NCBI RefSeq assembly: GCF_900009265.2
Contig: NZ_LR734982.1
Span: 310,077-374,076, forward strand
Direction: 5' to 3'
Source: Planktothrix paucivesiculata PCC 9631
Lineage (GTDB): Bacteria > Cyanobacteriota > Cyanobacteriia > Cyanobacteriales > Microcoleaceae
Length of the DNA stretch: 64,000 nt
The notes beneath the pieces are model-generated. The model was not told the origin of the DNA, ran no database searches, and saw only the letters and a list, made by a program, of their open reading frames with translations. Every line of letters begins with the position of its first letter. Position 1 is the stretch's first letter. Shown here in pieces: positions 1 through 64,000 of the stretch. A program made the position numbers and the translations under genes.

Positions 1-480
1 GAAAACTCGGTTGACACCGAATTCGCTTTTGCTCTGGGAAGACCCTACCCAGACCAATTTTAGGTCTAGTAGGGAGAACAGTCATAGGGTGAAAACTAGA
101 ACTTGGGATCGTTTTGCGGATAATCGTTTGTAATCGGATAGCTACTGCTAGGTTAAAAGTGAATGACCTTAACCATCTTAAATTATAGAGTTGGGCAAAT
201 TTTCGACCGTATAGTTGAGTAAACTTTTAGCAAAAGATCCGATTAGACAATAGACCCAAATTAAAATTTATTGATCTAGGATTAAACCTCAAAATCAATG
301 TGATTAATTATATTAACTGCGCGCTAGGGAACAGGGAACAGGAAACAGGGAACAGGGAACAGTAAGCAGTGAAAGGGTTTCAGAACTCAAAAGTGTCCTA
401 ACTGTAATGCGTAGCGCTATATCAACTGCGATCGCCATATTTCTATTATGGACAGCGATATAGACCGTGCTATGGTGGTA
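1..480. other. Intergenic region at left edge with a strong hairpin
   Basis: No convincing gene is visible. Positions 43-74 form a strong hairpin: CCCTAC/GTAGGG plus AGACC/GGTCT around an A/T-rich loop. It has no clear T-run. It could be the 3' end of a transcript that enters from the left, or a repeat. Two frames are open from base 1, ending at about base 63 and base 132, so the tail of an upstream gene may lie here, but I cannot say which frame is real. The rest is A/T-rich, and a HIP1 octamer sits near 428-435. Confidence 0.4.
321..420 (+). repeat. Dispersed repeat of about 100 bp, inverted copy at 49335-49431
   Basis: The segment starts with GCGCTAGGGAACAGGGAACA and ends near TAATGCGTAGCGCTAT. 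Its reverse complement is found, with some differences, at 49335-49431. That copy starts beside a GCACTACGCATTA block, carries TTAGGACACT and CTGAAACC in the same order, and ends in a TGTTCCC heptamer run next to CTAGCGCTAT. Both copies are intergenic. The ends (AGCGCTA) are themselves palindromic. It is an unnamed dispersed element built around a heptamer tandem core. Confidence 0.75.
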
Positions 481-620
481 TACTTAGTGTCAATAATCAC
501 CACACCGCCAACCCAACCCCCGAGAATCAGCCCTAGTATTCCCTATTCCCTTGTTAGTGAGCGAAGTCGAAGTATTACCTGTTCCCTGCGAGGCACTGAG
601 CCTGCTTTGCACTGAGCTTG

Positions 621-660
621 TCGAAGTGTCGAAGTGTCGAAGTGTCGAAGTGTCGAAGTG
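621..660 (+). repeat. Tandem octamer TCGAAGTG, five copies
   Basis: Five perfect head-to-tail copies of TCGAAGTG. The flanks carry related fragments (TAGTGAGCGAAGTCGAAG, CACTGAGC) that recur near 9520-9540. The block lies downstream of the pentapeptide-repeat gene, in intergenic DNA. Confidence 0.9.
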
Positions 661-703
661 TTCCCTTAACATTAAAAATAATTTAAAATGCAGTTTCAAA
701 CCT

Positions 704-1258
704 TTAAGAATTTATATCTTGATTGTCTTGAGATTCCGATAAAATAGCCAACTTAGTATCGCTTTTAATCAGGGTAGTTTCGCTTAAATCAGTTCCCACT
801 AAATTCGCTTGATTCAAATTAACAGCAAATAAAATTACGCCTTTTAAATTAGCACCTTTTAAATTAGCACCATCGAGATCCGTATAAATCAACTTAGCTC
901 CCCTTAAATCCGCCCCCCTTAAATCCGCCCCTTTTAGATTAGTTTTAAATAACTTAGCACAGGTTAAATCCGCCTTTCTTAAATCCGCATAAATTAGTTT
1001 AGTACCTGATAAATCAGCCCCACTTAAATTCGTTTGAATTAAGTTAGCAAATAAATGAGCATTACTTAAATCCGCCCCACTTAAATTCGCGGATTTGAGA
1101 TTAGCTTGCCACAGTAAAATCCCTTTTAATGCAGCCCCCCTTAAATCAGCCCCTTGCAAATTCACACCAATAAAACCCCGTTTTCCAGCCGCATAACGGT
1201 CTAATAATTCCCGGGGACTCATTAATATAGAATTGGCACTGGTTTCAGGTGGCTTCAT
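704..1258 (-). CDS. Pentapeptide repeat protein
   Basis: A 184-residue protein. Residues of about 35-165 are an unbroken run of A(D/N)LXX pentapeptides (for example ADLRGA, ANLSGA, ADLSNA), the pattern that folds into a right-handed quadrilateral beta-helix. The N-terminus holds a short segment (SPRELLDRYAAGKRGFIGVNL) that precedes the repeats in many cyanobacterial members. There is no signal peptide or membrane segment, so a cytoplasmic location is expected. The family is abundant in cyanobacteria and mostly of unknown function. The gene stands alone, upstream of crtO on the same strand with about 110 bp between them. The ATG at 1258 is the only good start. Confidence 0.85.
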   Translation of the reverse strand: MKPPETSANSILMSPRELLDRYAAGKRGFIGVNLQGADLRGAALKGILLWQANLKSANLSGADLSNAHLFANLIQTNLSGADLSGTKLIYADLRKADLTCAKLFKTNLKGADLRGADLRGAKLIYTDLDGANLKGANLKGVILFAVNLNQANLVGTDLSETTLIKSDTKLAILSESQDNQDINS

Positions 1259-1371
1259 GACATTTGGGGTGATAAGTTGGTAACTGTACTTCCGTTATAG
1301 CAGGGAATTGGGACAATCAAAAAGATTAATCTAGCCATCTTGTTGATCTCCTCAATCCTTCAAATACGGCT

Positions 1372-3057
1372 TTACCTGAATCGATTCCAGACAGACTTGA
1401 AAGTGTTTTGAGTCTGCTTTAAAACTTGATTCAGTGGTTTTTGAGCCTGAAGAAATACCCGAGCGCAATTGCGACCCGGCATCCCGGAAATTGAACCCCC
1501 TGGATGAGTTCCTGCACCCGTTAAAAATAAACCTTGAATGGGGGTTGCATAATTAGCCAATTCGGGCAGGGGACGGAAAAAAATCATTTGATCTAAGGTC
1601 ATATCAATATGATAGCAATTACCTTTATAAGATCCTAAACGTTCTCCCAATTCCGCCGGACTTTCCACCCGTCGGGCTAAAACTGAATGCTTAATATTTG
1701 GAGCGTATTCAGCAATTTTATCCAGCACCCGATCCGCTACTTTATATTTTAACTCATCCGTCCATCCGGTTCCATTTAACCCTGTTCCTTCGGCTCCTGC
1801 TATTTGATACGGAGCAAAAAATTCAATCCATAAGGTGTGTTTTCCTTCAGGAGCCATGGAGGGATCTAAAACCGTGGGCACAACTAAATAAACCGACGGA
1901 TCTTGATCGGGAATTTCGCCCACAGTACATAAATTATGGGCTTTTTCCACATGATTCACCGAATCTGCAATTAAAACTGAGCCTATTAAATAGCTATCTT
2001 GATGATTATAACCCTCAAATCGTGGGGGTTCGGATAAAGCACAATCAATTTTAAGAATAGTTTCATTATTATTGATAATTTTCCGTTCTAATCTTTCTCG
2101 CAAATTCGGATCAGCAGCATCAATATCCGTCGGGTCAACACATTGTAAAAATAAACGTCGAGCATCAATATTAGAAATCACACCCCGTTTAGCCCGATAT
2201 TCTTGATGGTCTGACACCCTAACCCCAACGGCACGACCATCATCAATTAATATTTTTTCTACCGGAGTTTCTGTTAAAATCACTCCTCCTAAATGTTTAA
2301 CTAAATTGACCAACGCTTGAGTTAAGGCTCCTGTGCCACCGCGAGGGCGAGACATCCCCGGGTCATGGCGCATGGCTAACATACTCGCCCCCACAGAAAT
2401 GCCTTTTTGAGACGGAGGGGCACCAATTTCTGAGGCTAATCTCGCCAGAGGTGCTTTAACAATTTCCGTATCAAACCATTCATTAATTAAATCCTCGGGA
2501 CTAATTAACATAGTTCTGACAAAATCCAAGATTTTATCCGTTCCTCCTAATACGGCTAATAAATCCAGAAAAGAATCTCGATCAAAGTTTTTAGCAATCT
2601 CAATAATTGCAGTCGGAGGAGCATTAAATAAAGGACTAACTGCACTCATTATTCGTTGCCAATATTCCACAAATTCCTGATACTTTTGAGCATCTCTTTC
2701 ACTATATCGGGCAATTTCCGCACAGGTTTTTTCTACGGAGCGATGGGCCAAAAAATACCGTCCATCGGGGTGAGGACAAAACACCACCGGGTCACAATAT
2801 AAATACTCTAAGCCATATTTAGTTAATTCTAATTCCCGCACCACCGGGCCAAGATGGATAAATTCATGATCAATGGCACAGAGGTTAAACTTAAATCCTG
2901 GAGCGTCTTCTGCCATGACTTCTTCCGTTGTGGCGGCACCCCCAGGAACGGAACGTTTTTCTAATAGTAAAACACTATATCCGGCTTTGAGAAGATAGGC
3001 CGCACAAACTAACCCGTTATGGCCTGCACCAATGATAATCACATCATAAGTAGACAT
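1372..3057 (-). CDS. crtO: Beta-carotene ketolase CrtO
   Basis: An FAD-dependent carotenoid ketolase that converts beta-carotene to echinenone in the membrane. The N-terminus has the dinucleotide-binding fold IIGAGHNGLVCAAYLL followed by EKR, and the C-terminus has the carotenoid-oxidoreductase FAD motif LTGAGTHPGGSISGMPGRN. Residue by residue it closely follows my recollection of the Synechocystis CrtO protein (segments such as CAIDHEF, SPEDLINEWFD, GTGWTDELK). This separates it from CrtI/CrtP desaturases and from the CrtISO isomerase. I start at the ATG at 3057 (MSTYDV); an in-frame ATG at 3078 would add seven residues (MINNWFF) not expected in the family. The length of 561 residues is normal. 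It is monocistronic. Confidence 0.9.
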   Translation of the reverse strand: MSTYDVIIIGAGHNGLVCAAYLLKAGYSVLLLEKRSVPGGAATTEEVMAEDAPGFKFNLCAIDHEFIHLGPVVRELELTKYGLEYLYCDPVVFCPHPDGRYFLAHRSVEKTCAEIARYSERDAQKYQEFVEYWQRIMSAVSPLFNAPPTAIIEIAKNFDRDSFLDLLAVLGGTDKILDFVRTMLISPEDLINEWFDTEIVKAPLARLASEIGAPPSQKGISVGASMLAMRHDPGMSRPRGGTGALTQALVNLVKHLGGVILTETPVEKILIDDGRAVGVRVSDHQEYRAKRGVISNIDARRLFLQCVDPTDIDAADPNLRERLERKIINNNETILKIDCALSEPPRFEGYNHQDSYLIGSVLIADSVNHVEKAHNLCTVGEIPDQDPSVYLVVPTVLDPSMAPEGKHTLWIEFFAPYQIAGAEGTGLNGTGWTDELKYKVADRVLDKIAEYAPNIKHSVLARRVESPAELGERLGSYKGNCYHIDMTLDQMIFFRPLPELANYATPIQGLFLTGAGTHPGGSISGMPGRNCARVFLQAQKPLNQVLKQTQNTFKSVWNRFR

Positions 3058-3530
3058 AAAAAACCAATTGTTGATCACTTTGTTGAGTGTATCAACAGAT
3101 TGGAACTTTCTATATGATTCCCTATTCCTTGCTAGATCAAAAAAAAGTGTAGGGGCGAATCAGATATCACAAAAACGGGCACCCCGACCTTGTATGATTT
3201 CCACCCCTACTTACGAACCCGCTACCACATCTTCAAAGAGCGATGCTACCCGATTGAGTCTATATTCGGCTCCCCTGAATTACTTAAGAGGATTTATATA
3301 ATCTCGGAGCTACAGGACACATCTCTCTGCTACTGTGCGCCTATTATGGCAATATTACTAGGGTTTGAAAATCTATAAAGTTAACAAGTTTGATCAGTAA
3401 AATTGCTGGCTTTGAGGCTTTCAGGGTTAATACACACATTTTCTGTGTTTTGTCAAGACACAAAAGTAAGCATTTTCTGTATTTATGGCAATAAAAATCA
3501 AAAAATTCATTCCCTGTTGCCTATTCCCCT
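3058..3530. other. Intergenic region, no gene seen
   Basis: About 470 bp between the divergent-facing 5' end of crtO and the 3' end of the DnaJ-like gene. Short open frames here show no protein-like composition. A segment near 3149-3190 (AGGGGCGAATC...CGGGCACCCCG) resembles decayed copies of the GGGCGGG repeat seen at 30587. Nothing else is supported. Confidence 0.5.
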
Positions 3531-4550
3531 TCAGAGCTTAATGTCTTTTAAACTATTGCGGGGATTAAACGTGCGACTGGCACGAATTTTTTCATAATAT
3601 TCCCGTTCACTGGGACTGATTTCTTTGGGTGGCACCACAATGATTTTCACTAATTGATCCGTGCGACCGCCCCCTTTGGGTTTTGGCCATCCTTTGCCCC
3701 GTAATCGTAGCGACTGTCCTGAACGAATTCCAGCCGGGATATTCATTGTTACCATCCCATCGGGCGTCGGAATTTCAATTGATGTGCCTAAAACCATTTC
3801 ATCGGGAGTAACCGGGACTTCACAAACTAGATTATCCCCGTCAAATTGAAAAAAGCTATGAGGTTGAATTTCGACTTTCAGGTATAAATCCCCCCGTTGT
3901 TGACTGTAGGGGTCGAGTTGACCTTGGCCTCGAACCCGAATCCGACTACCTGGCTTGACCCCGGCTGGAATCGTCACCTCCCCGGTGGAATAGCGTTTCT
4001 GCACCCCATGAAAGGCTTCAGTCAAAGTTAGAGTAATAATTGCTTCCGTATCGGCGACCGACGGAGGGTTACGAGGGTTAAATCCCGAGGCAAAATCATT
4101 ACCGTAGGGACTCCCGCCAAATCCCGAAGGGTTTCCCGTTTGAGTTCGATAGGAATAACTACGACTGCTACTACTTCCGGGTCTAGCCCCTGTACCTGTG
4201 GCGGCACGACCTAAAAGACTATTAATAAAATCATCAAAACTGTTAAATTGACTAAAATCAAATCCGCTAACGTCTTGACCCCCACCCGCACCACCGGGCC
4301 AACCCGTGGCCCCAGCTTGATTCCAATATTGACCAAATTGATCATATTTGCGGCGTTTATCGGCGTCGGATAACACCTCATAGGCTTCGTTGACGTCTTT
4401 AAAACTCGCCTCAGCCTGTTTATTCCCCGGATTCATGTCCGGGTGATATTTGCGGGCTAGTTTCCGATAGGCTTTTTTAATATCATCCGCCGTCGCGGTT
4501 TTATTTAGTCCTAAAGTCGTGTAGTAGTCTTTATAGTCAGTCGCAGACAT
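3531..4550 (-). CDS. DnaJ/CbpA-type co-chaperone (no zinc finger)
   Basis: An Hsp70 co-chaperone of 339 residues. Residues 5-70 form the J domain with the HPD tripeptide in YHPDMNP, which stimulates DnaK ATPase. Residues of about 75-165 are a Gly/Phe/Ser-rich linker. Residues 165-325 are the two beta-sandwich substrate-binding domains ([19 protein letters not shown]..., [15 protein letters not shown]). The four CXXCXGXG zinc-finger repeats of DnaJ are absent, which makes it a type II (CbpA-like) protein. The ATG at 4550 is preceded by GGGGAAG at a good distance. It is not next to dnaK or grpE. Confidence 0.88.
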
Positions 4551-4609
4551 TCTTCCCCTCTCCTCAATACAGTGATCCCTAGGCTACTCGTTTTTGGATA
4601 GTATGCTCC

Positions 4610-5945
4610 GTGAACTACCTACACTGCCCTAATAGGGTCGGTGTAGGCTTCCGAATTCACAGACCGATGCCCCTTACTTTTACAAGCAGGTGGACTTACA
4701 CAGCCTCCATCGGCAAAGACGGGGTTCCCTCCGCCTTCAGTTAATATCCTGATTCCCTCATTCCTGATGTTAAGTGCAGCGTTAATATCACGGTCATGAT
4801 GAGTATTGCAATTGGGGCAATCCCATTCTCTGATATCCAGAGATAACTCATCTACAAGATAACCACAGCAAGAACAAGTTTTGGAACTGGGGAAGAAGCG
4901 ACCAATTTCTATCAATTTACCGCTTCTTTGTTGAAGTTTATAATTCACAAAATTAACAAACATTCCCCAGCCCACATCAGATATTGCTTTTGATAGCTTC
5001 CGGTTCTTAACCATTCCCTTGACGTTGAGATTTTCAACGACAATAACTTGACTTTCGTTCCCCAATTTTCTTGATAATTTATGCAAGAAATCTTGGCGGG
5101 AATTAGCTATTTTCTCATGAACCTTAGCGATAATTTTTCTGAATTTCTCTCTCGATTTACTGCCTTTAGTTTTTCGGGAGAGTTTTTTCTGTTTTCGAGC
5201 TAGATTTTTCTGATGACGTTTTAAATGTTTGGGATTAGCGTATTTGGTTACATTTTCTCCATCGTGAACAATCGCAAAATCCTTTAATCCTAGATCAATC
5301 CCAATAATTTTATCCCCTAATTCCTTTAACTCAGTTGCTTCTACTTCACACAAAATAGAAGCAAAATATTTGTTAGTCGGAGTTTTAGAAATTGTTACTG
5401 TTTTAATTGTTCCTGTGATTTCCCGGTGAAATATTGCTGGGATTTCACCAATCTTAGGAACCTTTAGAGTTTGATTAACAACGGTAACACTCTGGGGATA
5501 TTGAATAGATTGTTTATGATGCTTGGATTTGAATCGGGGAAATTTAGCTCGTCCCTCAAAAAAGTTCTGATAGGCTTTATTTAGATTGATAGCTACACAT
5601 TGTAAAACCGATGAGTAGCAATCCTCTTGTAGCCAAGGATAGTCTTTCTTGAGTTGAGGGAGCATTCCCTTATAAACCGCTAGTTTTAGGCTTTTCCGGG
5701 TTTCTTTATAGTGCTCAATACAAGCCTTAAGGGCAAAGTTCCAATACCACCTTGCACAGCCATAAGACTTAGCTAGAGCTAATTCCTGTTCGGGTGTTGG
5801 GTACAGTCTAACCTTGATTGCCTTGAGCACTTTTAATCACCTCCTTTTTAATTATATTAACACTTAAATAATCCTAGTCTCTGACCGCAATTCATCCCAC
5901 GCTGCCGAACCCGTGTCAGACGTGGGGCTTCGGCGCGAAGATGCT
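4610..5945 (-). mobile_element. IS605/IS1341-type element carrying tnpB only
   Basis: A solo-tnpB element. At the left (5') end, on the minus strand, two hairpins lie upstream of the gene: 5928-5940 (CTTCG/CGAAG) and 5896-5926 (CCCACG/CGTGGG, an imperfect stem). At the right end, a strong hairpin at 4618-4647 (CCTACAC/GTGTAGG with inner CCCTA/TAGGG) overlaps the tnpB stop codon, followed by TAGTTCACGGAG. Subterminal hairpins of this kind are recognised by the single-strand transposase TnpA, and the right-end RNA is where an omega guide RNA is expected. No tnpA is present. Exact ends need an empty-site comparison. Confidence 0.8.
4619..5830 (-). CDS. tnpB: TnpB, RNA-guided transposon endonuclease
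   Basis: A 403-residue OrfB/TnpB protein. An N-terminal helix-turn-helix-like OrfB region (MLKAIKVRLYPTPEQE) is followed by the split RuvC nuclease: D179 in IGIDLGLKDFA, E266 in VVENLNVKGM, and the DRDINAALNIR motif at 346-356. A zinc ribbon is inserted there (C319/C322 and C338/C341). All catalytic residues are present, so the nuclease looks intact. The start is GTG at 5830, seven bases after a perfect AAGGAGGTGA ribosome-binding site. Family members cut DNA next to a transposon-associated motif using the omega RNA from the element's 3' end. The basic stretch at 203-240 probably binds that RNA. Confidence 0.92.
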   Translation of the reverse strand: MLKAIKVRLYPTPEQELALAKSYGCARWYWNFALKACIEHYKETRKSLKLAVYKGMLPQLKKDYPWLQEDCYSSVLQCVAINLNKAYQNFFEGRAKFPRFKSKHHKQSIQYPQSVTVVNQTLKVPKIGEIPAIFHREITGTIKTVTISKTPTNKYFASILCEVEATELKELGDKIIGIDLGLKDFAIVHDGENVTKYANPKHLKRHQKNLARKQKKLSRKTKGSKSREKFRKIIAKVHEKIANSRQDFLHKLSRKLGNESQVIVVENLNVKGMVKNRKLSKAISDVGWGMFVNFVNYKLQQRSGKLIEIGRFFPSSKTCSCCGYLVDELSLDIREWDCPNCNTHHDRDINAALNIRNEGIRILTEGGGNPVFADGGCVSPPACKSKGHRSVNSEAYTDPIRAV

Positions 5946-6034
5946 AACTTATAGGGTATCAAAGTTATTAACAGGATTTGGTTCGGTTGTTGCTGATTTT
6001 GCGATCGCAATGTCCGAACAAGGGAGGCAGGGGG

Positions 6035-6081
6035 AGTAGGGGGAGGAGAAATATTTTAAGCTGAAACCCTAATTACTGTTT
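6035..6081 (+). repeat. 47-bp repeat, second copy at 7399-7445
   Basis: AGTAGGGGGAGGAGAAATAT and the following 27 bases, ending CTAATTACTGTTT, occur identically at 7399-7445. The two copies flank the tRNA-ferredoxin-nuclease segment in direct orientation, 1364 bp apart. The G/A-rich half resembles other intergenic purine-rich runs in this window (compare 22141-22187). Confidence 0.9.
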
Positions 6082-6266
6082 GCGGAATTTGTTTTCTAGG
6101 ATTTGAGCCAGGAGGGAATATTAGATTATTCGCGCGAGCTAGAACGTTCGCACTGGGCTTGCATAGCAATAGATACAGCGATTAGGACAAATTAAAGACT
6201 GAGCCAGCCAAATTAGGGCAAAGTCTTGCCCTCATTACCTATTACCTATTACCTTCTAAATAAAAA

Positions 6267-6353
6267 CGGAGAGGGAGGGATTCGAACCCTCGTTAAAGTC
6301 ACCCCTAAACGACATTTCCAGTGTCGCGCCTTCAACCGCTCGGCCACCTCTCC
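6267..6353 (-). tRNA. tRNA-Ser (anticodon GGA)
   Basis: Read on the minus strand. The acceptor stem is GGAGAGG/CCTCTCC with discriminator G. The D-arm starts GCCGAGCGGTTGAAGGC. The anticodon stem is CGACA/TGTCG around the loop CTGGAAA, so the anticodon is GGA (reads UCC/UCU). A long class II variable arm follows, then the T-arm GAGGG-TTCGAAT-CCCTC. The 87-nt length and the variable arm are typical of serine tRNA. CCA is not encoded. It is divergent from the ferredoxin gene. Confidence 0.96.
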
Positions 6354-6438
6354 AGGTGGAATATTTCATTTTTACCCACGAAAATATATACTATCATAAA
6401 TTTCGGAAAGTCAACACGATCTCAGAAAAAATTTTTTT

Positions 6439-6807
6439 ATGGCCAGTTCCCATCGGGTAGAAATTCATTATCGTCAGACAGGTGAGCGTTTTTATGTCAA
6501 CGTTCCCGAAGATCGGTATATTCTCCAAAGTGCCGAAAATCAGGGGGTAGAGTTGCCCTTTTCCTGTCGCAATGGCGCCTGTACCAGTTGTGCGGTGCGG
6601 GTGGTTTCTGGGGAGTTGCACCAATCGGAAGCCATGGGACTCTCCCCGGACTTACAACAACAGGGATATGCGTTGCTATGTGTGAGTTATCCCCGCTCCG
6701 ATTTAGTTGTGGAAACCCAAGACGAGGATGAAGTGTATGAACTTCAGTTCGGACGCTATTTTGGTAAAGGTAAAGTTAAAACCGGATTACCCCTGGACGA
6801 AGATTAA
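6439..6807 (+). CDS. Plant-type [2Fe-2S] ferredoxin with C-terminal extension
   Basis: A 122-residue electron carrier. The cluster ligands are C43, C48, C51 and C81 in the plant-type spacing (CRNGACTSC, then LLC). Unlike the main photosynthetic PetF of about 97 residues, it has an acidic C-terminal extension (QDEDEVYELQFGRYF...GLPLDED), the feature that marks FdC-type ferredoxins of cyanobacteria and plastids. The extension sits where the reductase partner would dock, so it probably serves a special partner rather than general FNR. The ATG at 6439 lies after an A/T-rich leader. The downstream nuclease-like gene overlaps its 3' end in another frame. Confidence 0.88.
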   Translation: MASSHRVEIHYRQTGERFYVNVPEDRYILQSAENQGVELPFSCRNGACTSCAVRVVSGELHQSEAMGLSPDLQQQGYALLCVSYPRSDLVVETQDEDEVYELQFGRYFGKGKVKTGLPLDED

Positions 6808-7369
6808 TCCACTGGATTTTCGGTTCCGAGGAAAATGGTATGGCGCGATAGTATGGGGTTTGTTGCTTCTGCTGACCAGTTGTGCTCAACCTGACCTTCC
6901 GAAAGGCATTTTTACCAAAGTTGAACGGGTCATTAGTGGTCAAACCCTGGAAATTCTCGATAAAACGGGTAAAATTCCGGTATTGCAACAGGTTCGACTC
7001 GCTGGAATTATTGCCCCTGACCTAAAACAAGATCCTTGGGGAATCAGAGCTAAACAACATTTAAAACAACTTTCTGAGGGTAAAAAAATCCTATTAGAAG
7101 CAGATTTAACTGCAAAAGATCGCTATGGTCGCATCTCAGGTTATATCTGGCTGGACGGAATTTTAATTAATGAACATTTGCTTAAAGAGGGATATGTTTT
7201 AGCGGAAACGACCCCTATTTATAACTCCGGTAGTTCTAATTTCCAGACTCAATATAGTCAACGGTTTAACTATGCTCAAGAATATGCCCGACTCATGGGA
7301 AATGGCATTTGGAACCCCGAGAAACCCATGGGTTTAACGCCAACGGAATTTCGAGATCAGCAACCTTAG
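6737..7369 (+). CDS. Thermonuclease (SNase)-family lipoprotein
   Basis: The SNase-like beta-barrel domain runs from FTKVERVISGQTLEILDK to GNGIWNP, with VRLAGIIAPD, RAKQHLKQL and DRYGRISGYIWLDG in the family order. A hydrophobic stretch ending in a lipobox (GLLLLLTSC) lies about 50 residues from this start, so export and lipid anchoring are likely. The start is uncertain. In-frame candidates are ATG at 6707 and 6737 and TTG at 6761, all inside the ferredoxin gene, and none sits just upstream of the signal segment. An unusual start such as ATT near 6800 is possible. The active-site Arg of the first canonical motif (RL.GIDAPE) reads RLAGIIAPD, so nuclease activity is unproven. Confidence 0.7.
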   Translation: MNFSSDAILVKVKLKPDYPWTKINPLDFRFRGKWYGAIVWGLLLLLTSCAQPDLPKGIFTKVERVISGQTLEILDKTGKIPVLQQVRLAGIIAPDLKQDPWGIRAKQHLKQLSEGKKILLEADLTAKDRYGRISGYIWLDGILINEHLLKEGYVLAETTPIYNSGSSNFQTQYSQRFNYAQEYARLMGNGIWNPEKPMGLTPTEFRDQQP

Positions 7370-7398
7370 AGGGGTTAGGGGGAGCAGGGGAGGAGGAG

Positions 7399-7445
7399 AG
7401 TAGGGGGAGGAGAAATATTTTAAGCTGAAACCCTAATTACTGTTT
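7399..7445 (+). repeat. Second copy of the 47-bp repeat (first at 6035)
   Basis: Identical over 47 bases to 6035-6081. It sits just downstream of the SNase-like gene and is followed at once by the CTGATTA/GACGCGCC palindrome repeat, so two repeat families abut here. Confidence 0.9.
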
Positions 7446-7454
7446 ACTGATTAG

Positions 7455-7474
7455 AGACGCGCCATGGCACGTCT
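7455..7474. repeat. Near-palindromic dispersed repeat, second copy at 9575-9594
   Basis: AGACGCGCCATGGCACGTCT, a 20-base near-perfect palindrome, occurs again at 9575-9594. In both places it is followed within about 10 bases by CACTGATGACTGAT. It is intergenic each time, just before a coding start. It is a repetitive palindrome of unknown role; a hairpin or protein-binding site is possible. Confidence 0.85.
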
Positions 7475-7504
7475 GGCCCACTGATGACTGATTACCGAAA
7501 TAAT

Positions 7505-8326
7505 ATGACTAAAAACGAATTACAGTTTTTTTTAGATGTTGCTACCCTAGCTGCTCAGGCGGGGGGCACTGTTTTAAAATACTATTTGGGAAATTTAACC
7601 GATGTTCAAGAAAAGGGACGGTCTGGGGATTTAGTCACCGAAGCGGATAAGGCATCGGAAGCGGCGATTTTAGCCGTATTGGAACGTCATGTCCCTGATC
7701 ATGGAATTTTAACCGAAGAATCGGGGGAATTGGGTGATTTGAAAAGTCCCTATCTTTGGGCTATTGACCCTTTAGATGGAACTACGAATTTTGCTCACCA
7801 ATATCCGTTTTTTTCCGCTTCTATTGGGTTATTAATTAATGGAGTACCTCAAGTGGGAGTGATTTATGATCCCTTTCATGATGAATTATTTCAAGCTGCT
7901 AAAGGGTTAGGGGCAACTTGCAATAATCGTTTAATTAATGTGTCTAAAACCGATAGTTTAGATAAAAGCTTACTGGTCACGGGCTTTGCTTATGATCGCC
8001 GGGAAACGACGGATAATAATTATGCCGAATTTGCCTATTTAACCCATTTAACCCAGGGTGTTCGTCGCAGTGGGGCGGCATCTATTGATTTGGCACACAC
8101 GGCCTGTGGACGCTTAGATGGCTATTGGGAAAGGGGGTTATCTCCCTGGGATATGGCCGCAGGAATTGTATTAGTAGAAGAAGCGGGAGGGAAAGTCACC
8201 GCCTATGATACCAGTCCATTTAAAATCGGTTCGGGTCGAATTTTAGCCACCAATGGTTATTTACATGAACGGTTAAGTCAAGCATTAATTGAAACCCCTC
8301 CCTTATCCAGTTGGAAAGATAAATAA
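7505..8326 (+). CDS. Inositol monophosphatase family protein
   Basis: A Mg-dependent, Li-sensitive type sugar/inositol phosphatase of 273 residues. Both signature motifs are present: AIDPLDGTTNFAHQYPF (metal ligands) and WERGLSPWDMAAGIVLVEEAGG. An upstream acidic motif (LTEESGELGD) supplies the third metal ligand. The N-terminus carries GDLVTEADKASEAAI, as in SuhB-type enzymes. I use the ATG at 7505: the in-frame ATG at 7484 lies within the repeat sequence CTGATGACTGATTAC, which recurs at 9600, so it is unlikely to be the true start. The substrate could be inositol-1-phosphate, histidinol phosphate or another sugar phosphate. It converges on glk. Confidence 0.85.
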   Translation: MTKNELQFFLDVATLAAQAGGTVLKYYLGNLTDVQEKGRSGDLVTEADKASEAAILAVLERHVPDHGILTEESGELGDLKSPYLWAIDPLDGTTNFAHQYPFFSASIGLLINGVPQVGVIYDPFHDELFQAAKGLGATCNNRLINVSKTDSLDKSLLVTGFAYDRRETTDNNYAEFAYLTHLTQGVRRSGAASIDLAHTACGRLDGYWERGLSPWDMAAGIVLVEEAGGKVTAYDTSPFKIGSGRILATNGYLHERLSQALIETPPLSSWKDK

Positions 8327-8335
8327 TCTGGGGTT

Positions 8336-8365
8336 AGTAGGGGTAATTCATGAATTACCTCTACT
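8336..8365. terminator. Bidirectional terminator hairpin between convergent genes
   Basis: AGTAG-G-GGTAATTC directly mirrored by ATGAATTACC-T-CTACT gives a 30-base near-perfect palindrome with one G/T pair. It lies in the 50-bp gap between two convergent genes, with T-rich sequence on the right and A/T on the left, which suits termination from both sides. Confidence 0.7.
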
Positions 8366-8376
8366 ATTTCTAAGGG

Positions 8377-9438
8377 TCAAAAAATCGCGGCACAAACCGC
8401 CGCCCCCATTAATCCCACTTGGGGATTTAATACCACATAAACAGGAACTTTAGCTAAGATGGGTTTCATGCGTCCTTTATTAGAAAAAGCCTGCATAAAT
8501 TCAAAAGTTTCTAATAAAGGTAAAATTTTAGGCGCAATTCCTCCGGCAATATATAACCCGCCATAGGGTAATAGTTTTAACGCCAAATTTCCCGCTTCTG
8601 CCCCATAGGATTCTATAAAAAGCTGCATGGTTTGTTCTGATAAATGATCTCGTTTCTCTAAAGCAGCTTGAGAAATGGCGGCGGCGGGATCAACGGTTAC
8701 TTCTGCTAACCCAATTTGATGCTCCCACTCCTTGACAATTTCGCTAATTTCTGGAGATTCTTTTGCTGTATTGCGATCGCGTAAAAATTGATAAATCCCT
8801 ATAATTCCTGGCCCAGAAACTACCCGTTCTACGGATATTCGATCAATCCTATGTTTAGCTAATAAATACTTCATTAACTGAAATTCTAATTCAGAACGTG
8901 GGGCAAAATCTGTATGACCTCCTTCACAGGGATAGACTTTGATTTTATTAACTAAAGGTGTCACAAAACATTGTCCTAAACCAGTTCCCGCCCCAATGAC
9001 TCCAATAGGAGAATCCGCCTGTGGCTGTCCTGTTTGTAATACTAAAATATCGCTTTCGGGTAAACTTGTAACTCCATAGCCCACCGCTTCAAAATCATTA
9101 ATTAAAGTCACATGGGAAATGGCTAATTCTTCTCTTAAATATTGAGCATCTAAGTGCCAAGGTAAATTAGTTAATTTGGCGGTTTGATGAACCACTGGCC
9201 CGGCAATGGCAAAACAGGCTTTTTCTGGATGCAAATGCTCACCCAATTGTTCCTTTACTTCTTGTAAAAATTGTTGTACAATGGGAACTAAATCAGGATA
9301 ATCTCCACTTAAATAACGGGATTCATAGAGGGTTTTTAATCGCTCTTGGGTTTGGCTCCCTTTCACAATTTCTGTCCCATCCACCAAGCGCAAAATTGTT
9401 TTTGTTCCCCCAATATCTCCAGCTAATAATAAGGTCAT
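8377..9438 (-). CDS. glk: Glucokinase
   Basis: ATP-dependent phosphorylation of glucose to glucose-6-phosphate, entry to glycolysis and the oxidative pentose phosphate route. The protein is 353 residues. The N-terminal ATP phosphate motif is LLAGDIGGTKTILRL. The central region has LTNLPWHLDA and LINDFEAVGYG (glucose-binding Asn-Asp). IGAGTGLGQC is the second phosphate motif, followed by EGGHTDFAPR, the Glk-specific signature. The ATG at 9438 is well placed. The length and motif set match the bacterial Glk family rather than the ROK family. Confidence 0.92.
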   Translation of the reverse strand: MTLLLAGDIGGTKTILRLVDGTEIVKGSQTQERLKTLYESRYLSGDYPDLVPIVQQFLQEVKEQLGEHLHPEKACFAIAGPVVHQTAKLTNLPWHLDAQYLREELAISHVTLINDFEAVGYGVTSLPESDILVLQTGQPQADSPIGVIGAGTGLGQCFVTPLVNKIKVYPCEGGHTDFAPRSELEFQLMKYLLAKHRIDRISVERVVSGPGIIGIYQFLRDRNTAKESPEISEIVKEWEHQIGLAEVTVDPAAAISQAALEKRDHLSEQTMQLFIESYGAEAGNLALKLLPYGGLYIAGGIAPKILPLLETFEFMQAFSNKGRMKPILAKVPVYVVLNPQVGLMGAAVCAAIF

Positions 9439-9483
9439 AGTCTCACAGATTAAGGCTTTACTCCCTCTATTGTGACATATAAC

Positions 9484-9514
9484 AATTACGAATTACGAAT
9501 TACGAATTACGAAT
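9484..9514 (+). repeat. Tandem heptamer AATTACG
   Basis: Four head-to-tail copies of AATTACG plus a partial one. Short heptamer arrays of this kind (STRR) are known in filamentous cyanobacteria. Similar runs here are GGGTAAT at 22085 and 48547, TAATTCG near 23503, and TGTTCCC at 49394. The array lies in the glk upstream region. Confidence 0.9.
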
Positions 9515-9574
9515 GGGGAATACTTCGACTTCGCTCAGTAACAGGGTAATGGGTGATCGACTAATAACTGGTAC

Positions 9575-9594
9575 AGACGCGCCATGGCACGTCT
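9575..9594. repeat. Second copy of the 20-bp near-palindrome
   Basis: AGACGCGCCATGGCACGTCT, identical to 7455-7474 and also followed by an ACTGATGACTGAT block. It lies 70 bp upstream of the FAD-hydroxylase start. Confidence 0.85.
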
Positions 9595-9662
9595 CTACAC
9601 TGATGACTGATAACTGTGTAAGAATAGAGCTAGTCAAATTATAAATATAGTCATAGAACATA

Positions 9663-10916
9663 ATGCTGGTGCAGTCACGTTCACAAACTCAATCTTCTGT
9701 CGTCGATTCATCAAAACCCCAGATCGATTATGATATCGTTATTGTTGGGGGTGGAATTGTTGGGGCAACTTTGGCTTGTGGGTTGAAAGATTCGGGGTTG
9801 AAAATAACAATTATTGAATCCCAACAGCCAGAGGTTGCAATTAGTAAAAAACAAGCCTATGCTTTAACATTACAAACGGGACGCATTCTTAAATCCATTG
9901 GAGTTTGGGATGAAATTATCACAAAAATTACGACTTTTTATCAGATTAGTTTGAGTGATTCTGATTATCCTCGGGTTGTAGAATTTCTGTCTACAGATTT
10001 GGGGACGGATGAATTAGGATATGTGGGTGAACATGGGATCATTTTATCGGCAATGTATGAATTTTTAGCTGAGTGTCCGAATGTTTCTTGGCAATGTCCG
10101 GCTAGTTTAAAAAATGTTGATTATCATCCCGATTTTGTAGAAATTGAAATTGAAAATCAAGGTAATCTTAACACATTTTATAGTAAGATTGTTGTAGCAG
10201 CCGATGGTTCTAAATCTCGATTACGGGAAGAAGCCGGAATTAAAACCCACGGTTGGAAATATTGGCAATCCTGTATTGCGATGACAATTAAAACGGAAAA
10301 ATCCCATCAAAATATAGCTTTTGAACGGTTTTGGCCGAGTGGCCCCATGGGGGTTTTACCCTTGCCCGGAAATCGTTGTCAGGTGGTCTGGACGGCTCCC
10401 CATGCGGAAGCCCAGGCTTTAAAGGAGTTAGATGAAACGGAGTTTTTAAAGTTATTAGAATATCGCACCGGAGGGTTATTAGGAAAATTAGAATTATTGA
10501 GCGATCGCTATGTTTATCCGGTACAATTAATGCAGAGTGATCGCTATATTCAACACCGATTAGCCTTAGTTGGAGATGCCGCCCATTGTTGTCATCCCGT
10601 AGGGGGACAGGGTTTAAATATGGGAATTCGGGATGCGGGAGCTTTAGCAGATGTGTTAAAAATAGCGGATCAAAAAGGCGAGGATATTGGGCAAAAACGG
10701 GTGTTAAAACGATATGAAGGTTGGCGACAAAAGGAGAATTTAATTGTTTTAGGATTAACGGATTTCTTGGATAGAACTTTCTCAGGAGATTGGACTCTAA
10801 AAGTCAGTTTACGCCGCCTGGGATTAGGGGTATTAACCAAGGTGCAAATATTTCGATATTTAGCATTAAGATTAATGACAGGTCTCATCGGTCGCGCACC
10901 CAAAATTAACTATTAA
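9663..10916 (+). CDS. FAD-dependent hydroxylase, UbiH/Coq6 family
   Basis: A 417-residue aromatic-ring hydroxylase. The N-terminal Rossmann motif is YDIVIVGGGIVGATLACGLK. The middle has VVAADGSKSRLREEAGI, the second FAD/NAD motif (DG). The C-terminus has LALVGDAAHCCHPVGGQGLNMGIRDAGAL, the third FAD motif typical of UbiH/UbiF. Heterotrophic relatives hydroxylate the ubiquinone ring. Cyanobacteria make plastoquinone, so the substrate here is not certain. The gene is followed after four bases by the NMT1-type binding protein, so the pair is probably one transcript. The ATG at 9663 is the only start that leaves room for the FAD motif with a natural N-tail. Confidence 0.85.
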   Translation: MLVQSRSQTQSSVVDSSKPQIDYDIVIVGGGIVGATLACGLKDSGLKITIIESQQPEVAISKKQAYALTLQTGRILKSIGVWDEIITKITTFYQISLSDSDYPRVVEFLSTDLGTDELGYVGEHGIILSAMYEFLAECPNVSWQCPASLKNVDYHPDFVEIEIENQGNLNTFYSKIVVAADGSKSRLREEAGIKTHGWKYWQSCIAMTIKTEKSHQNIAFERFWPSGPMGVLPLPGNRCQVVWTAPHAEAQALKELDETEFLKLLEYRTGGLLGKLELLSDRYVYPVQLMQSDRYIQHRLALVGDAAHCCHPVGGQGLNMGIRDAGALADVLKIADQKGEDIGQKRVLKRYEGWRQKENLIVLGLTDFLDRTFSGDWTLKVSLRRLGLGVLTKVQIFRYLALRLMTGLIGRAPKINY

Positions 10917-10920
10917 ATCC

Positions 10921-11955
10921 ATGGGTCAACAGAAAATAGAATTAATTTCGCGTCGAGACTTTGTAAAATATTGTGGGGGTTTAGGACTTGGGATTTTAGC
11001 CAATCCTGCAACCTCCATTCTTGATATTATTCCAACCTTAACTCCCCATTTAACTATGCAGTTGGACTGGAAATATAATGTTCAATTTGCAGGGTTACTG
11101 TTAGCAGATTATTATGGATTGTACCAACAACGGGGATTAAAAGTTGAGATTCTACCTGTAAATTCACAAAATGTGTTTGAACAAATAGCAGAAAATCCGT
11201 TAATATTAGGCTGTGGGGAACAGGATGTTATTTTAGCCGCCCAAGTGCAAGGATATCCGGTTAAAGCGATCGCAACTATGTTTCAAACTTCTCCTTTAGG
11301 GTTAATGTCAATTCCCCAAAATAATATCCATTCTCTGAATGATTTGGTGGGAAAAAAAGTTGGGATTCATGGAGATGTTAAAAAAATTATGGAATTAGTA
11401 ATTAATATCAATGGTTTATCGCCCCAAGACATTACAATTCTCCCGATTTCCTATCAAGATAAATATGAGCGGCTACAAAGTGGGGAATTAGCAGCCGTTC
11501 AATGTTATAGTGTTGATGAACCTATTGGTTTTAGCTATAAAACTGGAATTCAGCCTAATATTTTGAAATTTAGCGATTATGGATATGATGCCTATGTGCA
11601 GGTCATTTTTGCCCATCAACGGTTATTAGACAATCATTCTGAATGGGTGAATCAGTTTTTAAAAGCATCTTTTGCGGGATGGAAATTAGCCCTAGATAAT
11701 ATTAATCAAGCTGCTCAAATTGTAGTTAATACCTATATAAAACCCGATAGTCAATATCATAATTTAGAGTATCAAACTAAATCTTTACAGTTAATTGCTG
11801 ATTATATTACCCACGGAATTAACCCAGAGCAAATCGGTTATATTTCGGCCAACCGTTGGCAAAAAATGTCAGAAAAACTAGCTCAACATGGTATAATTGA
11901 GAAGGTTCCACCCTTAACAGATTCATTAGATTCTACCCTGTGGTTAGTTGCTTAA
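10921..11955 (+). CDS. ABC transporter substrate-binding protein, NMT1/THI5-like
   Basis: A 344-residue exported binding protein. The N-terminus has a twin-arginine type signal (SRRDFVKYCGGLGLGILA), so Tat export of a folded protein is possible. The mature part starts with the NMT1 hallmark LTMQLDWKYNVQFAGLLLADYYGLYQQRGL, then a two-lobe fold with LNDLVGKKVGIHG. Relatives bind thiamine precursors (pyrimidines), nitrate, bicarbonate or sulfonates. The LDW.NVQFAG start fits the pyrimidine/riboflavin-precursor branch best. No permease or ATPase gene is adjacent, so the transporter must be elsewhere. It starts four bases after the hydroxylase stop. Confidence 0.85.
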   Translation: MGQQKIELISRRDFVKYCGGLGLGILANPATSILDIIPTLTPHLTMQLDWKYNVQFAGLLLADYYGLYQQRGLKVEILPVNSQNVFEQIAENPLILGCGEQDVILAAQVQGYPVKAIATMFQTSPLGLMSIPQNNIHSLNDLVGKKVGIHGDVKKIMELVININGLSPQDITILPISYQDKYERLQSGELAAVQCYSVDEPIGFSYKTGIQPNILKFSDYGYDAYVQVIFAHQRLLDNHSEWVNQFLKASFAGWKLALDNINQAAQIVVNTYIKPDSQYHNLEYQTKSLQLIADYITHGINPEQIGYISANRWQKMSEKLAQHGIIEKVPPLTDSLDSTLWLVA

Positions 11956-11970
11956 TTGATACTTCAGAAT

Positions 11971-12408
11971 CTAGGAATCAAAGCGTTGATAGTCTTGAAT
12001 AACTTGATTTTGCTTAAGTGTTTCTAGCATTTCTATTGAAATCTGATCACCAAAGAAAACCGGACAAAAGTGATCATAAGCTGCAAATTGAAGTGTTCCT
12101 TGGGATTCAATTTGCAGGTGTAAAACTTCAAATCCTAGATGACCATTTTCAGTAAAAAGTGGTATAATTTTCTTAATTTTTTCCGCCGTTAATGGAATCA
12201 ATAAACCCGAACCTGCTAATATACTATTACTTTCTAAAAACGGAGAGGATGCCCCAATAAACTGCGGTTCAATCTCTGAAAAATCAAGATCATGATCTAG
12301 TAACCAAACCGCTAATTGACTTGACTCACCCGCTAAAGCCATAACAACGGCTTCAAATAGTTGTTCAAGGGCATCATGATTTGCCTGAATTTCACCCCGA
12401 AAACTCAT
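11971..12408 (-). CDS. Hypothetical protein downstream of phytochelatin synthase
   Basis: Not recognised. About 145 residues from the ATG at 12408 (MSFRGEIQANH); a GTG at 12450 would give 159 residues and overlap the phytochelatin synthase stop by 14 bases. The protein is acidic and mixed alpha/beta, with no signal peptide, membrane segment or metal-motif pattern (only one Cys, in DHFCPVFFGDQ). The tight spacing means it is probably translated from the same transcript as the phytochelatin synthase. A role in the same metal or glutathione response is inference from position only. Confidence 0.6.
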   Translation of the reverse strand: MSFRGEIQANHDALEQLFEAVVMALAGESSQLAVWLLDHDLDFSEIEPQFIGASSPFLESNSILAGSGLLIPLTAEKIKKIIPLFTENGHLGFEVLHLQIESQGTLQFAAYDHFCPVFFGDQISIEMLETLKQNQVIQDYQRFDS

Positions 12409-12436
12409 AATTTCGTTCCCCGTTGTATTAATATTC

Positions 12437-13591
12437 TCAAGAAATTTCACCCAGTTCTTGCAATGCAGCCATTTGTTCCCGCAACTTCAAAACTTCTCTA
12501 TCCAGTGGAGAAACTAATTGTTCCGGTTGTCGGATTTGAGAAAACCATATCTGTAACTCGCCATCCAACTTTTTGTAAAGTTTCTCAGGGCAAGAAAGAA
12601 GAAGCAGGCTGATGATTTGTGCAAACTCAGAAAGTTGCGATCGCAATAATTCTATCGAATTTTGAGACAAAGATTCTACTACTAATTTAAACAGGGGATT
12701 AACTTCAATAGTGTCTTTGAGTTCCTGGGGAATTTCCATCCTATCGGTTGCTGTTGACAAAATCTCGATAAAATCTGGGGGTAAATGCTGAAGAATAATA
12801 TTGATCACTTCAACCTGTGAATGGGGTTGTGCAACCTCTAGGGCCGTAGGTATGATGTCTGTGAAGTAGGGCGCAACCCGTTTCCACTCCTGCAAGTCCA
12901 AGGCGATATAAAAAAAAGTCTCCCGCAAATGAGTGCTTTTCCGTAGTGAGATGTAACCTCGACACTGACCCGTAGTGGCATCAAGTGGCTCAAAAGCTTG
13001 CCAAAGCAGGGGTAAGGGAACCCAATGGGGCGGATACTTGAAACGGGCTACATCCATTATCAGCACTAAGTCTCGCTGAGGATGATAACCGCCCAGGGGT
13101 GAAAAGTGACCTTCTCCCGTTTGTCCTAAAATTTGTCGGTTATAAGCTGCAACCAGATGAAATCCTTGGGGGGTAGCACTCGTCTGTTGTACTGTTTCCC
13201 GAAACTCATCTAAGGTGCTGTGATCGTAACGAAATGGAGTGGCGAGCGCTCCATTACAACGAGCTAGACAGACGAATTCATCGAAGGTAATACCGCTATT
13301 TTTCACCACAGGAAGGGGTTGACAGCAATCTAAAAATTCTTCCCCGTACCAGCGCCATATACCCTTCCAAATCCGTCCAGGATCGATGGAAAGGGCATTG
13401 AGGACAATTACCAAAGTTCCCAAACCACAAAAAGCGGGTTCGGCTTGGGTGTGAAACTGTTCGGCTAAGGGAAAATACCCCGCCATTCCGTCCATTTCTA
13501 GCGCCTCTCGGAAAATTTGCCTTCCCTCTGAAGATGAGAAGGAAATGAGCGGTTGTGGGAGAGGGCGACGGTAAAATCCTTGAGCAGACAT
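12437..13591 (-). CDS. Phytochelatin synthase, plant-like
   Basis: A gamma-glutamylcysteine dipeptidyl transpeptidase that makes metal-binding phytochelatins, (gamma-Glu-Cys)n-Gly, from glutathione. The papain-like catalytic triad is visible: C55 (EPAFCGLGTL), H162 (GEGHFSPLGGYH) and D180 (LVLIMDVARFKYPPHW). The last two have the same residue numbers as Arabidopsis PCS1 as I recall it. Long segments match the plant enzyme almost word for word (LNALSIDPGR, VARFKYPPHWVPL, LDCCQPLPVVK). The 384-residue length exceeds the half-size bacterial homologues of about 220-250 residues, because a C-terminal domain of about 165 residues is present. That domain is helical with few cysteines, unlike the Cys-rich plant tail. 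The gene is divergent from a metal-type promoter. Confidence 0.88.
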   Translation of the reverse strand: MSAQGFYRRPLPQPLISFSSSEGRQIFREALEMDGMAGYFPLAEQFHTQAEPAFCGLGTLVIVLNALSIDPGRIWKGIWRWYGEEFLDCCQPLPVVKNSGITFDEFVCLARCNGALATPFRYDHSTLDEFRETVQQTSATPQGFHLVAAYNRQILGQTGEGHFSPLGGYHPQRDLVLIMDVARFKYPPHWVPLPLLWQAFEPLDATTGQCRGYISLRKSTHLRETFFYIALDLQEWKRVAPYFTDIIPTALEVAQPHSQVEVINIILQHLPPDFIEILSTATDRMEIPQELKDTIEVNPLFKLVVESLSQNSIELLRSQLSEFAQIISLLLLSCPEKLYKKLDGELQIWFSQIRQPEQLVSPLDREVLKLREQMAALQELGEIS

Positions 13592-13652
13592 TGATTTTTT
13601 GTGAATGTTGAAAATAGTTTATAGAAAAATATTGAATTTTTTCAATTGCCCC

Positions 13653-13684
13653 CTTGACTCTCCATTAGACTGGAGAATTTAAGA
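13653..13684 (+). promoter_or_regulatory. MerR-type (heavy-metal) promoter/operator
   Basis: The -35 box is TTGACT (13653-13658) and the -10 box TAAGAT (13679-13684), separated by 20 bp instead of 17. A perfect dyad TCTCCA-N6-TGGAGA (13658-13675) fills the over-long spacer. This is the hallmark layout of CueR/ZntR/MerR-controlled promoters, in which the regulator twists the DNA to bring the boxes into phase. It reads toward the lipoprotein gene at 13759. No merR-family gene is in the window, so the regulator is in trans. Confidence 0.8.
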
Positions 13685-13758
13685 TGATTTTAAGGTTCTC
13701 AAAGACTCTCAAAGACAGAGATAGTTAACCCTTTAATCACAAAATTGGAGAAAGTCTA

Positions 13759-14646
13759 ATGCAGCACTTTAATCTAGCGATCGCCATGATCACAACTTTA
13801 TTACTCGCTCAAAGTTGTTCAATTTCAACTCGAACAAATGAAACAACTGCAAATGCGGTTACAAGTCACGCAGAAGACCATAAAATTAAAGGGATTAATC
13901 AAGGTGATGATGCCCATTCTAGCAGTCATACCAGCCCAACAAACCCGATAGTTTCTGCTCAAGCTAAACTGATAACACCAGCAAATATTACTCCTAATAC
14001 TGATATTCCTTTAACCATTAATATTCACGACTCAACGGGTCAGGCGATTGAAAAATTTGATCGCTTTCAAGAAGAACTCATGCACTTAATTCTAGTCAGT
14101 GATGACTTTCAAGTTTTTTCTCACCTTCACCCAACTTATAAAGGAAATGGAGAGTTTGAAATTAAAACGGATTTTCCTCAAGCCGGAAATTACACCTTTT
14201 TCAGTGATTATAAACCAACTGAAAAATCTGAACAAGTTTCTGTTCTTAAAATACAAGTTCCTGGGAATAATCTATCGACTCCAGAAATTAATCTGAGTCG
14301 CACAAAAACCTTCGCTAATACTCACGTTGACCTGATATTTCCTGATGCAACAATTAAAGCTGGGGATGAAGTTACTGTTATGTTTCACCTCAAAGATTCT
14401 ACTAATAATCAACCTGTGGCTGATTTACAACCTTATTTAGGAGAATCTGGGCATTTAGTGATTTTACATCAATCTCCCGTCCTCACAGAAGCGAATTATA
14501 TTCATGCTCATGCACTCAAAGGAACTCCAGAGGGAAAAATCCATTTTATGACTCGTTTTCCTCAGCCTGGAATGTATAAACTTTGGGGACAATTTAAGCG
14601 CAATGGTGAAATTGTGACGGCTGATTTTTGGGTTAATGTTATCTAA
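13759..14646 (+). CDS. Predicted metal-responsive exported lipoprotein, His-rich
   Basis: 295 residues. The N-terminal signal ends in a lipobox-like LLLAQSC (Cys20), so it is probably lipid-anchored outside the cytoplasmic membrane. A His/Asp/Ser-rich linker follows (TSHAEDH..., DDAHSSSH). Two beta-sandwich repeats of about 110 residues come next, each with a His cluster: LMHLILVSDDFQVFSHLHP and GHLVILHQSP...YIHAHAL. Such H-x-H pairs suit copper or other soft-metal binding. Similar proteins tend to occur in copper-resistance loci, but I cannot name the family with certainty. It sits behind the MerR-type promoter, with a GGAG ribosome site just before the ATG, and is divergent from the phytochelatin synthase. 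Confidence 0.75.
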   Translation: MQHFNLAIAMITTLLLAQSCSISTRTNETTANAVTSHAEDHKIKGINQGDDAHSSSHTSPTNPIVSAQAKLITPANITPNTDIPLTINIHDSTGQAIEKFDRFQEELMHLILVSDDFQVFSHLHPTYKGNGEFEIKTDFPQAGNYTFFSDYKPTEKSEQVSVLKIQVPGNNLSTPEINLSRTKTFANTHVDLIFPDATIKAGDEVTVMFHLKDSTNNQPVADLQPYLGESGHLVILHQSPVLTEANYIHAHALKGTPEGKIHFMTRFPQPGMYKLWGQFKRNGEIVTADFWVNVI

Positions 14647-14667
14647 AAACCGAACAATAGGGTTGTA

Positions 14668-14705
14668 GGGTGGGTGACATCAGAAGCACTTTTACTGTCA
14701 CCCAT
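14668..14705. terminator. Hairpin between convergent genes, possible terminator
   Basis: GGGTGACA (14672-14679) pairs with TGTCACCC (14696-14703), and the stem extends outward with TGG/CCA-like pairs. It lies in the 109-bp gap between the convergent lipoprotein and mannose-1-phosphate guanylyltransferase genes. There is no strong T-run, so factor-assisted termination or a repeat is equally possible. Confidence 0.45.
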
Positions 14706-14755
14706 CCTCCGGTTACAAACAATAGCGAGAGTATTGTTAATACAAATTTATCTAA

Positions 14756-15805
14756 TTATAAGAGTTCCTGAAATTCTGGATCATCTCCTAGGGTTTTTAA
14801 CACCTGTTTAATATCTTGAATCCGATCTTTTTTAGCAATCATGGTAATATTTCCATCCCGCACAATCACTAAATCCTCAATCCCTAAAGTTACAACCACA
14901 TCTTCATCACTCGAACTAAATAAAATTGTGCCCTTCGTATCTAACCCGACGTGTTTAACCAATTCTACGTTAGGTTTATCTCCCCCTAATAATCGTTCTA
15001 ACCCATTCCAATCTCCTAAATCGTCCCAGCCAAATTCAACGGGTAAAACACAAGCTTTCTGGGTTTTTTCCATTAAAGCATAATCAATACTAATTTTTTT
15101 TAACTCAGGATAGGCGTCTTTTCCCTTAGTTTCTAAAGCGCTAACTAATTCAGGAACATAGGTTTTTAATTCTGCTAAAACCACCCCCACCCGAAACACA
15201 AAAATCCCACCATTCCAACTAAATAGCCCGGTTTCTAAAAAATTCTCTGCCGTTTCTCGATTCGGTTTTTCGGTAAAACGAGCCACTTTATAGGCGGGAA
15301 ATCCATCAAAAATTCCGATTTCTTCCCCCTGTTCAATATAACCATATCCGGTGGAAGGATAGGTTGGTTTTACCCCTAAAGTAACGATCACATCTTGGGT
15401 TTTTGCTAATACTTCCGCCGCCTTTAAAGTTTGGCGAAATTTCTCCGGTTCCGCAATCCAATGATCCGCCGGAAAAAACCCAATTACCGCATCTTCCCCG
15501 TAACGTTTTGCTACTTCTAAAGTTGTCCAGGTTAAGGCGGCAGCGGTGTCTCGTCCTTCGGGTTCTGCTAAAATATTCGGGTGAGGTAATTGGGGTAACT
15601 GAGTTTGAACTCCCGACTCCAATAAAGCCGAAGTTACGACCCATAAACCCTCCCAACTTTCGGTTAAAGGTAATAACCGTTCGGCGGTAGCTTGTAATAA
15701 ACTAATCCCACTACCATCTAAACTCAAAAATTGTTTGGGTCGATGTTTCCGACTTAGGGGCCAAAACCGTTCACCTTTTCCGCCAGCCAAAATTACAGGA
15801 ATCAT
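14756..15805 (-). CDS. Mannose-1-phosphate guanylyltransferase
   Basis: Transfers GMP from GTP to mannose-1-phosphate to make GDP-mannose for polysaccharides and fucose-type sugars. The protein is 349 residues. The signature is MIPVILAGGKGERFWPLSRKHRPKQFL at the N-terminus (nucleotide binding, activating Arg and Lys). EPEGRDTAAALTW and GFFPADHWI form the sugar site, and FTEKP is the catalytic Lys region. The phosphomannose isomerase domain of bifunctional ManC/AlgA is absent, so it is the short single-function form. The GT10 glycosyltransferase at 43-44 kb would use GDP-fucose, a product of GDP-mannose. Confidence 0.88.
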   Translation of the reverse strand: MIPVILAGGKGERFWPLSRKHRPKQFLSLDGSGISLLQATAERLLPLTESWEGLWVVTSALLESGVQTQLPQLPHPNILAEPEGRDTAAALTWTTLEVAKRYGEDAVIGFFPADHWIAEPEKFRQTLKAAEVLAKTQDVIVTLGVKPTYPSTGYGYIEQGEEIGIFDGFPAYKVARFTEKPNRETAENFLETGLFSWNGGIFVFRVGVVLAELKTYVPELVSALETKGKDAYPELKKISIDYALMEKTQKACVLPVEFGWDDLGDWNGLERLLGGDKPNVELVKHVGLDTKGTILFSSSDEDVVVTLGIEDLVIVRDGNITMIAKKDRIQDIKQVLKTLGDDPEFQELL

Positions 15806-15892
15806 ACTTAAAATTTAATTTTTTTCCTCATAATTTATTCTAAATAATCAACAAAAAAACGTCAATAGTTAAGAATAAAAAATCAACAATTC

Positions 15893-18800
15893 TTAATTAT
15901 GTATATTCACGGTTTCCTTAGATAATTCCTGTTCTAAAGTGGCTTTGACTCGTAACCATTCTATTTCCATTTTAGATAACCCCGTAGCAGCTTTTCCCGA
16001 TATAAAACATTCCAGACTCGCGCCATTTTCGGCCGCCATTCCTGCCCGTCCCATATATTCTAACTCCTTGCACAACTCGGAAAAACTCAGGGCGCCTAAT
16101 TGAGCACTACTGGATTTTAGGGTATGGGAGGCTTCTTTTAACCCTTGGATATCTTGGGTTTTGATCGCCGTTTGAATTTGGGCAATTTTTTGGGGAGTAT
16201 CGGCTAAATAATCCTGAATTAATGTATTGACAAAGGGATCATCTTCATCATCATATTCCCTTAAATTTTCTAAGACTTGTGGATCAATCGCCGAAGATTC
16301 TGGAATATTACCATTAGAATTAGCCAGAGATTCAGAAGATAAATTAGAATGGCCGTTACTGCCAAAATCCGATAAATCTTCTAAGGTTTGATGACCATTA
16401 CCATTCTCAATTGGTTGACATTGGGAGATGGCTAAAGCTAGTTCTTCCCGACGCACAGGTTTAGTAATATAATCATTCATACCAGCGGCTAAACACATTT
16501 CCCGATCGCCTTGCATAGCATTAGCCGTCATCGCAATAATCCAAGGTTTATGAGGGCGATCTGCATATTCTTCGCAAATGCGACGGGAGGTTTCTAAACC
16601 ATCCATTAAGGGCATTTGAACATCCATCAAAATCACATCATAATATTGTCGGTTTAAAGCTTCTAAAACTTCTAATCCATTCCCGGCAATATCAGCACGA
16701 TATCCCAATCTTTGTAACATTTGAATCGCCACTTTTTGGTTAACAACATGATCTTCAGCCAGGAGAATTTTTAACCCATTCGTAGGAACAATAGATAACC
16801 AATGGGATGATGCTGATTGGGAAGATGGTCTAATCGCCCCCTCTATAGCTTCACCCAAAACCTGAAGTAAAGTATTATAAAACTGTGATTGTTTCAAAGG
16901 TTTACTAATAAACCCGGCACAATTAATATTACTGTGTTCTACCTGTTTAACCAAATCCGTATTAACCACATAATTAAAGAATGTAATATTAATCGGTTTC
17001 TGTTCTGGGAATATTTCCGCACGGCTTCGTTCCCAATCTCGAATCCGTTTGGCTAAATTAATCCCATCAACATCAGCCAAATTCATGCCTAAAATAATCA
17101 AATCAAAATCAGGATTATTTTTTAACACATTTAAGGCTTCATGTCCGGTTTTAACCGAAACAGGAACCATCCCCCAAGATTTAGCTTGACGAATTAAAAC
17201 CGTTTGATTAATTCCATGATTTTCAACAATTAATAATCTCTTACCCATGAGGAAACCCGAGAGTTCATTGGCTTCAACTTTGGCAATCGCTTCTGCTCGA
17301 ATACTAAAGTAAAAAGTTGAACCCGTATCTAACTCAAACGTCTCGACAAAATTATCGGGAGGATTGCCAGTCATTGTGGAAATAAAGGATTCATTATCAG
17401 TATAAGAACCGGATTGAGAGCGACTCACCACCCACATTTGTCCACCCATCATTTCACATAACCGTTGACTAATAGCTAATCCTAAACCCGTGCCTCCATA
17501 CTGACGAGAAGTGGAAGCATCAACCTGAGAAAAGGCTTTAAATAAACGATCCATCCGATCGGCAGGAATCCCAATTCCCGTATCCTTAACCGCAAACTGA
17601 ATATCATAAATTTTATGAGCTATTGTTGGGGCAGTATTCAGGTTAATTGGGAGATCAGTCACCTCCGAAGCTTTTACCGAAACCACCACCTCTCCCCGGG
17701 CGGTAAACTTCACCGCATTACTGAGTAAATTCACTAAAACTTGGCGTAGTCGGGTCACATCTCCCAGAATTACTTGCGGGGTTGAAGGTTCAATTAAATA
17801 AGCGATTTCCAGACCTTTTTCTGCGGCTTTTCCTGAGAGTAAATCGAGGGATTCTTCCAAACAATCTCGCAGTTTAAACGGATTAGTTTCTAAATCCAAT
17901 TTACCCGATTCAATTTTAGAAAAATCTAAAATATCATTAATAATCGTTAATAAAGCATCGCCACTGGTGCGAATGGTTTCGACAAAATCTAATTGTTCGG
18001 GGGTTAAATTCATATCTAAGAGTAACCCCGTCATCCCAATCACCGCATTCATCGGAGTACGAATTTCATGACTCATGGTAGCCAGAAATTCACTTTTAGC
18101 CCGACTTGCCACTTCTGCGGCTAATCTAGCTTCTTCTAAATCTTTATTTTGTTCAGCTAATTGTTGACGATTTTTAACCTCTGCTTCTAATAGTTTAGCC
18201 TGGGCTAAACTTAATCCGACTTGGTTGGCAACATCTTCTAAAAATTCAATTTCTTCGGGTATCCATTGCCGCATTCTATCGCATTGATGCAGCATCATAA
18301 TCCCATTAGCATCTTCTTGATAGGAAGTCCGAACTGCTAACATTGATTTTAAACCCATGCGCCGACACATTGGGGCAGAAGATTCTAATAAAGGTTCGGT
18401 AAAAACATCTACTGAAGCGATCGCTTGATCTTCAGCTAAGAGTTTTTCAATATAGGGATTATAACTCACAGAAATTTCAAAATTTAAGGTTGAATCATAA
18501 CCGGATTCCAGATATTCTGCCACACAAGATAAATGGGGATAGGGATCAGATCGATAGGTATAAATAGAACAGCGATTCACCCCAAAAATTCTACCAATTT
18601 GAGTCGCGGTAGTTTGAAAAATTTCTTGTGTATCTAATTTAGAACGCACCTTATGGGTAATTTCTTTGAGTAATAATAAATGTTGATTTTGCTGTTGAAG
18701 AATCTCTTGAGATTTATCCCTAGCAATTTCATTTCCAATATAATTTGCCATTAATTGCATGATTTCTAAATCCAATTCTTGAAACGCGCCGCGGGAATTG

Positions 18801-21097
18801 CGACTCATAAAACTCAAGGTTCCATAGACCCGTCCTCCCACCATGACCCGGATACCAATATAGGCTTCTAAACGTCGGGTTTGATAGGCCCGATGGTCTT
18901 TCCAAGGTGATTGTTTAATCGATTCTAAACAAACAACATCCTCTGTTTTTAAGGCTTCCCATTCAAAAGTTTGTTCAATAGCTAAGGTATCCCCCTTAGC
19001 AAATCCAAAAGGAAAATCCTCGGAAAGATAGGAAGAAATCACTTCATATCGGTCAGCAAAAATTTTTCCCAGTAAGCCAATATCCATACCAAATCGATGA
19101 CAACCCAGACTCAAAATTGCACTAATCCGAGTTTCAAAATCCGTATTATGACTCACGGTAATTTCATAAAATTGATGAATTAGTTGCTCGCGTTCTCTGA
19201 GGTTATTTAACTCTTTAAACTGTTCTGAAATATCATTTAATGTCCCTAAAATTCCTAAAATATGCTTGTGTTCATCTAAGATTAATTGACTAGAAATTAA
19301 GATCCGACGAGTTGCAGGTTGGGAAGACTTATCGCTACTTTCTTTCTCTTTAAGAGTAAAAACTAACATTCGGATATCCAGTTGTTCAGTCTTGGGACGA
19401 CCTAACATTAAGGATTCAAACCACTGGCTGGCTTTTGTCCGATCTTGAGAATAAATATAATTTAAAAATGATGTTCCTAAGCTATTTTCTATGGCTAATC
19501 CGGTTAACTGTGTCCAAGCGGAATTTAAAAAGATAAAATTTCCTTGAATATCGGTTTTAAACACAACGGATTTTAACTGCTGAATCGGATCATCCAGGGG
19601 ATAATTTCCCTGCCCAGATGGGGTTTTTTCTGGGTCATAAGATCCTAAATCAATTTGAATGCCGATTAAGTGCAAAGGTTCTCCTTGTTCACTCCAAAAC
19701 CCCTGACCTCGACTGCCTACGGATTTATATTGACCGTCTTTACACCGGATGCGATATTCTATCTGATATTCCTTGTTTTTCTTGGAAAAATAATCTTTCA
19801 GGGTGACTTTAACTCGTTTCAAATCTTGAGGGTGAATCCGACTTAACCATTCTTCTAGGGTATTTGTAATTTCATGATCTGCATATCCTAACATGGCTTT
19901 CCATTGGCAAGAATATAAAATTTCATTGGTTTTTAAGTTCCAATGATAAATCCCTTCTGGGGCAGAGTTTGCAGGGTCTGTTCTTGGCGCATTTGAGGAT
20001 AAAATGTGAGGGGCTAAGGCTAAGGATTTAGAAGAAGATGGAGTGGCTTTTAAAACCTCCTGAAATTGATGCTGCCAACTTAATAAAGTATTGTGCATCG
20101 ATTTGGGTTGCAGAACTTGTAACAATAGGGTTTCAGGAGAGATCAGGGTGACGGGATTATTATGATCATCTACCAAAATAATCGGAAGTTGATAATAATA
20201 TTTTCTCATTAAGTTTAGGGCGGTTTTCAGGGAAACCTGCGATCGCAAAATCAAAGGGGGAGTATTACAAATTGTAATCGCTTTAACAGTTTTTAGATCC
20301 AGCCCCAATGCCTGTAAAGAAATCAGGTCATGAGACGTCACCACGCCCACCCATTTACATTGAGATTGGGGATTAGATATTCGATTTCCCGTTAACTTAG
20401 AATGGGGGGGAGAAGTTTCCGTAATTACAATTTCATCCACACCATAGTTAAACATTAATTCCGTTAATTCCCGTAGGGTTGTTGCCCCCGATGCGGGTAC
20501 AATCTTAGCGGCGGGTAGGGGCGCAAGTTGATTGAGTTTAATTAAATGATCGGGAATAAATAGGTATTCCAGAAGTTTTGAGTCCGGGGGTTGAGGGTCA
20601 GGAAAGACTAAATCTGAGTTCGAGGATAAGGCCGTAGGAATTTCCGGCGGCACAGGGGGTAAAGTTGGGGCTATTTTTTGGGCTTCTGAATTTCTTAAAG
20701 ACAGTTGTAGAAAAATTTTAGGACTAATTACTCCGACTAATCTTCCGTGATCATCAATAATAGGAAGGTGTTGAATCTGATTTTTTTCTAATATCCCCAT
20801 CAAGGTAAAAATATCATTAACCTCTGATTCTTTTACCGTGACAAATGACCGAATCATAATTTGAGAAATCGGAAATCCCTTTAAGGGATCTCCAATTGAA
20901 TTAAGCTGAATAATATCTTGTTCTGTAAAAATTCCGACGATTATGGGCTTTTGATTAACAATATCGTCCGGTTCAATCACAAAAATGCAACTGGAACGGG
21001 TACGACTCATCAACAAAATTACCTCGGATACAGGGGTTTCCGGTGTAGTAGTCAGGGGATGGCGGTTAATTGCTTGACGGACTGAGGGAATAAACAT
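15893..21097 (-). CDS. Hybrid histidine kinase: CBS4-PAS2-GAF2-HK-REC2-Hpt
   Basis: A 1734-residue cytoplasmic phosphorelay protein with no membrane segment. Order by residue: two CBS pairs (about 1-130 and 195-330), PAS (375-485), PAS (505-625), GAF (640-795), GAF (815-970), short coiled coil, HisKA with H1010 in [12 protein letters not shown], HATPase ([26 protein letters not shown]), REC1 (1286-1415), REC2 (1443-1560, phosphoacceptor D1492 in [11 protein letters not shown]) and Hpt (1605-1690, H1658 in [13 protein letters not shown]). REC1 has Gly1337 where the phosphoacceptor Asp should be, so it is a pseudo-receiver. The expected relay is H1010 to D1492 to H1658 and on to an unlinked regulator. 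CBS domains often sense adenylates. No partner gene is adjacent. Confidence 0.92.
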
Positions 21098-21546
21098 AGA
21101 AGGCTGAGTGGGGTGGGTACTGAGTGGAATCCTGGTTGGGACTAGGTTTGGGGGAAACTGGTCAAATCATCAGACAAAAGGGTTAAAGTACCTGGGGGGT
21201 AAGACCCTCTCCTATTACCAGCATATTGGTATTTTTAGTGGATGTCTTACCTAATTTTGCCGTTTACTCTGACTCTGGCAACCTTGAAGGCGATTTTGGC
21301 GGTTTAGGTTGTGTGCACTCTTGGGTTTGCCAAAGACAAAATCCCGATCAGTGTTATCTTTGGGGATCGAACAATAATCTTTAATTCTATTTTGGCTTCT
21401 GATCGCCTTTAGATTTAAAATTTTTTAGGGTCATCGATCCTACGTTATTCTCTTTGTCGCTGTTTCCTTGGGTTTTTCCCTCTAATACAGATTTTTGTCC
21501 ATCGACAACGTTAAATCCTGCGTAAAACTTACTGTGTATTTGTTCT
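21098..21546. other. Intergenic region between divergent genes
   Basis: About 450 bp separating the divergent hybrid kinase and DUF4330 genes, so it should hold both promoters. I see no clear operator. ACCA-N6-TGGT near 21216-21231 is a weak dyad. No RNA gene or small protein is recognised. Confidence 0.4.
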
Positions 21547-22065
21547 ATGAAAATTTTAGATTCTCAAGGTCGTCTCTTTGGTAGGATTAGTATTCTCGAT
21601 TTTGGTGCGGCTTTAGTAATTTTACTGGTACTATTTGGGATTTTCTTCTATCCAGGCACATCAGGTTCGGTCGCTCAAGTCGGCGTTACCACCCGTCCTG
21701 TGACCATCGATGTTTTGGTGGTAGGACTCAAAAGCAGTAATGCCAAAGAATTATTTAAAACCGGAGAAAAAACTAACTTAATTATTCGGAATCAACCCTA
21801 TGGTCAAGTCACTCTGAATAAAATCAACTTTTTACCCAGAATTATCCCCGTGACTCAACCGGATGGCACATTAAAAGCTCTCCCCGACCCGACTGCTGAT
21901 AATCTATTTAATAATAATTTGCTTTTAACCCTAGAGGGAAAAGGTCAAATCACCGAAACAGGCCCGGTCTTAGGCAATATTAAAATTAAAGTGGGTACTA
22001 CCGTTGAACTCGACGGCAAAAACTACAACTTCAACGGCACAGTCATCGACGTCCGCGTTCAATAA
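21547..22065 (+). CDS. DUF4330 family membrane-anchored protein
   Basis: 172 residues. The N-terminus MKILDSQGRLFGRISILDFGAAL precedes one membrane helix (about residues 18-38, LVILLVLFGIFFYP). A predominantly beta domain of about 130 residues follows (RPVTIDVLVVGLKSSNAKELF...), exposed outside the cytoplasm if the helix is a signal anchor. The pattern fits DUF4330, a family found mainly in cyanobacteria and Firmicutes with no assigned function. It lies upstream of chlM on the same strand, with a repeat-filled gap of 177 bp. Confidence 0.8.
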   Translation: MKILDSQGRLFGRISILDFGAALVILLVLFGIFFYPGTSGSVAQVGVTTRPVTIDVLVVGLKSSNAKELFKTGEKTNLIIRNQPYGQVTLNKINFLPRIIPVTQPDGTLKALPDPTADNLFNNNLLLTLEGKGQITETGPVLGNIKIKVGTTVELDGKNYNFNGTVIDVRVQ

Positions 22066-22084
22066 ACGGCACACTCTTCCTTTT

Positions 22085-22187
22085 GGTAATGGGTAATGGG
22101 TAATGGGTAATGGGTAATGGGTAATAGCAAGAGTTCACCTCCCCTGCCTCCCCTGCCTCCCCTGCTCCCCTGCTCCCCTGCTCCCCC
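22085..22187 (+). repeat. GGGTAAT heptamers followed by CCCCTGCCT/CCCCTGCT runs
   Basis: Positions 22085-22125 hold about five GGTAATG heptamers in tandem. Positions 22138-22187 hold a pyrimidine tract of CCCCTGCCT and CCCCTGCT units. Both lie between the DUF4330 gene and chlM, just upstream of the chlM start. They extend the chlM frame with a nonsense proline-rich leader, which is why the longest open frame overshoots the true start. Confidence 0.88.
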
Positions 22188-22242
22188 TACTCCTATATGC
22201 CTTACAATAAAGGTTTGGACGGAATTAATTGCAAAAAAACCC

Positions 22243-22929
22243 ATGAGTGTAGCAGACGAGAAAACCGTAGTTCGGGATTATTTTAATAGCACAGGATTTG
22301 ATCGGTGGAGACGCATCTACGGTGACGGTCAAGTGAATAAGGTGCAACTTGATATCCGTCAAGGACATCAACAAACCGTTGATCAAGTTTTGGAGTGGTT
22401 AAAAGCCGATGGCAACCTGCCGGGTTTAAGCATCTGTGACGCGGGATGTGGTGTAGGTAGTTTGAGTATTCCCTTAGCAGAAGCCGGAGCCATAGTCTAC
22501 GGGAGCGATATTTCTGAAAAAATGGTTGCTGAAGCCTATCATCGGGCAAAAGACCGCCTGAGCCTAATCCAAAAACTGAGCTTCACAGCCCAGGATTTAG
22601 AAACCCTACAAGGTCGCTATCATACGGTGATTTGTTTGGATGTTTTGATTCATTATCCCCAAGATCAAATTCCTGAGATGATTTCTCATCTGTGTTCCCT
22701 CGCCGAGTCCCGGGTGATTTTGAGTTTTGCTCCTAAAACCTTAGCATTAACTATACTCAAAAAAGTTGGGGAATTATTTCCCGGCCCGAGTAAAACCACT
22801 CGCGCTTACCAACATCGAGAAGCAGATATTGTGAAGATTTTTAGTGATAATGGTTTTTCGATTCAACGACAAACCATGATCGGGACTAGCTTCTACTATT
22901 CCCGTTTAATTGAAGCTATACGCTCTTAA
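22243..22929 (+). CDS. chlM: Magnesium protoporphyrin IX methyltransferase
   Basis: SAM-dependent methylation of Mg-protoporphyrin IX, a committed step of chlorophyll synthesis at the thylakoid or cytoplasmic membrane. The protein is 228 residues from the ATG at 22243 (MSVADEKTVVRDYFNSTGFDRW). That N-terminus and the family length fix the start. The SAM motif is LSICDAGCGVGSLSIPLAEAGA, followed by YGSDIS and YHTVICLDVLIHYP. YQHREADIV near the C-terminus is typical of ChlM/BchM. No other chlorophyll gene is adjacent. Confidence 0.92.
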   Translation: MSVADEKTVVRDYFNSTGFDRWRRIYGDGQVNKVQLDIRQGHQQTVDQVLEWLKADGNLPGLSICDAGCGVGSLSIPLAEAGAIVYGSDISEKMVAEAYHRAKDRLSLIQKLSFTAQDLETLQGRYHTVICLDVLIHYPQDQIPEMISHLCSLAESRVILSFAPKTLALTILKKVGELFPGPSKTTRAYQHREADIVKIFSDNGFSIQRQTMIGTSFYYSRLIEAIRS

Positions 22930-23028
22930 GATTAAGATACACACAAAAGGGAGAGGCAAAATTAGTGTCTCCCCCCGCTAATGTGGCTCTAATTGTGTTT
23001 CGCGCTCTCTGGGTGGGGAGGAAAAACG

Positions 23029-23445
23029 ATGCAGTTCTTGAAGATCATCACAGCGAGTTTATTAGTTCCGGTGGGAATGGGTTGTTTATTAGCGATCGCC
23101 ACGGAATTAATTAATCCTAATTCAACGACTGATGGGAGACTGAGTATTATTTTGGGGGGATTAATCCTCGGTTTGCCTTCCCTGGGAATTGGGGCATGGG
23201 TCGCCTGGGATTGGGTTCAAGAACGCCGTCAAAAAAATCAAGCTCGTTCTCGACGGATTAGTTCTATCTTTTGGCATTTAGTTAAAGTTCAAGGTGGAGA
23301 AATTAGTGTTGATAAATTAGCTCAATATACTCATTTATCCCGACTCGAATCTAAATTATTTTTAGAGCAAAAAGCTCAAGAGTTAAACGGAAAATCCCAA
23401 CAAAAATCAAACGGTGAAATTATTTATTATTTCCCTATTGATTAG
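23029..23445 (+). CDS. Hypothetical membrane protein with C-terminal wHTH-like domain
   Basis: 138 residues from the ATG at 23029, which has a GGGGAGG ribosome site eight bases upstream; a longer in-frame start at 22993 lacks one. Two membrane helices (about residues 5-25 and 38-60) are followed by an Arg-rich turn (QERRQKNQARSRR). A soluble C-terminal part of about 65 residues (HLVKVQGGEISVDKLAQYTHLSRLESKLFLEQKAQEL) reads like a small winged-helix fold. The function is not recognised. Confidence 0.7.
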   Translation: MQFLKIITASLLVPVGMGCLLAIATELINPNSTTDGRLSIILGGLILGLPSLGIGAWVAWDWVQERRQKNQARSRRISSIFWHLVKVQGGEISVDKLAQYTHLSRLESKLFLEQKAQELNGKSQQKSNGEIIYYFPID

Positions 23446-23604
23446 TATTTGATTGTTTTTAGCAAATACAGAAAATTTCTAAACCCATCACCAATTCGTA
23501 ATTTGTAATTCGTAATTCGTAATTCCCTGTTACCTGCCCTAATTATGGTACTTTAGTAGAAACGCTGATAACTTGCGAGATATATTTAGATTTTTAACAA
23601 ACCC

Positions 23605-24369
23605 ATGGGCACTGAAACAATTGTTCTTTTATCCCGCCGAGAAATAGAGAAAATGCGCCAAGCAGGACGTCTGGCGGTGCAACTGTTAAATCATCTCGAA
23701 CCGATGATTAAACCCGGGGTGAGTACCCTAGAACTGAACGACGAAGCCGAACGCTGGACACAGGAACGTGGTGCTCGCAGCGCCCCCCTAGGCTATCATG
23801 GATTCCCCAAATCAATTTGTACGAGCGTGAATGAGGTCATCTGCCATGGCATCCCCAACGCTAAACAGATTCTCAAAGACGGGGATATTATTAATGTCGA
23901 TGTTACCCCCATCCTAGACGGCTATTATGGTGATGTCTCCCGCACCTTTTTTGTCGGGACACCTTCGGCCGTAGCTAAAAAATTAGTCGAAGTCACAGAA
24001 GAATGTTTAAGGCGAGGAATTGAAGCCGTTAAACCCGATGGACGGGTAGGGGATATTGGGGCGGCGATTCAAGAATATGCCGAAGCTCAGGGCTTTTCCG
24101 TCGTGCGCGATTTTGTCGGTCATGGGGTGAATACGGTGTTTCATACTGCCCCCCAAATTCCCCACTATGGAAAACGGGGAAAAGGAAAACGTCTACGTCC
24201 GGGGATGGTTTTTACTATCGAACCCATGATTAATGAAGGCACTTGGGAAGCGAAAGTTTTGGACGATGGTTGGACGGCCATCACCAAGGATCAAAAACTC
24301 TCCGCCCAATTTGAACATACGGTTGCCGTCACAGAAACCGGTGTAGAGATTCTCACCCTAGCAGACTAA
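23605..24369 (+). CDS. map: Methionine aminopeptidase, type I
   Basis: Removes the initiator Met from nascent proteins. The protein is 254 residues. The dinuclear-metal ligands of the pita-bread fold are visible: D in NVDVTPILDG, D in YYGDVSRTFFVG, H in FVGHGVNTVFH, E in FTIEPMI and E in QFEHTVAVT. The substrate His is in GYHGFPKSICTSVNEVICHGIP. It has no N-terminal zinc-finger extension, so it is the short type Ia form. It is followed after 33 bp by kaiB on the same strand and may be co-transcribed with the clock genes. Confidence 0.93.
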   Translation: MGTETIVLLSRREIEKMRQAGRLAVQLLNHLEPMIKPGVSTLELNDEAERWTQERGARSAPLGYHGFPKSICTSVNEVICHGIPNAKQILKDGDIINVDVTPILDGYYGDVSRTFFVGTPSAVAKKLVEVTEECLRRGIEAVKPDGRVGDIGAAIQEYAEAQGFSVVRDFVGHGVNTVFHTAPQIPHYGKRGKGKRLRPGMVFTIEPMINEGTWEAKVLDDGWTAITKDQKLSAQFEHTVAVTETGVEILTLAD

Positions 24370-24402
24370 GTGGATGTTACCTTAATTAACCCATAAAAAT
24401 CT

Positions 24403-24705
24403 ATGAGTCCTCTCCAAAAAACTTATGTTCTCAAGCTCTATGTCGCTGGCAATACGCCTAATTCAGTCCGGGCGTTAAAAACCTTGAAAGACATCTTAGA
24501 ACAGGAATTCCAAGGGGTTTATGCCTTAAAAGTGATTGATGTTCTGAAAAATCCTCAACTGGCTGAGGAAGACAAAATTTTGGCGACCCCTACCCTGTCC
24601 AAAATTTTACCCCCTCCCGTGCGAAAAATTATTGGCGATCTATCAGATCGCGAAAAAGTCTTAATTGGGCTTGATCTTCTTTACGAAGAACTAATGGATG
24701 ATTGA
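24403..24705 (+). CDS. kaiB: Circadian clock protein KaiB
   Basis: The fold-switching clock component that binds the KaiC CI ring at night, captures KaiA and recruits SasA/CikA. The 100-residue length is normal. The thioredoxin-like start [25 protein letters not shown] and the later [34 protein letters not shown] match the family throughout. It lies 160 bp upstream of kaiC, the standard kaiBC order. The normal third member, kaiA, is not upstream: map is there instead. Confidence 0.97.
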
Positions 24706-24865
24706 GATTAGCCCTCAAGCTCCGGTAGGCAATAAATATTCAGCCATCCCTCGTCCAGTAGGTTAGCTAGGCGGGGGAGTGTCAATGTTCCTAATTTTAT
24801 GGTAAATGTAGCAATAGTATCGCGGGTTGATCGATCACCTGCTACATCTTTTAAAATTAAAATTT

Positions 24866-26428
24866 ATGACTGAAAGTTCTCAGGACACCAAAGGCAGTGA
24901 ACGCAAACTAACCGGGGTGCAAAAAATTCGCACCATGATAGAAGGGTTCGATGATATTAGTCATGGGGGAATGCCTATTGCTAGAGCCACTCTAGTGAGC
25001 GGAACTTCAGGTACAGGAAAAACCCTATTTGCTGTTCATTTTCTCTACAATGGCATTATTTATTTTGATGAACCAGGCATTTTTATTACCTTTGAAGAAT
25101 CACCTACGGATATTATTAAAAACGCCTCTAGTTTTGGATGGGATCTGCAAAAATTAATTGATGAAGGTAAGCTATTTATCTTAGATGCTTCTCCCGACCC
25201 AGAGGGACAAGATATTGTCGGAAATTTTGACCTATCTGCATTAATTGAGCGGATTCAATATGCTATTCGTAAATATAAAGCTAGACGAGTATCAATTGAT
25301 TCAGTAACAGCCGTCTTTCAACAATATGATGGTGCTGGAGTGGTGAGACGGGAAATTTTTCGACTGGTGGCGCGACTCAAACAGGTGGGAGCCACTACGA
25401 TTATGACCACGGAACGAGAGGCTGAATATGGCCCGGTGGCTCGGTTTGGGGTGGAAGAATTTGTCTCCGATAATGTGGTGATTTTGAGAAACGTTTTAGA
25501 AGGAGAACGGCGACGACGCACGGCGGAAATTCTGAAATTGCGGGGAACCACCCACATGAAAGGGGAATATCCCTTTACGATTACTAATAATGGCATTAGT
25601 ATCTTTCCCCTGGGAGCGATGCGACTTACCCAACGCTCGTCTAATGTTCGGGTTTCTTCTGGAAATACAACCCTCGATAAAATGTGTGGGGGTGGGTTCT
25701 TCAAGGATTCAATTATTCTGGCGACTGGAGCGACGGGAACCGGTAAAACTTTATTAGTCAGTATTTTCCTAGAAAATGCCTGGAGAAATGGTCAACGATC
25801 ACTGTTATTTGCTTATGAAGAATCCCGATCTCAATTATTCAGAAATGCGAATTCCTGGGGAATTGATTTTGAAGAAATGGAAAGAAAAGGGTTACTCAAA
25901 ATTTTATGTAGTTATCCTGAATCTACTGGATTAGAGGATCATTTACAAATTATCAAATCGGAAATTTCCGAGTTTAAACCTGATCGAATTGCGATTGATT
26001 CCTTATCGGCTTTATCCCGAGGGGTGAATAATAACGCCTTTCGTCAATTTGTGATTGGCGTGACTGGTTATGCGAAACAGGAGGAAATTACAGGATTTTT
26101 CACGAATACAACGGATCAATTTATGGGATCTAATTCTATTACCGATTCCCATATTTCCACGATTACTGATACGATTTTGATGCTGCAATATGTGGAAATT
26201 CGCGGGGAAATGTGCCGGGCTTTGAATGTGTTCAAAATGCGAGGTTCCTGGCACGATAAAGGCATTAGAGAATATATTATTAGTGATCATGGCCCTGTAA
26301 TTACGGATTCTTTCCGGGATTATGAACGGATTATCAGTGGTTCTCCCAGTCGTATTGTTGTTAATGAAAAGAGTGAATTATCTCGGATTATTCAAGGAGT
26401 TCAAGGGAAAATTGATTTGGATGAATAA
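24866..26428 (+). CDS. kaiC: Circadian clock ATPase/kinase KaiC
   Basis: A hexameric double-RecA ATPase with autokinase and autophosphatase activity. From the ATG at 24866 it is 520 residues and in register with Synechococcus KaiC as I recall it. CI has Walker A GTSGTGKT (46-53) and catalytic E77/E78 (FEESP). CII has Walker A GATGTGKT and E318/E319 (YEESR). The phosphosites S431 and T432 are intact in SHISTITDT. The in-frame ATG at 24827 would add 13 residues unlike the family, so I reject it. The C-terminal tail that binds KaiA (ERIISGSPSRIVVNEKSELSRI) is present, so a KaiA is expected elsewhere. Confidence 0.97.
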   Translation: MTESSQDTKGSERKLTGVQKIRTMIEGFDDISHGGMPIARATLVSGTSGTGKTLFAVHFLYNGIIYFDEPGIFITFEESPTDIIKNASSFGWDLQKLIDEGKLFILDASPDPEGQDIVGNFDLSALIERIQYAIRKYKARRVSIDSVTAVFQQYDGAGVVRREIFRLVARLKQVGATTIMTTEREAEYGPVARFGVEEFVSDNVVILRNVLEGERRRRTAEILKLRGTTHMKGEYPFTITNNGISIFPLGAMRLTQRSSNVRVSSGNTTLDKMCGGGFFKDSIILATGATGTGKTLLVSIFLENAWRNGQRSLLFAYEESRSQLFRNANSWGIDFEEMERKGLLKILCSYPESTGLEDHLQIIKSEISEFKPDRIAIDSLSALSRGVNNNAFRQFVIGVTGYAKQEEITGFFTNTTDQFMGSNSITDSHISTITDTILMLQYVEIRGEMCRALNVFKMRGSWHDKGIREYIISDHGPVITDSFRDYERIISGSPSRIVVNEKSELSRIIQGVQGKIDLDE

Positions 26429-26484
26429 TGGGTTAAGCTATTAAGTATTCTGATTGATTTAACTTATTTGAGTTAATACCTAAA

Positions 26485-27285
26485 ATGCGTTGGTTTCTCC
26501 AAAATCTAACCCTATTGTTCAGTATTCTGATTTTCACCTGGGGAAATGCGGCCCCCCTATTGGCGGAAAATCAATCCCTATCTTCCGCTTTGGATACTCT
26601 GCTTGAGCAAGCGTTTACCGCCACTCAAAAGGGTCAGTTTCCCCAAGCTGAAATCTACTGGACTGAAATTATTGATCGATATCCTGAAAATCCGGCGATG
26701 TGGAGTAACCGAGGCAATGTTAGGGTGAGTCAAAATAAACTAGAGCAGGCGATTTCCGACTATAATCAATCGATAGAATTAGCTCCGATTTTTCCCGATT
26801 CCTATTTAAACCGAGGAGTGGCTTATGAAGGTTTAGGAGAGTGGGAAAAAGCGATCGCCGACTATAATCAGGTATTAGCAATTAACCCCGATGATGCCAT
26901 TGCTTATAATAATCGAGGTAATGCGGAAGCCGGATTAGAAAACTGGGAAGCCGCCCTTTTAGACTATAAAACCGCTAGTGATTTAGATAAAAACTATTCC
27001 TTTGCTCGCGGGAATTATGCCCTAACATTATATCAATTAGGAGAAACTGAAACAGCCCTAAAAACCATGAAAAATCTAGTGCGGAAATATCCTAATTTTG
27101 CCGATATGCGAGCCGCCTTAACTGCCTGTTTATGGGATATTGGCAAACCCGGAGAAGCAGAAAGTAATTGGGTAGCGGTGGTAGGACTCGATGCTCGATA
27201 TAAAAATATTGATTGGGTGAAAAATGTTAGACGGTGGCCGCCAAAATTAGTCACCGCCTTAAACAATTTTCTAAATTTAAAATAA
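26485..27285 (+). CDS. Exported TPR protein
   Basis: 266 residues. The signal peptide at about 1-28 (FLQNLTLLFSILIFTWGNAAPLLA) suggests the periplasm or thylakoid lumen. TPR motifs follow from residue 35 (FTATQKGQFPQAEIYWTEII, NRGNVRVSQNKLEQAISDYNQSIEL, NRGVAYEGLGEWEKAIADYNQVLAI, NRGNAEAGLENWEAALLDYKTA), with more degenerate ones to about 215. TPRs are protein-binding scaffolds; the partner is unknown. It starts 56 bp after kaiC on the same strand. Confidence 0.85.
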   Translation: MRWFLQNLTLLFSILIFTWGNAAPLLAENQSLSSALDTLLEQAFTATQKGQFPQAEIYWTEIIDRYPENPAMWSNRGNVRVSQNKLEQAISDYNQSIELAPIFPDSYLNRGVAYEGLGEWEKAIADYNQVLAINPDDAIAYNNRGNAEAGLENWEAALLDYKTASDLDKNYSFARGNYALTLYQLGETETALKTMKNLVRKYPNFADMRAALTACLWDIGKPGEAESNWVAVVGLDARYKNIDWVKNVRRWPPKLVTALNNFLNLK

Positions 27286-27295
27286 ACTTGATAAA

Positions 27296-27347
27296 GTTGT
27301 TGGGCTTTAGCCCATTCTTCCAGGGGGCCTCAGCCCAACAACGAACT
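27296..27347. repeat. REP-like hairpin TTGTTGGGCT...AGCCCAACAA
   Basis: TTGTTGGGCT (27297-27306) pairs perfectly with AGCCCAACAA (27332-27341) and is followed by CGAACTT. A related arm, GGGCTTAAGCCCAACAACGAACTT, lies inside the MITE at about 61602-61625. It sits between the TPR and kinase-like genes and may also serve as a terminator for the kai-TPR transcript. Confidence 0.75.
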
Positions 27348-27383
27348 TCCCCAACGCGCTATGCTGGGAGTACGATTCCATAG

Positions 27384-29534
27384 GTGCAACGGTTCAACCC
27401 CAAACTTGCTATGCGGCTGCAACGCCAATTCAACGGACAAACCATCACTCTTGATACCCACACTCCTCTAGGAAGTGGGGGGGAAGGACGCATCTATGCC
27501 ATATTAGAAGATCCGAATTTAGTTGCCAAAATCTACCATAAACCCAACGACGAAGACGCCGAGAAACTCACCGTCATGTATAACTATCCCCCAGCAACGG
27601 CGATGGTTTCCCCGGACATGACGGCGATCGCTTGGCCCGTTGACCTGCTCCATACCGCCGACCCTAAACGCCAAATTGTCGGTTATTTAATGCCACGGGT
27701 GCATAAAGCTACCCCTATTCATATTTTTTATACTCCCAAAAGTCGTCGGGAACAAAAGCCTTTATTTAACTATTTATATCTCCATCGTACTGCTCGTAAT
27801 TTAGTTGCTTCCGTCGCCGATTTACATAGTAGTGGATATATTATTGGTGACGTCAATGAATCTAATATTTTAGTTAGTGATACGGCTTTAGTAACCCTGG
27901 TGGATACGGACTCCTTTCAAGTTCGAGATCCTGATACTGGGTTAATTTATCGCTGTCCGGTGGGAAAAGCCGAATTTACCCCTCCAGAACTCCAGGGACA
28001 AGCCTTTCGGGACTTAAACCGTACCCCAGAACAGGATCGGTTTGGACTGGCGGTATTAATATTTTTATTATTGATGGAGGGAACTCACCCCTTTTCCGGG
28101 GTTTATCAGGGCAGTGGCGACCCTCCAGCTATTGAGTCTCGGGTGCGGGCGGGTCATTTTGTCTATGGGACAAAACAGGTTCCCTATCAACCCATGCCCT
28201 ATGCTCCTCCTTTTGAAATTTTGTACCCAAAATTACAACAATTATTTATTCAATGTTTTGAAATGGGATACAAAAATCCCCAAGCCAGACCCGATGCTAA
28301 AACTTGGTTAATAGTATTAAAAGAAGCCGAAGCTAATTTAATTACCTGCAACCAACAATCAGAACATCGTTATGGCAATCATTTAAGCTCTTGTCCTTGG
28401 TGCGATCGCACGGAAAAATTAGGGGGGCGTGACCCGTTTCCCTCCCGTCTAGCCGTTAAACAAAAACAAAATTTACAACCCCTCAAACGCAAACGTAAAC
28501 GAGTTTTAAATAATAAACCTATTCCGGTTAATAATCGTCCTTTATTCACACCGTCAAACCGTCCTATTTTTGCTCAACAAACGGCTAAAAAAACCTTAGT
28601 TTTTCCCCAGACTCCTAATTTTTATCTGCAAACTTTATTCGGGAATGTATTTGAAGGAGTTTTCTTAGGAGGACTATGGGGAACGTCGGTTTTATCGGCA
28701 ATTATTGCCCTAATTATTGCATTTGTCCAAGGGAAAGAAGCGATTATTGGCGGGTTAATGGTGGGGGCAATGTGGGGGGCATTTATAGGAATGCTGATTA
28801 GTGTTTATCTCCCTCCGCCCGGGGGATTAAACCGAGTAGTAGCGTTAATTGTGGGGGGCTGGTCGGGTATTTTTGTGGCGGCGGTGATTGCCGGATTCAT
28901 TTTTGGCGTCGTGGAACGGGAACCCCTAATTGGTCAAAGTTTAATGTGGGGAGGGCTAATGGGGATGGTTTGGGGTGCGGTTTGGCATTTATTTAAACCT
29001 CCTTTATCTTTACCTCATATTGGACGGTTGTGGGGAAGACGAGGGGCATTTGTGGGGGGAGTTTGGGGGTCATATTTAGGAACTTTAGGGGGAGTTTGTT
29101 TAGGAATTTTAGCTGTGGGTTGGCAACAATTTGAACAGATGAATTCTAATATTAGTTCAACCTCAAATTCATCGGAAATAGCCCTCAGAATAATGGCGAC
29201 AGCGATTGTAGCCGCAGGTGTGGGGACTATTGGTGGAACTATAGCGGGAGGGATATTTGGAACCGTGGGAGGTGCTCCGAGTTTGCCTTTATCCCTGAAT
29301 TTATCAGGACGAAGGGGGGCTTTTATTGGGGCAATTTGGGGTAATTTTTTAGGGGCAATTTCTGGGGCGGGTTTGGGGGTTTTAGCCGCAACAAGTTTTG
29401 CTAATTTTTTGGATACTTCTGGAACGACAGGTACAACTTCTTTATTAATGGGTTCCATTATTGTATCGGCTGGAATTGGCAGTGTTTGGGGGATGGTTTC
29501 GGGTTTAATTTGGGGAGCTTTTGGCAAGCTTTAA
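27384..29534 (+). CDS. Protein-kinase-like protein with glycine-rich membrane domain
   Basis: 716 residues. The N-terminal 1-315 is a divergent Ser/Thr kinase-like fold: Gly loop GSGGEG (30-35), Lys49 in VAKIYHK, catalytic-loop equivalent GDVNESNIL (D156, N161) with HRD reduced to GD, DFG equivalent VDTDSF, and APE equivalent FTPPEL. This resembles the COG4248-type kinases that carry a helix-hairpin-helix partner domain. A CPWC motif (337-340) and a basic linker follow. Residues of about 415-716 are Gly/Trp-rich membrane helices with internal repeats (RRGAFVGGVWGSYLGTLGG and RRGAFIGAIWGNFLGAISG), like glycine-zipper segments. The start is GTG at 27384, or ATG at 27411. Its target is unknown. 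Confidence 0.8.
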   Translation: MQRFNPKLAMRLQRQFNGQTITLDTHTPLGSGGEGRIYAILEDPNLVAKIYHKPNDEDAEKLTVMYNYPPATAMVSPDMTAIAWPVDLLHTADPKRQIVGYLMPRVHKATPIHIFYTPKSRREQKPLFNYLYLHRTARNLVASVADLHSSGYIIGDVNESNILVSDTALVTLVDTDSFQVRDPDTGLIYRCPVGKAEFTPPELQGQAFRDLNRTPEQDRFGLAVLIFLLLMEGTHPFSGVYQGSGDPPAIESRVRAGHFVYGTKQVPYQPMPYAPPFEILYPKLQQLFIQCFEMGYKNPQARPDAKTWLIVLKEAEANLITCNQQSEHRYGNHLSSCPWCDRTEKLGGRDPFPSRLAVKQKQNLQPLKRKRKRVLNNKPIPVNNRPLFTPSNRPIFAQQTAKKTLVFPQTPNFYLQTLFGNVFEGVFLGGLWGTSVLSAIIALIIAFVQGKEAIIGGLMVGAMWGAFIGMLISVYLPPPGGLNRVVALIVGGWSGIFVAAVIAGFIFGVVEREPLIGQSLMWGGLMGMVWGAVWHLFKPPLSLPHIGRLWGRRGAFVGGVWGSYLGTLGGVCLGILAVGWQQFEQMNSNISSTSNSSEIALRIMATAIVAAGVGTIGGTIAGGIFGTVGGAPSLPLSLNLSGRRGAFIGAIWGNFLGAISGAGLGVLAATSFANFLDTSGTTGTTSLLMGSIIVSAGIGSVWGMVSGLIWGAFGKL

Positions 29535-29840
29535 GGGTTGTTGTTGTTTGTTAGTCGAAGTGTTAATTCTATTGAAAATTTTATCGGGAATATGAATCAC
29601 TAAAAATGCGATCGCATCTTGATGATCACTATCGCTTAAAATTGTTTCTAGGGAACTAGGAACTGGAATTTCATCTCCATCAGCAACCATTAAATTAATA
29701 TGACCTATTAAGGCTTCTTGAGCTATAATTTGTGTGGCTTCTATCGTTTCTTCGGCAGTAATACAACCCGGAAAATCATAAAACTGTACTCCATAATCAC
29801 TGTCAGTATCTTTATGAACAGTAGCAATATAATAAGTCAT
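29505..29840 (-). CDS. hicB: HicB-family antitoxin
   Basis: 111 residues. The partial RNase-H-like HicB fold is seen in YYIATVHKDTDSDYGVQFYDFPGCITAEETIEATQIIAQEALIGHI, followed by IPVPSSLETI, a common HicB motif. The C-terminal tail (LVIHIPDKIFNRINTSTNK) can form the ribbon-helix-helix that binds DNA. It overlaps the 3' end of the convergent kinase-like gene by 30 bp. Together with hicA 11 bp upstream it forms a hicA-hicB toxin-antitoxin pair. Confidence 0.85.
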   Translation of the reverse strand: MTYYIATVHKDTDSDYGVQFYDFPGCITAEETIEATQIIAQEALIGHINLMVADGDEIPVPSSLETILSDSDHQDAIAFLVIHIPDKIFNRINTSTNKQQQPLKLAKSSPN

Positions 29841-29851
29841 TTTTTTCTCCT

Positions 29852-30040
29852 TTATGTTAATTTAATTCCAGCTTGTTTTTCAATACTCTTTAAGGTTTGA
29901 ATCGGAATATCCCTTTTCGGATGGGGTACAGTAACTTTACCCAATTTTACAGGATGTTTAAAAGGATAATGACTGCCAGTAACACCGACTTGATACCATC
30001 CATCTTGTTGTAATTTCTTGATAATTTTTCTACTCTCCAT
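29852..30040 (-). CDS. hicA: HicA-family mRNA interferase toxin
   Basis: 62 residues with a double-stranded-RNA-binding-like fold. MESRKIIKKLQQDGWYQVGVTGSHYPFKHP carries the catalytic His24 in the GSHY motif, and KVTVPHPKRDIPIQTLKSIEKQAGI is the family C-terminus. Known HicA toxins cleave mRNA on the ribosome-free pool and are blocked by HicB. The order here (toxin first, antitoxin second) is the usual one. It starts from the ATG at 30040. Confidence 0.88.
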   Translation of the reverse strand: MESRKIIKKLQQDGWYQVGVTGSHYPFKHPVKLGKVTVPHPKRDIPIQTLKSIEKQAGIKLT

Positions 30041-30241
30041 GTATCATTTTCTCAATTAGCAACTGCATCTGGATCATCACCAGTCGTTAAAATCATTTCT
30101 AACCAATTGACAACCAAAATACTCATTTTAAGGTATAATGATTTTAAATCAATGCCAAAAACCTCAATTATTCAGGTTTGGGTTGAGAGTATAAAAAATT
30201 ATTGTTTAATTTGTATTGTGTTTGAAATTAGGGTTATTGAT

Positions 30242-30568
30242 ATGAATACGGGAATTTTAGCATCTATTCGAGGGATGGCAAGTTCACCTACTGTTGCACC
30301 AACTCGCTCTCGTCAAACTGTTAATCAAACCTATCCCAATTATAAAGTCATTGTCTTAAATGATGATTTTAATACCTTTGAACACGTTAGTCATTGTTTG
30401 ATGAAATATATTCCCGGGATGACAGCCGATAGCGCGTGGCAATTAACTAATCAAATCCATTATGAAGGTCAAGCGACGGTATGGGTTGGCCCCCAAGAAC
30501 AGGCGGAATTATATCATCAACAATTAAGTCGAGAAGGGTTAACCATGGCACCTTTAGAAAAGGCTTAA
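30242..30568 (+). CDS. clpS: ATP-dependent Clp protease adaptor ClpS
   Basis: Delivers N-degron proteins to ClpCP in cyanobacteria. From the ATG at 30242 it is 108 residues. A flexible N-terminal tail precedes the core YPNYKVIVLNDDFNTFEHVSHCLMKYIPGMTADSAWQLTNQIHYEGQATVWVGPQEQAELYHQQL. The conserved N-end-binding acidic pair (NDDFNTFEHV) and the HYEGQA motif are intact. Upstream in-frame ATGs lie in A/T-rich DNA with no similarity to the family. It is surrounded by toxin-antitoxin and decayed genes, but is itself a normal core gene. Confidence 0.9.
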   Translation: MNTGILASIRGMASSPTVAPTRSRQTVNQTYPNYKVIVLNDDFNTFEHVSHCLMKYIPGMTADSAWQLTNQIHYEGQATVWVGPQEQAELYHQQLSREGLTMAPLEKA

Positions 30569-30586
30569 TGTTGATTAAAATTCACG

Positions 30587-30690
30587 GGAAAGGGCGGGTT
30601 TATTCAGGTTAATAATTATCACAAAAATCAACTCGAACCCGCCCCTACATTCAGCGCAAGTAGGGTGCGTAAGCACAGCGCACGCACCAT
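30587..30690. repeat. Inverted repeat GGGCGGGTT...AACCCGCCC plus GTGCGT repeat
   Basis: GGGCGGGTT near 30592 pairs with AACCCGCCC near 30633 across a 32-base A/T-rich loop. It is followed by TAGGGTGCGTAAGCACAGCG and CACGCACC, a second small dyad. Both are typical of non-coding cyanobacterial repeats. No gene is present here. Confidence 0.7.
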
Positions 30691-30699
30691 CTCTAAATT

Positions 30700-30906
30700 A
30701 TGCTTAATTGCAATAAATATGGTCATAGATCCTTTTTCCATGATTCTGCTGCCCGTGATGATCAACTACAAACAGGTTTATTTTCCAGAATATACGCTCA
30801 TTTTGTCGAGCAATTAAAAACTAATGACCGTGCCTATAGAGCTTTTGAATTAGAATATTTACCAACCATTAATGCAAGTTTAACAGAGATTGGGGTTAAA
30901 CAATAG
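30700..30906 (+). CDS. Small hypothetical protein
   Basis: 68 residues, not recognised. It is mostly helical by composition (LFSRIYAHFVEQLKTNDRAYRAFELEYLPTIN) with no signal or membrane segment. The start at 30700 abuts the repeat block, so the N-terminal dozen residues may be repeat read-through. It could be the tail of a decayed larger gene. No ribosome site is obvious. Confidence 0.35.
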   Translation: MLNCNKYGHRSFFHDSAARDDQLQTGLFSRIYAHFVEQLKTNDRAYRAFELEYLPTINASLTEIGVKQ

Positions 30907-31017
30907 CTAGTCGTCTTTCTTATCGTAATACTGGTTGATAGCCTTCTCAGATCAGCCAGTATTGTGAGGATTCAACGGGTGAGTTTAAGATAGGTTCGTT
31001 TACTTCCTAGGGCAGAT

Positions 31018-31686
31018 TCATTCGACAATAATTGTCACCTTGGTTAAGGGATAAGCCCCATCAGGCAGAGGTATTGCTGGCCAGTCACCTGTTGAAAGTG
31101 CTTGGGAACGATAATTTTTAAAAGCTAAATTAGCACTTTTATTTGCTGAAACAATATTAATCTGATGAATGCCTAGCTCCTTTTTTATCCAATACTTATA
31201 TAACCAAACATCTTCTTTAATCGGTGTGCCGCATTCACGATCCTCTAAGTTGCATTGAGGATACCAATCCTTTGTCCCTCCTGGATTATTAACTATCCAT
31301 AAATATTCGTCTTTTTTTGGCCTTAAAAATGCCACTTTTAAATCAATTTCACCTTGTTGATTATCAAAAAAACTGTTGTCTTTTGGCTCAATTATTTGAA
31401 CTCTATCTGTGGGGATAAGTGTGGATGCAGATGTGGATATAGGTGTAGGTGTAGGTGTAGGTGTAGGTGTGATATTTAATAAAAAAATTCCTATAGCCAA
31501 AAATATAACTCCTACAACTACAGTTTCCCATCCTCGTTTAATATCAATCCATTCTGTTAGTCTAATGATACCAAAGCCAGTTAATATTAGTACCAAGCCA
31601 GCCGGTGTCAAAATAACACCAAAAAGCAAAGGTATGGGAGTTTCTTTTAACCAATCCCAAAACGTAGCTTCTGCTAAAATAAACAT
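31018..31686 (-). CDS. Hypothetical membrane protein with Pro-Thr linker
   Basis: 222 residues. Two membrane helices (about 18-40 and 53-70) are followed by a (Pro-Thr)n linker (residues 72-82) encoded by a tandem GTGTAG/GGTGTA array at 31439-31470, then a soluble domain of about 130 residues. That domain (DRVQIIEPKDNSFFDNQQGEIDLKVAFLRPKKDEYLWIVNNPGG) reads like an immunoglobulin-type beta domain with Cys pairs, likely extracytoplasmic. The hexamer array could change the linker length by slippage. The function is not recognised. Confidence 0.65.
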   Translation of the reverse strand: MFILAEATFWDWLKETPIPLLFGVILTPAGLVLILTGFGIIRLTEWIDIKRGWETVVVGVIFLAIGIFLLNITPTPTPTPTPISTSASTLIPTDRVQIIEPKDNSFFDNQQGEIDLKVAFLRPKKDEYLWIVNNPGGTKDWYPQCNLEDRECGTPIKEDVWLYKYWIKKELGIHQINIVSANKSANLAFKNYRSQALSTGDWPAIPLPDGAYPLTKVTIIVE

Positions 31687-31988
31687 CTTATTGTTACTCC
31701 TTAACTACTAACAATTCATTACCTAATTGTCAATCACCTGAACAGTATTTTGCAAATGTTCTCCTGCTTCAAAAGGGGTGCTGCTGAACTTTGTGAAGCA
31801 TCCCTGCTAAGTGTTCCCAAACAGATTCTTCCTTTATAAGTGCCTGTTAAAGCCCTCTGAATGCTATCCTATGCGCTGGGTAAGTAAGTAGATGTCAATA
31901 AATCTGGCTATCTAAAATCATTAAAACCCAGTTCAACTAGACTATGTTGCCAATTTGGCAGACGGGGGTAGGAAAGGAAAACTATGAC

Positions 31989-32003
31989 AGAAACCGGGTT
32001 TCT
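31989..32003. repeat. Palindrome AGAAACCGGGTTTCT, copies at 33671 and 33721
   Basis: This 15-mer is a single-base variant of AGAAACCCGGTTTCT, found at 33671-33685 and 33721-33735. All three copies lie in the decayed 32-34 kb patch and precede or flank broken genes. It is a short dispersed palindromic repeat. Confidence 0.8.
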
Positions 32004-32004
32004 G

Positions 32005-32169
32005 GGGGCTGGGTGCAGGTGGCGCGGGTGGTGGAGACTTGTCGGGTGAATGTCACCAGAAGCGGATAAGAATGCCTTTTCGGGGTTTGATGTGTTTCGC
32101 AACCAGCCCTTTGAGCTAGAAGAAGTTGAATTGTTTATCTGGCGCTGGTTTGGGAAAACCCAAAATTAA
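32005..32169 (+). pseudogene. NACHT-family ATPase remnant (frameshifted)
   Basis: Two frames carry adjoining pieces. One reads WVQVARVVETCRVNV. The next, from about 32050, reads ADKNAFSGFDVFRNQPFELE and then EVELFIWRWFG, ending at the TAA at 32167. Together they resemble the sensor region of NACHT/STAND ATPases (TCR-N-W, then FDVFRN, then a helix ending in WF). A frameshift separates them and neither the P-loop nor the C-terminal repeats are present, so this is a fragment. STAND proteins of this kind are signalling or defence ATPases. The family call is from pattern memory. Confidence 0.5.
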
Positions 32170-32171
32170 CT

Positions 32172-32393
32172 TCAGTCTTGAAGTTCAGGAATATGCTCAT
32201 TTTCATAATGCTCGATTAAAATACCGAGAATATCCATGAGTGAGGCGAGGGGATGTTCTTCGTTTTCGCCAACTTCATCAATCAGTTGATCGAGCCATTC
32301 CACAAGCCGTTGATAATCTACTTCATCCTGGGGAATGATTAATTTATTAGCTAAGGGTTGCTATAGTTTTTGGGTTTCATCTATACTCAACAT
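32172..32393 (-). pseudogene. Small gene with in-frame stop, possibly antitoxin-like
   Basis: From the ATG at 32393, ten codons (MLSIDETQKL) are followed by TAG at 32361-32363. The frame then stays open for 62 codons (QPLANKLIIPQDEVDYQRLVEWLDQL...EHIPELQD) to 32172. The downstream part reads as a genuine acidic helical protein (DEVGENEEHPLASLMDILGILIEHYENEH), similar in style to the N-terminal region of HigA-like antitoxins. One base change (CAG or AAG to TAG) would explain the break. Its start overlaps the end of the upstream 79-residue gene, as in an operon. Confidence 0.5.
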
Positions 32394-32616
32394 TTTGACT
32401 ACCTCCATGTTCCTCTATTAATTGTCTTAGTTCGTTAATATTTGAAGAAAACTTCAATTCCCCTTTTTGCTGTTCGACCTGCGCTAACTTGAAGTTATCA
32501 TATATCTCATCACGGCGTTCTTCACGGATGTATTGGTTCAACAATAGTTGAATTTCCTGCTTTTCATCCGTAGAAAGACCTTTAATTACCTCGACTACAT
32601 CATTAAACCTCATCAT
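32377..32616 (-). CDS. Small hypothetical protein, likely addiction-module type
   Basis: 79 residues, helical and charged (MMRFNDVVEVIKGLSTDEKQEIQLLLNQYIREERRDEIYDNFKLAQVEQQKGELKFSSNINELRQLIEEHGG). No catalytic motif is seen. Its 3' end overlaps the start of the broken gene by 17 bp, and both lie among HicAB and VapBC pairs, so a former antitoxin-toxin or antitoxin-partner operon is plausible. This is inference from context and composition. Confidence 0.6.
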   Translation of the reverse strand: MMRFNDVVEVIKGLSTDEKQEIQLLLNQYIREERRDEIYDNFKLAQVEQQKGELKFSSNINELRQLIEEHGGSQNVEYR

Positions 32617-32642
32617 TTACAAAACCTCACGGTACTGACCTA

Positions 32643-32780
32643 CTTTTAATCATGCCATAGCAACGCCCCAACTCACCGAAACCAACCTCCACCAAACCCT
32701 CCAACTCCTCTGCGTTGATCGCAGCAAATTCGATCACCGCGATAACCCCGCCGCCCCAAATCCACAGAGGGTATCGCCCC
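32643..32780. repeat. Decayed repeat related to 33496-33640
   Basis: ATGCCATAGCAACGCCCCAA..., GCAGCAAATTCGATCACCGC and CCCCGCCGCC, then CCAAATCCAC-GAGGG-ATCGCCC, occur in the same order at 33496-33640 with many substitutions and an insertion. The copies flank the vapBC pair in direct orientation, 850 bp apart. They look like remnants of a longer repeated gene or element; neither has an open frame over its length. Confidence 0.65.
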
Positions 32781-32858
32781 CCACCTGATTCAAACTATCT
32801 TGAGCATCCCGAAGTTTCAAATCTCGCAATGGACTCGCTTCCAAACCAAAGGTTTCTG

Positions 32859-33266
32859 TTAGCCAATTTGCCAGTGTGGGCGGCAGTTGGGCAGTGATCG
32901 CACTCTCTGAATTGTTTCAAAATCGCGATCGTTATGAACTAGAGTGAGTTGGTATTCGATCGCTAATTGGGCAATGCAGCAGTCGATACTACTTCTAACC
33001 GTTAATCCCTGTCGTTGCAAATCGTAATAAATTCGGGCAGCAGCAATCCAAGTATCGGCAGTTGCCTCGATATAGTCTTGAGCTTGAAGATAAGTTTCTA
33101 ATAGCGTCCACTCGCGATCGTCTCGACAACCTTGCAAAAGTTCCATCTGAGTAAATCGGCTCAAAAAGATACTTTCATTGTTAATAATTGCTTCGAGCGA
33201 TCGACGTACTGCACCTGTCTTGTCGCGAAAAACACTGATCCAAACAGAAGTATCAATCAGAAACAT
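32859..33266 (-). CDS. vapC: VapC-type PIN-domain ribonuclease toxin
   Basis: 135 residues. The PIN-fold acidic residues are D5 (FLIDTSVWI), E42 (QMELLQG), D95 (RSSIDCCIAQLA) and D113 (HNDRDF). Known VapC toxins cut initiator tRNA or rRNA with Mg. It overlaps the 3' end of vapB by 14 bp, the normal translational coupling. The length and residue spacing suggest an intact toxin. Confidence 0.9.
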   Translation of the reverse strand: MFLIDTSVWISVFRDKTGAVRRSLEAIINNESIFLSRFTQMELLQGCRDDREWTLLETYLQAQDYIEATADTWIAAARIYYDLQRQGLTVRSSIDCCIAQLAIEYQLTLVHNDRDFETIQRVRSLPNCRPHWQIG

Positions 33267-33465
33267 TTCGGTTTGACCGCAAGGTTTTGTGGTCGTAGTC
33301 AGTTGAAAATTGAATTTGTCCGCTTAAATCTAGTAAATTACGTTTTTTTCGGGTACGAATTAACTCTTGCAATGCAAAATCAATCAGTTCTTTTTCTGTT
33401 TTTAACTGGGTTAACCGCAAGGCTTCCTTAACCAGTTCTTCGTTAATTTCAACATTAGTGATCAT
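33253..33465 (-). CDS. vapB: VapB-type antitoxin
   Basis: 70 residues. The N-terminal part MITNVEINEELVKEALRLTQLKTEKELIDFALQELIRTRKKRN is the DUF2191/VapB DNA-binding and dimer region. The C-terminal acidic tail (LLDLSGQIQFSTDYDHKTLR) would wrap the VapC active site. It is first in the operon and expected to autoregulate with VapC. Confidence 0.88.
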   Translation of the reverse strand: MITNVEINEELVKEALRLTQLKTEKELIDFALQELIRTRKKRNLLDLSGQIQFSTDYDHKTLRSNRNVSD

Positions 33466-33775
33466 GGTTAATGGCTAATTAAGTTCTTTAATAATTATGC
33501 CATAGCGACACCCCAAGTGTTAACCTCGCCCAACTCCTCCCCATCGACAGCAGCAAATTCGATAACCGCGATCACCCCGCCGCCGTACCTGCAACTCGTT
33601 AAAAAACACCACTGTCCCAAATCCACTGAGGGCATCGCCCCGCAACCTCACCGACCTCAAAATCTACATAAGAAACCCGGTTTCTGCGACAATTTTTGTG
33701 GCTTACCCAAGATTAAATTAAGAAACCCGGTTTCTGTTCTGGGGAAAAACACCCCATCCTCACTTTAATTTAATA
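33466..33775. other. Intergenic, decayed repeat and palindromes
   Basis: It holds the second copy of the 32643-type decayed repeat (33496-33640) and two exact copies of the palindrome AGAAACCCGGTTTCT (33671-33685, 33721-33735), 50 bp apart. Nothing protein-coding is supported. Confidence 0.6.
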
Positions 33776-34312
33776 TCAATAACGTTCGTGAATTGATTTA
33801 CATTCCCAAAAAAATCCAGGCCCAACCGTCAAAATTTGTTCAGTTGGCATGAACAATTCCCAATAGGCAAGTCCAGAATTATCTTGCAAATCTGGCTCTA
33901 AAATAAGTTTATAATAACTCTCAAAAAATAGGGTGAGACTAATATTACCAGCATCAATTACAAAATCAATCAATTCTTTATTTTCCAATTGCTGCAAAAC
34001 TTTTTTGACAGCATCTATTTCTATCTGATCTATTTCTGCATCTATATTTACTGGCAAGGAATAAGTTAAGATTTGATCGCCTTGCTTGAAAACCCAAGGT
34101 GTTGCCCTTGTGCCAAATTGCCAACTACCTTTGCGTAGATGTGCTAATTTTGGGTGAGTATAAGCAGACATCTCACCGAAATCTAGCCGTAATTCATCCC
34201 CATAACTAAATATAACCTGATGACAAATTTCTGTGAGCATCGGTTTAGTAATGACTGAAATAATTTGCTCGATATCTGGCTTCTGATTAGCAATAGATGT
34301 TTGAATAGCCAT
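33776..34312 (-). CDS. Hypothetical protein, possibly immunity-like
   Basis: 178 residues, not recognised. It is soluble, mixed alpha/beta, with no signal. Segments such as FSYGDELRLDFGEMSAYTHPKLAHLRKGSWQFGTRATPW and ELFMPTEQILTVGPGFFWE suggest a compact globular fold. It starts two bases after the end of a broken gene on the same strand (34313-34510), so the two were probably an operon. An immunity or antitoxin role is a guess from the neighbourhood only. Confidence 0.6.
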   Translation of the reverse strand: MAIQTSIANQKPDIEQIISVITKPMLTEICHQVIFSYGDELRLDFGEMSAYTHPKLAHLRKGSWQFGTRATPWVFKQGDQILTYSLPVNIDAEIDQIEIDAVKKVLQQLENKELIDFVIDAGNISLTLFFESYYKLILEPDLQDNSGLAYWELFMPTEQILTVGPGFFWECKSIHERY

Positions 34313-34510
34313 TTAAAGATCCTCTAAAAATTCTTGAGCTTTCTGGCGGAGTTATTCATAAGTAAAATCGCCTCTAAGGTTTAAAGTTCCACCATAACCA
34401 TTTTTCTTTTCTTCCTCAAGGAATAAACCAAAAGCAATCCTTAATTCGTCTCCCATTCTAAACTCTCTAGCGATCGCATCAACCTGTCTCAGATCGCGTT
34501 TTCTGCCCAT
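34313..34510 (-). pseudogene. Small gene with in-frame stop upstream of 33776 gene
   Basis: From the ATG at 34510 the frame reads MGRKRDLRQVDAIAREFRMG and continues with LRIAFGLFLEEEKKNGYGG and RGDFTYE. It stops at TAA (34352-34354) and then continues LRQKAQEFLEDL to a second TAA at 34313. The RGDFTYE-x-LRQKAQEFLEDL reading looks like one helix-ending domain interrupted by a point change (for example CAA to TAA). A 52-residue product is still possible. The family is not identified. Confidence 0.5.
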
Positions 34511-34556
34511 AAATACATATTTTCGATTCCGATAATTATCATATTATTCTTATTCT

Positions 34557-34784
34557 TTAAGCTAACTGAAAAGTTTGTTTTGTCGTTTTAGAACTGGGTA
34601 ACGGTTTTCCTTCGGCTTGATAGTCTTCTATCAATAGTTCTAACACTTCTTGAGCATTTTTTAACGCTTCTTCGTATGTTTCTCCATGGGTATAAAATTG
34701 TTGAGTTGGAAATTCAGGAAGGTGAACTAAATAACAATTATCTTCATCAGACCAGAGAATAACAATTGTATAAGGTAATTTCAT
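34557..34784 (-). CDS. hicB: HicB-family antitoxin
   Basis: 75 residues. The short HicB form is LPYTIVILWSDEDNCYLVHLPEFPTQQFYTHGETYEEALKNAQEVLELLIEDYQAEGKPLPSS. The family pattern D-x-Y-V-LPE then G-T-EEAL-NA-E and GKPLP is complete. It lacks an added DNA-binding domain apart from a short tail. Its ATG overlaps the hicA stop by one base (TAATG type), giving tight coupling. Confidence 0.92.
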   Translation of the reverse strand: MKLPYTIVILWSDEDNCYLVHLPEFPTQQFYTHGETYEEALKNAQEVLELLIEDYQAEGKPLPSSKTTKQTFQLA

Positions 34785-35005
34785 TATTCTGACTCCTTTT
34801 CTTGAATTTTTTTTAACAGATCTAGTTTTTTGTAAACTTCTTTTTCTTGATAGACTTTAGCATCATTACCATCTTTTCCGGAAATGGTAATTGGTTCGCT
34901 GGGCATTAAAGGATGAATCCATCGTGTATGACTTCCTTTTCCGGAACGATAAACAAACCCTGCTTTTTCCAATAAGTTTTTAAGCTCTCGAATTTTCTTG
35001 GGCAT
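34784..35005 (-). CDS. hicA: HicA-family mRNA interferase toxin
   Basis: 73 residues. PKKIRELKNLLEKAGFVYRSGKGSHTRWIHP carries the catalytic His26 in GSHTRW, followed by the family turn ITISGKDGNDAKVYQEKEVYKKL. This is a second, clearly different HicAB pair from that at 29.5 kb. It starts from the ATG at 35005. Confidence 0.92.
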   Translation of the reverse strand: MPKKIRELKNLLEKAGFVYRSGKGSHTRWIHPLMPSEPITISGKDGNDAKVYQEKEVYKKLDLLKKIQEKESE

Positions 35006-35061
35006 GGTTTATATGATATTCTTGATTCATAGATGATTGTATTTTTAACCTCATTAATAAC

Positions 35062-35313
35062 TTATTCCTTATTGCTTAAATATTCCTGAGAATAAACCTC
35101 CGCCATTAACTTCGGCCAGATTAATACAAAAAATCCCATCCAAGCCAACAAAGGAATAGCGACTAAAATTGTAATCCACAGGGTTTTAAATAACAACCAA
35201 CTCCCGGAAATTAATGTAATTCCAGTTAATAGAATTGACCAAGGTTGACACCACCAGGGTTTATAATTCCAGGGGTTAAAGGTTGGGGTTTCAATCGGTG
35301 TTTGATCTGTCAT
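35062..35313 (-). CDS. Conserved small cyanobacterial membrane protein
   Basis: 83 residues. An N-terminal NPWNYKPWWCQPWSILLTG motif leads into two membrane helices (about 27-45 and 46-67, TLWITILVAIPLLAWMGFFVLIWP), then a short acidic tail. The WNYKPWWCQPW block is shared by small proteins that I recall from other cyanobacteria (a DUF6737-like family). The function is unknown. It follows mfd on the same strand with a 55-bp gap. Confidence 0.75.
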   Translation of the reverse strand: MTDQTPIETPTFNPWNYKPWWCQPWSILLTGITLISGSWLLFKTLWITILVAIPLLAWMGFFVLIWPKLMAEVYSQEYLSNKE

Positions 35314-35368
35314 TGTAAGTAATTAGGGAATAGGGAACAGAGCACAGGGAATAGGGAATTTAGATTAT

Positions 35369-38300
35369 CTAAACCGTAGAATTTTCCGGTAAAGCGGTTT
35401 GCATTTGAGCTAACCAACTGACTAAAGATTCTAACTGTTTATCCGCACTCAATACCGCTAATCCCCTCACCGTAACTTTACCTTTACTATACACAAACCG
35501 AGTATGTAAACTTTCCGATAAATTGGCTTTTAATAAATTCCAGGCGGGTTCTTCCATGGGGGTTTCTAATAAAATATGTTGTTTCCCGTCGGGTTTAATA
35601 CGAGAAAAGCCTAATTTCTTAGCAATTTGTTTGAGTTCCATAATTCTAATTAATTGACGCGCTGGGGTGGGAACTGGGCCATAGCGATCGCACCAATCTT
35701 CCTCAATTCGAGATAATTCATCCCGACTTTGACAAGCCGCCACTGACCGATAGGCACTCATTTTTTGATCTAAATCCGGTATATAATCGGAAGGAATAAA
35801 GGCAGTTAAACTCAAATCAATTTGAGTATCATCAACCTGGGGAATTTCTTGACCTCGGACTTCTTGAATCGCTTCTTGTAACATTTCACTATAAAGATCG
35901 AACCCGACCACATCCATTTGACCCGATTGTTCGGCCCCTAAAATATCTCCTGCGCCCCTAATTTCTAAATCTCTCATGGCTAATTGATAGCCCGATCCTA
36001 ACTGAGCAAATTCTTGAATTGCTCTCAATCTTTTCCGAGCATCATCAGTTAAATTAACCCGTCCGTCGGCTGTTGTCGGATAGAATAACCAGGCGTGGGC
36101 TTGCACTCCAGAACGTCCGACCCGACCCCGTAATTGATAGAGTTGACCTAATCCGAAACGATGGGAGTCTTCAACTAAAATCGTGTTAACTCTAGGAATA
36201 TCTAACCCCGATTCAATAATGGTTGTACAGACTAAAACATCCGCTTCCCCAGAACTAAAGGTTAACATAATTGATTCTAATTCGGAGGCGTCTATTTGTC
36301 CGTGGGCGATCGCTAATCTCACCCCGGGAATCATCTCTCGAATTTGAGCAGATTTTTCTTCAATTCCTTCAATTCTAGGCACAACATAAAACACCTGTCC
36401 CCCCCGATCTAATTCCTGACGAATTGCCGTTCTAATAATTTCTAAATTCAAAGGAGATAAATGGGTTTGAATCGGGCGACGGGAAGGCGGAGGAGTAGTA
36501 ATTAAACTCATTTCTCGAATACCAGATAATGCCATATATAAGGTGCGAGGAATGGGAGTAGCGGTTAAAGTTAAGACATCAACATGGGTTTTTAAGGTCT
36601 TGATTTTTTCCTTTTGATTCACTCCAAAACGTTGTTCTTCATCGACAACTAATAACCCTAAATCCTTAAAATGTACTCCTTTTCCCAGTAAAGATTGAGT
36701 GCCAACAATGATATCAATTTCCCCCGTTGCTAACCGTTTTAATATCTCTTGTTTTTCCGAATTGCTGCGAAAACGATTAATTAAAGCCACTTCTATGGGA
36801 TAGGGAGAAAATCGTTCTTTTAAGGTATGATAATGTTGTTGGGTTAAAATTGTGGTCGGGGCTAATAATGCCACCTGTTTTCCAGCAGTAACGGCTTTAA
36901 AAATAGCCCGAATTGCGACTTCTGTTTTGCCAAATCCCACATCCCCACAAACTAACCGATCCATCGGCCGATCGCTTTCCATATCCCTTTTCACGTCTTG
37001 GGTGGATTTAATTTGATCGGGGGTTGGTTGATAGGAAAAGGAGTCTTCTAGTTCCTGTTGCCAAGGCATATCCGGGGGGAAAGCATAGCCCGTTTGTTGG
37101 GCGCGTTGGGCGTATAATTTTAATAGATCTACGGCTAATTTCTTTAAGGTTTTTTTGACTTTTTCCTTGGTTTTTTCCCAAGCCTGTCCGGTGAGTTTAT
37201 TCAGTTGGGGAACCTTACCCCCGGTACTTCTAAATCGCGATAAACTGCCCACTTGATCGGCGGCAACTCGTAACGTGCCATCGTCATATTGTAAGACCAA
37301 ATATTCCCTAGTTTCGTTATTAATAACTAGGCTTTCCAATTTAATAAATCGCCCTACCCCATGTTGACGATGAACCACAAAATCCCCCGGACGGAGTTTA
37401 TTCAGGTCAACCTGTTTGGATGCCGCCCGCCGTCGTTTTCTAATATAACCATGGGTGGCGAGGGAATGCTGCCCATAAAATTCTCGGTCGGTAATTAAAA
37501 CTAACCGAAAGGTGGGTAAAATAAACCCTTCTAATTCGGCAAGTCCGGTATATTTTAAGGCAACGGGGGTATTTTTAATTAAGCTATCAATGGCGGGGTA
37601 ATCTCGGGGGTTAGGAATGAATTTTGAGGGGCAATCATGTTCTGATAATAGGGCAACCGATCGACTGGGTTGGGCGGAAACAATAAATATAGAAAAATAT
37701 CGTTGTCGCTCAGATCGAATTAACTCTGCCAGTTTAGCAAATTGATGGGGTGTGGCGGGAACTGGACGGGAAGATAGGTTTAAACTAGGAACATTAGTAA
37801 TATTAACTAAACTAGGTTGATAATCCCCCAATTCTGATAAATAGAGTTTATCAAAGGATTGAATTTGTTGCAAAGATTCGGTAAACGGACGATGAATTTT
37901 AGGAGGCTTTTCGGGTAAGGCTTGCCATTGTTCTTGAATATGTTCTAACCAGCGATCGCTATGGGCACAACATTGATCAATTTCATCAATCACAATTAAA
38001 GTCGTATCGGTTAAATAGTCTAATAAACAAGCGGGTTTTTCAAAAGCTAATCCTAATAAAGAATGATAGGATTTAGGGGGTTTATAGTTATTATTATCGA
38101 GTTGAAATTCCGGTTTAGGGATGGAGGGAATAATTTGGGAAATTAAGGTTTCAGCATCGGCTAAATTCCCTTGAATAATCACATCAAAATTCGTCGGGGT
38201 AAGAATTAGATTTTCAATTTTATCTAAGGATCTTTGGGTGCTGGGATCTAGTTCTCGAATTTGTTCTAACTCATCCCCAAACCATTCTAAACGCACGGGT

Positions 38301-38884
38301 AATTCCGAGGCCACCGGAAAAATATCCACAATATCCCCCCGCCGACTCCATTGGCCCTCGGTTTCCACCAAGGATACCCGCTCATAGCCTAACTTGGCAA
38401 ACTGTTCATCGAGGGTTTTTCCGGCTGAAGTCATCCCCCGATATAGTTTTAAACAATAGGGTTGAAAAGCCGACACCGGGGGTAAATGGGGCTGTAAGCT
38501 CCTTTCTGTGGCCACAATTGCCATCGGGACATCCGAAGGCGTCTGCAACCGTCCCGCCAACTCCGCTAAGACCTGCATTTGTCCCCAGGTCATCTCCTCA
38601 GAAGTCACCGACTCGTAGGGGGACGCCTCGGAAGTGGGGTAAAACTGAACCGTGGCCCATCCCATCGCCTCCAATTGGGCAGCCCACCGTCCCGCTTCCT
38701 CTAGGGTCGCCGTCACCACCAACAGATTTAATCCCGACTCCTGAGCCAAGGTAGAAGCGACTAACCCCTTGGGAATGCGAGACAGACCATTGAGGTAGAG
38801 GGACTGGGATTTATTCAGTTTGGTTAGGAGTTCAGCCGTTAAGGGCGATCGCCCCAATGCACGCACGATAGAAGAAAATGTCAT
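35369..38884 (-). CDS. mfd: Transcription-repair coupling factor Mfd
   Basis: A superfamily 2 translocase that dislodges RNA polymerase stalled at DNA damage and recruits UvrA. The protein is 1171 residues, a normal length. The N-terminal UvrB-homology modules span 1-480. The RNA-polymerase-interacting domain near 500-570 has [17 protein letters not shown]. Walker A is [11 protein letters not shown], the DEEQ box is [10 protein letters not shown], and motifs [12 protein letters not shown] and QLRGRVGR follow. A C-terminal TRCF domain follows ([21 protein letters not shown]). The ATG at 38884 is preceded by an A-rich leader. Confidence 0.97.
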
Positions 38885-39017
38885 ATTGGCAGGGAACAGG
38901 GGACAGGGAATGCAGTCGTTTTAATATTTTAAGCAATTCTTTGAAAATCCGATAGGATAATTAGATCTTGATAGGATCAGTTATTCTAGTCTTTGATCTT
39001 TATATTCTGACCCCAAA

Positions 39018-40346
39018 ATGTCATCTGTCTTCCAAGAAATTTTAATCGTTTTCCTGCTGATTGTCGCCAATGGCGTGTTTGCGATGTCAGAAATTGCGAT
39101 TCTTTCTGCGCGCAAAGTTCGCTTACAACAGTCAGCCAATCGAGGAAATAAAAAAGCAAAAGTGGCTTTGGAATTAGCCAACTCTCCCAATAGTTTACTC
39201 TCAACGGTGCAAGTGGGAATTACCCTAATTGGCATTTTAGCAGGTGCTTTTGGAGGGGCGGCAATTTCAGCCCGATTAGCCATCCAACTGAATAAAATTC
39301 CGATTTTAGTTCCCCACAGCAATGCCATTAGTTTTACAATTGTTGTGATCATTATTACCTATTTATCATTAATTATTGGGGAATTAGTTCCTAAAAGGTT
39401 AGCCCTGAATGCGCCTGAATCTATCGCAACTAGCGTTTCAATTCCCATGCGTTGGTTATCTAATTTTAGTTCCCCCGTTGTTCATTTATTAAGTCTGTCT
39501 ACGGAATTAATTTTAAGGCTTTTGGGGAGTCATGCCTCGACGGAACCGGAAGTTACCGAAGAAGAAATTAAGATTATGATTGAGCAGGGAACTAGATCAG
39601 GAATTGTGGAGGAAGCGGAACAAAGTATTGTGGGACGGGTGTTTGAATTGGGCGATCGCCAAGTCAGAAGTTTAATGACACCTCGCCCTGAGATTTTTTG
39701 GATTGATATTGATGATTCTGCCGAAGAAAATCGTCAGAGTATTGCCCAAAATGCTTACACTCGGATTCTAGTTTGTCAGGAAGATTTAGATCATGTTTTA
39801 GGGTTTATTAAAGTCTCGGATTTATTAACTCAATCCCTATCCGGTAATCCCTTAGATTTAACTACAAGTTTACGTCGTCCGTTATTTATTCCTGAAACCA
39901 CTTCTGTTTTAAAAATTTTAGAATTATTTAAACAGGGAGAAACCCATTTTGCTGTCGTTGTTGATGAATATGGCGTAATTCAAGGATTAGTAACTTTAAA
40001 TGATATTCTCATGGAATTAGTCGGTGATATGCCCTCCTGGGATAATCCCGAAGAACCCCAGAAAGTGCAACGAGAAGATGGATCTTGGTTGTTAGATGGA
40101 ATGTTGCCCGTCGAAGAATTTTTTGATTTATTTGATTTAGAAAATTTATTAGAAGAATCAGAAGGAAACTATCACACCGTCGGGGGATTTGTGATTACTC
40201 AGTTAGGGCGGATTCCGGCTGCTGCTGACCATTTTGAATGGCAAAATTTACGCATAGAAGTGATGGATATGGATGGCAACCGCGTTGATAAAGTATTAAT
40301 TGTGCCTCCGGCTCTGAATAAAAATAATCAGCTTATTGAACCTTGA
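39018..40346 (+). CDS. CNNM/CorC-type membrane protein with CBS pair
   Basis: 442 residues of the hemolysin-C/CNNM family, now viewed as Mg or other cation exporters or regulators. The N-terminal DUF21 domain (about 1-180) has three or four membrane helices and the family start LIVANGVFAMSEIAILSARKVRLQQ. A CBS pair spans about 205-330 (MTPRPEIFWIDIDD..., VVVDEYGVIQGLVTLNDILMELVGDM). A C-terminal CorC_HlyC domain spans about 345-430 (DGSWLLDGMLPVEEF). It is divergent from mfd. Confidence 0.9.
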   Translation: MSSVFQEILIVFLLIVANGVFAMSEIAILSARKVRLQQSANRGNKKAKVALELANSPNSLLSTVQVGITLIGILAGAFGGAAISARLAIQLNKIPILVPHSNAISFTIVVIIITYLSLIIGELVPKRLALNAPESIATSVSIPMRWLSNFSSPVVHLLSLSTELILRLLGSHASTEPEVTEEEIKIMIEQGTRSGIVEEAEQSIVGRVFELGDRQVRSLMTPRPEIFWIDIDDSAEENRQSIAQNAYTRILVCQEDLDHVLGFIKVSDLLTQSLSGNPLDLTTSLRRPLFIPETTSVLKILELFKQGETHFAVVVDEYGVIQGLVTLNDILMELVGDMPSWDNPEEPQKVQREDGSWLLDGMLPVEEFFDLFDLENLLEESEGNYHTVGGFVITQLGRIPAAADHFEWQNLRIEVMDMDGNRVDKVLIVPPALNKNNQLIEP

Positions 40347-40481
40347 AAAAAAATTATTCTCTTCATTAAGCTAGAATTTTGGAAATTTGCGATCGCTATA
40401 ACCAAAAGCAGGTTAGTGTTTAAAATTTCTTTGTGTCTTTGTGGTTAAATCAATCTTTTATGCTGTAGTTTTAGATTATTT

Positions 40482-41663
40482 ATGATGAAAAAATCCCTAT
40501 CTAAAATCTTGCTATTATTGTTCTGTTGGACAATTGTACCATTATTTTTAGTGGAAATATTAATGATTGTCCTCGAACCCCAGTTATCCCAAGGACTGTA
40601 TCAATATGATCCCGATTTAGGGTTTAAAATTCGTCCCTACGCCAATGGAAATAATCAATTTGGGTTTAATGATCGAGATTATCCCCTACAAAAAGAACCG
40701 GGGAAATATCGAATTTTAATTCTGAGTGATTCCTTTAATTGGGCGGGGGGAAAAGAAGGAAACTATACCGCTTTATTAGAACAGAAATTTGCCCAATATT
40801 ATCAAAATTCTCAAGTTGAAGTGATTAATACTGGATACCCCGGAACCCACACGGGGGAACAATTAGCCCTGTTAAAAAAATATGCCCTAGAATATCGTCC
40901 TGATTTAGTCATATTAGGTTTTTTTGTTGGTAATGATTTTATTGATGCTAAACCTAACCGCAAACGGATTATTGTTAATGATATTTATATTGATATTGAT
41001 AAACGCAAGGAGTTAAAATTATTCGGTTATCCGATTATTAATCAATCTCGTTTGTTACTCTTTATTAAACAAAAATATAAAGTATTTCAGGAAGCCCAAA
41101 AAGCTCAAAAACAATCAATTTCACCCTATCAAGTACAATTTGTGATTAATCCGGCTGAACCGGAAAAATCCCCCGGTATTTTATCCCTAGAAACCTTTCT
41201 AGCGACGGAAAAGACCCGCTTAGACTTTTGTAAACGTCAAGATTTGCAAAAAGGGGTTTGGAATGGTAATATCAATTACATTCTCCAAAGTATTGACGAA
41301 ATGAATCGGCTGTTAAAACAACAAAATACTCAGTTTATTGTTGCCATATATCCCGATGAGTTTCAAGTCAATCCTAATTTATTAAATCAAATTCAGGAAA
41401 AACATGACTTAAATTTATCAAAATATGACCCAAACTGTATGCAGAATATTTTAATTCCCCATCTGCAATCCCAACAAATTAGTTATATAGATTTCCGCCC
41501 CCGGTTTCAAGCTGAACAAAAACAACGTCCCTTATACTTGTTACAAGAACCTCACTGGAATTCAGCCGGAAATCAACTGGCTGCGGAAATATTATTTGAG
41601 AATTTAATCCCCAAAACTAATCAATTTTTTAAACTTTTTCCCCCTTCTTCCAATAAAATTTAA
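40482..41663 (+). CDS. SGNH-hydrolase-like membrane-anchored protein (1)
   Basis: 393 residues. One N-terminal membrane anchor (about 8-30) precedes an extracytoplasmic SGNH/GDSL fold: block I ILSDSFNWAGG (Ser), block III VILGFFVGNDF (Gly, Asn), and block V HWNSAGNQLAAEIL with the catalytic Asp-x-x-His replaced by E-P-H-W. Fold members include O-acetyltransferases of polysaccharides (AlgX/AlgJ-like) and esterases. It is followed one base after its stop by a paralogue, so they form an operon. A cell-surface sugar role fits the nearby GT10 gene. Confidence 0.8.
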   Translation: MMKKSLSKILLLLFCWTIVPLFLVEILMIVLEPQLSQGLYQYDPDLGFKIRPYANGNNQFGFNDRDYPLQKEPGKYRILILSDSFNWAGGKEGNYTALLEQKFAQYYQNSQVEVINTGYPGTHTGEQLALLKKYALEYRPDLVILGFFVGNDFIDAKPNRKRIIVNDIYIDIDKRKELKLFGYPIINQSRLLLFIKQKYKVFQEAQKAQKQSISPYQVQFVINPAEPEKSPGILSLETFLATEKTRLDFCKRQDLQKGVWNGNINYILQSIDEMNRLLKQQNTQFIVAIYPDEFQVNPNLLNQIQEKHDLNLSKYDPNCMQNILIPHLQSQQISYIDFRPRFQAEQKQRPLYLLQEPHWNSAGNQLAAEILFENLIPKTNQFFKLFPPSSNKI

Positions 41664-41664
41664 A

Positions 41665-42729
41665 ATGCAAAAAATCAAACTGAAAGCTTTTACTCAAATT
41701 CTCGGACAAACTGCATTAATCGCTTTAATTACGTTTGTCATGTCCGAAATAACCCTGAGAATTTATAATAAAATTAATCCTAGTTTTGTTTTTTATGATT
41801 CTTCCTATAACCGTTTTCGAGGAAAAGCCAACGCCCCCGACTATGATTTTAAGTTAAATTCCCAAGGTTTTAAAGATTTAGAATTTACCGTAGAAAAACC
41901 TGCGGAAACCCACCGAATTTTAGGGATAGGAGATTCCTTCGCCTATGGTGTTGTTCCCTATCAATATAATTATTTAACGCTTTTAGAAAAAAAATTAAAT
42001 AAATCCGGTAAAAAAACTGAAGTGATTAATATGGGAATTCCCGGTATGGGGCCAAAGGATTATTTATATCTTTTAGTGAATGAAGGATTAAAATTAAATC
42101 CAGACCGAATTGTTTTATCCTTCTATATGGGCAATGATTTTTTAGATAATTCTATGACCGCCCACCTGAGAAAAGAGGAAAATTCCTATGTTATTGCTCT
42201 AATTAAATCTTTAATTAAACTTCAAAGCCATTATCAAGGTACATTCATCAACCCGGTGCTTAAATATGACGATAACCAACCGAGCATTGATAGTCCTAAA
42301 TATCTGCAAGATACGGTTAGCAAAAGTAATATGTTTGTACGAAATCCCCCGGATGATATCTTTAAAGGTTTTTTAGAAGATGCGATGCAGGATTTAATTA
42401 AAATTAAAGAAATTGCCGATTCTCAAAATATCCCTTTAACAATTGTGATTATTCCTGATGAAGTTCAAGTTAATTCACAATTTCAACAGCAAGTAAAAAC
42501 AGCTTTTGATCCTAATGATCCGAATTTATTGGATTTTGAACTTCCTAACCGAATGTTAACAGAACGTTTACAACAGGCTAATATTGATTATTTGGATTTA
42601 TTACCGAGTTTTGTCGCCGCTTCTAAAATAACTCGCCTCTATAAACCCAATGATACTCACTGGAATATCGCCGGAAATAGTTTGGCGGCGGAATTAATTA
42701 GTCAACATCTAAAAGCGATCGCTGATTAA
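41665..42729 (+). CDS. SGNH-hydrolase-like membrane-anchored protein (2)
   Basis: 354 residues. It is a paralogue of the preceding gene with the same plan: an N-terminal anchor (about 10-28), block I LGIGDSFAYG, block III LSFYMGNDFLD, and block V NDTHWNIAGNSLAAELI with an intact Asp-x-x-His (D-T-H). It keeps the full catalytic set, while copy 1 has Glu-Pro at the Asp position, so the two may have split roles. It starts one base after the copy 1 stop and ends in a HIP1 site. Confidence 0.82.
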   Translation: MQKIKLKAFTQILGQTALIALITFVMSEITLRIYNKINPSFVFYDSSYNRFRGKANAPDYDFKLNSQGFKDLEFTVEKPAETHRILGIGDSFAYGVVPYQYNYLTLLEKKLNKSGKKTEVINMGIPGMGPKDYLYLLVNEGLKLNPDRIVLSFYMGNDFLDNSMTAHLRKEENSYVIALIKSLIKLQSHYQGTFINPVLKYDDNQPSIDSPKYLQDTVSKSNMFVRNPPDDIFKGFLEDAMQDLIKIKEIADSQNIPLTIVIIPDEVQVNSQFQQQVKTAFDPNDPNLLDFELPNRMLTERLQQANIDYLDLLPSFVAASKITRLYKPNDTHWNIAGNSLAAELISQHLKAIAD

Positions 42730-42898
42730 ATAGATTTCGCGGATTTCACAGATTTATCTTTCAGATTATGCAATGTAGTAGGCTCTTTAGGGCCTCCGTA
42801 TTTTATTGTTTCAGTCCCCTTGTCTCCATGCACAAGTAAACGTTTCAATTCTTTACAAGAATCCTCCGTTATCGGGTTGTTAGACTGGTGAGGACTCT

Positions 42899-42946
42899 GA
42901 TTAGGAAGTGCTAAAGCACAACGATTAGGAAGTGCTAAAGCACAAC
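42899..42946 (+). repeat. Direct repeat, two 24-bp copies with internal palindrome
   Basis: Two perfect adjacent copies of a 24-mer beginning GATTAGGAAGTG and ending AAAGCACAAC. Each contains the palindrome GTGCTAAAGCAC. They lie between the convergent SGNH and GT10 genes, in DNA with no gene. Confidence 0.9.
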
Positions 42947-42961
42947 AACGATGACTGAGTT

Positions 42962-44365
42962 TTAAAAAACAATACTTCTAATTTTTTCAGCTAAATTATC
43001 CGCCCGTTGAGGAATATAAAAATCATGATTTCGGAGAAGTACCCCGACACGGTTAAACGTCTCAATACATAAATTCAAGCGTTGTTTATATTCTAAAAAA
43101 GTCATATTTTCGATATATTGAAATAACTCCCCAGGACAGGAAAAATCAGAATAGTCTAAAAAACTATTGGCAGAAAAATCTTGATAAATAGTTGCATCTT
43201 TTCCCCCATAATAAATTGGTAAACATCCTGCAATAATGGCATCCCAAATTTTTTCCGTACAATAATAGGGGGCGATGGTATTCTCAAAACACAGATTAAA
43301 ATGATAATCTTCGAGAATTTGAAACTTGCGATTTGTCCAGTCCCCATCCCTAGAATTTTCCACAGTTATTCCGGTTTCCCAACCCTTTCCATAAATATCA
43401 ATTTTCCCTAATTGATGACCTTCTAAAGCAATTTGATTCCGCAAATTATATAAATCAATACTTTTTCCCCCCCGGACTAAAGTTGCAAATCCAGCTATCG
43501 GATGTTTTGACATCAAAGCCGCGATTTTCCGATGTTTGGGTCGTCCAAAATCCTCGTCGGTGAAGAATTGCAAGGGTTGACCAAATAGATTTCCCCGCCA
43601 AATACAGAGATGATAATTATTAATAAAAACATCTCCTGTATAAATATTCATAATATTAATTTCCACGCCTTCCAGATTAACTTTAGACTCGAAATTAAGA
43701 TCAAAACGGGGTTCTTCCGTATATAACAAGTATTTTTTTTGCTGTTTATATTGACGGGCAAAACTTTCTAAAATAACCAAATATTGAGAAATAATAATAT
43801 CGGCTTCCATTTGATCTTCTGTAACCTCAATTCCCTGTTCTTGAATTCGGGAAAAAACCTGTTTTTGATACCCAGAAGATAAACAATTAAGCATACTATA
43901 TAACCCTGGGTCAGCTTGAAAAATCTTGATAATTTTCCGATCTGAATTATGACTGATCTCCGAGAAATTAATACTTTGCCATTGAATTAACATCTCTCGC
44001 AAATAGTTATGGGGAGGATAGAGAATAGCCCCTTCAAAAGTTAATAATTGATTATAATAGTTTAAGGCTTGATGCCATTGACCTAATTTAATATAAGCAT
44101 AGCCTAAATTCTGGTAACAATCAATTAAATCCGGCTTTAATTCTATAGCTTTTAGGTAATTCGCGATCGCATTTTCCCATTGACCATCTTGAAAATAACT
44201 ATAGCCTAGCCCATAGTAAGTCCAGAAAAAATTCGGCTGTAATTCTAAGGCTTTTAAATAATTATTAATCGCCGCTTCCCAGTTTTGCTGTTGATAATAT
44301 TGCCGACCTGAATTAATATAATATTCAAGGGTAAGTTCCGATCGCGATTCATCATTAGGACTCAT
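42962..44365 (-). CDS. TPR-glycosyltransferase family 10 (fucosyltransferase-like)
   Basis: 467 residues. Three TPRs at about 12-115 (AINNYLKALELQPNFFWTYYGLGYSYFQDGQW...) are fused to a GT10 catalytic domain (about 165-467). The GT10 donor motif is DYHFNLCFENTIAPYYCTEKIWDAIIAGCLPIYYGG, with KIDIYGKGWE upstream. GT10 enzymes add alpha-1,3/1,4 fucose from GDP-fucose to N-acetylglucosamine acceptors. TPR fusion is common in cyanobacterial glycosyltransferases and may bind acceptor proteins. It converges on the SGNH pair, consistent with a surface-glycan locus. Confidence 0.85.
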   Translation of the reverse strand: MSPNDESRSELTLEYYINSGRQYYQQQNWEAAINNYLKALELQPNFFWTYYGLGYSYFQDGQWENAIANYLKAIELKPDLIDCYQNLGYAYIKLGQWHQALNYYNQLLTFEGAILYPPHNYLREMLIQWQSINFSEISHNSDRKIIKIFQADPGLYSMLNCLSSGYQKQVFSRIQEQGIEVTEDQMEADIIISQYLVILESFARQYKQQKKYLLYTEEPRFDLNFESKVNLEGVEINIMNIYTGDVFINNYHLCIWRGNLFGQPLQFFTDEDFGRPKHRKIAALMSKHPIAGFATLVRGGKSIDLYNLRNQIALEGHQLGKIDIYGKGWETGITVENSRDGDWTNRKFQILEDYHFNLCFENTIAPYYCTEKIWDAIIAGCLPIYYGGKDATIYQDFSANSFLDYSDFSCPGELFQYIENMTFLEYKQRLNLCIETFNRVGVLLRNHDFYIPQRADNLAEKIRSIVF

Positions 44366-44442
44366 AGACTCAAATTCCTGTTCATCTCAAAAATTATAAT
44401 CTTCTTCGTGTCTTAGTGCCTTTGTGTTTCTCCATCAAATCA

Positions 44443-44470
44443 ATAAAAAACAACCCCTATCCGGGGTTGC
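44443..44470 (-). terminator. Rho-independent terminator of ilvB
   Basis: Read on the minus strand: CAACCCC, a five-base loop, GGGGTTG, then TTTTTTATTG. It is a perfect seven-base-pair G/C-rich stem with a T-run, 25 bases after the ilvB stop. Confidence 0.9.
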
Positions 44471-44493
44471 TACTTACCTAAAATCCGGTTAAA

Positions 44494-46332
44494 TTACAAT
44501 TTAGTGCCACACTCAGGACAGAAATTATTACTGCCCACATTTTTTGCGCCACAATTGTTGCAATAAACTAACTCAATGGTTTCTAACTTTGTCCGCTCGG
44601 GTAAACCAATCATTTGAGCATTGCTCTTACCGGGAGCGACCATCGGATAGCAGTTTTCATCCCGTTTCACCTGCACATCCATTAATACCGGGCCCTCAAA
44701 AGCCAACATTTCGGCGATCGCATCCTTCAAGTCCTCCCGGCGGGTGACTTGCATCCCCTTGACCCCGTAGGCCTGGGCTAACATCACAAAGTCAGGCATT
44801 CCCGCCTGCATATCAGAAGAAGAATAACGCTCGCCATAGAAGGTTTCTTGCCACTGACGCACCATGCCTTGCCAACCATTGTTGATAATCACGGTTTTAA
44901 CATTAATCCCATATTCAGCCAGAGTTCCTAACTCCTGAATATTCATCTGAATACTGGCATCCCCAGCCACACAGATCACCTGTTCATGGGGGAGGGCCGT
45001 TTTTGCGCCCATGGCTGCCGGCATTCCATAACCCATTGTCCCTAACCCGGCGCTGGAAATCCATCGTCGCGGGCCATTTTTCAGGAATTGAGCCGCCCAC
45101 ATTTGGTGTTGTCCCACATCCGTTGTGAAATAAGCATCGGGAGCCATTTTCCCCAAAGTATCGATTACCTCTTGGGGCGACAGAGAATCCTGATAAATCG
45201 GCACAACCAGGGGATAATCTTCCCGCCAGCGTTGAATTCGTTGTAACCATTGGGCCGTTTTTTGCTGGGTTTCCGTTGCTCCGACCGTTTCCTGACATCG
45301 ACGCAATAAATCTACTAACACCTGTCTAACATCCCCAACAATGGGAACTTCCGGGGCGCGATTTTTCCCAACTTCCGCCGGATCAATATCAATATGGATC
45401 ACCTTGGCACGGGCGGCAAATTCATCAAGTTTCCCCGTCACCCGGTCATCAAAACGGGCGCCCACGGCAATTAACAAATCGCATTCCGTCACCGCAAAAT
45501 TAGCATAGGCCGTGCCGTGCATTCCCAACATTCCCACCGATAGGGGATGGGTTTCATTAAACACGCCCTTACCCATCAGGGTTGTGGTCACGGGCAGATT
45601 AAACAGTTCGGCTAATTCTTGGATTTCCCGGTGGGCTCCGGCCGCAATTGCTCCGCCTCCCACATAGAGTAATGGTTTTTCGGCTTGCCGAATTAATTTA
45701 ATGGCTTGATTAATTTGGCGGCTATTTCCTTTCACCGTTGGCCGATATCCGGGTAAGGTGACTTCCCCAGGATTAACGGGAATATAATCAAATTCTTCTA
45801 AACCTACATCTTTAGGAATATCAACTAATACCGGGCCAGGACGTCCACTACTGGCAATATGGAACGCCTCGGCAATAATTCGAGCCATCTCTTTCGGGTC
45901 ACGCACCACATAGGAGTGTTTGACAATCGGCAGGGTGATCCCATAGATATCCGTTTCCTGGAAGGCATCCGTCCCAATAGACGACCGGGGCACCTGTCCG
46001 GTAATCACCACCATCGGAATCGAGTCCATTTGGGCCGTAGCAATGCCCGTCACTAAGTTGGTGGCTCCAGGGCCAGAAGTCCCAAAACAGACCCCGACTA
46101 GACCCGTTGCCCGGGCGTAACCATCGGCGGCATGGGCGGCTCCTTGTTCATGACGCACCAGGATATGTTTTAAATCCCCCGTGGCTTCAAAGCGGTAGAG
46201 TTCATCATAAATGGGCAAAATTGCTCCACCGGGATATCCGAAAATGTGTTTGACGCCATGGCGTTTCAAACTGTCCATCAGTGCGTAAGCACCCGTTGCC
46301 CGTTTTGCAGCTATTTTAGTTTTTAGTTGCAC
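44494..46332 (-). CDS. ilvB: Acetolactate synthase large subunit with zinc-ribbon tail
   Basis: A ThDP/FAD/Mg enzyme that makes acetolactate for valine, leucine and isoleucine. The ThDP-activating Glu62 is in [19 protein letters not shown]. The FAD domain is central. The Mg-ThDP motif [29 protein letters not shown] is followed by [19 protein letters not shown]. Beyond the normal end, residues 588-612 add a zinc ribbon (C591, C594, C605, C608 in YCNNCGAKN...FCPECGTKL) that typical IlvB proteins lack. The regulatory IlvN/IlvH subunit is not adjacent. A perfect terminator follows. Confidence 0.93.
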
Positions 46333-46379
46333 AGTAATTCCTCGAACTGTGTTTAAGTTGACTGGGGTGGGTTTTTCAA

Positions 46380-46397
46380 TTAGTGTATTGACACTAA
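46380..46397. promoter_or_regulatory. Inverted repeat upstream of ilvB, possible operator
   Basis: TTAGTGT-ATTG-ACACTAA is a perfect 7-bp inverted repeat 48-65 bases upstream of the ilvB ATG (minus strand). Its position suits a promoter operator. The regulator is unknown; a LysR-type T-N11-A pattern is not obvious. Confidence 0.5.
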
Positions 46398-46439
46398 AAT
46401 TTGATTTTGATTAACCCGCCCGTAGATAGTTTTTTTATT

Positions 46440-46484
46440 TTAAAAGTTACCAAGCTCTCAGGCCCGAGAGACTGCCACTTTTAA
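46440..46484. other. Nested inverted repeat in ilvB-glnB intergenic region
   Basis: The outer arms TTAAAAGT (46440-46447) and ACTTTTAA (46477-46484) enclose the inner arms CTCTC/GAGAG around AGGCCC. Transcribed from either strand it would fold. It could be an RNA leader element for ilvB or a small RNA. No known riboswitch consensus is recognised. Confidence 0.45.
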
Positions 46485-46730
46485 CAAGACTTTACAATAT
46501 CAATGAAATTGTTAAGGGTGTTGGGATTTTTCCGGGAAATTTAGATAGATTTTCTAGGGAGTCCATCTATCAATTCTTAAACCCTCATCTTAACTTTTCA
46601 AAGTATGGTAGAATCTCTGGTGGATTTGGGGCGAGTTCCGCGCTTTTCCCTTGTTCTCTAGTCAGATCGGATCAATTTGAGATCAAGATGTTAGGCTGAG
46701 TCAACCCTGATTCCATTTAGGGGATAAATT

Positions 46731-46744
46731 GTAGCATATTTTAC
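46731..46744 (+). promoter_or_regulatory. NtcA-binding site upstream of glnB
   Basis: GTA-N8-TAC (GTAGCATATTTTAC) matches the NtcA consensus exactly. It lies 86 bases upstream of the glnB start. NtcA is the cyanobacterial nitrogen regulator, and glnB is a known member of its regulon. The -10 element after it is weak (TATCAA at 23 bases or TAGAAT at 33), so the transcription start is uncertain. Confidence 0.85.
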
Positions 46745-46817
46745 AAATAATTGTCTCTCGGCGGTGATATCAAAAGATAGAATGCTAAGTGACGACTACA
46801 AGAAATACTTAACTTGA

Positions 46818-47168
<351 letters not shown>

Positions 47169-47187
47169 GTTTTTTTTGACAAAACTG

Positions 47188-47216
47188 GGGATACGGCTTT
47201 GTCGTATCCCACTTTT
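47188..47216 (+). terminator. Rho-independent terminator of glnB
   Basis: GGGATACG (47188-47195), a seven-base loop, CGTATCCC (47203-47210), then ACTTTTATT. It is a perfect eight-base-pair stem 20 bases after the glnB stop, ending against the convergent transporter gene, so it may act in both directions. Confidence 0.88.
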
Positions 47217-47218
47217 AT

Positions 47219-48463
47219 TCAAAATCTTTCTTTTTTCAGCAGAAAACAAGCCACAATAATGCCAATCATCGCCAAAAATGCCATCGGGTAAAACACATAG
47301 GTGTATGTGCCAAATAAATCTCGAATCCGACCCGTCGCCAAGGTTCCAATCAAAGCACCAACCCCATAAGCTGTAAAGACAATCCCATAGTTTTGAGCAT
47401 ATTGTTCTGGATTAAAAAAACCCAGGGTGATAGTGGGGGCCATGGCCAACCAACCGCCCAGACAAAACCAAAATAGACAGAAGGCAATCAGGTAGTTACC
47501 CACTTGTCCTGTCTCGGCGTTGACCATTAATATACAGGCGATTAAAATTAACACATAGGACAAAATAGCAATATAGTGAGGCTTAAACCGATCAACTAAC
47601 CAACCGAACAATGGACGACTTACCCCATTAAATAGGGCGAATAAGGAAACACTACTAGCCGCCAGGGTCGGGTCAATATTAATAATTTCCTCTCCGACTG
47701 TACTAGAAATACCGATCGCACTCAAACCCACTAAAGTGCCGATCACATAGCAAGTCCACAGTCCATAAAATGAGCGACTCCGCAACAAATTCTTAGGGTA
47801 AGATGAGGCTGATATCGATGTGGAATTTCCCATATTTGGTCGAGGATGCCAGCCCTGGGGTGGCAATTTCATAGTCAAGGAAATGGCTAAAATGATCAAT
47901 ATAAAGGCAATACCGAGAATCCGTAGGGTGGGTCGAACGGTGTAGATATTGATTAGTTGGTTGGCGAGGGGAGCGGTGATTAAGGGGGAAAGTCCAAAGC
48001 CAATAATCGTCAACCCTACAGCCAATCCTTTTTTATCAGGAAACCACTGGGATACTACCACCATCGGCACACCATAGGCAATACCGACCCCAATGCCAGC
48101 AATAACTCCGTAGGTGAAGACTAGCGTTGTCACATTGGTAGCAAAACTAGAAAGAATATAACCTAAACCGACGATCATCCCGCCGGCTGCGGTCATCACA
48201 CGAGTACCAATCCGAGGAATATAAAAACCGGCTATCGGCATGGTAGCCGCATAAAAAACTAAAATAAATGTGAATGGCAATAGGCTGGCACTGGCACTAA
48301 TTCCCAGTTCTTTTTCCAAGGGAGTTCTAAAAATACTCCAGGAATAGACACTACCTAAGCACAGTAGAATAGTCATCCCCAAAGGTATTAAAAGCCATCT
48401 ACCTCGATCTGCCGGTACTCCCAGGATGTTTGTCTTTGTTTCATGATTATTGGTTATGTTCAT
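47219..48463 (-). CDS. MFS transporter, oxalate/formate antiporter-like (OFA)
   Basis: About 414 residues from the ATG at 48463 (MNITNNHETKTNILG), with 12 membrane helices. An upstream in-frame start at 48538 would add 25 residues of poor composition. RWLLIPLGMTILLCLGSVYSWSIFRTPLEKELGIS is the OFA-family start (Y-S-x-S-F/W-P/R-x-PL). The A-like motif is FPDKKGLAVGLTIIGFGLSPL and the second-half loop is NGVSRPLFGWLVDRF. The substrate is probably a carboxylate. It converges on glnB. Confidence 0.82.
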   Translation of the reverse strand: MNITNNHETKTNILGVPADRGRWLLIPLGMTILLCLGSVYSWSIFRTPLEKELGISASASLLPFTFILVFYAATMPIAGFYIPRIGTRVMTAAGGMIVGLGYILSSFATNVTTLVFTYGVIAGIGVGIAYGVPMVVVSQWFPDKKGLAVGLTIIGFGLSPLITAPLANQLINIYTVRPTLRILGIAFILIILAISLTMKLPPQGWHPRPNMGNSTSISASSYPKNLLRSRSFYGLWTCYVIGTLVGLSAIGISSTVGEEIINIDPTLAASSVSLFALFNGVSRPLFGWLVDRFKPHYIAILSYVLILIACILMVNAETGQVGNYLIAFCLFWFCLGGWLAMAPTITLGFFNPEQYAQNYGIVFTAYGVGALIGTLATGRIRDLFGTYTYVFYPMAFLAMIGIIVACFLLKKERF

Positions 48464-48546
48464 ATCTGAAAAGATGAAAATTTCATCAAGTCTACAAAAT
48501 AGCAATCCTATGGAGTTGTGTTCCAAATTCCTGATCACAAGGGAAC

Positions 48547-48578
48547 AGGTAATGGGTAATGGGTAATGGGTAATGGGT
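48547..48578 (+). repeat. Tandem heptamer GGGTAAT
   Basis: About four GGTAATG units in a row, the same unit as at 22085. It lies 85 bp upstream of the MFS start and is followed by ACTTGATAATACTGGATAATACTTG, another imperfect direct repeat. Confidence 0.85.
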
Positions 48579-48676
48579 TATACTTGATAATACTGGATAA
48601 TACTTGTGGCTGTTTGATGTCAGTATTGAAATGTTACAACCTATTTACGATTGCTAAGTAGTCCTATTCAAAGTTT

Positions 48677-49276
48677 TTATTGTCTATAATTTGCGCTCTC
48701 AAATAATGTTTGCAGTTGGGGTAGAATCCATTGGAAAGCCTGACCCCGGTGGGAAATTTGATGTTTTAAGGTGGCGGGCATTTGGGCAAAGGTCATCTCA
48801 ACTTCGGGAACGTAAAAAATTGGGTCGTAACCAAAACCCCCGGTTCCCAGGGGTTTCTGTGTGATTGTTCCCTGACAAACTCCTTGATATTCTAGGGCAA
48901 TGGAACCATCGGGACGGGCGATCGCCACAGCACAGATGAATTTGGCCCGGCGGTTCGGGTGATCTCCGAGTTCCTTCAGCAGTCGGATAATTCTTTCGGC
49001 TTCGGTGGGAGCGTAACGGGCTGAATACAGTCCCGGTGATCCGTTTAAGGCTTCTACAGCCAATCCTGAATCATCAGCGATCGCCCATTCTCCTGTGGCG
49101 ACTGCGACTTGGGACGCTTTTAAGGCTGCATTTTCAAGAAAGGTTTTCCCGGTTTCTTCTATTTCTAAATCTTTGGGTTTAAGTTGCAAATCAATCTCTA
49201 AATCCTCCAAATAAGCCTGTATTTCCTGAAGTTTACCTGGATTCCCGGTTGCCACAATTAATATTTTTTGGGTCAT
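48677..49276 (-). CDS. rdgB: Non-canonical purine NTP pyrophosphatase (RdgB/HAM1)
   Basis: Hydrolyses dITP/XTP to the monophosphate, cleaning the nucleotide pool. The protein is 199 residues. The family blocks are all present: ILIVATGNPGKLQEIQAYL at the N-terminus, TGKTFLENAALKA, WAIADDSGLAVEALNGSPGLYSARYA (catalytic Asp), GVCQGTI, and GTGGFGYDPIFYVPE near the C-terminus. TFAQM and KHQISHRGQAF close the protein. It is monocistronic. Confidence 0.95.
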   Translation of the reverse strand: MTQKILIVATGNPGKLQEIQAYLEDLEIDLQLKPKDLEIEETGKTFLENAALKASQVAVATGEWAIADDSGLAVEALNGSPGLYSARYAPTEAERIIRLLKELGDHPNRRAKFICAVAIARPDGSIALEYQGVCQGTITQKPLGTGGFGYDPIFYVPEVEMTFAQMPATLKHQISHRGQAFQWILPQLQTLFESANYRQ

Positions 49277-49334
49277 TTTTAATTATTAGATATTATTTAA
49301 TTATTAGATATTATCGTAGTAAGCCCTTCAGGGC

Positions 49335-49431
49335 TATAGCACTACGCATTACTGTTAGGACACTCCTAAATCCTGAAACCATTTCGCAGCTTACTGTTCC
49401 CTGTTCCCTGTTCCCTGTTCCCTAGCGCTAT
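49335..49431 (-). repeat. Inverted copy of the ~100-bp repeat at 321-420
   Basis: See 321-420. This copy carries four TGTTCCC heptamers (49394-49422) ending in CTAGCGCTATA. It is preceded by AGCCCTTCAGGGCT, a 14-base palindrome at 49323. Confidence 0.75.
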
Positions 49432-49476
49432 AACAGGTGCGTGCGAGAGACTATACACGCACCCTGGGGCATCCAA

Positions 49477-50910
49477 TTAAAACTGATTTGCCCAATCCTT
49501 AGCCCAGGCCAGGGTTTCGTTAACCTTGTCTATGTTGGGAGCTTCACAATAGAGACGTAAAACGGGTTCTGTCCCACTAAAGCGAATTAATAACCAACGA
49601 CTATCGGCCAGACGGTATTTATAACCATCCACAGTTAAACAATCAACCACAGGCTGTCCGGCAATTTCCTGTAAGGGGTGAGTTTGGAGTTGTTCTACCA
49701 GCCGCGATCGCACCTCCATCCCCGCCAAAGGTAAATCAATCCGATCATAGGCCGAATCAAAGCCCGTTTGTGCCTGTAATCGTTGATAGGTTTGGGTCGG
49801 ATCTTCCCCCGACTGTACCATCGCTTCTAAGACATATAAAGCCGATAACAAGGCATCCCGTTCAGGAATATGGGTTCCATAGCCCACTCCCCCCGATTCT
49901 TCACCCCCGACTAAAACTTCAGTGGTTAACATCCGATCGGCAATATATTTATAACCGATCGCCGTTTCATACAAAGATAAATTGAATAATTGAGCAATTC
50001 GAGGAATTAAATCAGAACCACTTACAGTTTTAACAATTTCTCCCGTAAATCCGCGACGAGTAGATAAATGTTCAATTAATACGGGAATTAAAATCTGAGA
50101 ACTGAGAAAATTACCCTTTTGATCAACAGCAGCAATGCGATCGCTATCCCCATCAAACACAAATCCAATGGCTAAACCCCCATTAGAAAAGCGATGGGAT
50201 TCTAATTGTTCAAACAATTTAGGAATATAACGGGGTAAAGGTTCCGGTGCGCCCCCGCCAAAATAAGGATCACGATCGGTATTAATTTCGTGAATATTAT
50301 CTCCCAATAATTGAGTTAATCCTCCGGTGGCTGCTCCGTGCATGACGTCAGCAAAAACCGTTAATTTTCCTTGATTAACGGCTGCTTGAATCGCCCCAAT
50401 GTCCACCTTAGAACGGAGAGTTTCACAATAACTTGGCCAAGGATCAAACCGTTCTAAGGTTCCGGGGGGAGTCTCAAAAATTGGGGGTTGATCTAATAAG
50501 GCTTCGATTTGTTGGGTGATTTCTGGCCCCACCGAACCGCCAAAAGCCCCTTTAACTTTTAGACCTAAATATTTTCCTGGGTTATGACTAGCCGTTAACA
50601 CAATCGCCCCTAAAGCCTTTTGTTGATGGGCGATTAACGAAAATGCCGGAGTTGGAGCATAGGTTTGACTCAGTTTGACATCAAAGCCAGCAGCTTGTAT
50701 GGCTTCGGCCGCACATTGGGCAAATTCCTCCGCTAAAAAACGCCGATCATGGCCCACAATAATTGTCCGGCTTCGGGTACTTTCTCCGTAGGTTTGATAG
50801 AGAATTTGAGCAGCAATGGGGGCGACTAAAGCCACTCGTTCAAAGGTAAAGTCCGCAGCAATTACACCGCGCCAGCCATCGGTTCCAAACTTAATGGGTT
50901 GAGGGATCAT
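49477..50910 (-). CDS. Phosphoglucomutase/phosphomannomutase family protein
   Basis: 477 residues. Alpha-D-phosphohexomutase domain order: FGTDGWRG at the N-terminus, the phosphoserine loop LTASHNPGKYLGLKV, the metal loop FVFDGDSDRIAAVD (DGDSDR), the sugar-binding loop GGEESGG, and the C-terminal phosphate loop RFSGTEPVLRLY. It interconverts hexose-1- and -6-phosphates, either glucose or mannose; the family motif alone does not decide. The mannose form would feed the guanylyltransferase at 14.8 kb. Confidence 0.9.
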   Translation of the reverse strand: MIPQPIKFGTDGWRGVIAADFTFERVALVAPIAAQILYQTYGESTRSRTIIVGHDRRFLAEEFAQCAAEAIQAAGFDVKLSQTYAPTPAFSLIAHQQKALGAIVLTASHNPGKYLGLKVKGAFGGSVGPEITQQIEALLDQPPIFETPPGTLERFDPWPSYCETLRSKVDIGAIQAAVNQGKLTVFADVMHGAATGGLTQLLGDNIHEINTDRDPYFGGGAPEPLPRYIPKLFEQLESHRFSNGGLAIGFVFDGDSDRIAAVDQKGNFLSSQILIPVLIEHLSTRRGFTGEIVKTVSGSDLIPRIAQLFNLSLYETAIGYKYIADRMLTTEVLVGGEESGGVGYGTHIPERDALLSALYVLEAMVQSGEDPTQTYQRLQAQTGFDSAYDRIDLPLAGMEVRSRLVEQLQTHPLQEIAGQPVVDCLTVDGYKYRLADSRWLLIRFSGTEPVLRLYCEAPNIDKVNETLAWAKDWANQF

Positions 50911-51051
50911 GAATTTTCAACGTTAAAAGGGAACTAAGAACTAAGAATTAAGAATTAAGAATTATAGCTTTTCGGCTTTTTCCAGCATAAGTTAAATATC
51001 TCTTAATCCTCAATCCTACATTCTTAATTCAGGATTAATATCCCTAGTTCG

Positions 51052-51741
51052 TTAGAAAAATGCGGGTTGGTGACGAATCAAATTCAAGAATTCTTCACGG
51101 GTTTTCTGTTCGTCTTGGAATACACCGACCATGGCGCTGGTGACTGTCCAAGACCCGGGTTTTTGCACCCCTCGCATTGCCATACACATATGGGTAGCTT
51201 CCATGACAACGGCCACCCCTTGGGGTTCCAGGACTGTTTTAACCGCTTCAGCTATTTGGCGAGTTAGACGTTCTTGAACTTGTAAACGACGGCTGTACAT
51301 TTCCACAATTCGAGCCAGTTTGCTTAATCCAATCACTTTTTGATTAGGAATATAGGCAACGTGCGCCCGACCCATGAAGGGTAACATATGGTGTTCGCAC
51401 ATACTGAAAAAAGTAATATCGCGCACAAGCACCATTTCTTCATGGCCTTCGTCAAAAATCGCTCCATTCACCAATTCTTCCAGGGATTGATTATAGCCAC
51501 TGGTGAGAAAGCGCATGGCTTCAGCTACCCGTTTGGGGGTTTTGAGTAACCCTTCGCGTTCGGGATCTTCACCCACCCCTAAAAGCATGGTGCGAACCGC
51601 CCCCATCATTTCTTCATCACTCACCTCTATCGAGGGTTGGGAGAGGGTGCTTTGACTATAGGATAAGGTGCGATCAGGTCGAATTGAAAACCCAGTCAGG
51701 TCTTCATTTTTGACGCCACTGGTGTTTGGTGAAATAGTCAT
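51052..51741 (-). CDS. folE: GTP cyclohydrolase I
   Basis: First step of tetrahydrofolate and pterin synthesis (GTP to dihydroneopterin triphosphate). The protein is 229 residues. Zinc ligands lie in [10 protein letters not shown] and in [11 protein letters not shown]. The conserved [14 protein letters not shown] and [23 protein letters not shown] segments are present. The N-terminal 35 residues are a poorly conserved tail ([14 protein letters not shown]). The ATG at 51741 follows a moderate purine stretch. Confidence 0.95.
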
Positions 51742-51801
51742 CAGAAAAAAGGTTTAGAAACAATAGATTTGAACGGTTTTAAAATCGATACTTAGAACGA
51801 T

Positions 51802-52527
51802 TCAAAACGTGCCGACACTGGGCATTAGGGTTAATTCTTCAATAACCGCAACGCTTGGTAATAATGCGACATAGAGAATTGACTCGGCTACAATCTCCGG
51901 TGTCAGCATGGCAGAGCGATCAAAGTCAGCGTTAACGGTTTCGCTATCCCAAATAGGAGTATTCACAGAACCAGGACAGAGGGCTGTCGCCCGAATTCCA
52001 TTGGCCCGTTCCTCCATATTCAGGGTTTTGGAAAGAGCCATCAAACCAAATTTGCTGACGCAGTAGGCCCCCCAATTGGGAAAAGCCTGTAGACCCGCAA
52101 TGGAGACAATATTAATAATGGTTCCACTTCCTTGATCTCGCATCCCAGGCAAAACTCCTTTGATACACTGGAATACGCTGGTGAGATTTAAGTCGATGAC
52201 CTTTTGCCAATCGGCTAGGGAGGTTTCGATTAAGTGTCCGGTGTATCCCATCCCGGCGTTGTTCACGAGGATGTTCACCGGGCCAAAAGCAGCCACAATA
52301 GTATCGATTTGTGCATGGACTTGTTCAACCTTCGCCAAGTCAAGGGGAAAAGCTTTCGCCTCCACTCCCAAATTTCGGGCTTCTGCGGCTACGGCCTCTA
52401 AGCGATCCTTTTGGCGACTGACTAATGCAACGTCAATCCCGGCTTTTGCAAAGGCCAGGGCTGTTGCCCGACCAATTCCGCTACTAGCTCCTGTGATCAA
52501 GGCTCTTTTCTGCATGGGAGAAGTCAT
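51802..52527 (-). CDS. Short-chain dehydrogenase/reductase (SDR)
   Basis: 241 residues, a classical SDR. The NAD(P) motif is ALITGASSGIGRATALAFA, then VNNAGMGYTG. Catalytic Ser lies in IINIVSIAGLQ and Y-x3-K in WGAYCVSKFGL, and PGSVNTPIW follows. The Arg after the second strand (LVSRQKDRLEA) suggests NADPH. The substrate is not predictable from motifs. It is upstream of folE on the same strand with 60 bp between them, so a shared transcript is possible. Confidence 0.88.
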   Translation of the reverse strand: MTSPMQKRALITGASSGIGRATALAFAKAGIDVALVSRQKDRLEAVAAEARNLGVEAKAFPLDLAKVEQVHAQIDTIVAAFGPVNILVNNAGMGYTGHLIETSLADWQKVIDLNLTSVFQCIKGVLPGMRDQGSGTIINIVSIAGLQAFPNWGAYCVSKFGLMALSKTLNMEERANGIRATALCPGSVNTPIWDSETVNADFDRSAMLTPEIVAESILYVALLPSVAVIEELTLMPSVGTF

Positions 52528-52687
52528 GTACCTGTTAAGTTGTCTCCAAGGGGACTAAAACTGATGTGACAAATCGATCAACTGCTGAACCTGAGAAATG
52601 TGTAAAGATTTGTTACTCTTGTCAGTATATCATCAAAGGCATTAAGGATTTAGGATTCTCGGTGAATCCTTCCCAACTTCAAGGAAC

Positions 52688-54253
52688 TCAACTTTTTTTT
52701 CCCGCCAGGTTTTGGAGATTAACGGCAACTTGGTTGATTTCTTGAACGCTACCACGGGTTTCCCTAATTCCTAAGACGCTTTGTTGAGTCCCTTGGTTGA
52801 TCTGGTTCATGGCGGTGACGAGTTGTTCCACTGCTGTTGCTTGTTGTTGAGAAGTTAAGGCAATTTCCTGATTAATCATCATGACATGATTAATTCCATT
52901 AAACAACCTTTCCAGGGCCGTAGCGGTTTGTTTCGATAATTCAATCCCCTCGACGGCGTTTTGTTTGCCCGATGCGGTCACAGAAACCGTTGTTTGCAGA
53001 GATTTTTGAGTTTCGGTAATTAAATGATTAATTTGAGTCGCAGAATTTTTACTTTGGTCAGCTAATTTGCGAATTTCTCCGGCGACGACGGCAAATCCTT
53101 TCCCATATTCTCCGGCTCTCACCGCTTCAACAGAAGCATTCAACGCTAACATATTGGTTTGATTAGCTAAATCAGTAACTAAGTTAGTAATTATACTAAT
53201 TTGATTCATTTGCTCATCTAAACCCGTCATCTTATTAGAAATTTGTTCTACTGTAGATTGCAAGGCAGAAATTCCGACTAAAGTTTTTTGAACCAGTTTT
53301 TTATTTTCTTCAGAAATATCAGCCACTTCAATAGCATTATTAGCCGCGAGTTTTGCCTTTTCCGCCGACTGGCGAGAAGACGACCCTAATTCATCAATAG
53401 TCGTTGTAGTTTCATTCACCGCCGCCGCCTGTTGAGCAGTAATTCGTTCTTGTTCTTCGATAGTGGTGGCAATTTGACTAGAAGAATTAGCGATCTGATT
53501 AATACTATTTAGAATCGTAATAATCCCTCGACTTAAAACTTTTCCTAATATCAAAGCCAGGGTAGGACAAACAATAATCGCTACTATCATCAAAAAACCA
53601 ATGGTTTTAACATCATTAATAGCTTCTTGTTTAGTTAATTCACCCAATTTATTATTTATTTCTAAAACTTGTAAAAGAGATTGCTCTGCTAGGTAATATC
53701 TTCTACCATTTTCATGATCAATTTTATCTAGTTCTAGCCTTAATTTTAAAGCTGCTTCTACTTTGTCGAGTTCAGCGCGATCAACGTTTTTTTGATCTTT
53801 TAAAAGCAGTAAACTGTTCCAAGGGTTAGTTATGCCTAATTGATTATATTTGGCTTCTAACGCTAAATAATCTTCGTGGGACTGAATCCATTGCTTCCAA
53901 TCAATTAAAAACTGTGCATAGCTGTTTTTTTCGGCTTCGGTTTGTTCGGTTTTTTCGTATTCTTCAAATCCCTGCTTAATTTGTGACCACGCCTTTTCAA
54001 TGCGGTTTAATTCTTGTTCTCGTTCTTGTTCTGTTAATAAAGGATTGATTAATAACCGTTCTGCGGATTGGATTTGGGTTTGTCCTTCATTGATTTTATT
54101 TAAACCCCTAATACTGGGAATTACAGTATAACCCAGGGTTTCAATCTGCCTATTCAGACGGGAAACTCCATAGAAACCGAGAAGAACAATAGCAAATACC
54201 AGGGCAAAAAACGAACCACTAATTTTAACTTCTAAAGGAATTTTATTAGTCAT
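52688..54253 (-). CDS. Methyl-accepting chemotaxis-type receptor
   Basis: 521 residues. TM1 (about 12-30), a helical sensor of the 4HB_MCP type (about 32-210), TM2 (about 218-238), no clear HAMP, then the long signalling coiled coil with the hairpin tip [42 protein letters not shown]. The tip deviates from the usual E-AARAGE (here EAVRAGE) but keeps the CheA/CheW contact residues. In filamentous cyanobacteria such receptors steer phototaxis or gliding. No che genes are adjacent. Confidence 0.9.
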
Positions 54254-54312
54254 ATTTTCAAATGTTTGGGTTCGTTAAATGCTGCCTTTTATTCCCTGGT
54301 ATTATTGTTGAT

Positions 54313-55299
54313 TTAAACCTTGGCTTCAGCAAATACTCCAATATTTCTAAATTTCTGATAGCGCATGGTTTGACGCTGACTAGAGGTTAAAGCCAAAAGT
54401 TCTTCTAAAGATTGAAGTAAGGCTTTTTTCAGCAGTTCTGCGGCTTTCAAAGGGTTGCTGTGGGCTCCTCCCTCGGGTTCGGGTACGACTTCATCAATAA
54501 TGCCTAATTGTTTAAGATCTTTGGAGGTGATTTTCAAGGCTTGGGCGGCTTGGGGGGCTTGACCTGAATCTTTCCACAAAATGGCGGCACAGGCTTCGGG
54601 GGTAGCTACGGTATAAACCGAATGTTCTAACATTAGCAGTTTTTCACCGACACCAATGCCTAATGCTCCACCGGAACCGCCCTCCCCAATCACCGTACAG
54701 ATAATCGGAACCTCTAAATCAAACATTTCTCGCAGGTTATAGGCGATCGCTTCTCCTTGGCCTAATTTTTCGGCGTCCACTCCCGCCCACGCCCCCGGAG
54801 TATCAATAAAGGTTATGATCGGCATCCCAAAACGGTTAGCGTGTTCCATCAGTCGCATCGCTTTCCGATAGCCTCCAGGGGCGGCCATACCGAAATTTCG
54901 AGCCACATTATCTTTAGTATCCCGTCCTTTCTGATGACCGAGGATAACTACGGGTTGTCCCCCCAAACGGGCTACACCGCCCACTAATGCTGGATCGTCA
55001 TAGCCTCGGCGATCACCATGGAGTTCCATCCATTCATCGGTCATCGCTTGTACATAATCTAGGGTACTCGGCCGACGGGGATGGCGGGCCAGTTGTAGCC
55101 GTTGTAAGGGGGATAAACCACTAAAAATTTCTTGTCGCAGTTGGCTGGCGCGGGCTTCGAGTTGTAGGATTTCATCGGAGACATCCACACCATTTTCATT
55201 CGCTAACTGACGAATTTGGTCAATTCGGCTTTCTAGCTCAACTAGAGGCTTTTCAAAGTCCAGGAGAATCGGTTTTCGATTAGAATTAGCCACACTCAA
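54313..55299 (-). CDS. accA: Acetyl-CoA carboxylase carboxyltransferase subunit alpha
   Basis: Makes malonyl-CoA with AccD, committing carbon to fatty acids. The protein is 328 residues. [25 protein letters not shown] starts the N-terminal helices. The crotonase-like core has [65 protein letters not shown] and the oxyanion [14 protein letters not shown]. All fit the family closely. Confidence 0.96.
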
Positions 55300-55520
55300 A
55301 ATTACTGTTACACAGGATGAATATTATTTTTAGTATTTTATCGGAAATTGACACTCTCAGGTCTAAATATACTCTCGTTTATGGCCTCCCATGTTTTTTT
55401 TATGAGTTTTATCAGTCAAATACTTAAATTGAGCATATATAGAAATCCGTGCCGAGGTTGCTGTATTTTACCCATATCACGAATTGCTATATATCTTTAC
55501 TCTGATCAACTAGATAGGGA

Positions 55521-56564
55521 TTAGGGGATTAGGATTCCAACTTCTAACTCCTTTTTATCCCTTAAAGCTAGTTGATCTAATTGTTTCCAAACTTCCTGTA
55601 ATAAAGCATCTAAACCGATTCCAGCCACGGCGGAAATCATAAAAATAGGGCTGGGATTTAACTCTTGCAATTGAGAGGCGAGGGCTTGAATTTCTGAACT
55701 TTCAGTATCGACCGCATCGACTTTATTAAAAGCCACAATTTGAGGACGTTCTCCTAATCCTCTCCCATAAGCTTTTAATTCCTCTTGAATAGTATGATAA
55801 TTGCCAATCGGGTCACTATCGGTAATATCAATTAAATGTAATAAAACCCGAGTTCGTTCAATATGTCGCAGGAATTCGTGACCTAGCCCCGCCCCTAAAT
55901 GGGCGCCTTCAATTAACCCCGGAATATCAGCAAAAACCGTCCCGTCTCCCGTGGGTTTTCTGACCACTCCCAAGTTAGGAATTAAGGTGGTAAAGGGATA
56001 ATCGGCAATTTTAGGACGGGCTGCGGATAAGGCGGAAATTAACGTGGATTTTCCAGCATTAGGTAAACCAATAATTCCGACTTCTGCTAATAATTTTAAT
56101 TCTAATCTTAACCGTCGGTTTTCTCCTTCTAATCCGGGTAAAGCATATTCAGGAGCGCGATTTCGGTTACTTAAAAAAAATTTATTTCCTAAACCGCCTT
56201 TACCTCCGGCTGCAACACAAAACTGTTGATTTTTTTCTACTAAATCCCCTAATATTTCATCGGTATTAGCATCATAAACTACTGTTCCCAATGGCACTTG
56301 AATAAAACAATCTTCTCCATGTGCCCCGGTCATGTTTTTCGGGCCGCCTCGCTTGCCATCATCGGCTTTAAATTTGTGGTTATAGCGAAAATCTAAGAGG
56401 GTTTGGAGGTTTTCAACCGCAACTAATATAACCGAACCTCCTTTCCCGCCATTGCCTCCGGCTGGCCCTCCGGCGGGAACATATTTTTCCCGTCGAAAAG
56501 CAACGACTCCATCGCCTCCTTTTCCGGCTTCGACTTCAACTTCAACCTGATCAATAAATTGCAT
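55521..56564 (-). CDS. obgE: GTPase Obg/CgtA
   Basis: A ribosome-associated essential GTPase for 50S assembly and stress control. From the ATG at 56564 ([19 protein letters not shown]) it is 347 residues; the in-frame ATG at 56600 adds 12 residues foreign to the family. The N-terminal glycine-rich OBG fold is at 1-158. The G domain has G1 [10 protein letters not shown]3 [17 protein letters not shown]4 NKVD and G5 SAVAG. The tail is short. It is followed on the same strand by accA after a 220-bp gap. Confidence 0.95.
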
Positions 56565-56661
56565 TTTATTTGATTTGAAATGAGTAGGATCTGGGAACAT
56601 CCCATGCCCCCTTTTTTCAGGGGGTTATAGGGATCTGAACCATTGCTAAAAATATGGATTT

Positions 56662-57390
56662 TTAGCTCCGATTTGCCTGGAAATAATAATAAGTTGCCAT
56701 CGGAACTACCGTTGCCACGATTAACAAGACCGCTACTATAATTGTAGCACTGGTATCGTCGGTTTCTTCGGCCGATTTAAAGGTGCTTTCCACACTAATA
56801 TTATCTTGTTCTATGGGCGGGCCGGGATCGGGTTCTCCCGATAAAACAGTAGAGATGCGATCGTCTGCTGCAATAAACGCCTCATTATATTTATCTCCTT
56901 TCCGAAGGGGATATTTTAGGGTTTTTTCAACCACACTTTCAGCTATTTCATCGGTTAATAAGGATTTGGTTTTTTCTCCTGTTTGGATCGCGGCATTATT
57001 AGTTAGTAAATCCAAAACTAATAGGGTTTGATTGGCTGCAACTTCAGGGGTCGGAAACCATTTTTGAAAGACTTTTTCAGTAAAAGTTTCAATGGTTTCT
57101 CCATAATCTAAACGGCGAATAGTTAAAAACCGAACTTCATATCCGGTTTTTTTAGCTAACTCAGATAAACTATTACTTAAACGTCCTTGCGTACTGCGGC
57201 TAAGAACACCATCAAGCTCCACAACCCAGGTTTGATCACCGGAGGATACGGTAGGAACTTGATAAACTCCCGTGGCTAAAGCAGGAGTTGCTGAAAATCC
57301 TAGGATTAATGTTAAAATCAAGGAAATTACTAATCCTGGTAATAAGTTTCCCCGATTTAATATTCTTTTAAGCTGTTGTATCATGGTCAA
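56662..57390 (-). CDS. psb32: Psb32-like TPM-domain protein
   Basis: 242 residues. The signal peptide (about 15-40, ...GFSATPALA) directs it to the thylakoid lumen or periplasm. The TPM (TLP18.3/Psb32/MOLO-1) domain spans about 45-190 (TWVVELDGVLSRSTQGRLSNSLSELAKKTGYEVRFLTIRRLDYGETIETFTEKVF). A C-terminal membrane helix (about 215-235) anchors it. Plant TLP18.3 and cyanobacterial Psb32 help PSII repair under light stress. The gene symbol is given by similarity of architecture. Confidence 0.85.
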   Translation of the reverse strand: MTMIQQLKRILNRGNLLPGLVISLILTLILGFSATPALATGVYQVPTVSSGDQTWVVELDGVLSRSTQGRLSNSLSELAKKTGYEVRFLTIRRLDYGETIETFTEKVFQKWFPTPEVAANQTLLVLDLLTNNAAIQTGEKTKSLLTDEIAESVVEKTLKYPLRKGDKYNEAFIAADDRISTVLSGEPDPGPPIEQDNISVESTFKSAEETDDTSATIIVAVLLIVATVVPMATYYYFQANRS

Positions 57391-57581
57391 AAGTGATGAT
57401 ATAAGTACAGTCTTGGGTGATATTAACTATACAAGATCATGGGGGTAAGTTGACGGTTGAGCGGTTGACGATGAAGACGGGTGAAAAATCCTATTTGCCA
57501 AAACCCAGATCCCTAACCTATTGTCAATGCCACCGCAACCATGAACAATGAACTTAGAACTGATCTCTCCCCTATCACCTT

Positions 57582-59237
57582 ATGTCAAGTCTGTTTGATG
57601 TTGAACATCTGAGGGTCGCCTATCCCCACTCCCGATCTTCTCAAATTTGGGCGGTTGATGATGTCTGCTTTTCCCTACAACCGGGAGAACGTCTGGGACT
57701 GGTGGGGGAGTCCGGTTGCGGAAAATCCACCATTGGCCGGGCGGTGATGCGGTTGTTACCCACCACCAGCGAAATTGAAGGACAGGTGCGGTTTGAAGGA
57801 CAACCGGTATTTGGGATGGATGAAAAACGGTTGCAAAAGTTTCGCGGGGAGGCGGTGGCGCTGGTTTTTCAAGACCCCATGACTCGCCTTGACCCGTTGA
57901 TGACCATTGGTAATCATTGTTTAGAAACTCTCAAAGCCCATCGCCCTCAATTATCCAATTCCCAAGCTAAAAATAAAGCATTAGAAGTATTAGAATCGGT
58001 AAAAATTCCCGCTAACCGTTGGTCACAATATCCCCATGAATTTAGTGGGGGAATGCGTCAAAGAGTTGCGATCGCTTTAGCTTTATTACTTGACCCGAAA
58101 TTAATTGTAGCCGATGAACCCACCACCAGTTTAGATGTGACGGTTTCGGCTCAAATTTTACAGGAATTAACTCGACTTTGTGAACAACGGGGAACGGCTA
58201 TTTTATTAATTTCCCATGATTTAGCCATGGTGGGGGAATATTGCGATCGAATTGCGGTGATGTACCAAGGAAAAATGGTGGAAATGGGAGCATCGGAAAC
58301 GGTGTTTCAAAATCCCCAACATCCCTATACTCAATCTTTGTTAAAGTCAGCTTTACATTTACAGGATATTGAAAATAAAGTGGCTAATCCTGGCTGGGAA
58401 ACGACTATATCTGCGACTAAACCCTTATTATCAATTAAAGATTTACAACAATATTATACCCTAGAACCCGGATTTATTCAACAACTTTTTTCTAAACAAA
58501 AGAAATCGGTGATTAAGGCGGTGGATGGGATTAATTTAGAGTTATATCCTGGGGAAATATTGGGTTTAGTGGGAGAATCCGGTTGTGGAAAAAGTACCCT
58601 CTCCCGAACAATTTTACAACTCATTCGGGCGACCCATGGAAGTGTAGAATTTTTGGGCACAGATTTAACTAAATTATCCTCCGAACAAGTCCGAAAATAT
58701 CGCCGTCAAATGCAGATGGTATTTCAAGATCCCAATGCTTGTTTGAATCCGATGATGACAGTGGGAGAAAGTATTGCTGATCCGCTTTTTATTCATAAAT
58801 TAGCAACTCCAGAGGAGGCAAAAACCCAAGTTTTAGCCATGTTAGAAAGGGTGGGATTAACACCAGCTACGGAATATTATCAACGGTATGGGGGGGAATT
58901 ATCGGGGGGACAACAACAACGGGTAGCGATCGCGAGAGCATTAATGACTCGTCCTCAATTATTGATTTGTGATGAACCCGTAAGTATGTTAGATGCGAGT
59001 ATTCAAGCCCAAGTTTTAGATTTAATGTTAGAACTAAAAGCAGAATTTAATTTAACCTATTTGTTTATTACCCACGATTTATGGGTGGCTCGGTTTTTAT
59101 GCGATCGGATTGCGGTAATGAACGGCGGTAAAATTGTTGAATTAGGAGAAACAGAATCCATATTTACTAATCCCCAACATCCCTACACCCAAACCCTATT
59201 ATCCGCTATTCCTTCCCTGGCAAAAACAATACAATAA
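57582..59237 (+). CDS. ABC transporter ATP-binding protein, fused double ATPase (oligopeptide type)
   Basis: 551 residues with two complete nucleotide-binding domains. NBD1 (1-265) has Walker A GESGCGKST, signature FSGGMRQRVAIA and Walker B LIVADEPTTSLD. NBD2 (about 280-545) has GESGCGKST, LSGGQQQRVAIA and LLICDEPVSMLD. Both end with the oligopeptide-family extension NPQHPYTQ-LL. This is the GsiA/DppDF fused form that energises peptide, glutathione or nickel importers. No permease or binding protein is adjacent. Confidence 0.92.
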   Translation: MSSLFDVEHLRVAYPHSRSSQIWAVDDVCFSLQPGERLGLVGESGCGKSTIGRAVMRLLPTTSEIEGQVRFEGQPVFGMDEKRLQKFRGEAVALVFQDPMTRLDPLMTIGNHCLETLKAHRPQLSNSQAKNKALEVLESVKIPANRWSQYPHEFSGGMRQRVAIALALLLDPKLIVADEPTTSLDVTVSAQILQELTRLCEQRGTAILLISHDLAMVGEYCDRIAVMYQGKMVEMGASETVFQNPQHPYTQSLLKSALHLQDIENKVANPGWETTISATKPLLSIKDLQQYYTLEPGFIQQLFSKQKKSVIKAVDGINLELYPGEILGLVGESGCGKSTLSRTILQLIRATHGSVEFLGTDLTKLSSEQVRKYRRQMQMVFQDPNACLNPMMTVGESIADPLFIHKLATPEEAKTQVLAMLERVGLTPATEYYQRYGGELSGGQQQRVAIARALMTRPQLLICDEPVSMLDASIQAQVLDLMLELKAEFNLTYLFITHDLWVARFLCDRIAVMNGGKIVELGETESIFTNPQHPYTQTLLSAIPSLAKTIQ

Positions 59238-59239
59238 TC

Positions 59240-59305
59240 ATTTGTAGTGAACCCTTCAGGGTTCTATCATTTCGTAGTGAGGCGTTCACGCCTCTATTCT
59301 ATCTT
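59240..59305 (+). repeat. GTAGTGA...CCCTTCAGGG / GGCGTTCACGCC repeats
   Basis: ACCCTTCAGGGTT and AGGCGTTCACGCCT, two adjacent perfect palindromes, each preceded by GTAGTGA. The first resembles AGCCCTTCAGGGCT at 49323. They lie between the ABC and oxidoreductase genes and could double as a terminator. Confidence 0.75.
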
Positions 59306-59325
59306 TTTTAATCACCTAAATTGTT

Positions 59326-60471
59326 ATGAAAAAACTGGTTTTAATTGGTGGAGGACATAGCCATGCGATCGCCTTAAAAAAATTGGGAATTAATCCCTTA
59401 TCAAATGTTGAATTAACCTTAATTTCCGATGTAGTTAAAACCCCCTATTCAGGAATGTTACCCGGGTATATTGCCGGGTTTTATAGTTTTGATCAATGTC
59501 ATATTGATTTACCGTCCTTAGCTGAATTTGCTCAAGCTAAACTTTATATTGATTCAGCAATAGGTTTAGATTTAGAAAAAAATCAGGTTATCTGTAATAA
59601 TAATCCTCCCATTCCCTTTGATATTCTATCTATTGATATTGGTAGCACTCCAACACCCTTAACGATTCCTGGCGCGATCAAATATACGATTCCTGTTAAA
59701 CCCATTTCTCAATTTTTGCAATACTGGGATCAATTAATTCAGGAAATTAAGCAAAATCCGCAAGAAAAAATGAGATTAGCGATTGTGGGTGGCGGTGCCG
59801 GAGGGGTAGAATTAGCTTTAAATATTCATAGCCACCTAACGCAAATTTATCAACAATTTAATCAACCTTTAAATCAGTTAGAATTGCATCTAATTCATAG
59901 CGGTAATCGGCTATTATCTGAACGCCATCCTAGTTTAAGTCAAAAGGTAGAAACTATTCTAAAAAATCGTAATATTCATGTACACTTAAATCAAACCGTT
60001 AATCAAATTGAGCAGAATCAGGTTAAAATAATTAGCTGTATATCGGGGTTAACCCTAGAATGCGATCGCATTTTTTGGGTAACACAAGCCAGCGCGTCTC
60101 CCTGGATTCAACAAACAGGACTCACAACGGATCAAAGAGGATTTATTCTCGTTAATCATTACTTACAATCTATTTCCCATCCTCAAATTTTTGCCGCCGG
60201 AGATATCGCTACAATGGTTAATTATCCTCGACCCAAAGCGGGAGTTTTTGCTGTGCGCCAAGGTCAACCTTTATTTGAGAATTTAAAACGAAGTTCACAA
60301 GAAAAACCCCTAAAACCCTTTATCCCTCAAAAAGAATTTTTAATTTTAATTGGCACAGGAGATCAAAAAGCGATCGCATCTAAAGGAAGGTTTAATCTGG
60401 GGCCATATTCTTTATTTTGGCGATGGAAAGATTATATTGATCAAAAGTTTATGAGACAGTTTAGGACTTAA
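59326..60471 (+). CDS. FAD-dependent pyridine nucleotide oxidoreductase (TIGR03169-type)
   Basis: 381 residues. FAD motif KLVLIGGGHSHAIALKKLG at the N-terminus and NAD(P) motif RLAIVGGGAGGVELAL in the middle; C-terminal FAD motif IFAAGDIATM then RPKAGVFAVRQG. The GGGHSH start is diagnostic of the group often fused N-terminal to selenide-water dikinase (SelD) in cyanobacteria and algae. Here the protein ends after the flavoprotein part, with no SelD domain. Its substrate may be a quinone. Short A/T-rich DNA follows. Confidence 0.82.
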   Translation: MKKLVLIGGGHSHAIALKKLGINPLSNVELTLISDVVKTPYSGMLPGYIAGFYSFDQCHIDLPSLAEFAQAKLYIDSAIGLDLEKNQVICNNNPPIPFDILSIDIGSTPTPLTIPGAIKYTIPVKPISQFLQYWDQLIQEIKQNPQEKMRLAIVGGGAGGVELALNIHSHLTQIYQQFNQPLNQLELHLIHSGNRLLSERHPSLSQKVETILKNRNIHVHLNQTVNQIEQNQVKIISCISGLTLECDRIFWVTQASASPWIQQTGLTTDQRGFILVNHYLQSISHPQIFAAGDIATMVNYPRPKAGVFAVRQGQPLFENLKRSSQEKPLKPFIPQKEFLILIGTGDQKAIASKGRFNLGPYSLFWRWKDYIDQKFMRQFRT

Positions 60472-60539
60472 TTTTAAAAATCAAACTATTTTATATAATA
60501 AAAAATTTAAAAATTAAATGATAATAATGATGCTAAATT

Positions 60540-60556
60540 ATCATAAATTTTATGAT
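60540..60556. promoter_or_regulatory. Perfect palindrome upstream of the restriction gene
   Basis: ATCATAAA-T-TTTATGAT, an 8+1+8 perfect dyad, 63 bases before the endonuclease GTG. TATGAT within it and TATATT just after could act as -10 boxes, so the dyad overlaps a likely promoter. It resembles an operator for a small autoregulator; no C-protein gene is seen. The methyltransferase could be the regulator. Confidence 0.55.
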
Positions 60557-60618
60557 ATATTAAATCCATACAAAAGAATATAACAATAAGTTCAAAATAG
60601 AGTGAGGTAAACGCTAGA

Positions 60619-61539
60619 GTGAGCAAATACAAACGTAGTTTAGTAGAACTTCGAGAAAAAGCTGTTTTAAACTGGCCAAAAGAACTACTAGATAAAGCAG
60701 GTGAAGCGAGTATTCTTCCTCTATTACTCAAAACACAAGATAAATTTATTAGTATTCTAACTCTTGCTAATTCTGAGCCTGAATCTTGGCAAAAACTTGT
60801 TGATCTTTCTCTGGATATGCCAGGAAATCTTTTTCTTAAACATTTAATTGTTTTGAGTGATTTAGGTGGAGAATCTTTAAACAAGTATCCACCTATCACT
60901 AAGTATTTTAAAAATAATCGGATGGATTATATATGGAAAACAAAAAAATATTCCTATCAATTCAAGGTTATTTTTAAAAAAGTTCCTTTAACAAATTCTT
61001 CATTAAAGGTAGATGGAAAATCTTTAGTTAAAGGATTTCCCTTAAATGATAAAATGCAAGATGTAGTTATGTTGATTTTATATGGAGCTACTGCTTTAAA
61101 TATTAATCTTCCTGATTCGGAAAAGTTTATGATTGGTAGTTTATTAGGAAAGTCAGACGAAATTCAAAATTTTGTGAAACAAAATTATATTCGAGTAAGT
61201 CGGCAAATTAGTGGAGCAACATCAACTAAACTGGGTAGTCTAGCCGAAGACTTTGTTATCCGTGTTTTAAAAGAAGAGCTACCTACTTGTAAAATCAATC
61301 CATTCAAACAAATCGAGGGTACAACATTTGATATTGTTGTTTCCACTCCTAATAATAAATTATTTGGCATTGAGGTGAGTTTTCAGTATACAACGAATAG
61401 TACAATTGAACGAAAAGCAAGAGAAGCTAAAGACTTAGCAAAATTATTGCATAATGCGGGTCATTTTATTTGTCATGTTATAGATGGAGCAGGTAATATT
61501 AACATTAGAGAAAATGCAGTAAGTACAATTTGTAAGTAG
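60619..61539 (+). CDS. Restriction endonuclease, C-terminally truncated by a MITE
   Basis: 306 residues as it stands, from the GTG at 60619. Family not named. A PD-(D/E)XK-type site is suggested by GTTFDIVV (Asp) and LFGIEVSFQ (Glu-x-Ser/Gln, with the usual Lys replaced), preceded by helix KLGSLAEDFVIRVL. It is followed by a cytosine methyltransferase on the same strand, the normal R-M order. The MITE at 61533-61660 supplies AAG TAG, giving ...STICK-stop. Removing the MITE with one TA restores ...STIC then SSSDCTVAF...FIRDNS in the same frame, a further 25 residues, to a TAA just before the methyltransferase. Activity of the short form is unknown. Confidence 0.7.
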   Translation: MSKYKRSLVELREKAVLNWPKELLDKAGEASILPLLLKTQDKFISILTLANSEPESWQKLVDLSLDMPGNLFLKHLIVLSDLGGESLNKYPPITKYFKNNRMDYIWKTKKYSYQFKVIFKKVPLTNSSLKVDGKSLVKGFPLNDKMQDVVMLILYGATALNINLPDSEKFMIGSLLGKSDEIQNFVKQNYIRVSRQISGATSTKLGSLAEDFVIRVLKEELPTCKINPFKQIEGTTFDIVVSTPNNKLFGIEVSFQYTTNSTIERKAREAKDLAKLLHNAGHFICHVIDGAGNINIRENAVSTICK

Positions 61540-61660
61540 GTAGTCATAAATAAAGTAACAATAAGAAGACGGTTTGTTGTTGCGATAGGGCGCATGGGTA
61601 TGGGCTTAAGCCCAACAACGAACTTTTTTATATGGGCGAATAATTATGACTACCTACTTA
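61533..61660. mobile_element. MITE (128 bp, TA target duplication)
   Basis: Perfect 17-bp terminal inverted repeats: TAAGTAGGTAGTCATAA (61533-61549) and TTATGACTACCTACTTA (61644-61660). The outermost TA at each end is the expected TA target duplication of IS630/Tc1-mariner-type elements. There is no open frame inside. The interior includes GGGCTTAAGCCCAACAACGA, related to the hairpin at 27297. It is inserted in-frame into the endonuclease gene; excision leaving one TA rejoins the reading frame exactly. Confidence 0.88.
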
Positions 61661-61737
61661 GTTCTAGTGATTGTACTGTAGCTTTCTCAAAGGAAGAAAT
61701 TCAGCTATTAGCCAACTTTATTAGAGACAATTCCTAA
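61661..61737 (+). pseudogene. Severed C-terminal end of the endonuclease gene
   Basis: The frame GTT-CTA... is closed, but read in the restored phase it gives SSSDCTVAF...QLLANFIRDNS and TAA at 61735-61737. It has no start codon or ribosome site of its own. It is the coding sequence displaced by the MITE. The methyltransferase ATG follows eight bases after the stop, which shows that the two genes were tightly coupled before the insertion. Confidence 0.8.
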
Positions 61738-61744
61738 CATTAGA

Positions 61745-62953
61745 ATGAAAACGATTAAATTCATTGATTTATTTGCTGGAATAGGGGGAATCAGACTTGC
61801 TTTTGAAAAAGCAGCTTTCTCGTTAGGATTCCAACCTCAATGTTTACTGAGTAGCGAAATTAATCAAGATTCCAGATGGGTTTATCAAGCCAACTTTAAG
61901 GACAATGCTTTAGGTGATATTAGGACAATCGAAAAAGTACCAGAACATGATGTTTTACTAGCGGGATTCCCCTGTCAATCATTTTCTTATGCAGGTAAAA
62001 AAGAAGGCTTTGGAGATACAAGAGGAACATTATTTTTTGAAATCATGAGATTAATAGATACAAATAAACCTCAAATTTTAATATTAGAGAATGTACGAGG
62101 AATTCAGACTAATGATCAAGGTAAAACCATTCAAACAATAGAATATGAAATCAAAAAAAGAGGCTATAGTTTTCAAATATTTTTATTAAATAGCTGCAAT
62201 TTTGGTTTGCCTCAAAATCGATTAAGAGCTTACATAATTGCTGTCTTAGGACAATCTCCAAAATTTAATATTATCTCTGATACAGGGCCACAGGATTCTC
62301 ATTCTTATATGCAGCAACTTTCTCTATTTCACCAAAATCAATTTTCCTGTGTTAAAACAATTTTAGAAGATAATCCCGATCCAAAATATGATTGTTCTCC
62401 TATTTTTATTGAACGCTTAAATAACTATTTAAAAGGTGATTTAAAAAGGCTACATGGAAAAAGATTAATTGATTATCGCGGGGGAAACTCCATACACTCT
62501 TGGGAATTGGGTTTAAAAGGAGAATGTAGTACCCAAGAAATTGAGTTAATGAATCTTTTTATTTTGAAAAGACGAAATAAAGAGTTTGGAGATGAACAAG
62601 ATGGGAAACTTTTAACTAAAGATCAAATAGCTACATTTTTTAATTCTCCTAATTTAGATGATCTTCTTCAATCATTAGTCAATAAAAAATATCTTAAAAT
62701 TATTAATCACCAATATAAACCCGTGAGTGGCAATTTTTCTTTTGAGGTATATAAATTCTTAGATCCTGAATCTATTGCTGTGACCTTAGTAGCGAGTGAT
62801 GCGAATAAATTGGGTGTTTATCATAATCATCGTGTTCGTCGGATTACTCCCCGTGAAGCGGCTCGCTTACAAGGTTTTCCTGACCATTTTTGTCTACATT
62901 ATAATGATGACAAGGCTTATGATCAATTAGGAAATTCTGTTAGTGGGACTTAA
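61745..62953 (+). CDS. DNA (cytosine-5) methyltransferase, 3' end truncated by IS
   Basis: 402 residues as it stands. Motif I is IKFIDLFAGIGGIRLAFEKAA; motif IV is LLAGFPCQSFSYAG with catalytic C77; motif VI is LILENVRGI; motif VIII is GLPQNRLRAYII; motif IX is RRITPREAARLQGFPDHF. The target recognition region is between about 205 and 345. Motif X begins normally (YDQLGNSVS), then ends GT-stop where GNSV-x-x-P and a final helix are expected. The break coincides with the left end of an IS701-like element, so the last roughly 10-20 residues were lost. Whether it still methylates is open. The recognition site is unknown. Confidence 0.85.
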   Translation: MKTIKFIDLFAGIGGIRLAFEKAAFSLGFQPQCLLSSEINQDSRWVYQANFKDNALGDIRTIEKVPEHDVLLAGFPCQSFSYAGKKEGFGDTRGTLFFEIMRLIDTNKPQILILENVRGIQTNDQGKTIQTIEYEIKKRGYSFQIFLLNSCNFGLPQNRLRAYIIAVLGQSPKFNIISDTGPQDSHSYMQQLSLFHQNQFSCVKTILEDNPDPKYDCSPIFIERLNNYLKGDLKRLHGKRLIDYRGGNSIHSWELGLKGECSTQEIELMNLFILKRRNKEFGDEQDGKLLTKDQIATFFNSPNLDDLLQSLVNKKYLKIINHQYKPVSGNFSFEVYKFLDPESIAVTLVASDANKLGVYHNHRVRRITPREAARLQGFPDHFCLHYNDDKAYDQLGNSVSGT

Positions 62954-64000
62954 ACAAAAATAAGGAGGGAAATAGATGATAATGATTATAGAGCAAGCAG
63001 ATAACGTTAAAGAATAACCCATGAAAGAGACAACCCCGGCAGCGATGCCCCCTTGCTTCGATAGATGGTGTGGTCGATTTGACGATATTTTCGGCCATCA
63101 AGCCCAAAAACGGGAATTTAGGAACTATTTAGGGGGATTATTGGGAGAAAGTGAGCGAAAAAACCTGTCGCAAATGGCGAATAACGCCGTAGGAGTAACT
63201 TACCACCGATTACACCACTTTTTAACCGAAGCTCCTTGGTCAGCAATGAAACTAAATCAGCGTCGGCTGGAGGTGATGAATCAGTGTAAGCAAACCCAGA
63301 TTAGTCGGGGATTTGCTCTAATTATTGATGATTCAGGACATCGAAAAAGCGGAAATTTTACCGATGGAGTCGGACGACAATACATCGGAGAAATCGGAAA
63401 AACCGACAATGGAATTGTAGCAGTAACGAGCCATCTATACGATGGTAAAAAAAACTTACCATTAGATATAGAATTATATCAAAAAGCCGAGTCATTACCC
63501 TTAGGAAAAGCCGACCCCGAATTTAAAAAGAAACCAGAAATAGCATTAGAATTAATAGAGAGGAGCTTAGACAGAGGATATCGACCGGGAATTGTGCTAA
63601 CAGATGCCGGGTATGGAAATAACACAAGTTTTTTACAAGAGTTAGAGAAAAAAGGATTAAAATATATAGGGGGAGTCGCCAAGAATCGAAAGGTAATCCT
63701 CAAAAAAGGGGAAGATGAAACCGAGGAAACTCGATTAGATAATTTAGCTAAATCGTTGCCCCAAGGAGCTTTTAGTGAAATTCAACTCCCAGTAGAAAAA
63801 ACCAAAACTGTGTGGGTAGCAACACAAGAAATTGAATTATCAAAGTATGCCGGGAAGAAAGTAATAGCCATCGTCATGAATGCTGCCACTTTCGACCAAG
63901 CCAGTGATATTGATTATTTAATGACTAATGTTGAGGTTTCAAAAGCCACAGGAGAATGGATAGTAACGACCTATTCACAAAGAAATTGGATAGAAGTTTT
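62945..64000 (+). mobile_element. IS701-like insertion sequence, cut by window edge
   Basis: It begins at or near TGGGACTTAAACAAAAATAA, where the methyltransferase frame is lost, and carries the transposase from 63021 to beyond the window end. The right end is not visible, so terminal repeats and target duplication cannot be checked. The ~76-bp leader before the transposase has two GGAGGG/GGAG-like ribosome sites. Confidence 0.8.
63021..64000 (+). CDS. IS701-family transposase (partial, 3' end outside window)
   Basis: 326 codons open to the edge, from the ATG at 63021 (MKETTPAAMPPCFDRWCGRF). IS701-type DDE enzyme: the first Asp pair is in ALIIDDSGHRKSGNFTDGVGRQYIGEIGKTDNG, the second Asp in IVLTDAGYGNN. 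The catalytic Glu should lie just beyond the last visible residues (YSQRNWIEVF). It appears intact so far. It cuts and pastes the element that broke the methyltransferase gene. Confidence 0.9.
   Translation, partial: MKETTPAAMPPCFDRWCGRFDDIFGHQAQKREFRNYLGGLLGESERKNLSQMANNAVGVTYHRLHHFLTEAPWSAMKLNQRRLEVMNQCKQTQISRGFALIIDDSGHRKSGNFTDGVGRQYIGEIGKTDNGIVAVTSHLYDGKKNLPLDIELYQKAESLPLGKADPEFKKKPEIALELIERSLDRGYRPGIVLTDAGYGNNTSFLQELEKKGLKYIGGVAKNRKVILKKGEDETEETRLDNLAKSLPQGAFSEIQLPVEKTKTVWVATQEIELSKYAGKKVIAIVMNAATFDQASDIDYLMTNVEVSKATGEWIVTTYSQRNWIEV

Follow-up and report, generated by a model that had tools for sequence, protein, structure and literature searches.

When a restriction-modification (R-M) system decays, which of its two activities is lost first, and can the order be read from what remains? 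The question is raised by an operon of Planktothrix paucivesiculata PCC 9631, close to the right end of the stretch of 64,000 nucleotides analysed here (the window; contig NZ_LR734982.1, positions 310,077 to 374,076), in which both the endonuclease and the methyltransferase gene are interrupted by mobile elements. The death of R-M systems is usually visible only as absence. Our reading, to which we assign a probability of about 0.8, is that a BanI-type Type II operon is seen here late in its decay, having lost restriction first and the methyltransferase afterwards. The operon, whose target is probably GGYRCC, would have been long resident in the genus; a short in-frame gap, the insertion that takes 25 residues off the end of the endonuclease, or both, would have ended restriction; with cutting gone the methyltransferase would no longer have been essential, and a recent IS701-family insertion would then have severed the end of its motif X.

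Two insertions in one operon

All 10 genomes of the genus have a match to the gene upstream of the operon, that in G005 being partial. The endonuclease reading frame (60619-61539, GTG start, 306 aa) belongs to the PF24447 (RE_BanI) family, at 392.5 bits against a cut-off of 28; no solved structure matched its sequence at E up to 1. The profile match stops short of full length (Table 1), and the missing part is found 3' of a MITE-like element in the same frame (G000:C100:371724-371804, or 61648-61728 in the window), as a tail of 25 residues that is still open. Codon 306 (AAG) straddles the junction of gene and element, and the new stop codon, TAG at 61537-61539, lies inside the element. Insertion into a duplicated TA is characteristic of the IS630 family, and the terminal repeat of this element also occurs, with one mismatch, on elements of approximately 1.18 kb, of which the one examined encodes a transposase (DDE_3, HTH_32). 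The element resembles IS630-derived MITEs in its target duplication and in terminal repeats shared with a transposase-bearing element, but differs from them in that only two full-length copies, identical at 119 of 124 bases, are found in the genome; a single partial relative (77%, E up to 1e-15) occurs in the congener G004.

Table 1. Features of the interrupted operon and its surroundings (window coordinates)
Feature	Position	Strand	Evidence and remarks
Pyridine nucleotide-disulphide oxidoreductase	59326..60471	+	PF07992; upstream neighbour, left border of variable locus
BanI-family endonuclease, 306 codons	60619..61536	+	PF24447 E 1.9e-117, profile 1-314 of 338; PADLOC REase_II E 1.4e-62
Target-site duplication TA, left of MITE	61533..61534		
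Non-autonomous IS630-type element (MITE-like), 124 bp	61535..61658		15-bp perfect terminal inverted repeats AGTAGGTAGTCATAA
Target-site duplication TA, right of MITE	61659..61660		
Severed endonuclease 3' end, 25 codons + stop	61660..61737	+	PF24447 profile 310-336
C5-cytosine methyltransferase, cut just past GNSV	61745..62943	+	PF00145 E 1.2e-76; TIGR00675 E 2.3e-89
Target-site duplication TTAG, left of IS	62940..62943		right copy L056:9381-9384, outside window
IS701-family element, 1360 bp	62944..64000	+	NF033540 E 1.6e-80; ends ~300 bp beyond window

The methyltransferase, read as 61745-62953, retains the motifs GFPCQS, ENV and GNSV, the last of which is the start of motif X. The remainder of motif X is severed, and 28 C-terminal residues lie in an open frame behind the inserted element. 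Because this element extends past the window, its far end and second target duplication are invisible within it; the full span is L056:8021-9380, flanked on both sides by TTAG. Members of the IS701 family generate a 4-bp YTAR target duplication, and the element agrees with that family in its duplication, its terminal repeats and its transposase, which starts at 63021, measures 421 aa in full and, from the part within the window, scores 271.2 bits for NF033540 against a cut-off of 150. Seven other copies with both ends are present (L040-L046), five with like YTAR flanks and two with unlike ones (L042 TTAG/TTAT, L044 CTAG/TTAG). The copy in the methyltransferase has no private columns among seven full-length copies, a comparison from which the 2074-bp compound copy L041 was left out, and by its sequence this insertion looks recent.

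The anatomy proposed in an earlier note on this DNA, namely a MITE that removes 25 endonuclease residues and supplies the stop, and an IS701-like element that severs the end of motif X, is thus right to the base, with ends and duplications now located. That note also suggested looking for an uninterrupted operon in relatives. The 3' end of the endonuclease is uninterrupted in all three congeners that hold the site (G009, G001 and G003), and the methyltransferase halves are contiguous in all five that hold the IS site; no congener that has the sites shows the breakpoints. In those three congeners the six bases at the MITE site are different and the TA is missing, so that what they document is a gene without the break, not the precise target before insertion.

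Which lesion may have ended restriction?

The MITE is not the only candidate lesion in the endonuclease. Approximately nine residues are missing, in frame, just ahead of the predicted catalytic D, and with a gap so near the putative active site, inactivation of the enzyme does not have to be the work of the MITE; the gap may predate it. An alternative of some weight, though with odds clearly below even, is accordingly that the endonuclease was already dead through this gap (or through loss of expression), and that MITE and IS then inserted, in either order, into a functionless system. The segment from VSR to FD measures 44 residues here, compared with 51 to 80 in 52 of the 53 measurable full-length homologues among the best 80 of 195 relatives (19 of the 72 full-length sequences missed the motif patterns); the sole shorter value, 32 in L223, is by eye a false motif match. 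The region is also ungapped across 12 close homologues. Against this, loop length at the gap varies across the wider family, and apart from a further two-residue gap the frame is open and the predicted catalytic residues are conserved. General decay by point changes does not stand out: among 62 positions at which the 12 close homologues never vary, the gene, its start codon left out, deviates uniquely at four, where each of the others does so at 0 to 4, so there is no clear excess. The earlier claim that the order of events, MITE and then IS, could be deduced from this genome did not hold, as the order is unreadable here and the other endonuclease lesion may be the earlier one.

Both truncated frames are otherwise open and the methyltransferase keeps the three motifs named above, which would fit a pair that still works with new C-termini. 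We consider this improbable. The endonuclease homologues came from a contig scan with alignment (best 80 of 195 relatives), in which 72 of the 80 loci are full-length; all 72 extend at least 23 residues beyond the breakpoint, 71 match a loose tail motif, and none has its natural C-terminus there, so that a naturally short endonuclease can be rejected. The stretch 3' of GNSV is likewise present in all four congeners with an intact methyltransferase. Both truncated proteins are predicted to be inactive.

Probable loss of restriction before modification among relatives

The inferred precedence of restriction loss is supported by comparison. In a hand count from locus tables covering 27 genomes, whose relatedness means that the counts are not independent events, 13 have a broken or absent endonuclease with an intact methyltransferase, 10 have both genes intact, four have both broken, and the reverse state (endonuclease intact, methyltransferase broken) was found in none. 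Sampling was uneven, the methyltransferase search covering 36 genomes and the endonuclease searches 59 and 292. Two borderline genomes were counted as having a broken endonuclease: G018, with one early stop that an internal start could rescue, and G114, with the N-terminal part missing. Dropped from the tally were G144, whose intact endonuclease lacks a C5 partner within 1.5 kb, G248, where the contig ends, and every endonuclease match below the family cut-off. A BanI-type endonuclease may have been absent all along from four of the 13 (G010, G011, G019 and G020), and without them the comparison stands at 9 to 0.

The 80 endonuclease loci (best 80 of 195 relatives) were kept as a separate set because some appear to be from the same genomes. 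With two queries, a C5-methyltransferase partner was found near the endonuclease at 39 of them and none at 41 (36 with a full-length endonuclease and five without). Among the 39 partnered loci both genes are intact in 34 (L205 at a contig edge), the endonuclease is broken beside an intact methyltransferase in two (L237, L243), both are broken in one (L229), the methyltransferase is cut by a contig end in one (L177), and one, L216 from a metagenome bin, shows the reverse, an intact endonuclease with a split methyltransferase. The expectation that restriction is lost ahead of modification is supported by the tally of 27 genomes, with L216 as a case against it. The accompanying argument, that cutting without methylation is lethal, fails as an absolute rule, since PMC3488263 describes endonuclease genes that sit next to corrupted methyltransferase genes.

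A methyltransferase hit first, with survival through another enzyme covering the target, seems slightly less probable again than a still-working pair. The genome does hold seven other C5-methyltransferase loci, but the closest matches at only 48-49%, mostly in the N-terminal part, and the pattern in relatives is the opposite. An assembly artefact at a repeated IS is rejected as very improbable, for although the genome is a draft of 184 contigs with several near-identical IS copies, TTAG stands on both sides and the five congeners have contiguous halves; chance or assembly error behind the insertions in general is unlikely because elements of each type, with identical ends, are present at other places in the genome, and the flanks are contiguous in congeners.

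Solitary methyltransferases and target depletion

Among 10 species of the genus, the methyltransferase is intact and the endonuclease missing or reduced to a 3' stub in four (G002, G003, G006 and G009), two have both genes broken (the genome studied here, and G001 with an endonuclease stub and an internally deleted methyltransferase), three lack the operon, and one genome is too incomplete to judge. Nearly whole genes, stubs beside intact methyltransferases, pairs with both genes broken and loss of the whole operon thus coexist in one genus, so that the asymmetry of cutter before protector can be counted rather than assumed. The methyltransferase has a dN/dS of 0.075-0.142 in all 10 pairs of five species. 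Species-unique codon changes, non-synonymous to synonymous, number 5/15 in P. paucivesiculata, 1/15 in G009, 1/7 in G002, 3/3 in G006 and 13/39 in G003, too few to establish strong relaxation on the P. paucivesiculata branch. Tentatively, and at a little under even odds, the methyltransferase may have persisted as a functional enzyme on its own (domestication) after at least three separate endonuclease losses, one of them a deletion joining the endonuclease start region directly to the methyltransferase start codon, with the P. paucivesiculata lineage very recently losing the modification-only stage as well. If this is true, the genus offers a natural series for testing whether restriction-first loss is obligatory. 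The comparison also points to a conserved solitary C5-methyltransferase whose function in the species without the endonuclease can be tested.

Solitary or orphan methyltransferases left after endonuclease loss are known (PMC6471742, PMC3488263). The same state is seen in the four congeners and in four other genomes of the family, where the methyltransferase stands by itself or beside a stub, and low dN/dS among the five species is a further likeness; P. paucivesiculata differs in that its methyltransferase is broken too. No description of this operon was recognised among titles and abstract openings, and a literature search on palindrome avoidance found nothing. The event is of a known kind; its documentation is unusually good.

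BanI-type R-M systems recognise GGYRCC. The operon resembles them in its endonuclease family, in the C5-methyltransferase near 39 of the 80 endonuclease loci (best 80 of 195) and in depletion of this target, and differs in that both genes are truncated by insertions and the endonuclease has an in-frame gap. GGYRCC is depleted approximately three-fold in P. paucivesiculata. GGCACC and GGTGCC together occur 32 times against 102.4 expected there (464 kb), 13 against 34.1 in G009 (200 kb) and 47 against 70.0 in G004, where the operon is absent (200 kb). The palindromic forms are low in G004 too (GGCGCC 5/18.6, GGTACC 11/30.4), and the depletion could stem instead from 5mC deamination or from another system. 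Site avoidance as the trace of a lost R-M system is described in PMC4687349; here, likewise, the target is still depleted after apparent loss, with the difference that the broken genes can still be identified.

Two insertions in one operon

The window lies on contig C100, in a draft genome of 6.15 Mb and 184 contigs. Its operon consists of two genes, one for an endonuclease of the BanI family and the other for a C5-cytosine methyltransferase, set between the neighbours listed in the table.

Features of the operon and its neighbours (window positions)
Feature	Position	Details
Pyridine nucleotide-disulphide oxidoreductase gene	59326-60471	left neighbour
Endonuclease frame	GTG 60619 to TAG 61537-61539	stop inside the 124-bp element
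124-bp element	61535-61658	15-bp perfect inverted ends, TA at either side
IS701-family element	starts 62944, 1360 bp	complete 421-residue transposase; TTAG at both flanks
149-residue ORF, then response-regulator-like ORF (by eye)	beyond window	right neighbours

What lies between the oxidoreductase gene and the 149-residue ORF (window 60472-64000; loci L156 and L157) varies within the genus: either the operon, or a leucine-rich-repeat-like gene accompanied by an ORF resembling an antitoxin (both judged by eye), or a module of two genes whose function is unknown.

The inverted end of the 124-bp element and its flanking TA contain a stop codon in all three frames within 11 bases, so that insertion of such an element soon terminates any reading frame. 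Elements of about 1.18 kb elsewhere in the genome have the same end bar one mismatch, with TA on both sides, and the transposase of the one that was examined is of the DDE_3/HTH_32 type, in keeping with the IS630 family. Beyond the element the endonuclease frame reopens for 25 codons, which correspond to the last part of the BanI profile. The methyltransferase frame ends two residues inside the IS701-family element, and its last 28 codons lie directly 3' of it. Compared with the others in a set of seven full-length copies, this one carries no change of its own and therefore probably arrived recently, the yardstick being a methyltransferase synonymous divergence of 0.31 from the nearest congener. 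Methyltransferase dN/dS is 0.075-0.142 in all 10 pairs.

Comparison with relatives did not refute the claim of the earlier note that both genes are truncated: neither natural C-termini at the breakpoints nor the same breakpoints without the elements were found among them. Endonuclease homologues were taken from 80 loci (the best 80 of 195, in named genomes); the frame reaches at least 330 residues in 72 of these, all 72 extend at least 23 residues beyond the breakpoint, and 71 match a loose tail motif. In the congeners G009, G001 and G003 the endonuclease 3' end is unbroken and of equal length, though where the element sits here these genomes have six different bases and no TA. The methyltransferase insertion site is unbroken in G009, G002, G006, G003 and G001, and the four intact congener enzymes end 25 to 29 residues past GNSV.

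States of the operon among relatives

Ten genomes of the genus were compared. The methyltransferase is intact and the endonuclease absent or present only as a 3' stub in G002, G003, G006 and G009; G001 has an endonuclease stub and a methyltransferase that has lost a large internal segment, and in the window's genome (G000) both genes are hit. Both are missing in G004, where the flanking regions abut directly, and in G007 and G008, and G005, at 73% completeness, has no close match to either. Three or more distinct junctions mark the losses of the endonuclease: one is common to G009 and G001, those of G002 and G006 are unlike it and unlike one another, and the stub of G003 lies at a different locus. 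In G002 the methyltransferase start is joined to what is left of the endonuclease gene, its first 16 bases. The oxidoreductase tree and the methyltransferase tree alike separate G000 and G009 from G002, G006 and G003, a matching split that is consistent with the methyltransferase having descended within the genus. They conflict inside the second group, one joining G002 and G003 at 100 and the other G006 and G003 at 75; the G003 branch is long.

At the G002 deletion junction (L127, near 3068) the TGA of a short leader frame overlaps the methyltransferase ATG (ATGA; by eye). In G006 (L128:5114-7509) a 156-residue ORF precedes one of 642 residues, an in-frame fusion of an N-terminal part rich in repeats with the C5-methyltransferase; at this locus G008 has similar versions of both N-terminal pieces (likeness by eye) and no methyltransferase.

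A wider tally, counted by hand, covers 27 scorable genomes from two kinds of search; because these genomes are related and differently sampled, a binomial figure for the counts is given no weight. Both genes are intact in 10 (G014, G021, G023, G034, G043, G047, G121, G254, G273, G322), the endonuclease is broken or absent beside an intact methyltransferase in 13 (G002, G003, G006, G009, G010, G011, G018, G019, G020, G026, G098, G114, G118), and both are broken in four (G000, G001, G012, G025); the reverse state, an intact endonuclease with a broken methyltransferase, occurs in none of the 27. A separate set, the 80 named loci selected by endonuclease (best 80 of 195), has a C5 partner in 39: both genes are intact in 34, only the endonuclease is broken in two, only the methyltransferase in one, both in one, and one is cut by a contig end. 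The sole case in which only the methyltransferase is broken, L216, is from a metagenome bin, and a sequencing error may account for its frame break.

The endonuclease's two nearest relatives (57-61%; best 80 of 195), at L165:668-3516 and L166:4001-6786, are followed by an amino-methyltransferase, not a C5 enzyme (N6_N4_Mtase with an HNH-repeat match at L165; alike by eye at L166), a case of partner exchange in this endonuclease family. Homologues of this family also occur in 28 plasmid records (21 Escherichia, 3 Salmonella), 23 of them typed mobilizable; the ten rows listed (H2-H11) have about 41% identity and are mostly labelled hypothetical protein.

Probable order of the losses

The best account of these states is an ordinary but well documented decay of a restriction–modification operon, in which restriction would have been lost first, modification retained for some time and then lost as well. 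According to PMC8262939, Planktothrix is one of the cyanobacteria with the most restriction–modification systems. The 124-bp element was likely the first blow. The earlier note had placed the endonuclease first because cutting without methylation would be lethal; endonuclease genes adjoining corrupted methyltransferase genes are listed in PMC3488263, so this argument is insufficient on its own.

The endonuclease is also about nine residues short immediately ahead of the aspartate inferred to be catalytic. This stretch has 44 residues here, against at least 51 in 52 of 53 measurable homologues (from the best 80 of 195), the single exception being by eye a false motif hit and 19 more homologues being unmeasurable. 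It has no gaps among the 12 closest homologues and varies in length in the wider family, and the shortfall may be natural, or it may be a change that inactivated the enzyme earlier.

Depletion of the probable target site

BanI is known to recognise GGYRCC, whose two non-palindromic forms are left untouched by general palindrome avoidance. In 464 kb of the window's genome 32 of these two forms were seen against 102.4 expected, and this ratio of 0.31 is the lowest of 32 patterns of the same type with GGRYCC (expected 1.8) set aside, ACRYGT being close (5/14.9). The corresponding counts are 13/34.1 in G009 and 47/70.0 in the operon-free G004; in each of the three genomes the palindromic forms are scarce, like many other palindromes. 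The depletion fits a long-resident GGYRCC system and a trace outliving it, and site avoidance that outlasts a lost system as its trace is described in PMC4687349. Deamination of 5mC would push the counts the same way.

Palindromic hexamers are avoided to an extreme degree in the window and L245-L264 (464 kb of the same genome), with seen/expected counts of 0/61.9 for CTGCAG, 0/51.1 for ATGCAT, 0/42.2 for GGATCC and 0/26.3 for AGTACT. Such avoidance may point to many restriction systems active over a long time. Many palindromes are also near zero in G004 and G009 (200 kb each).
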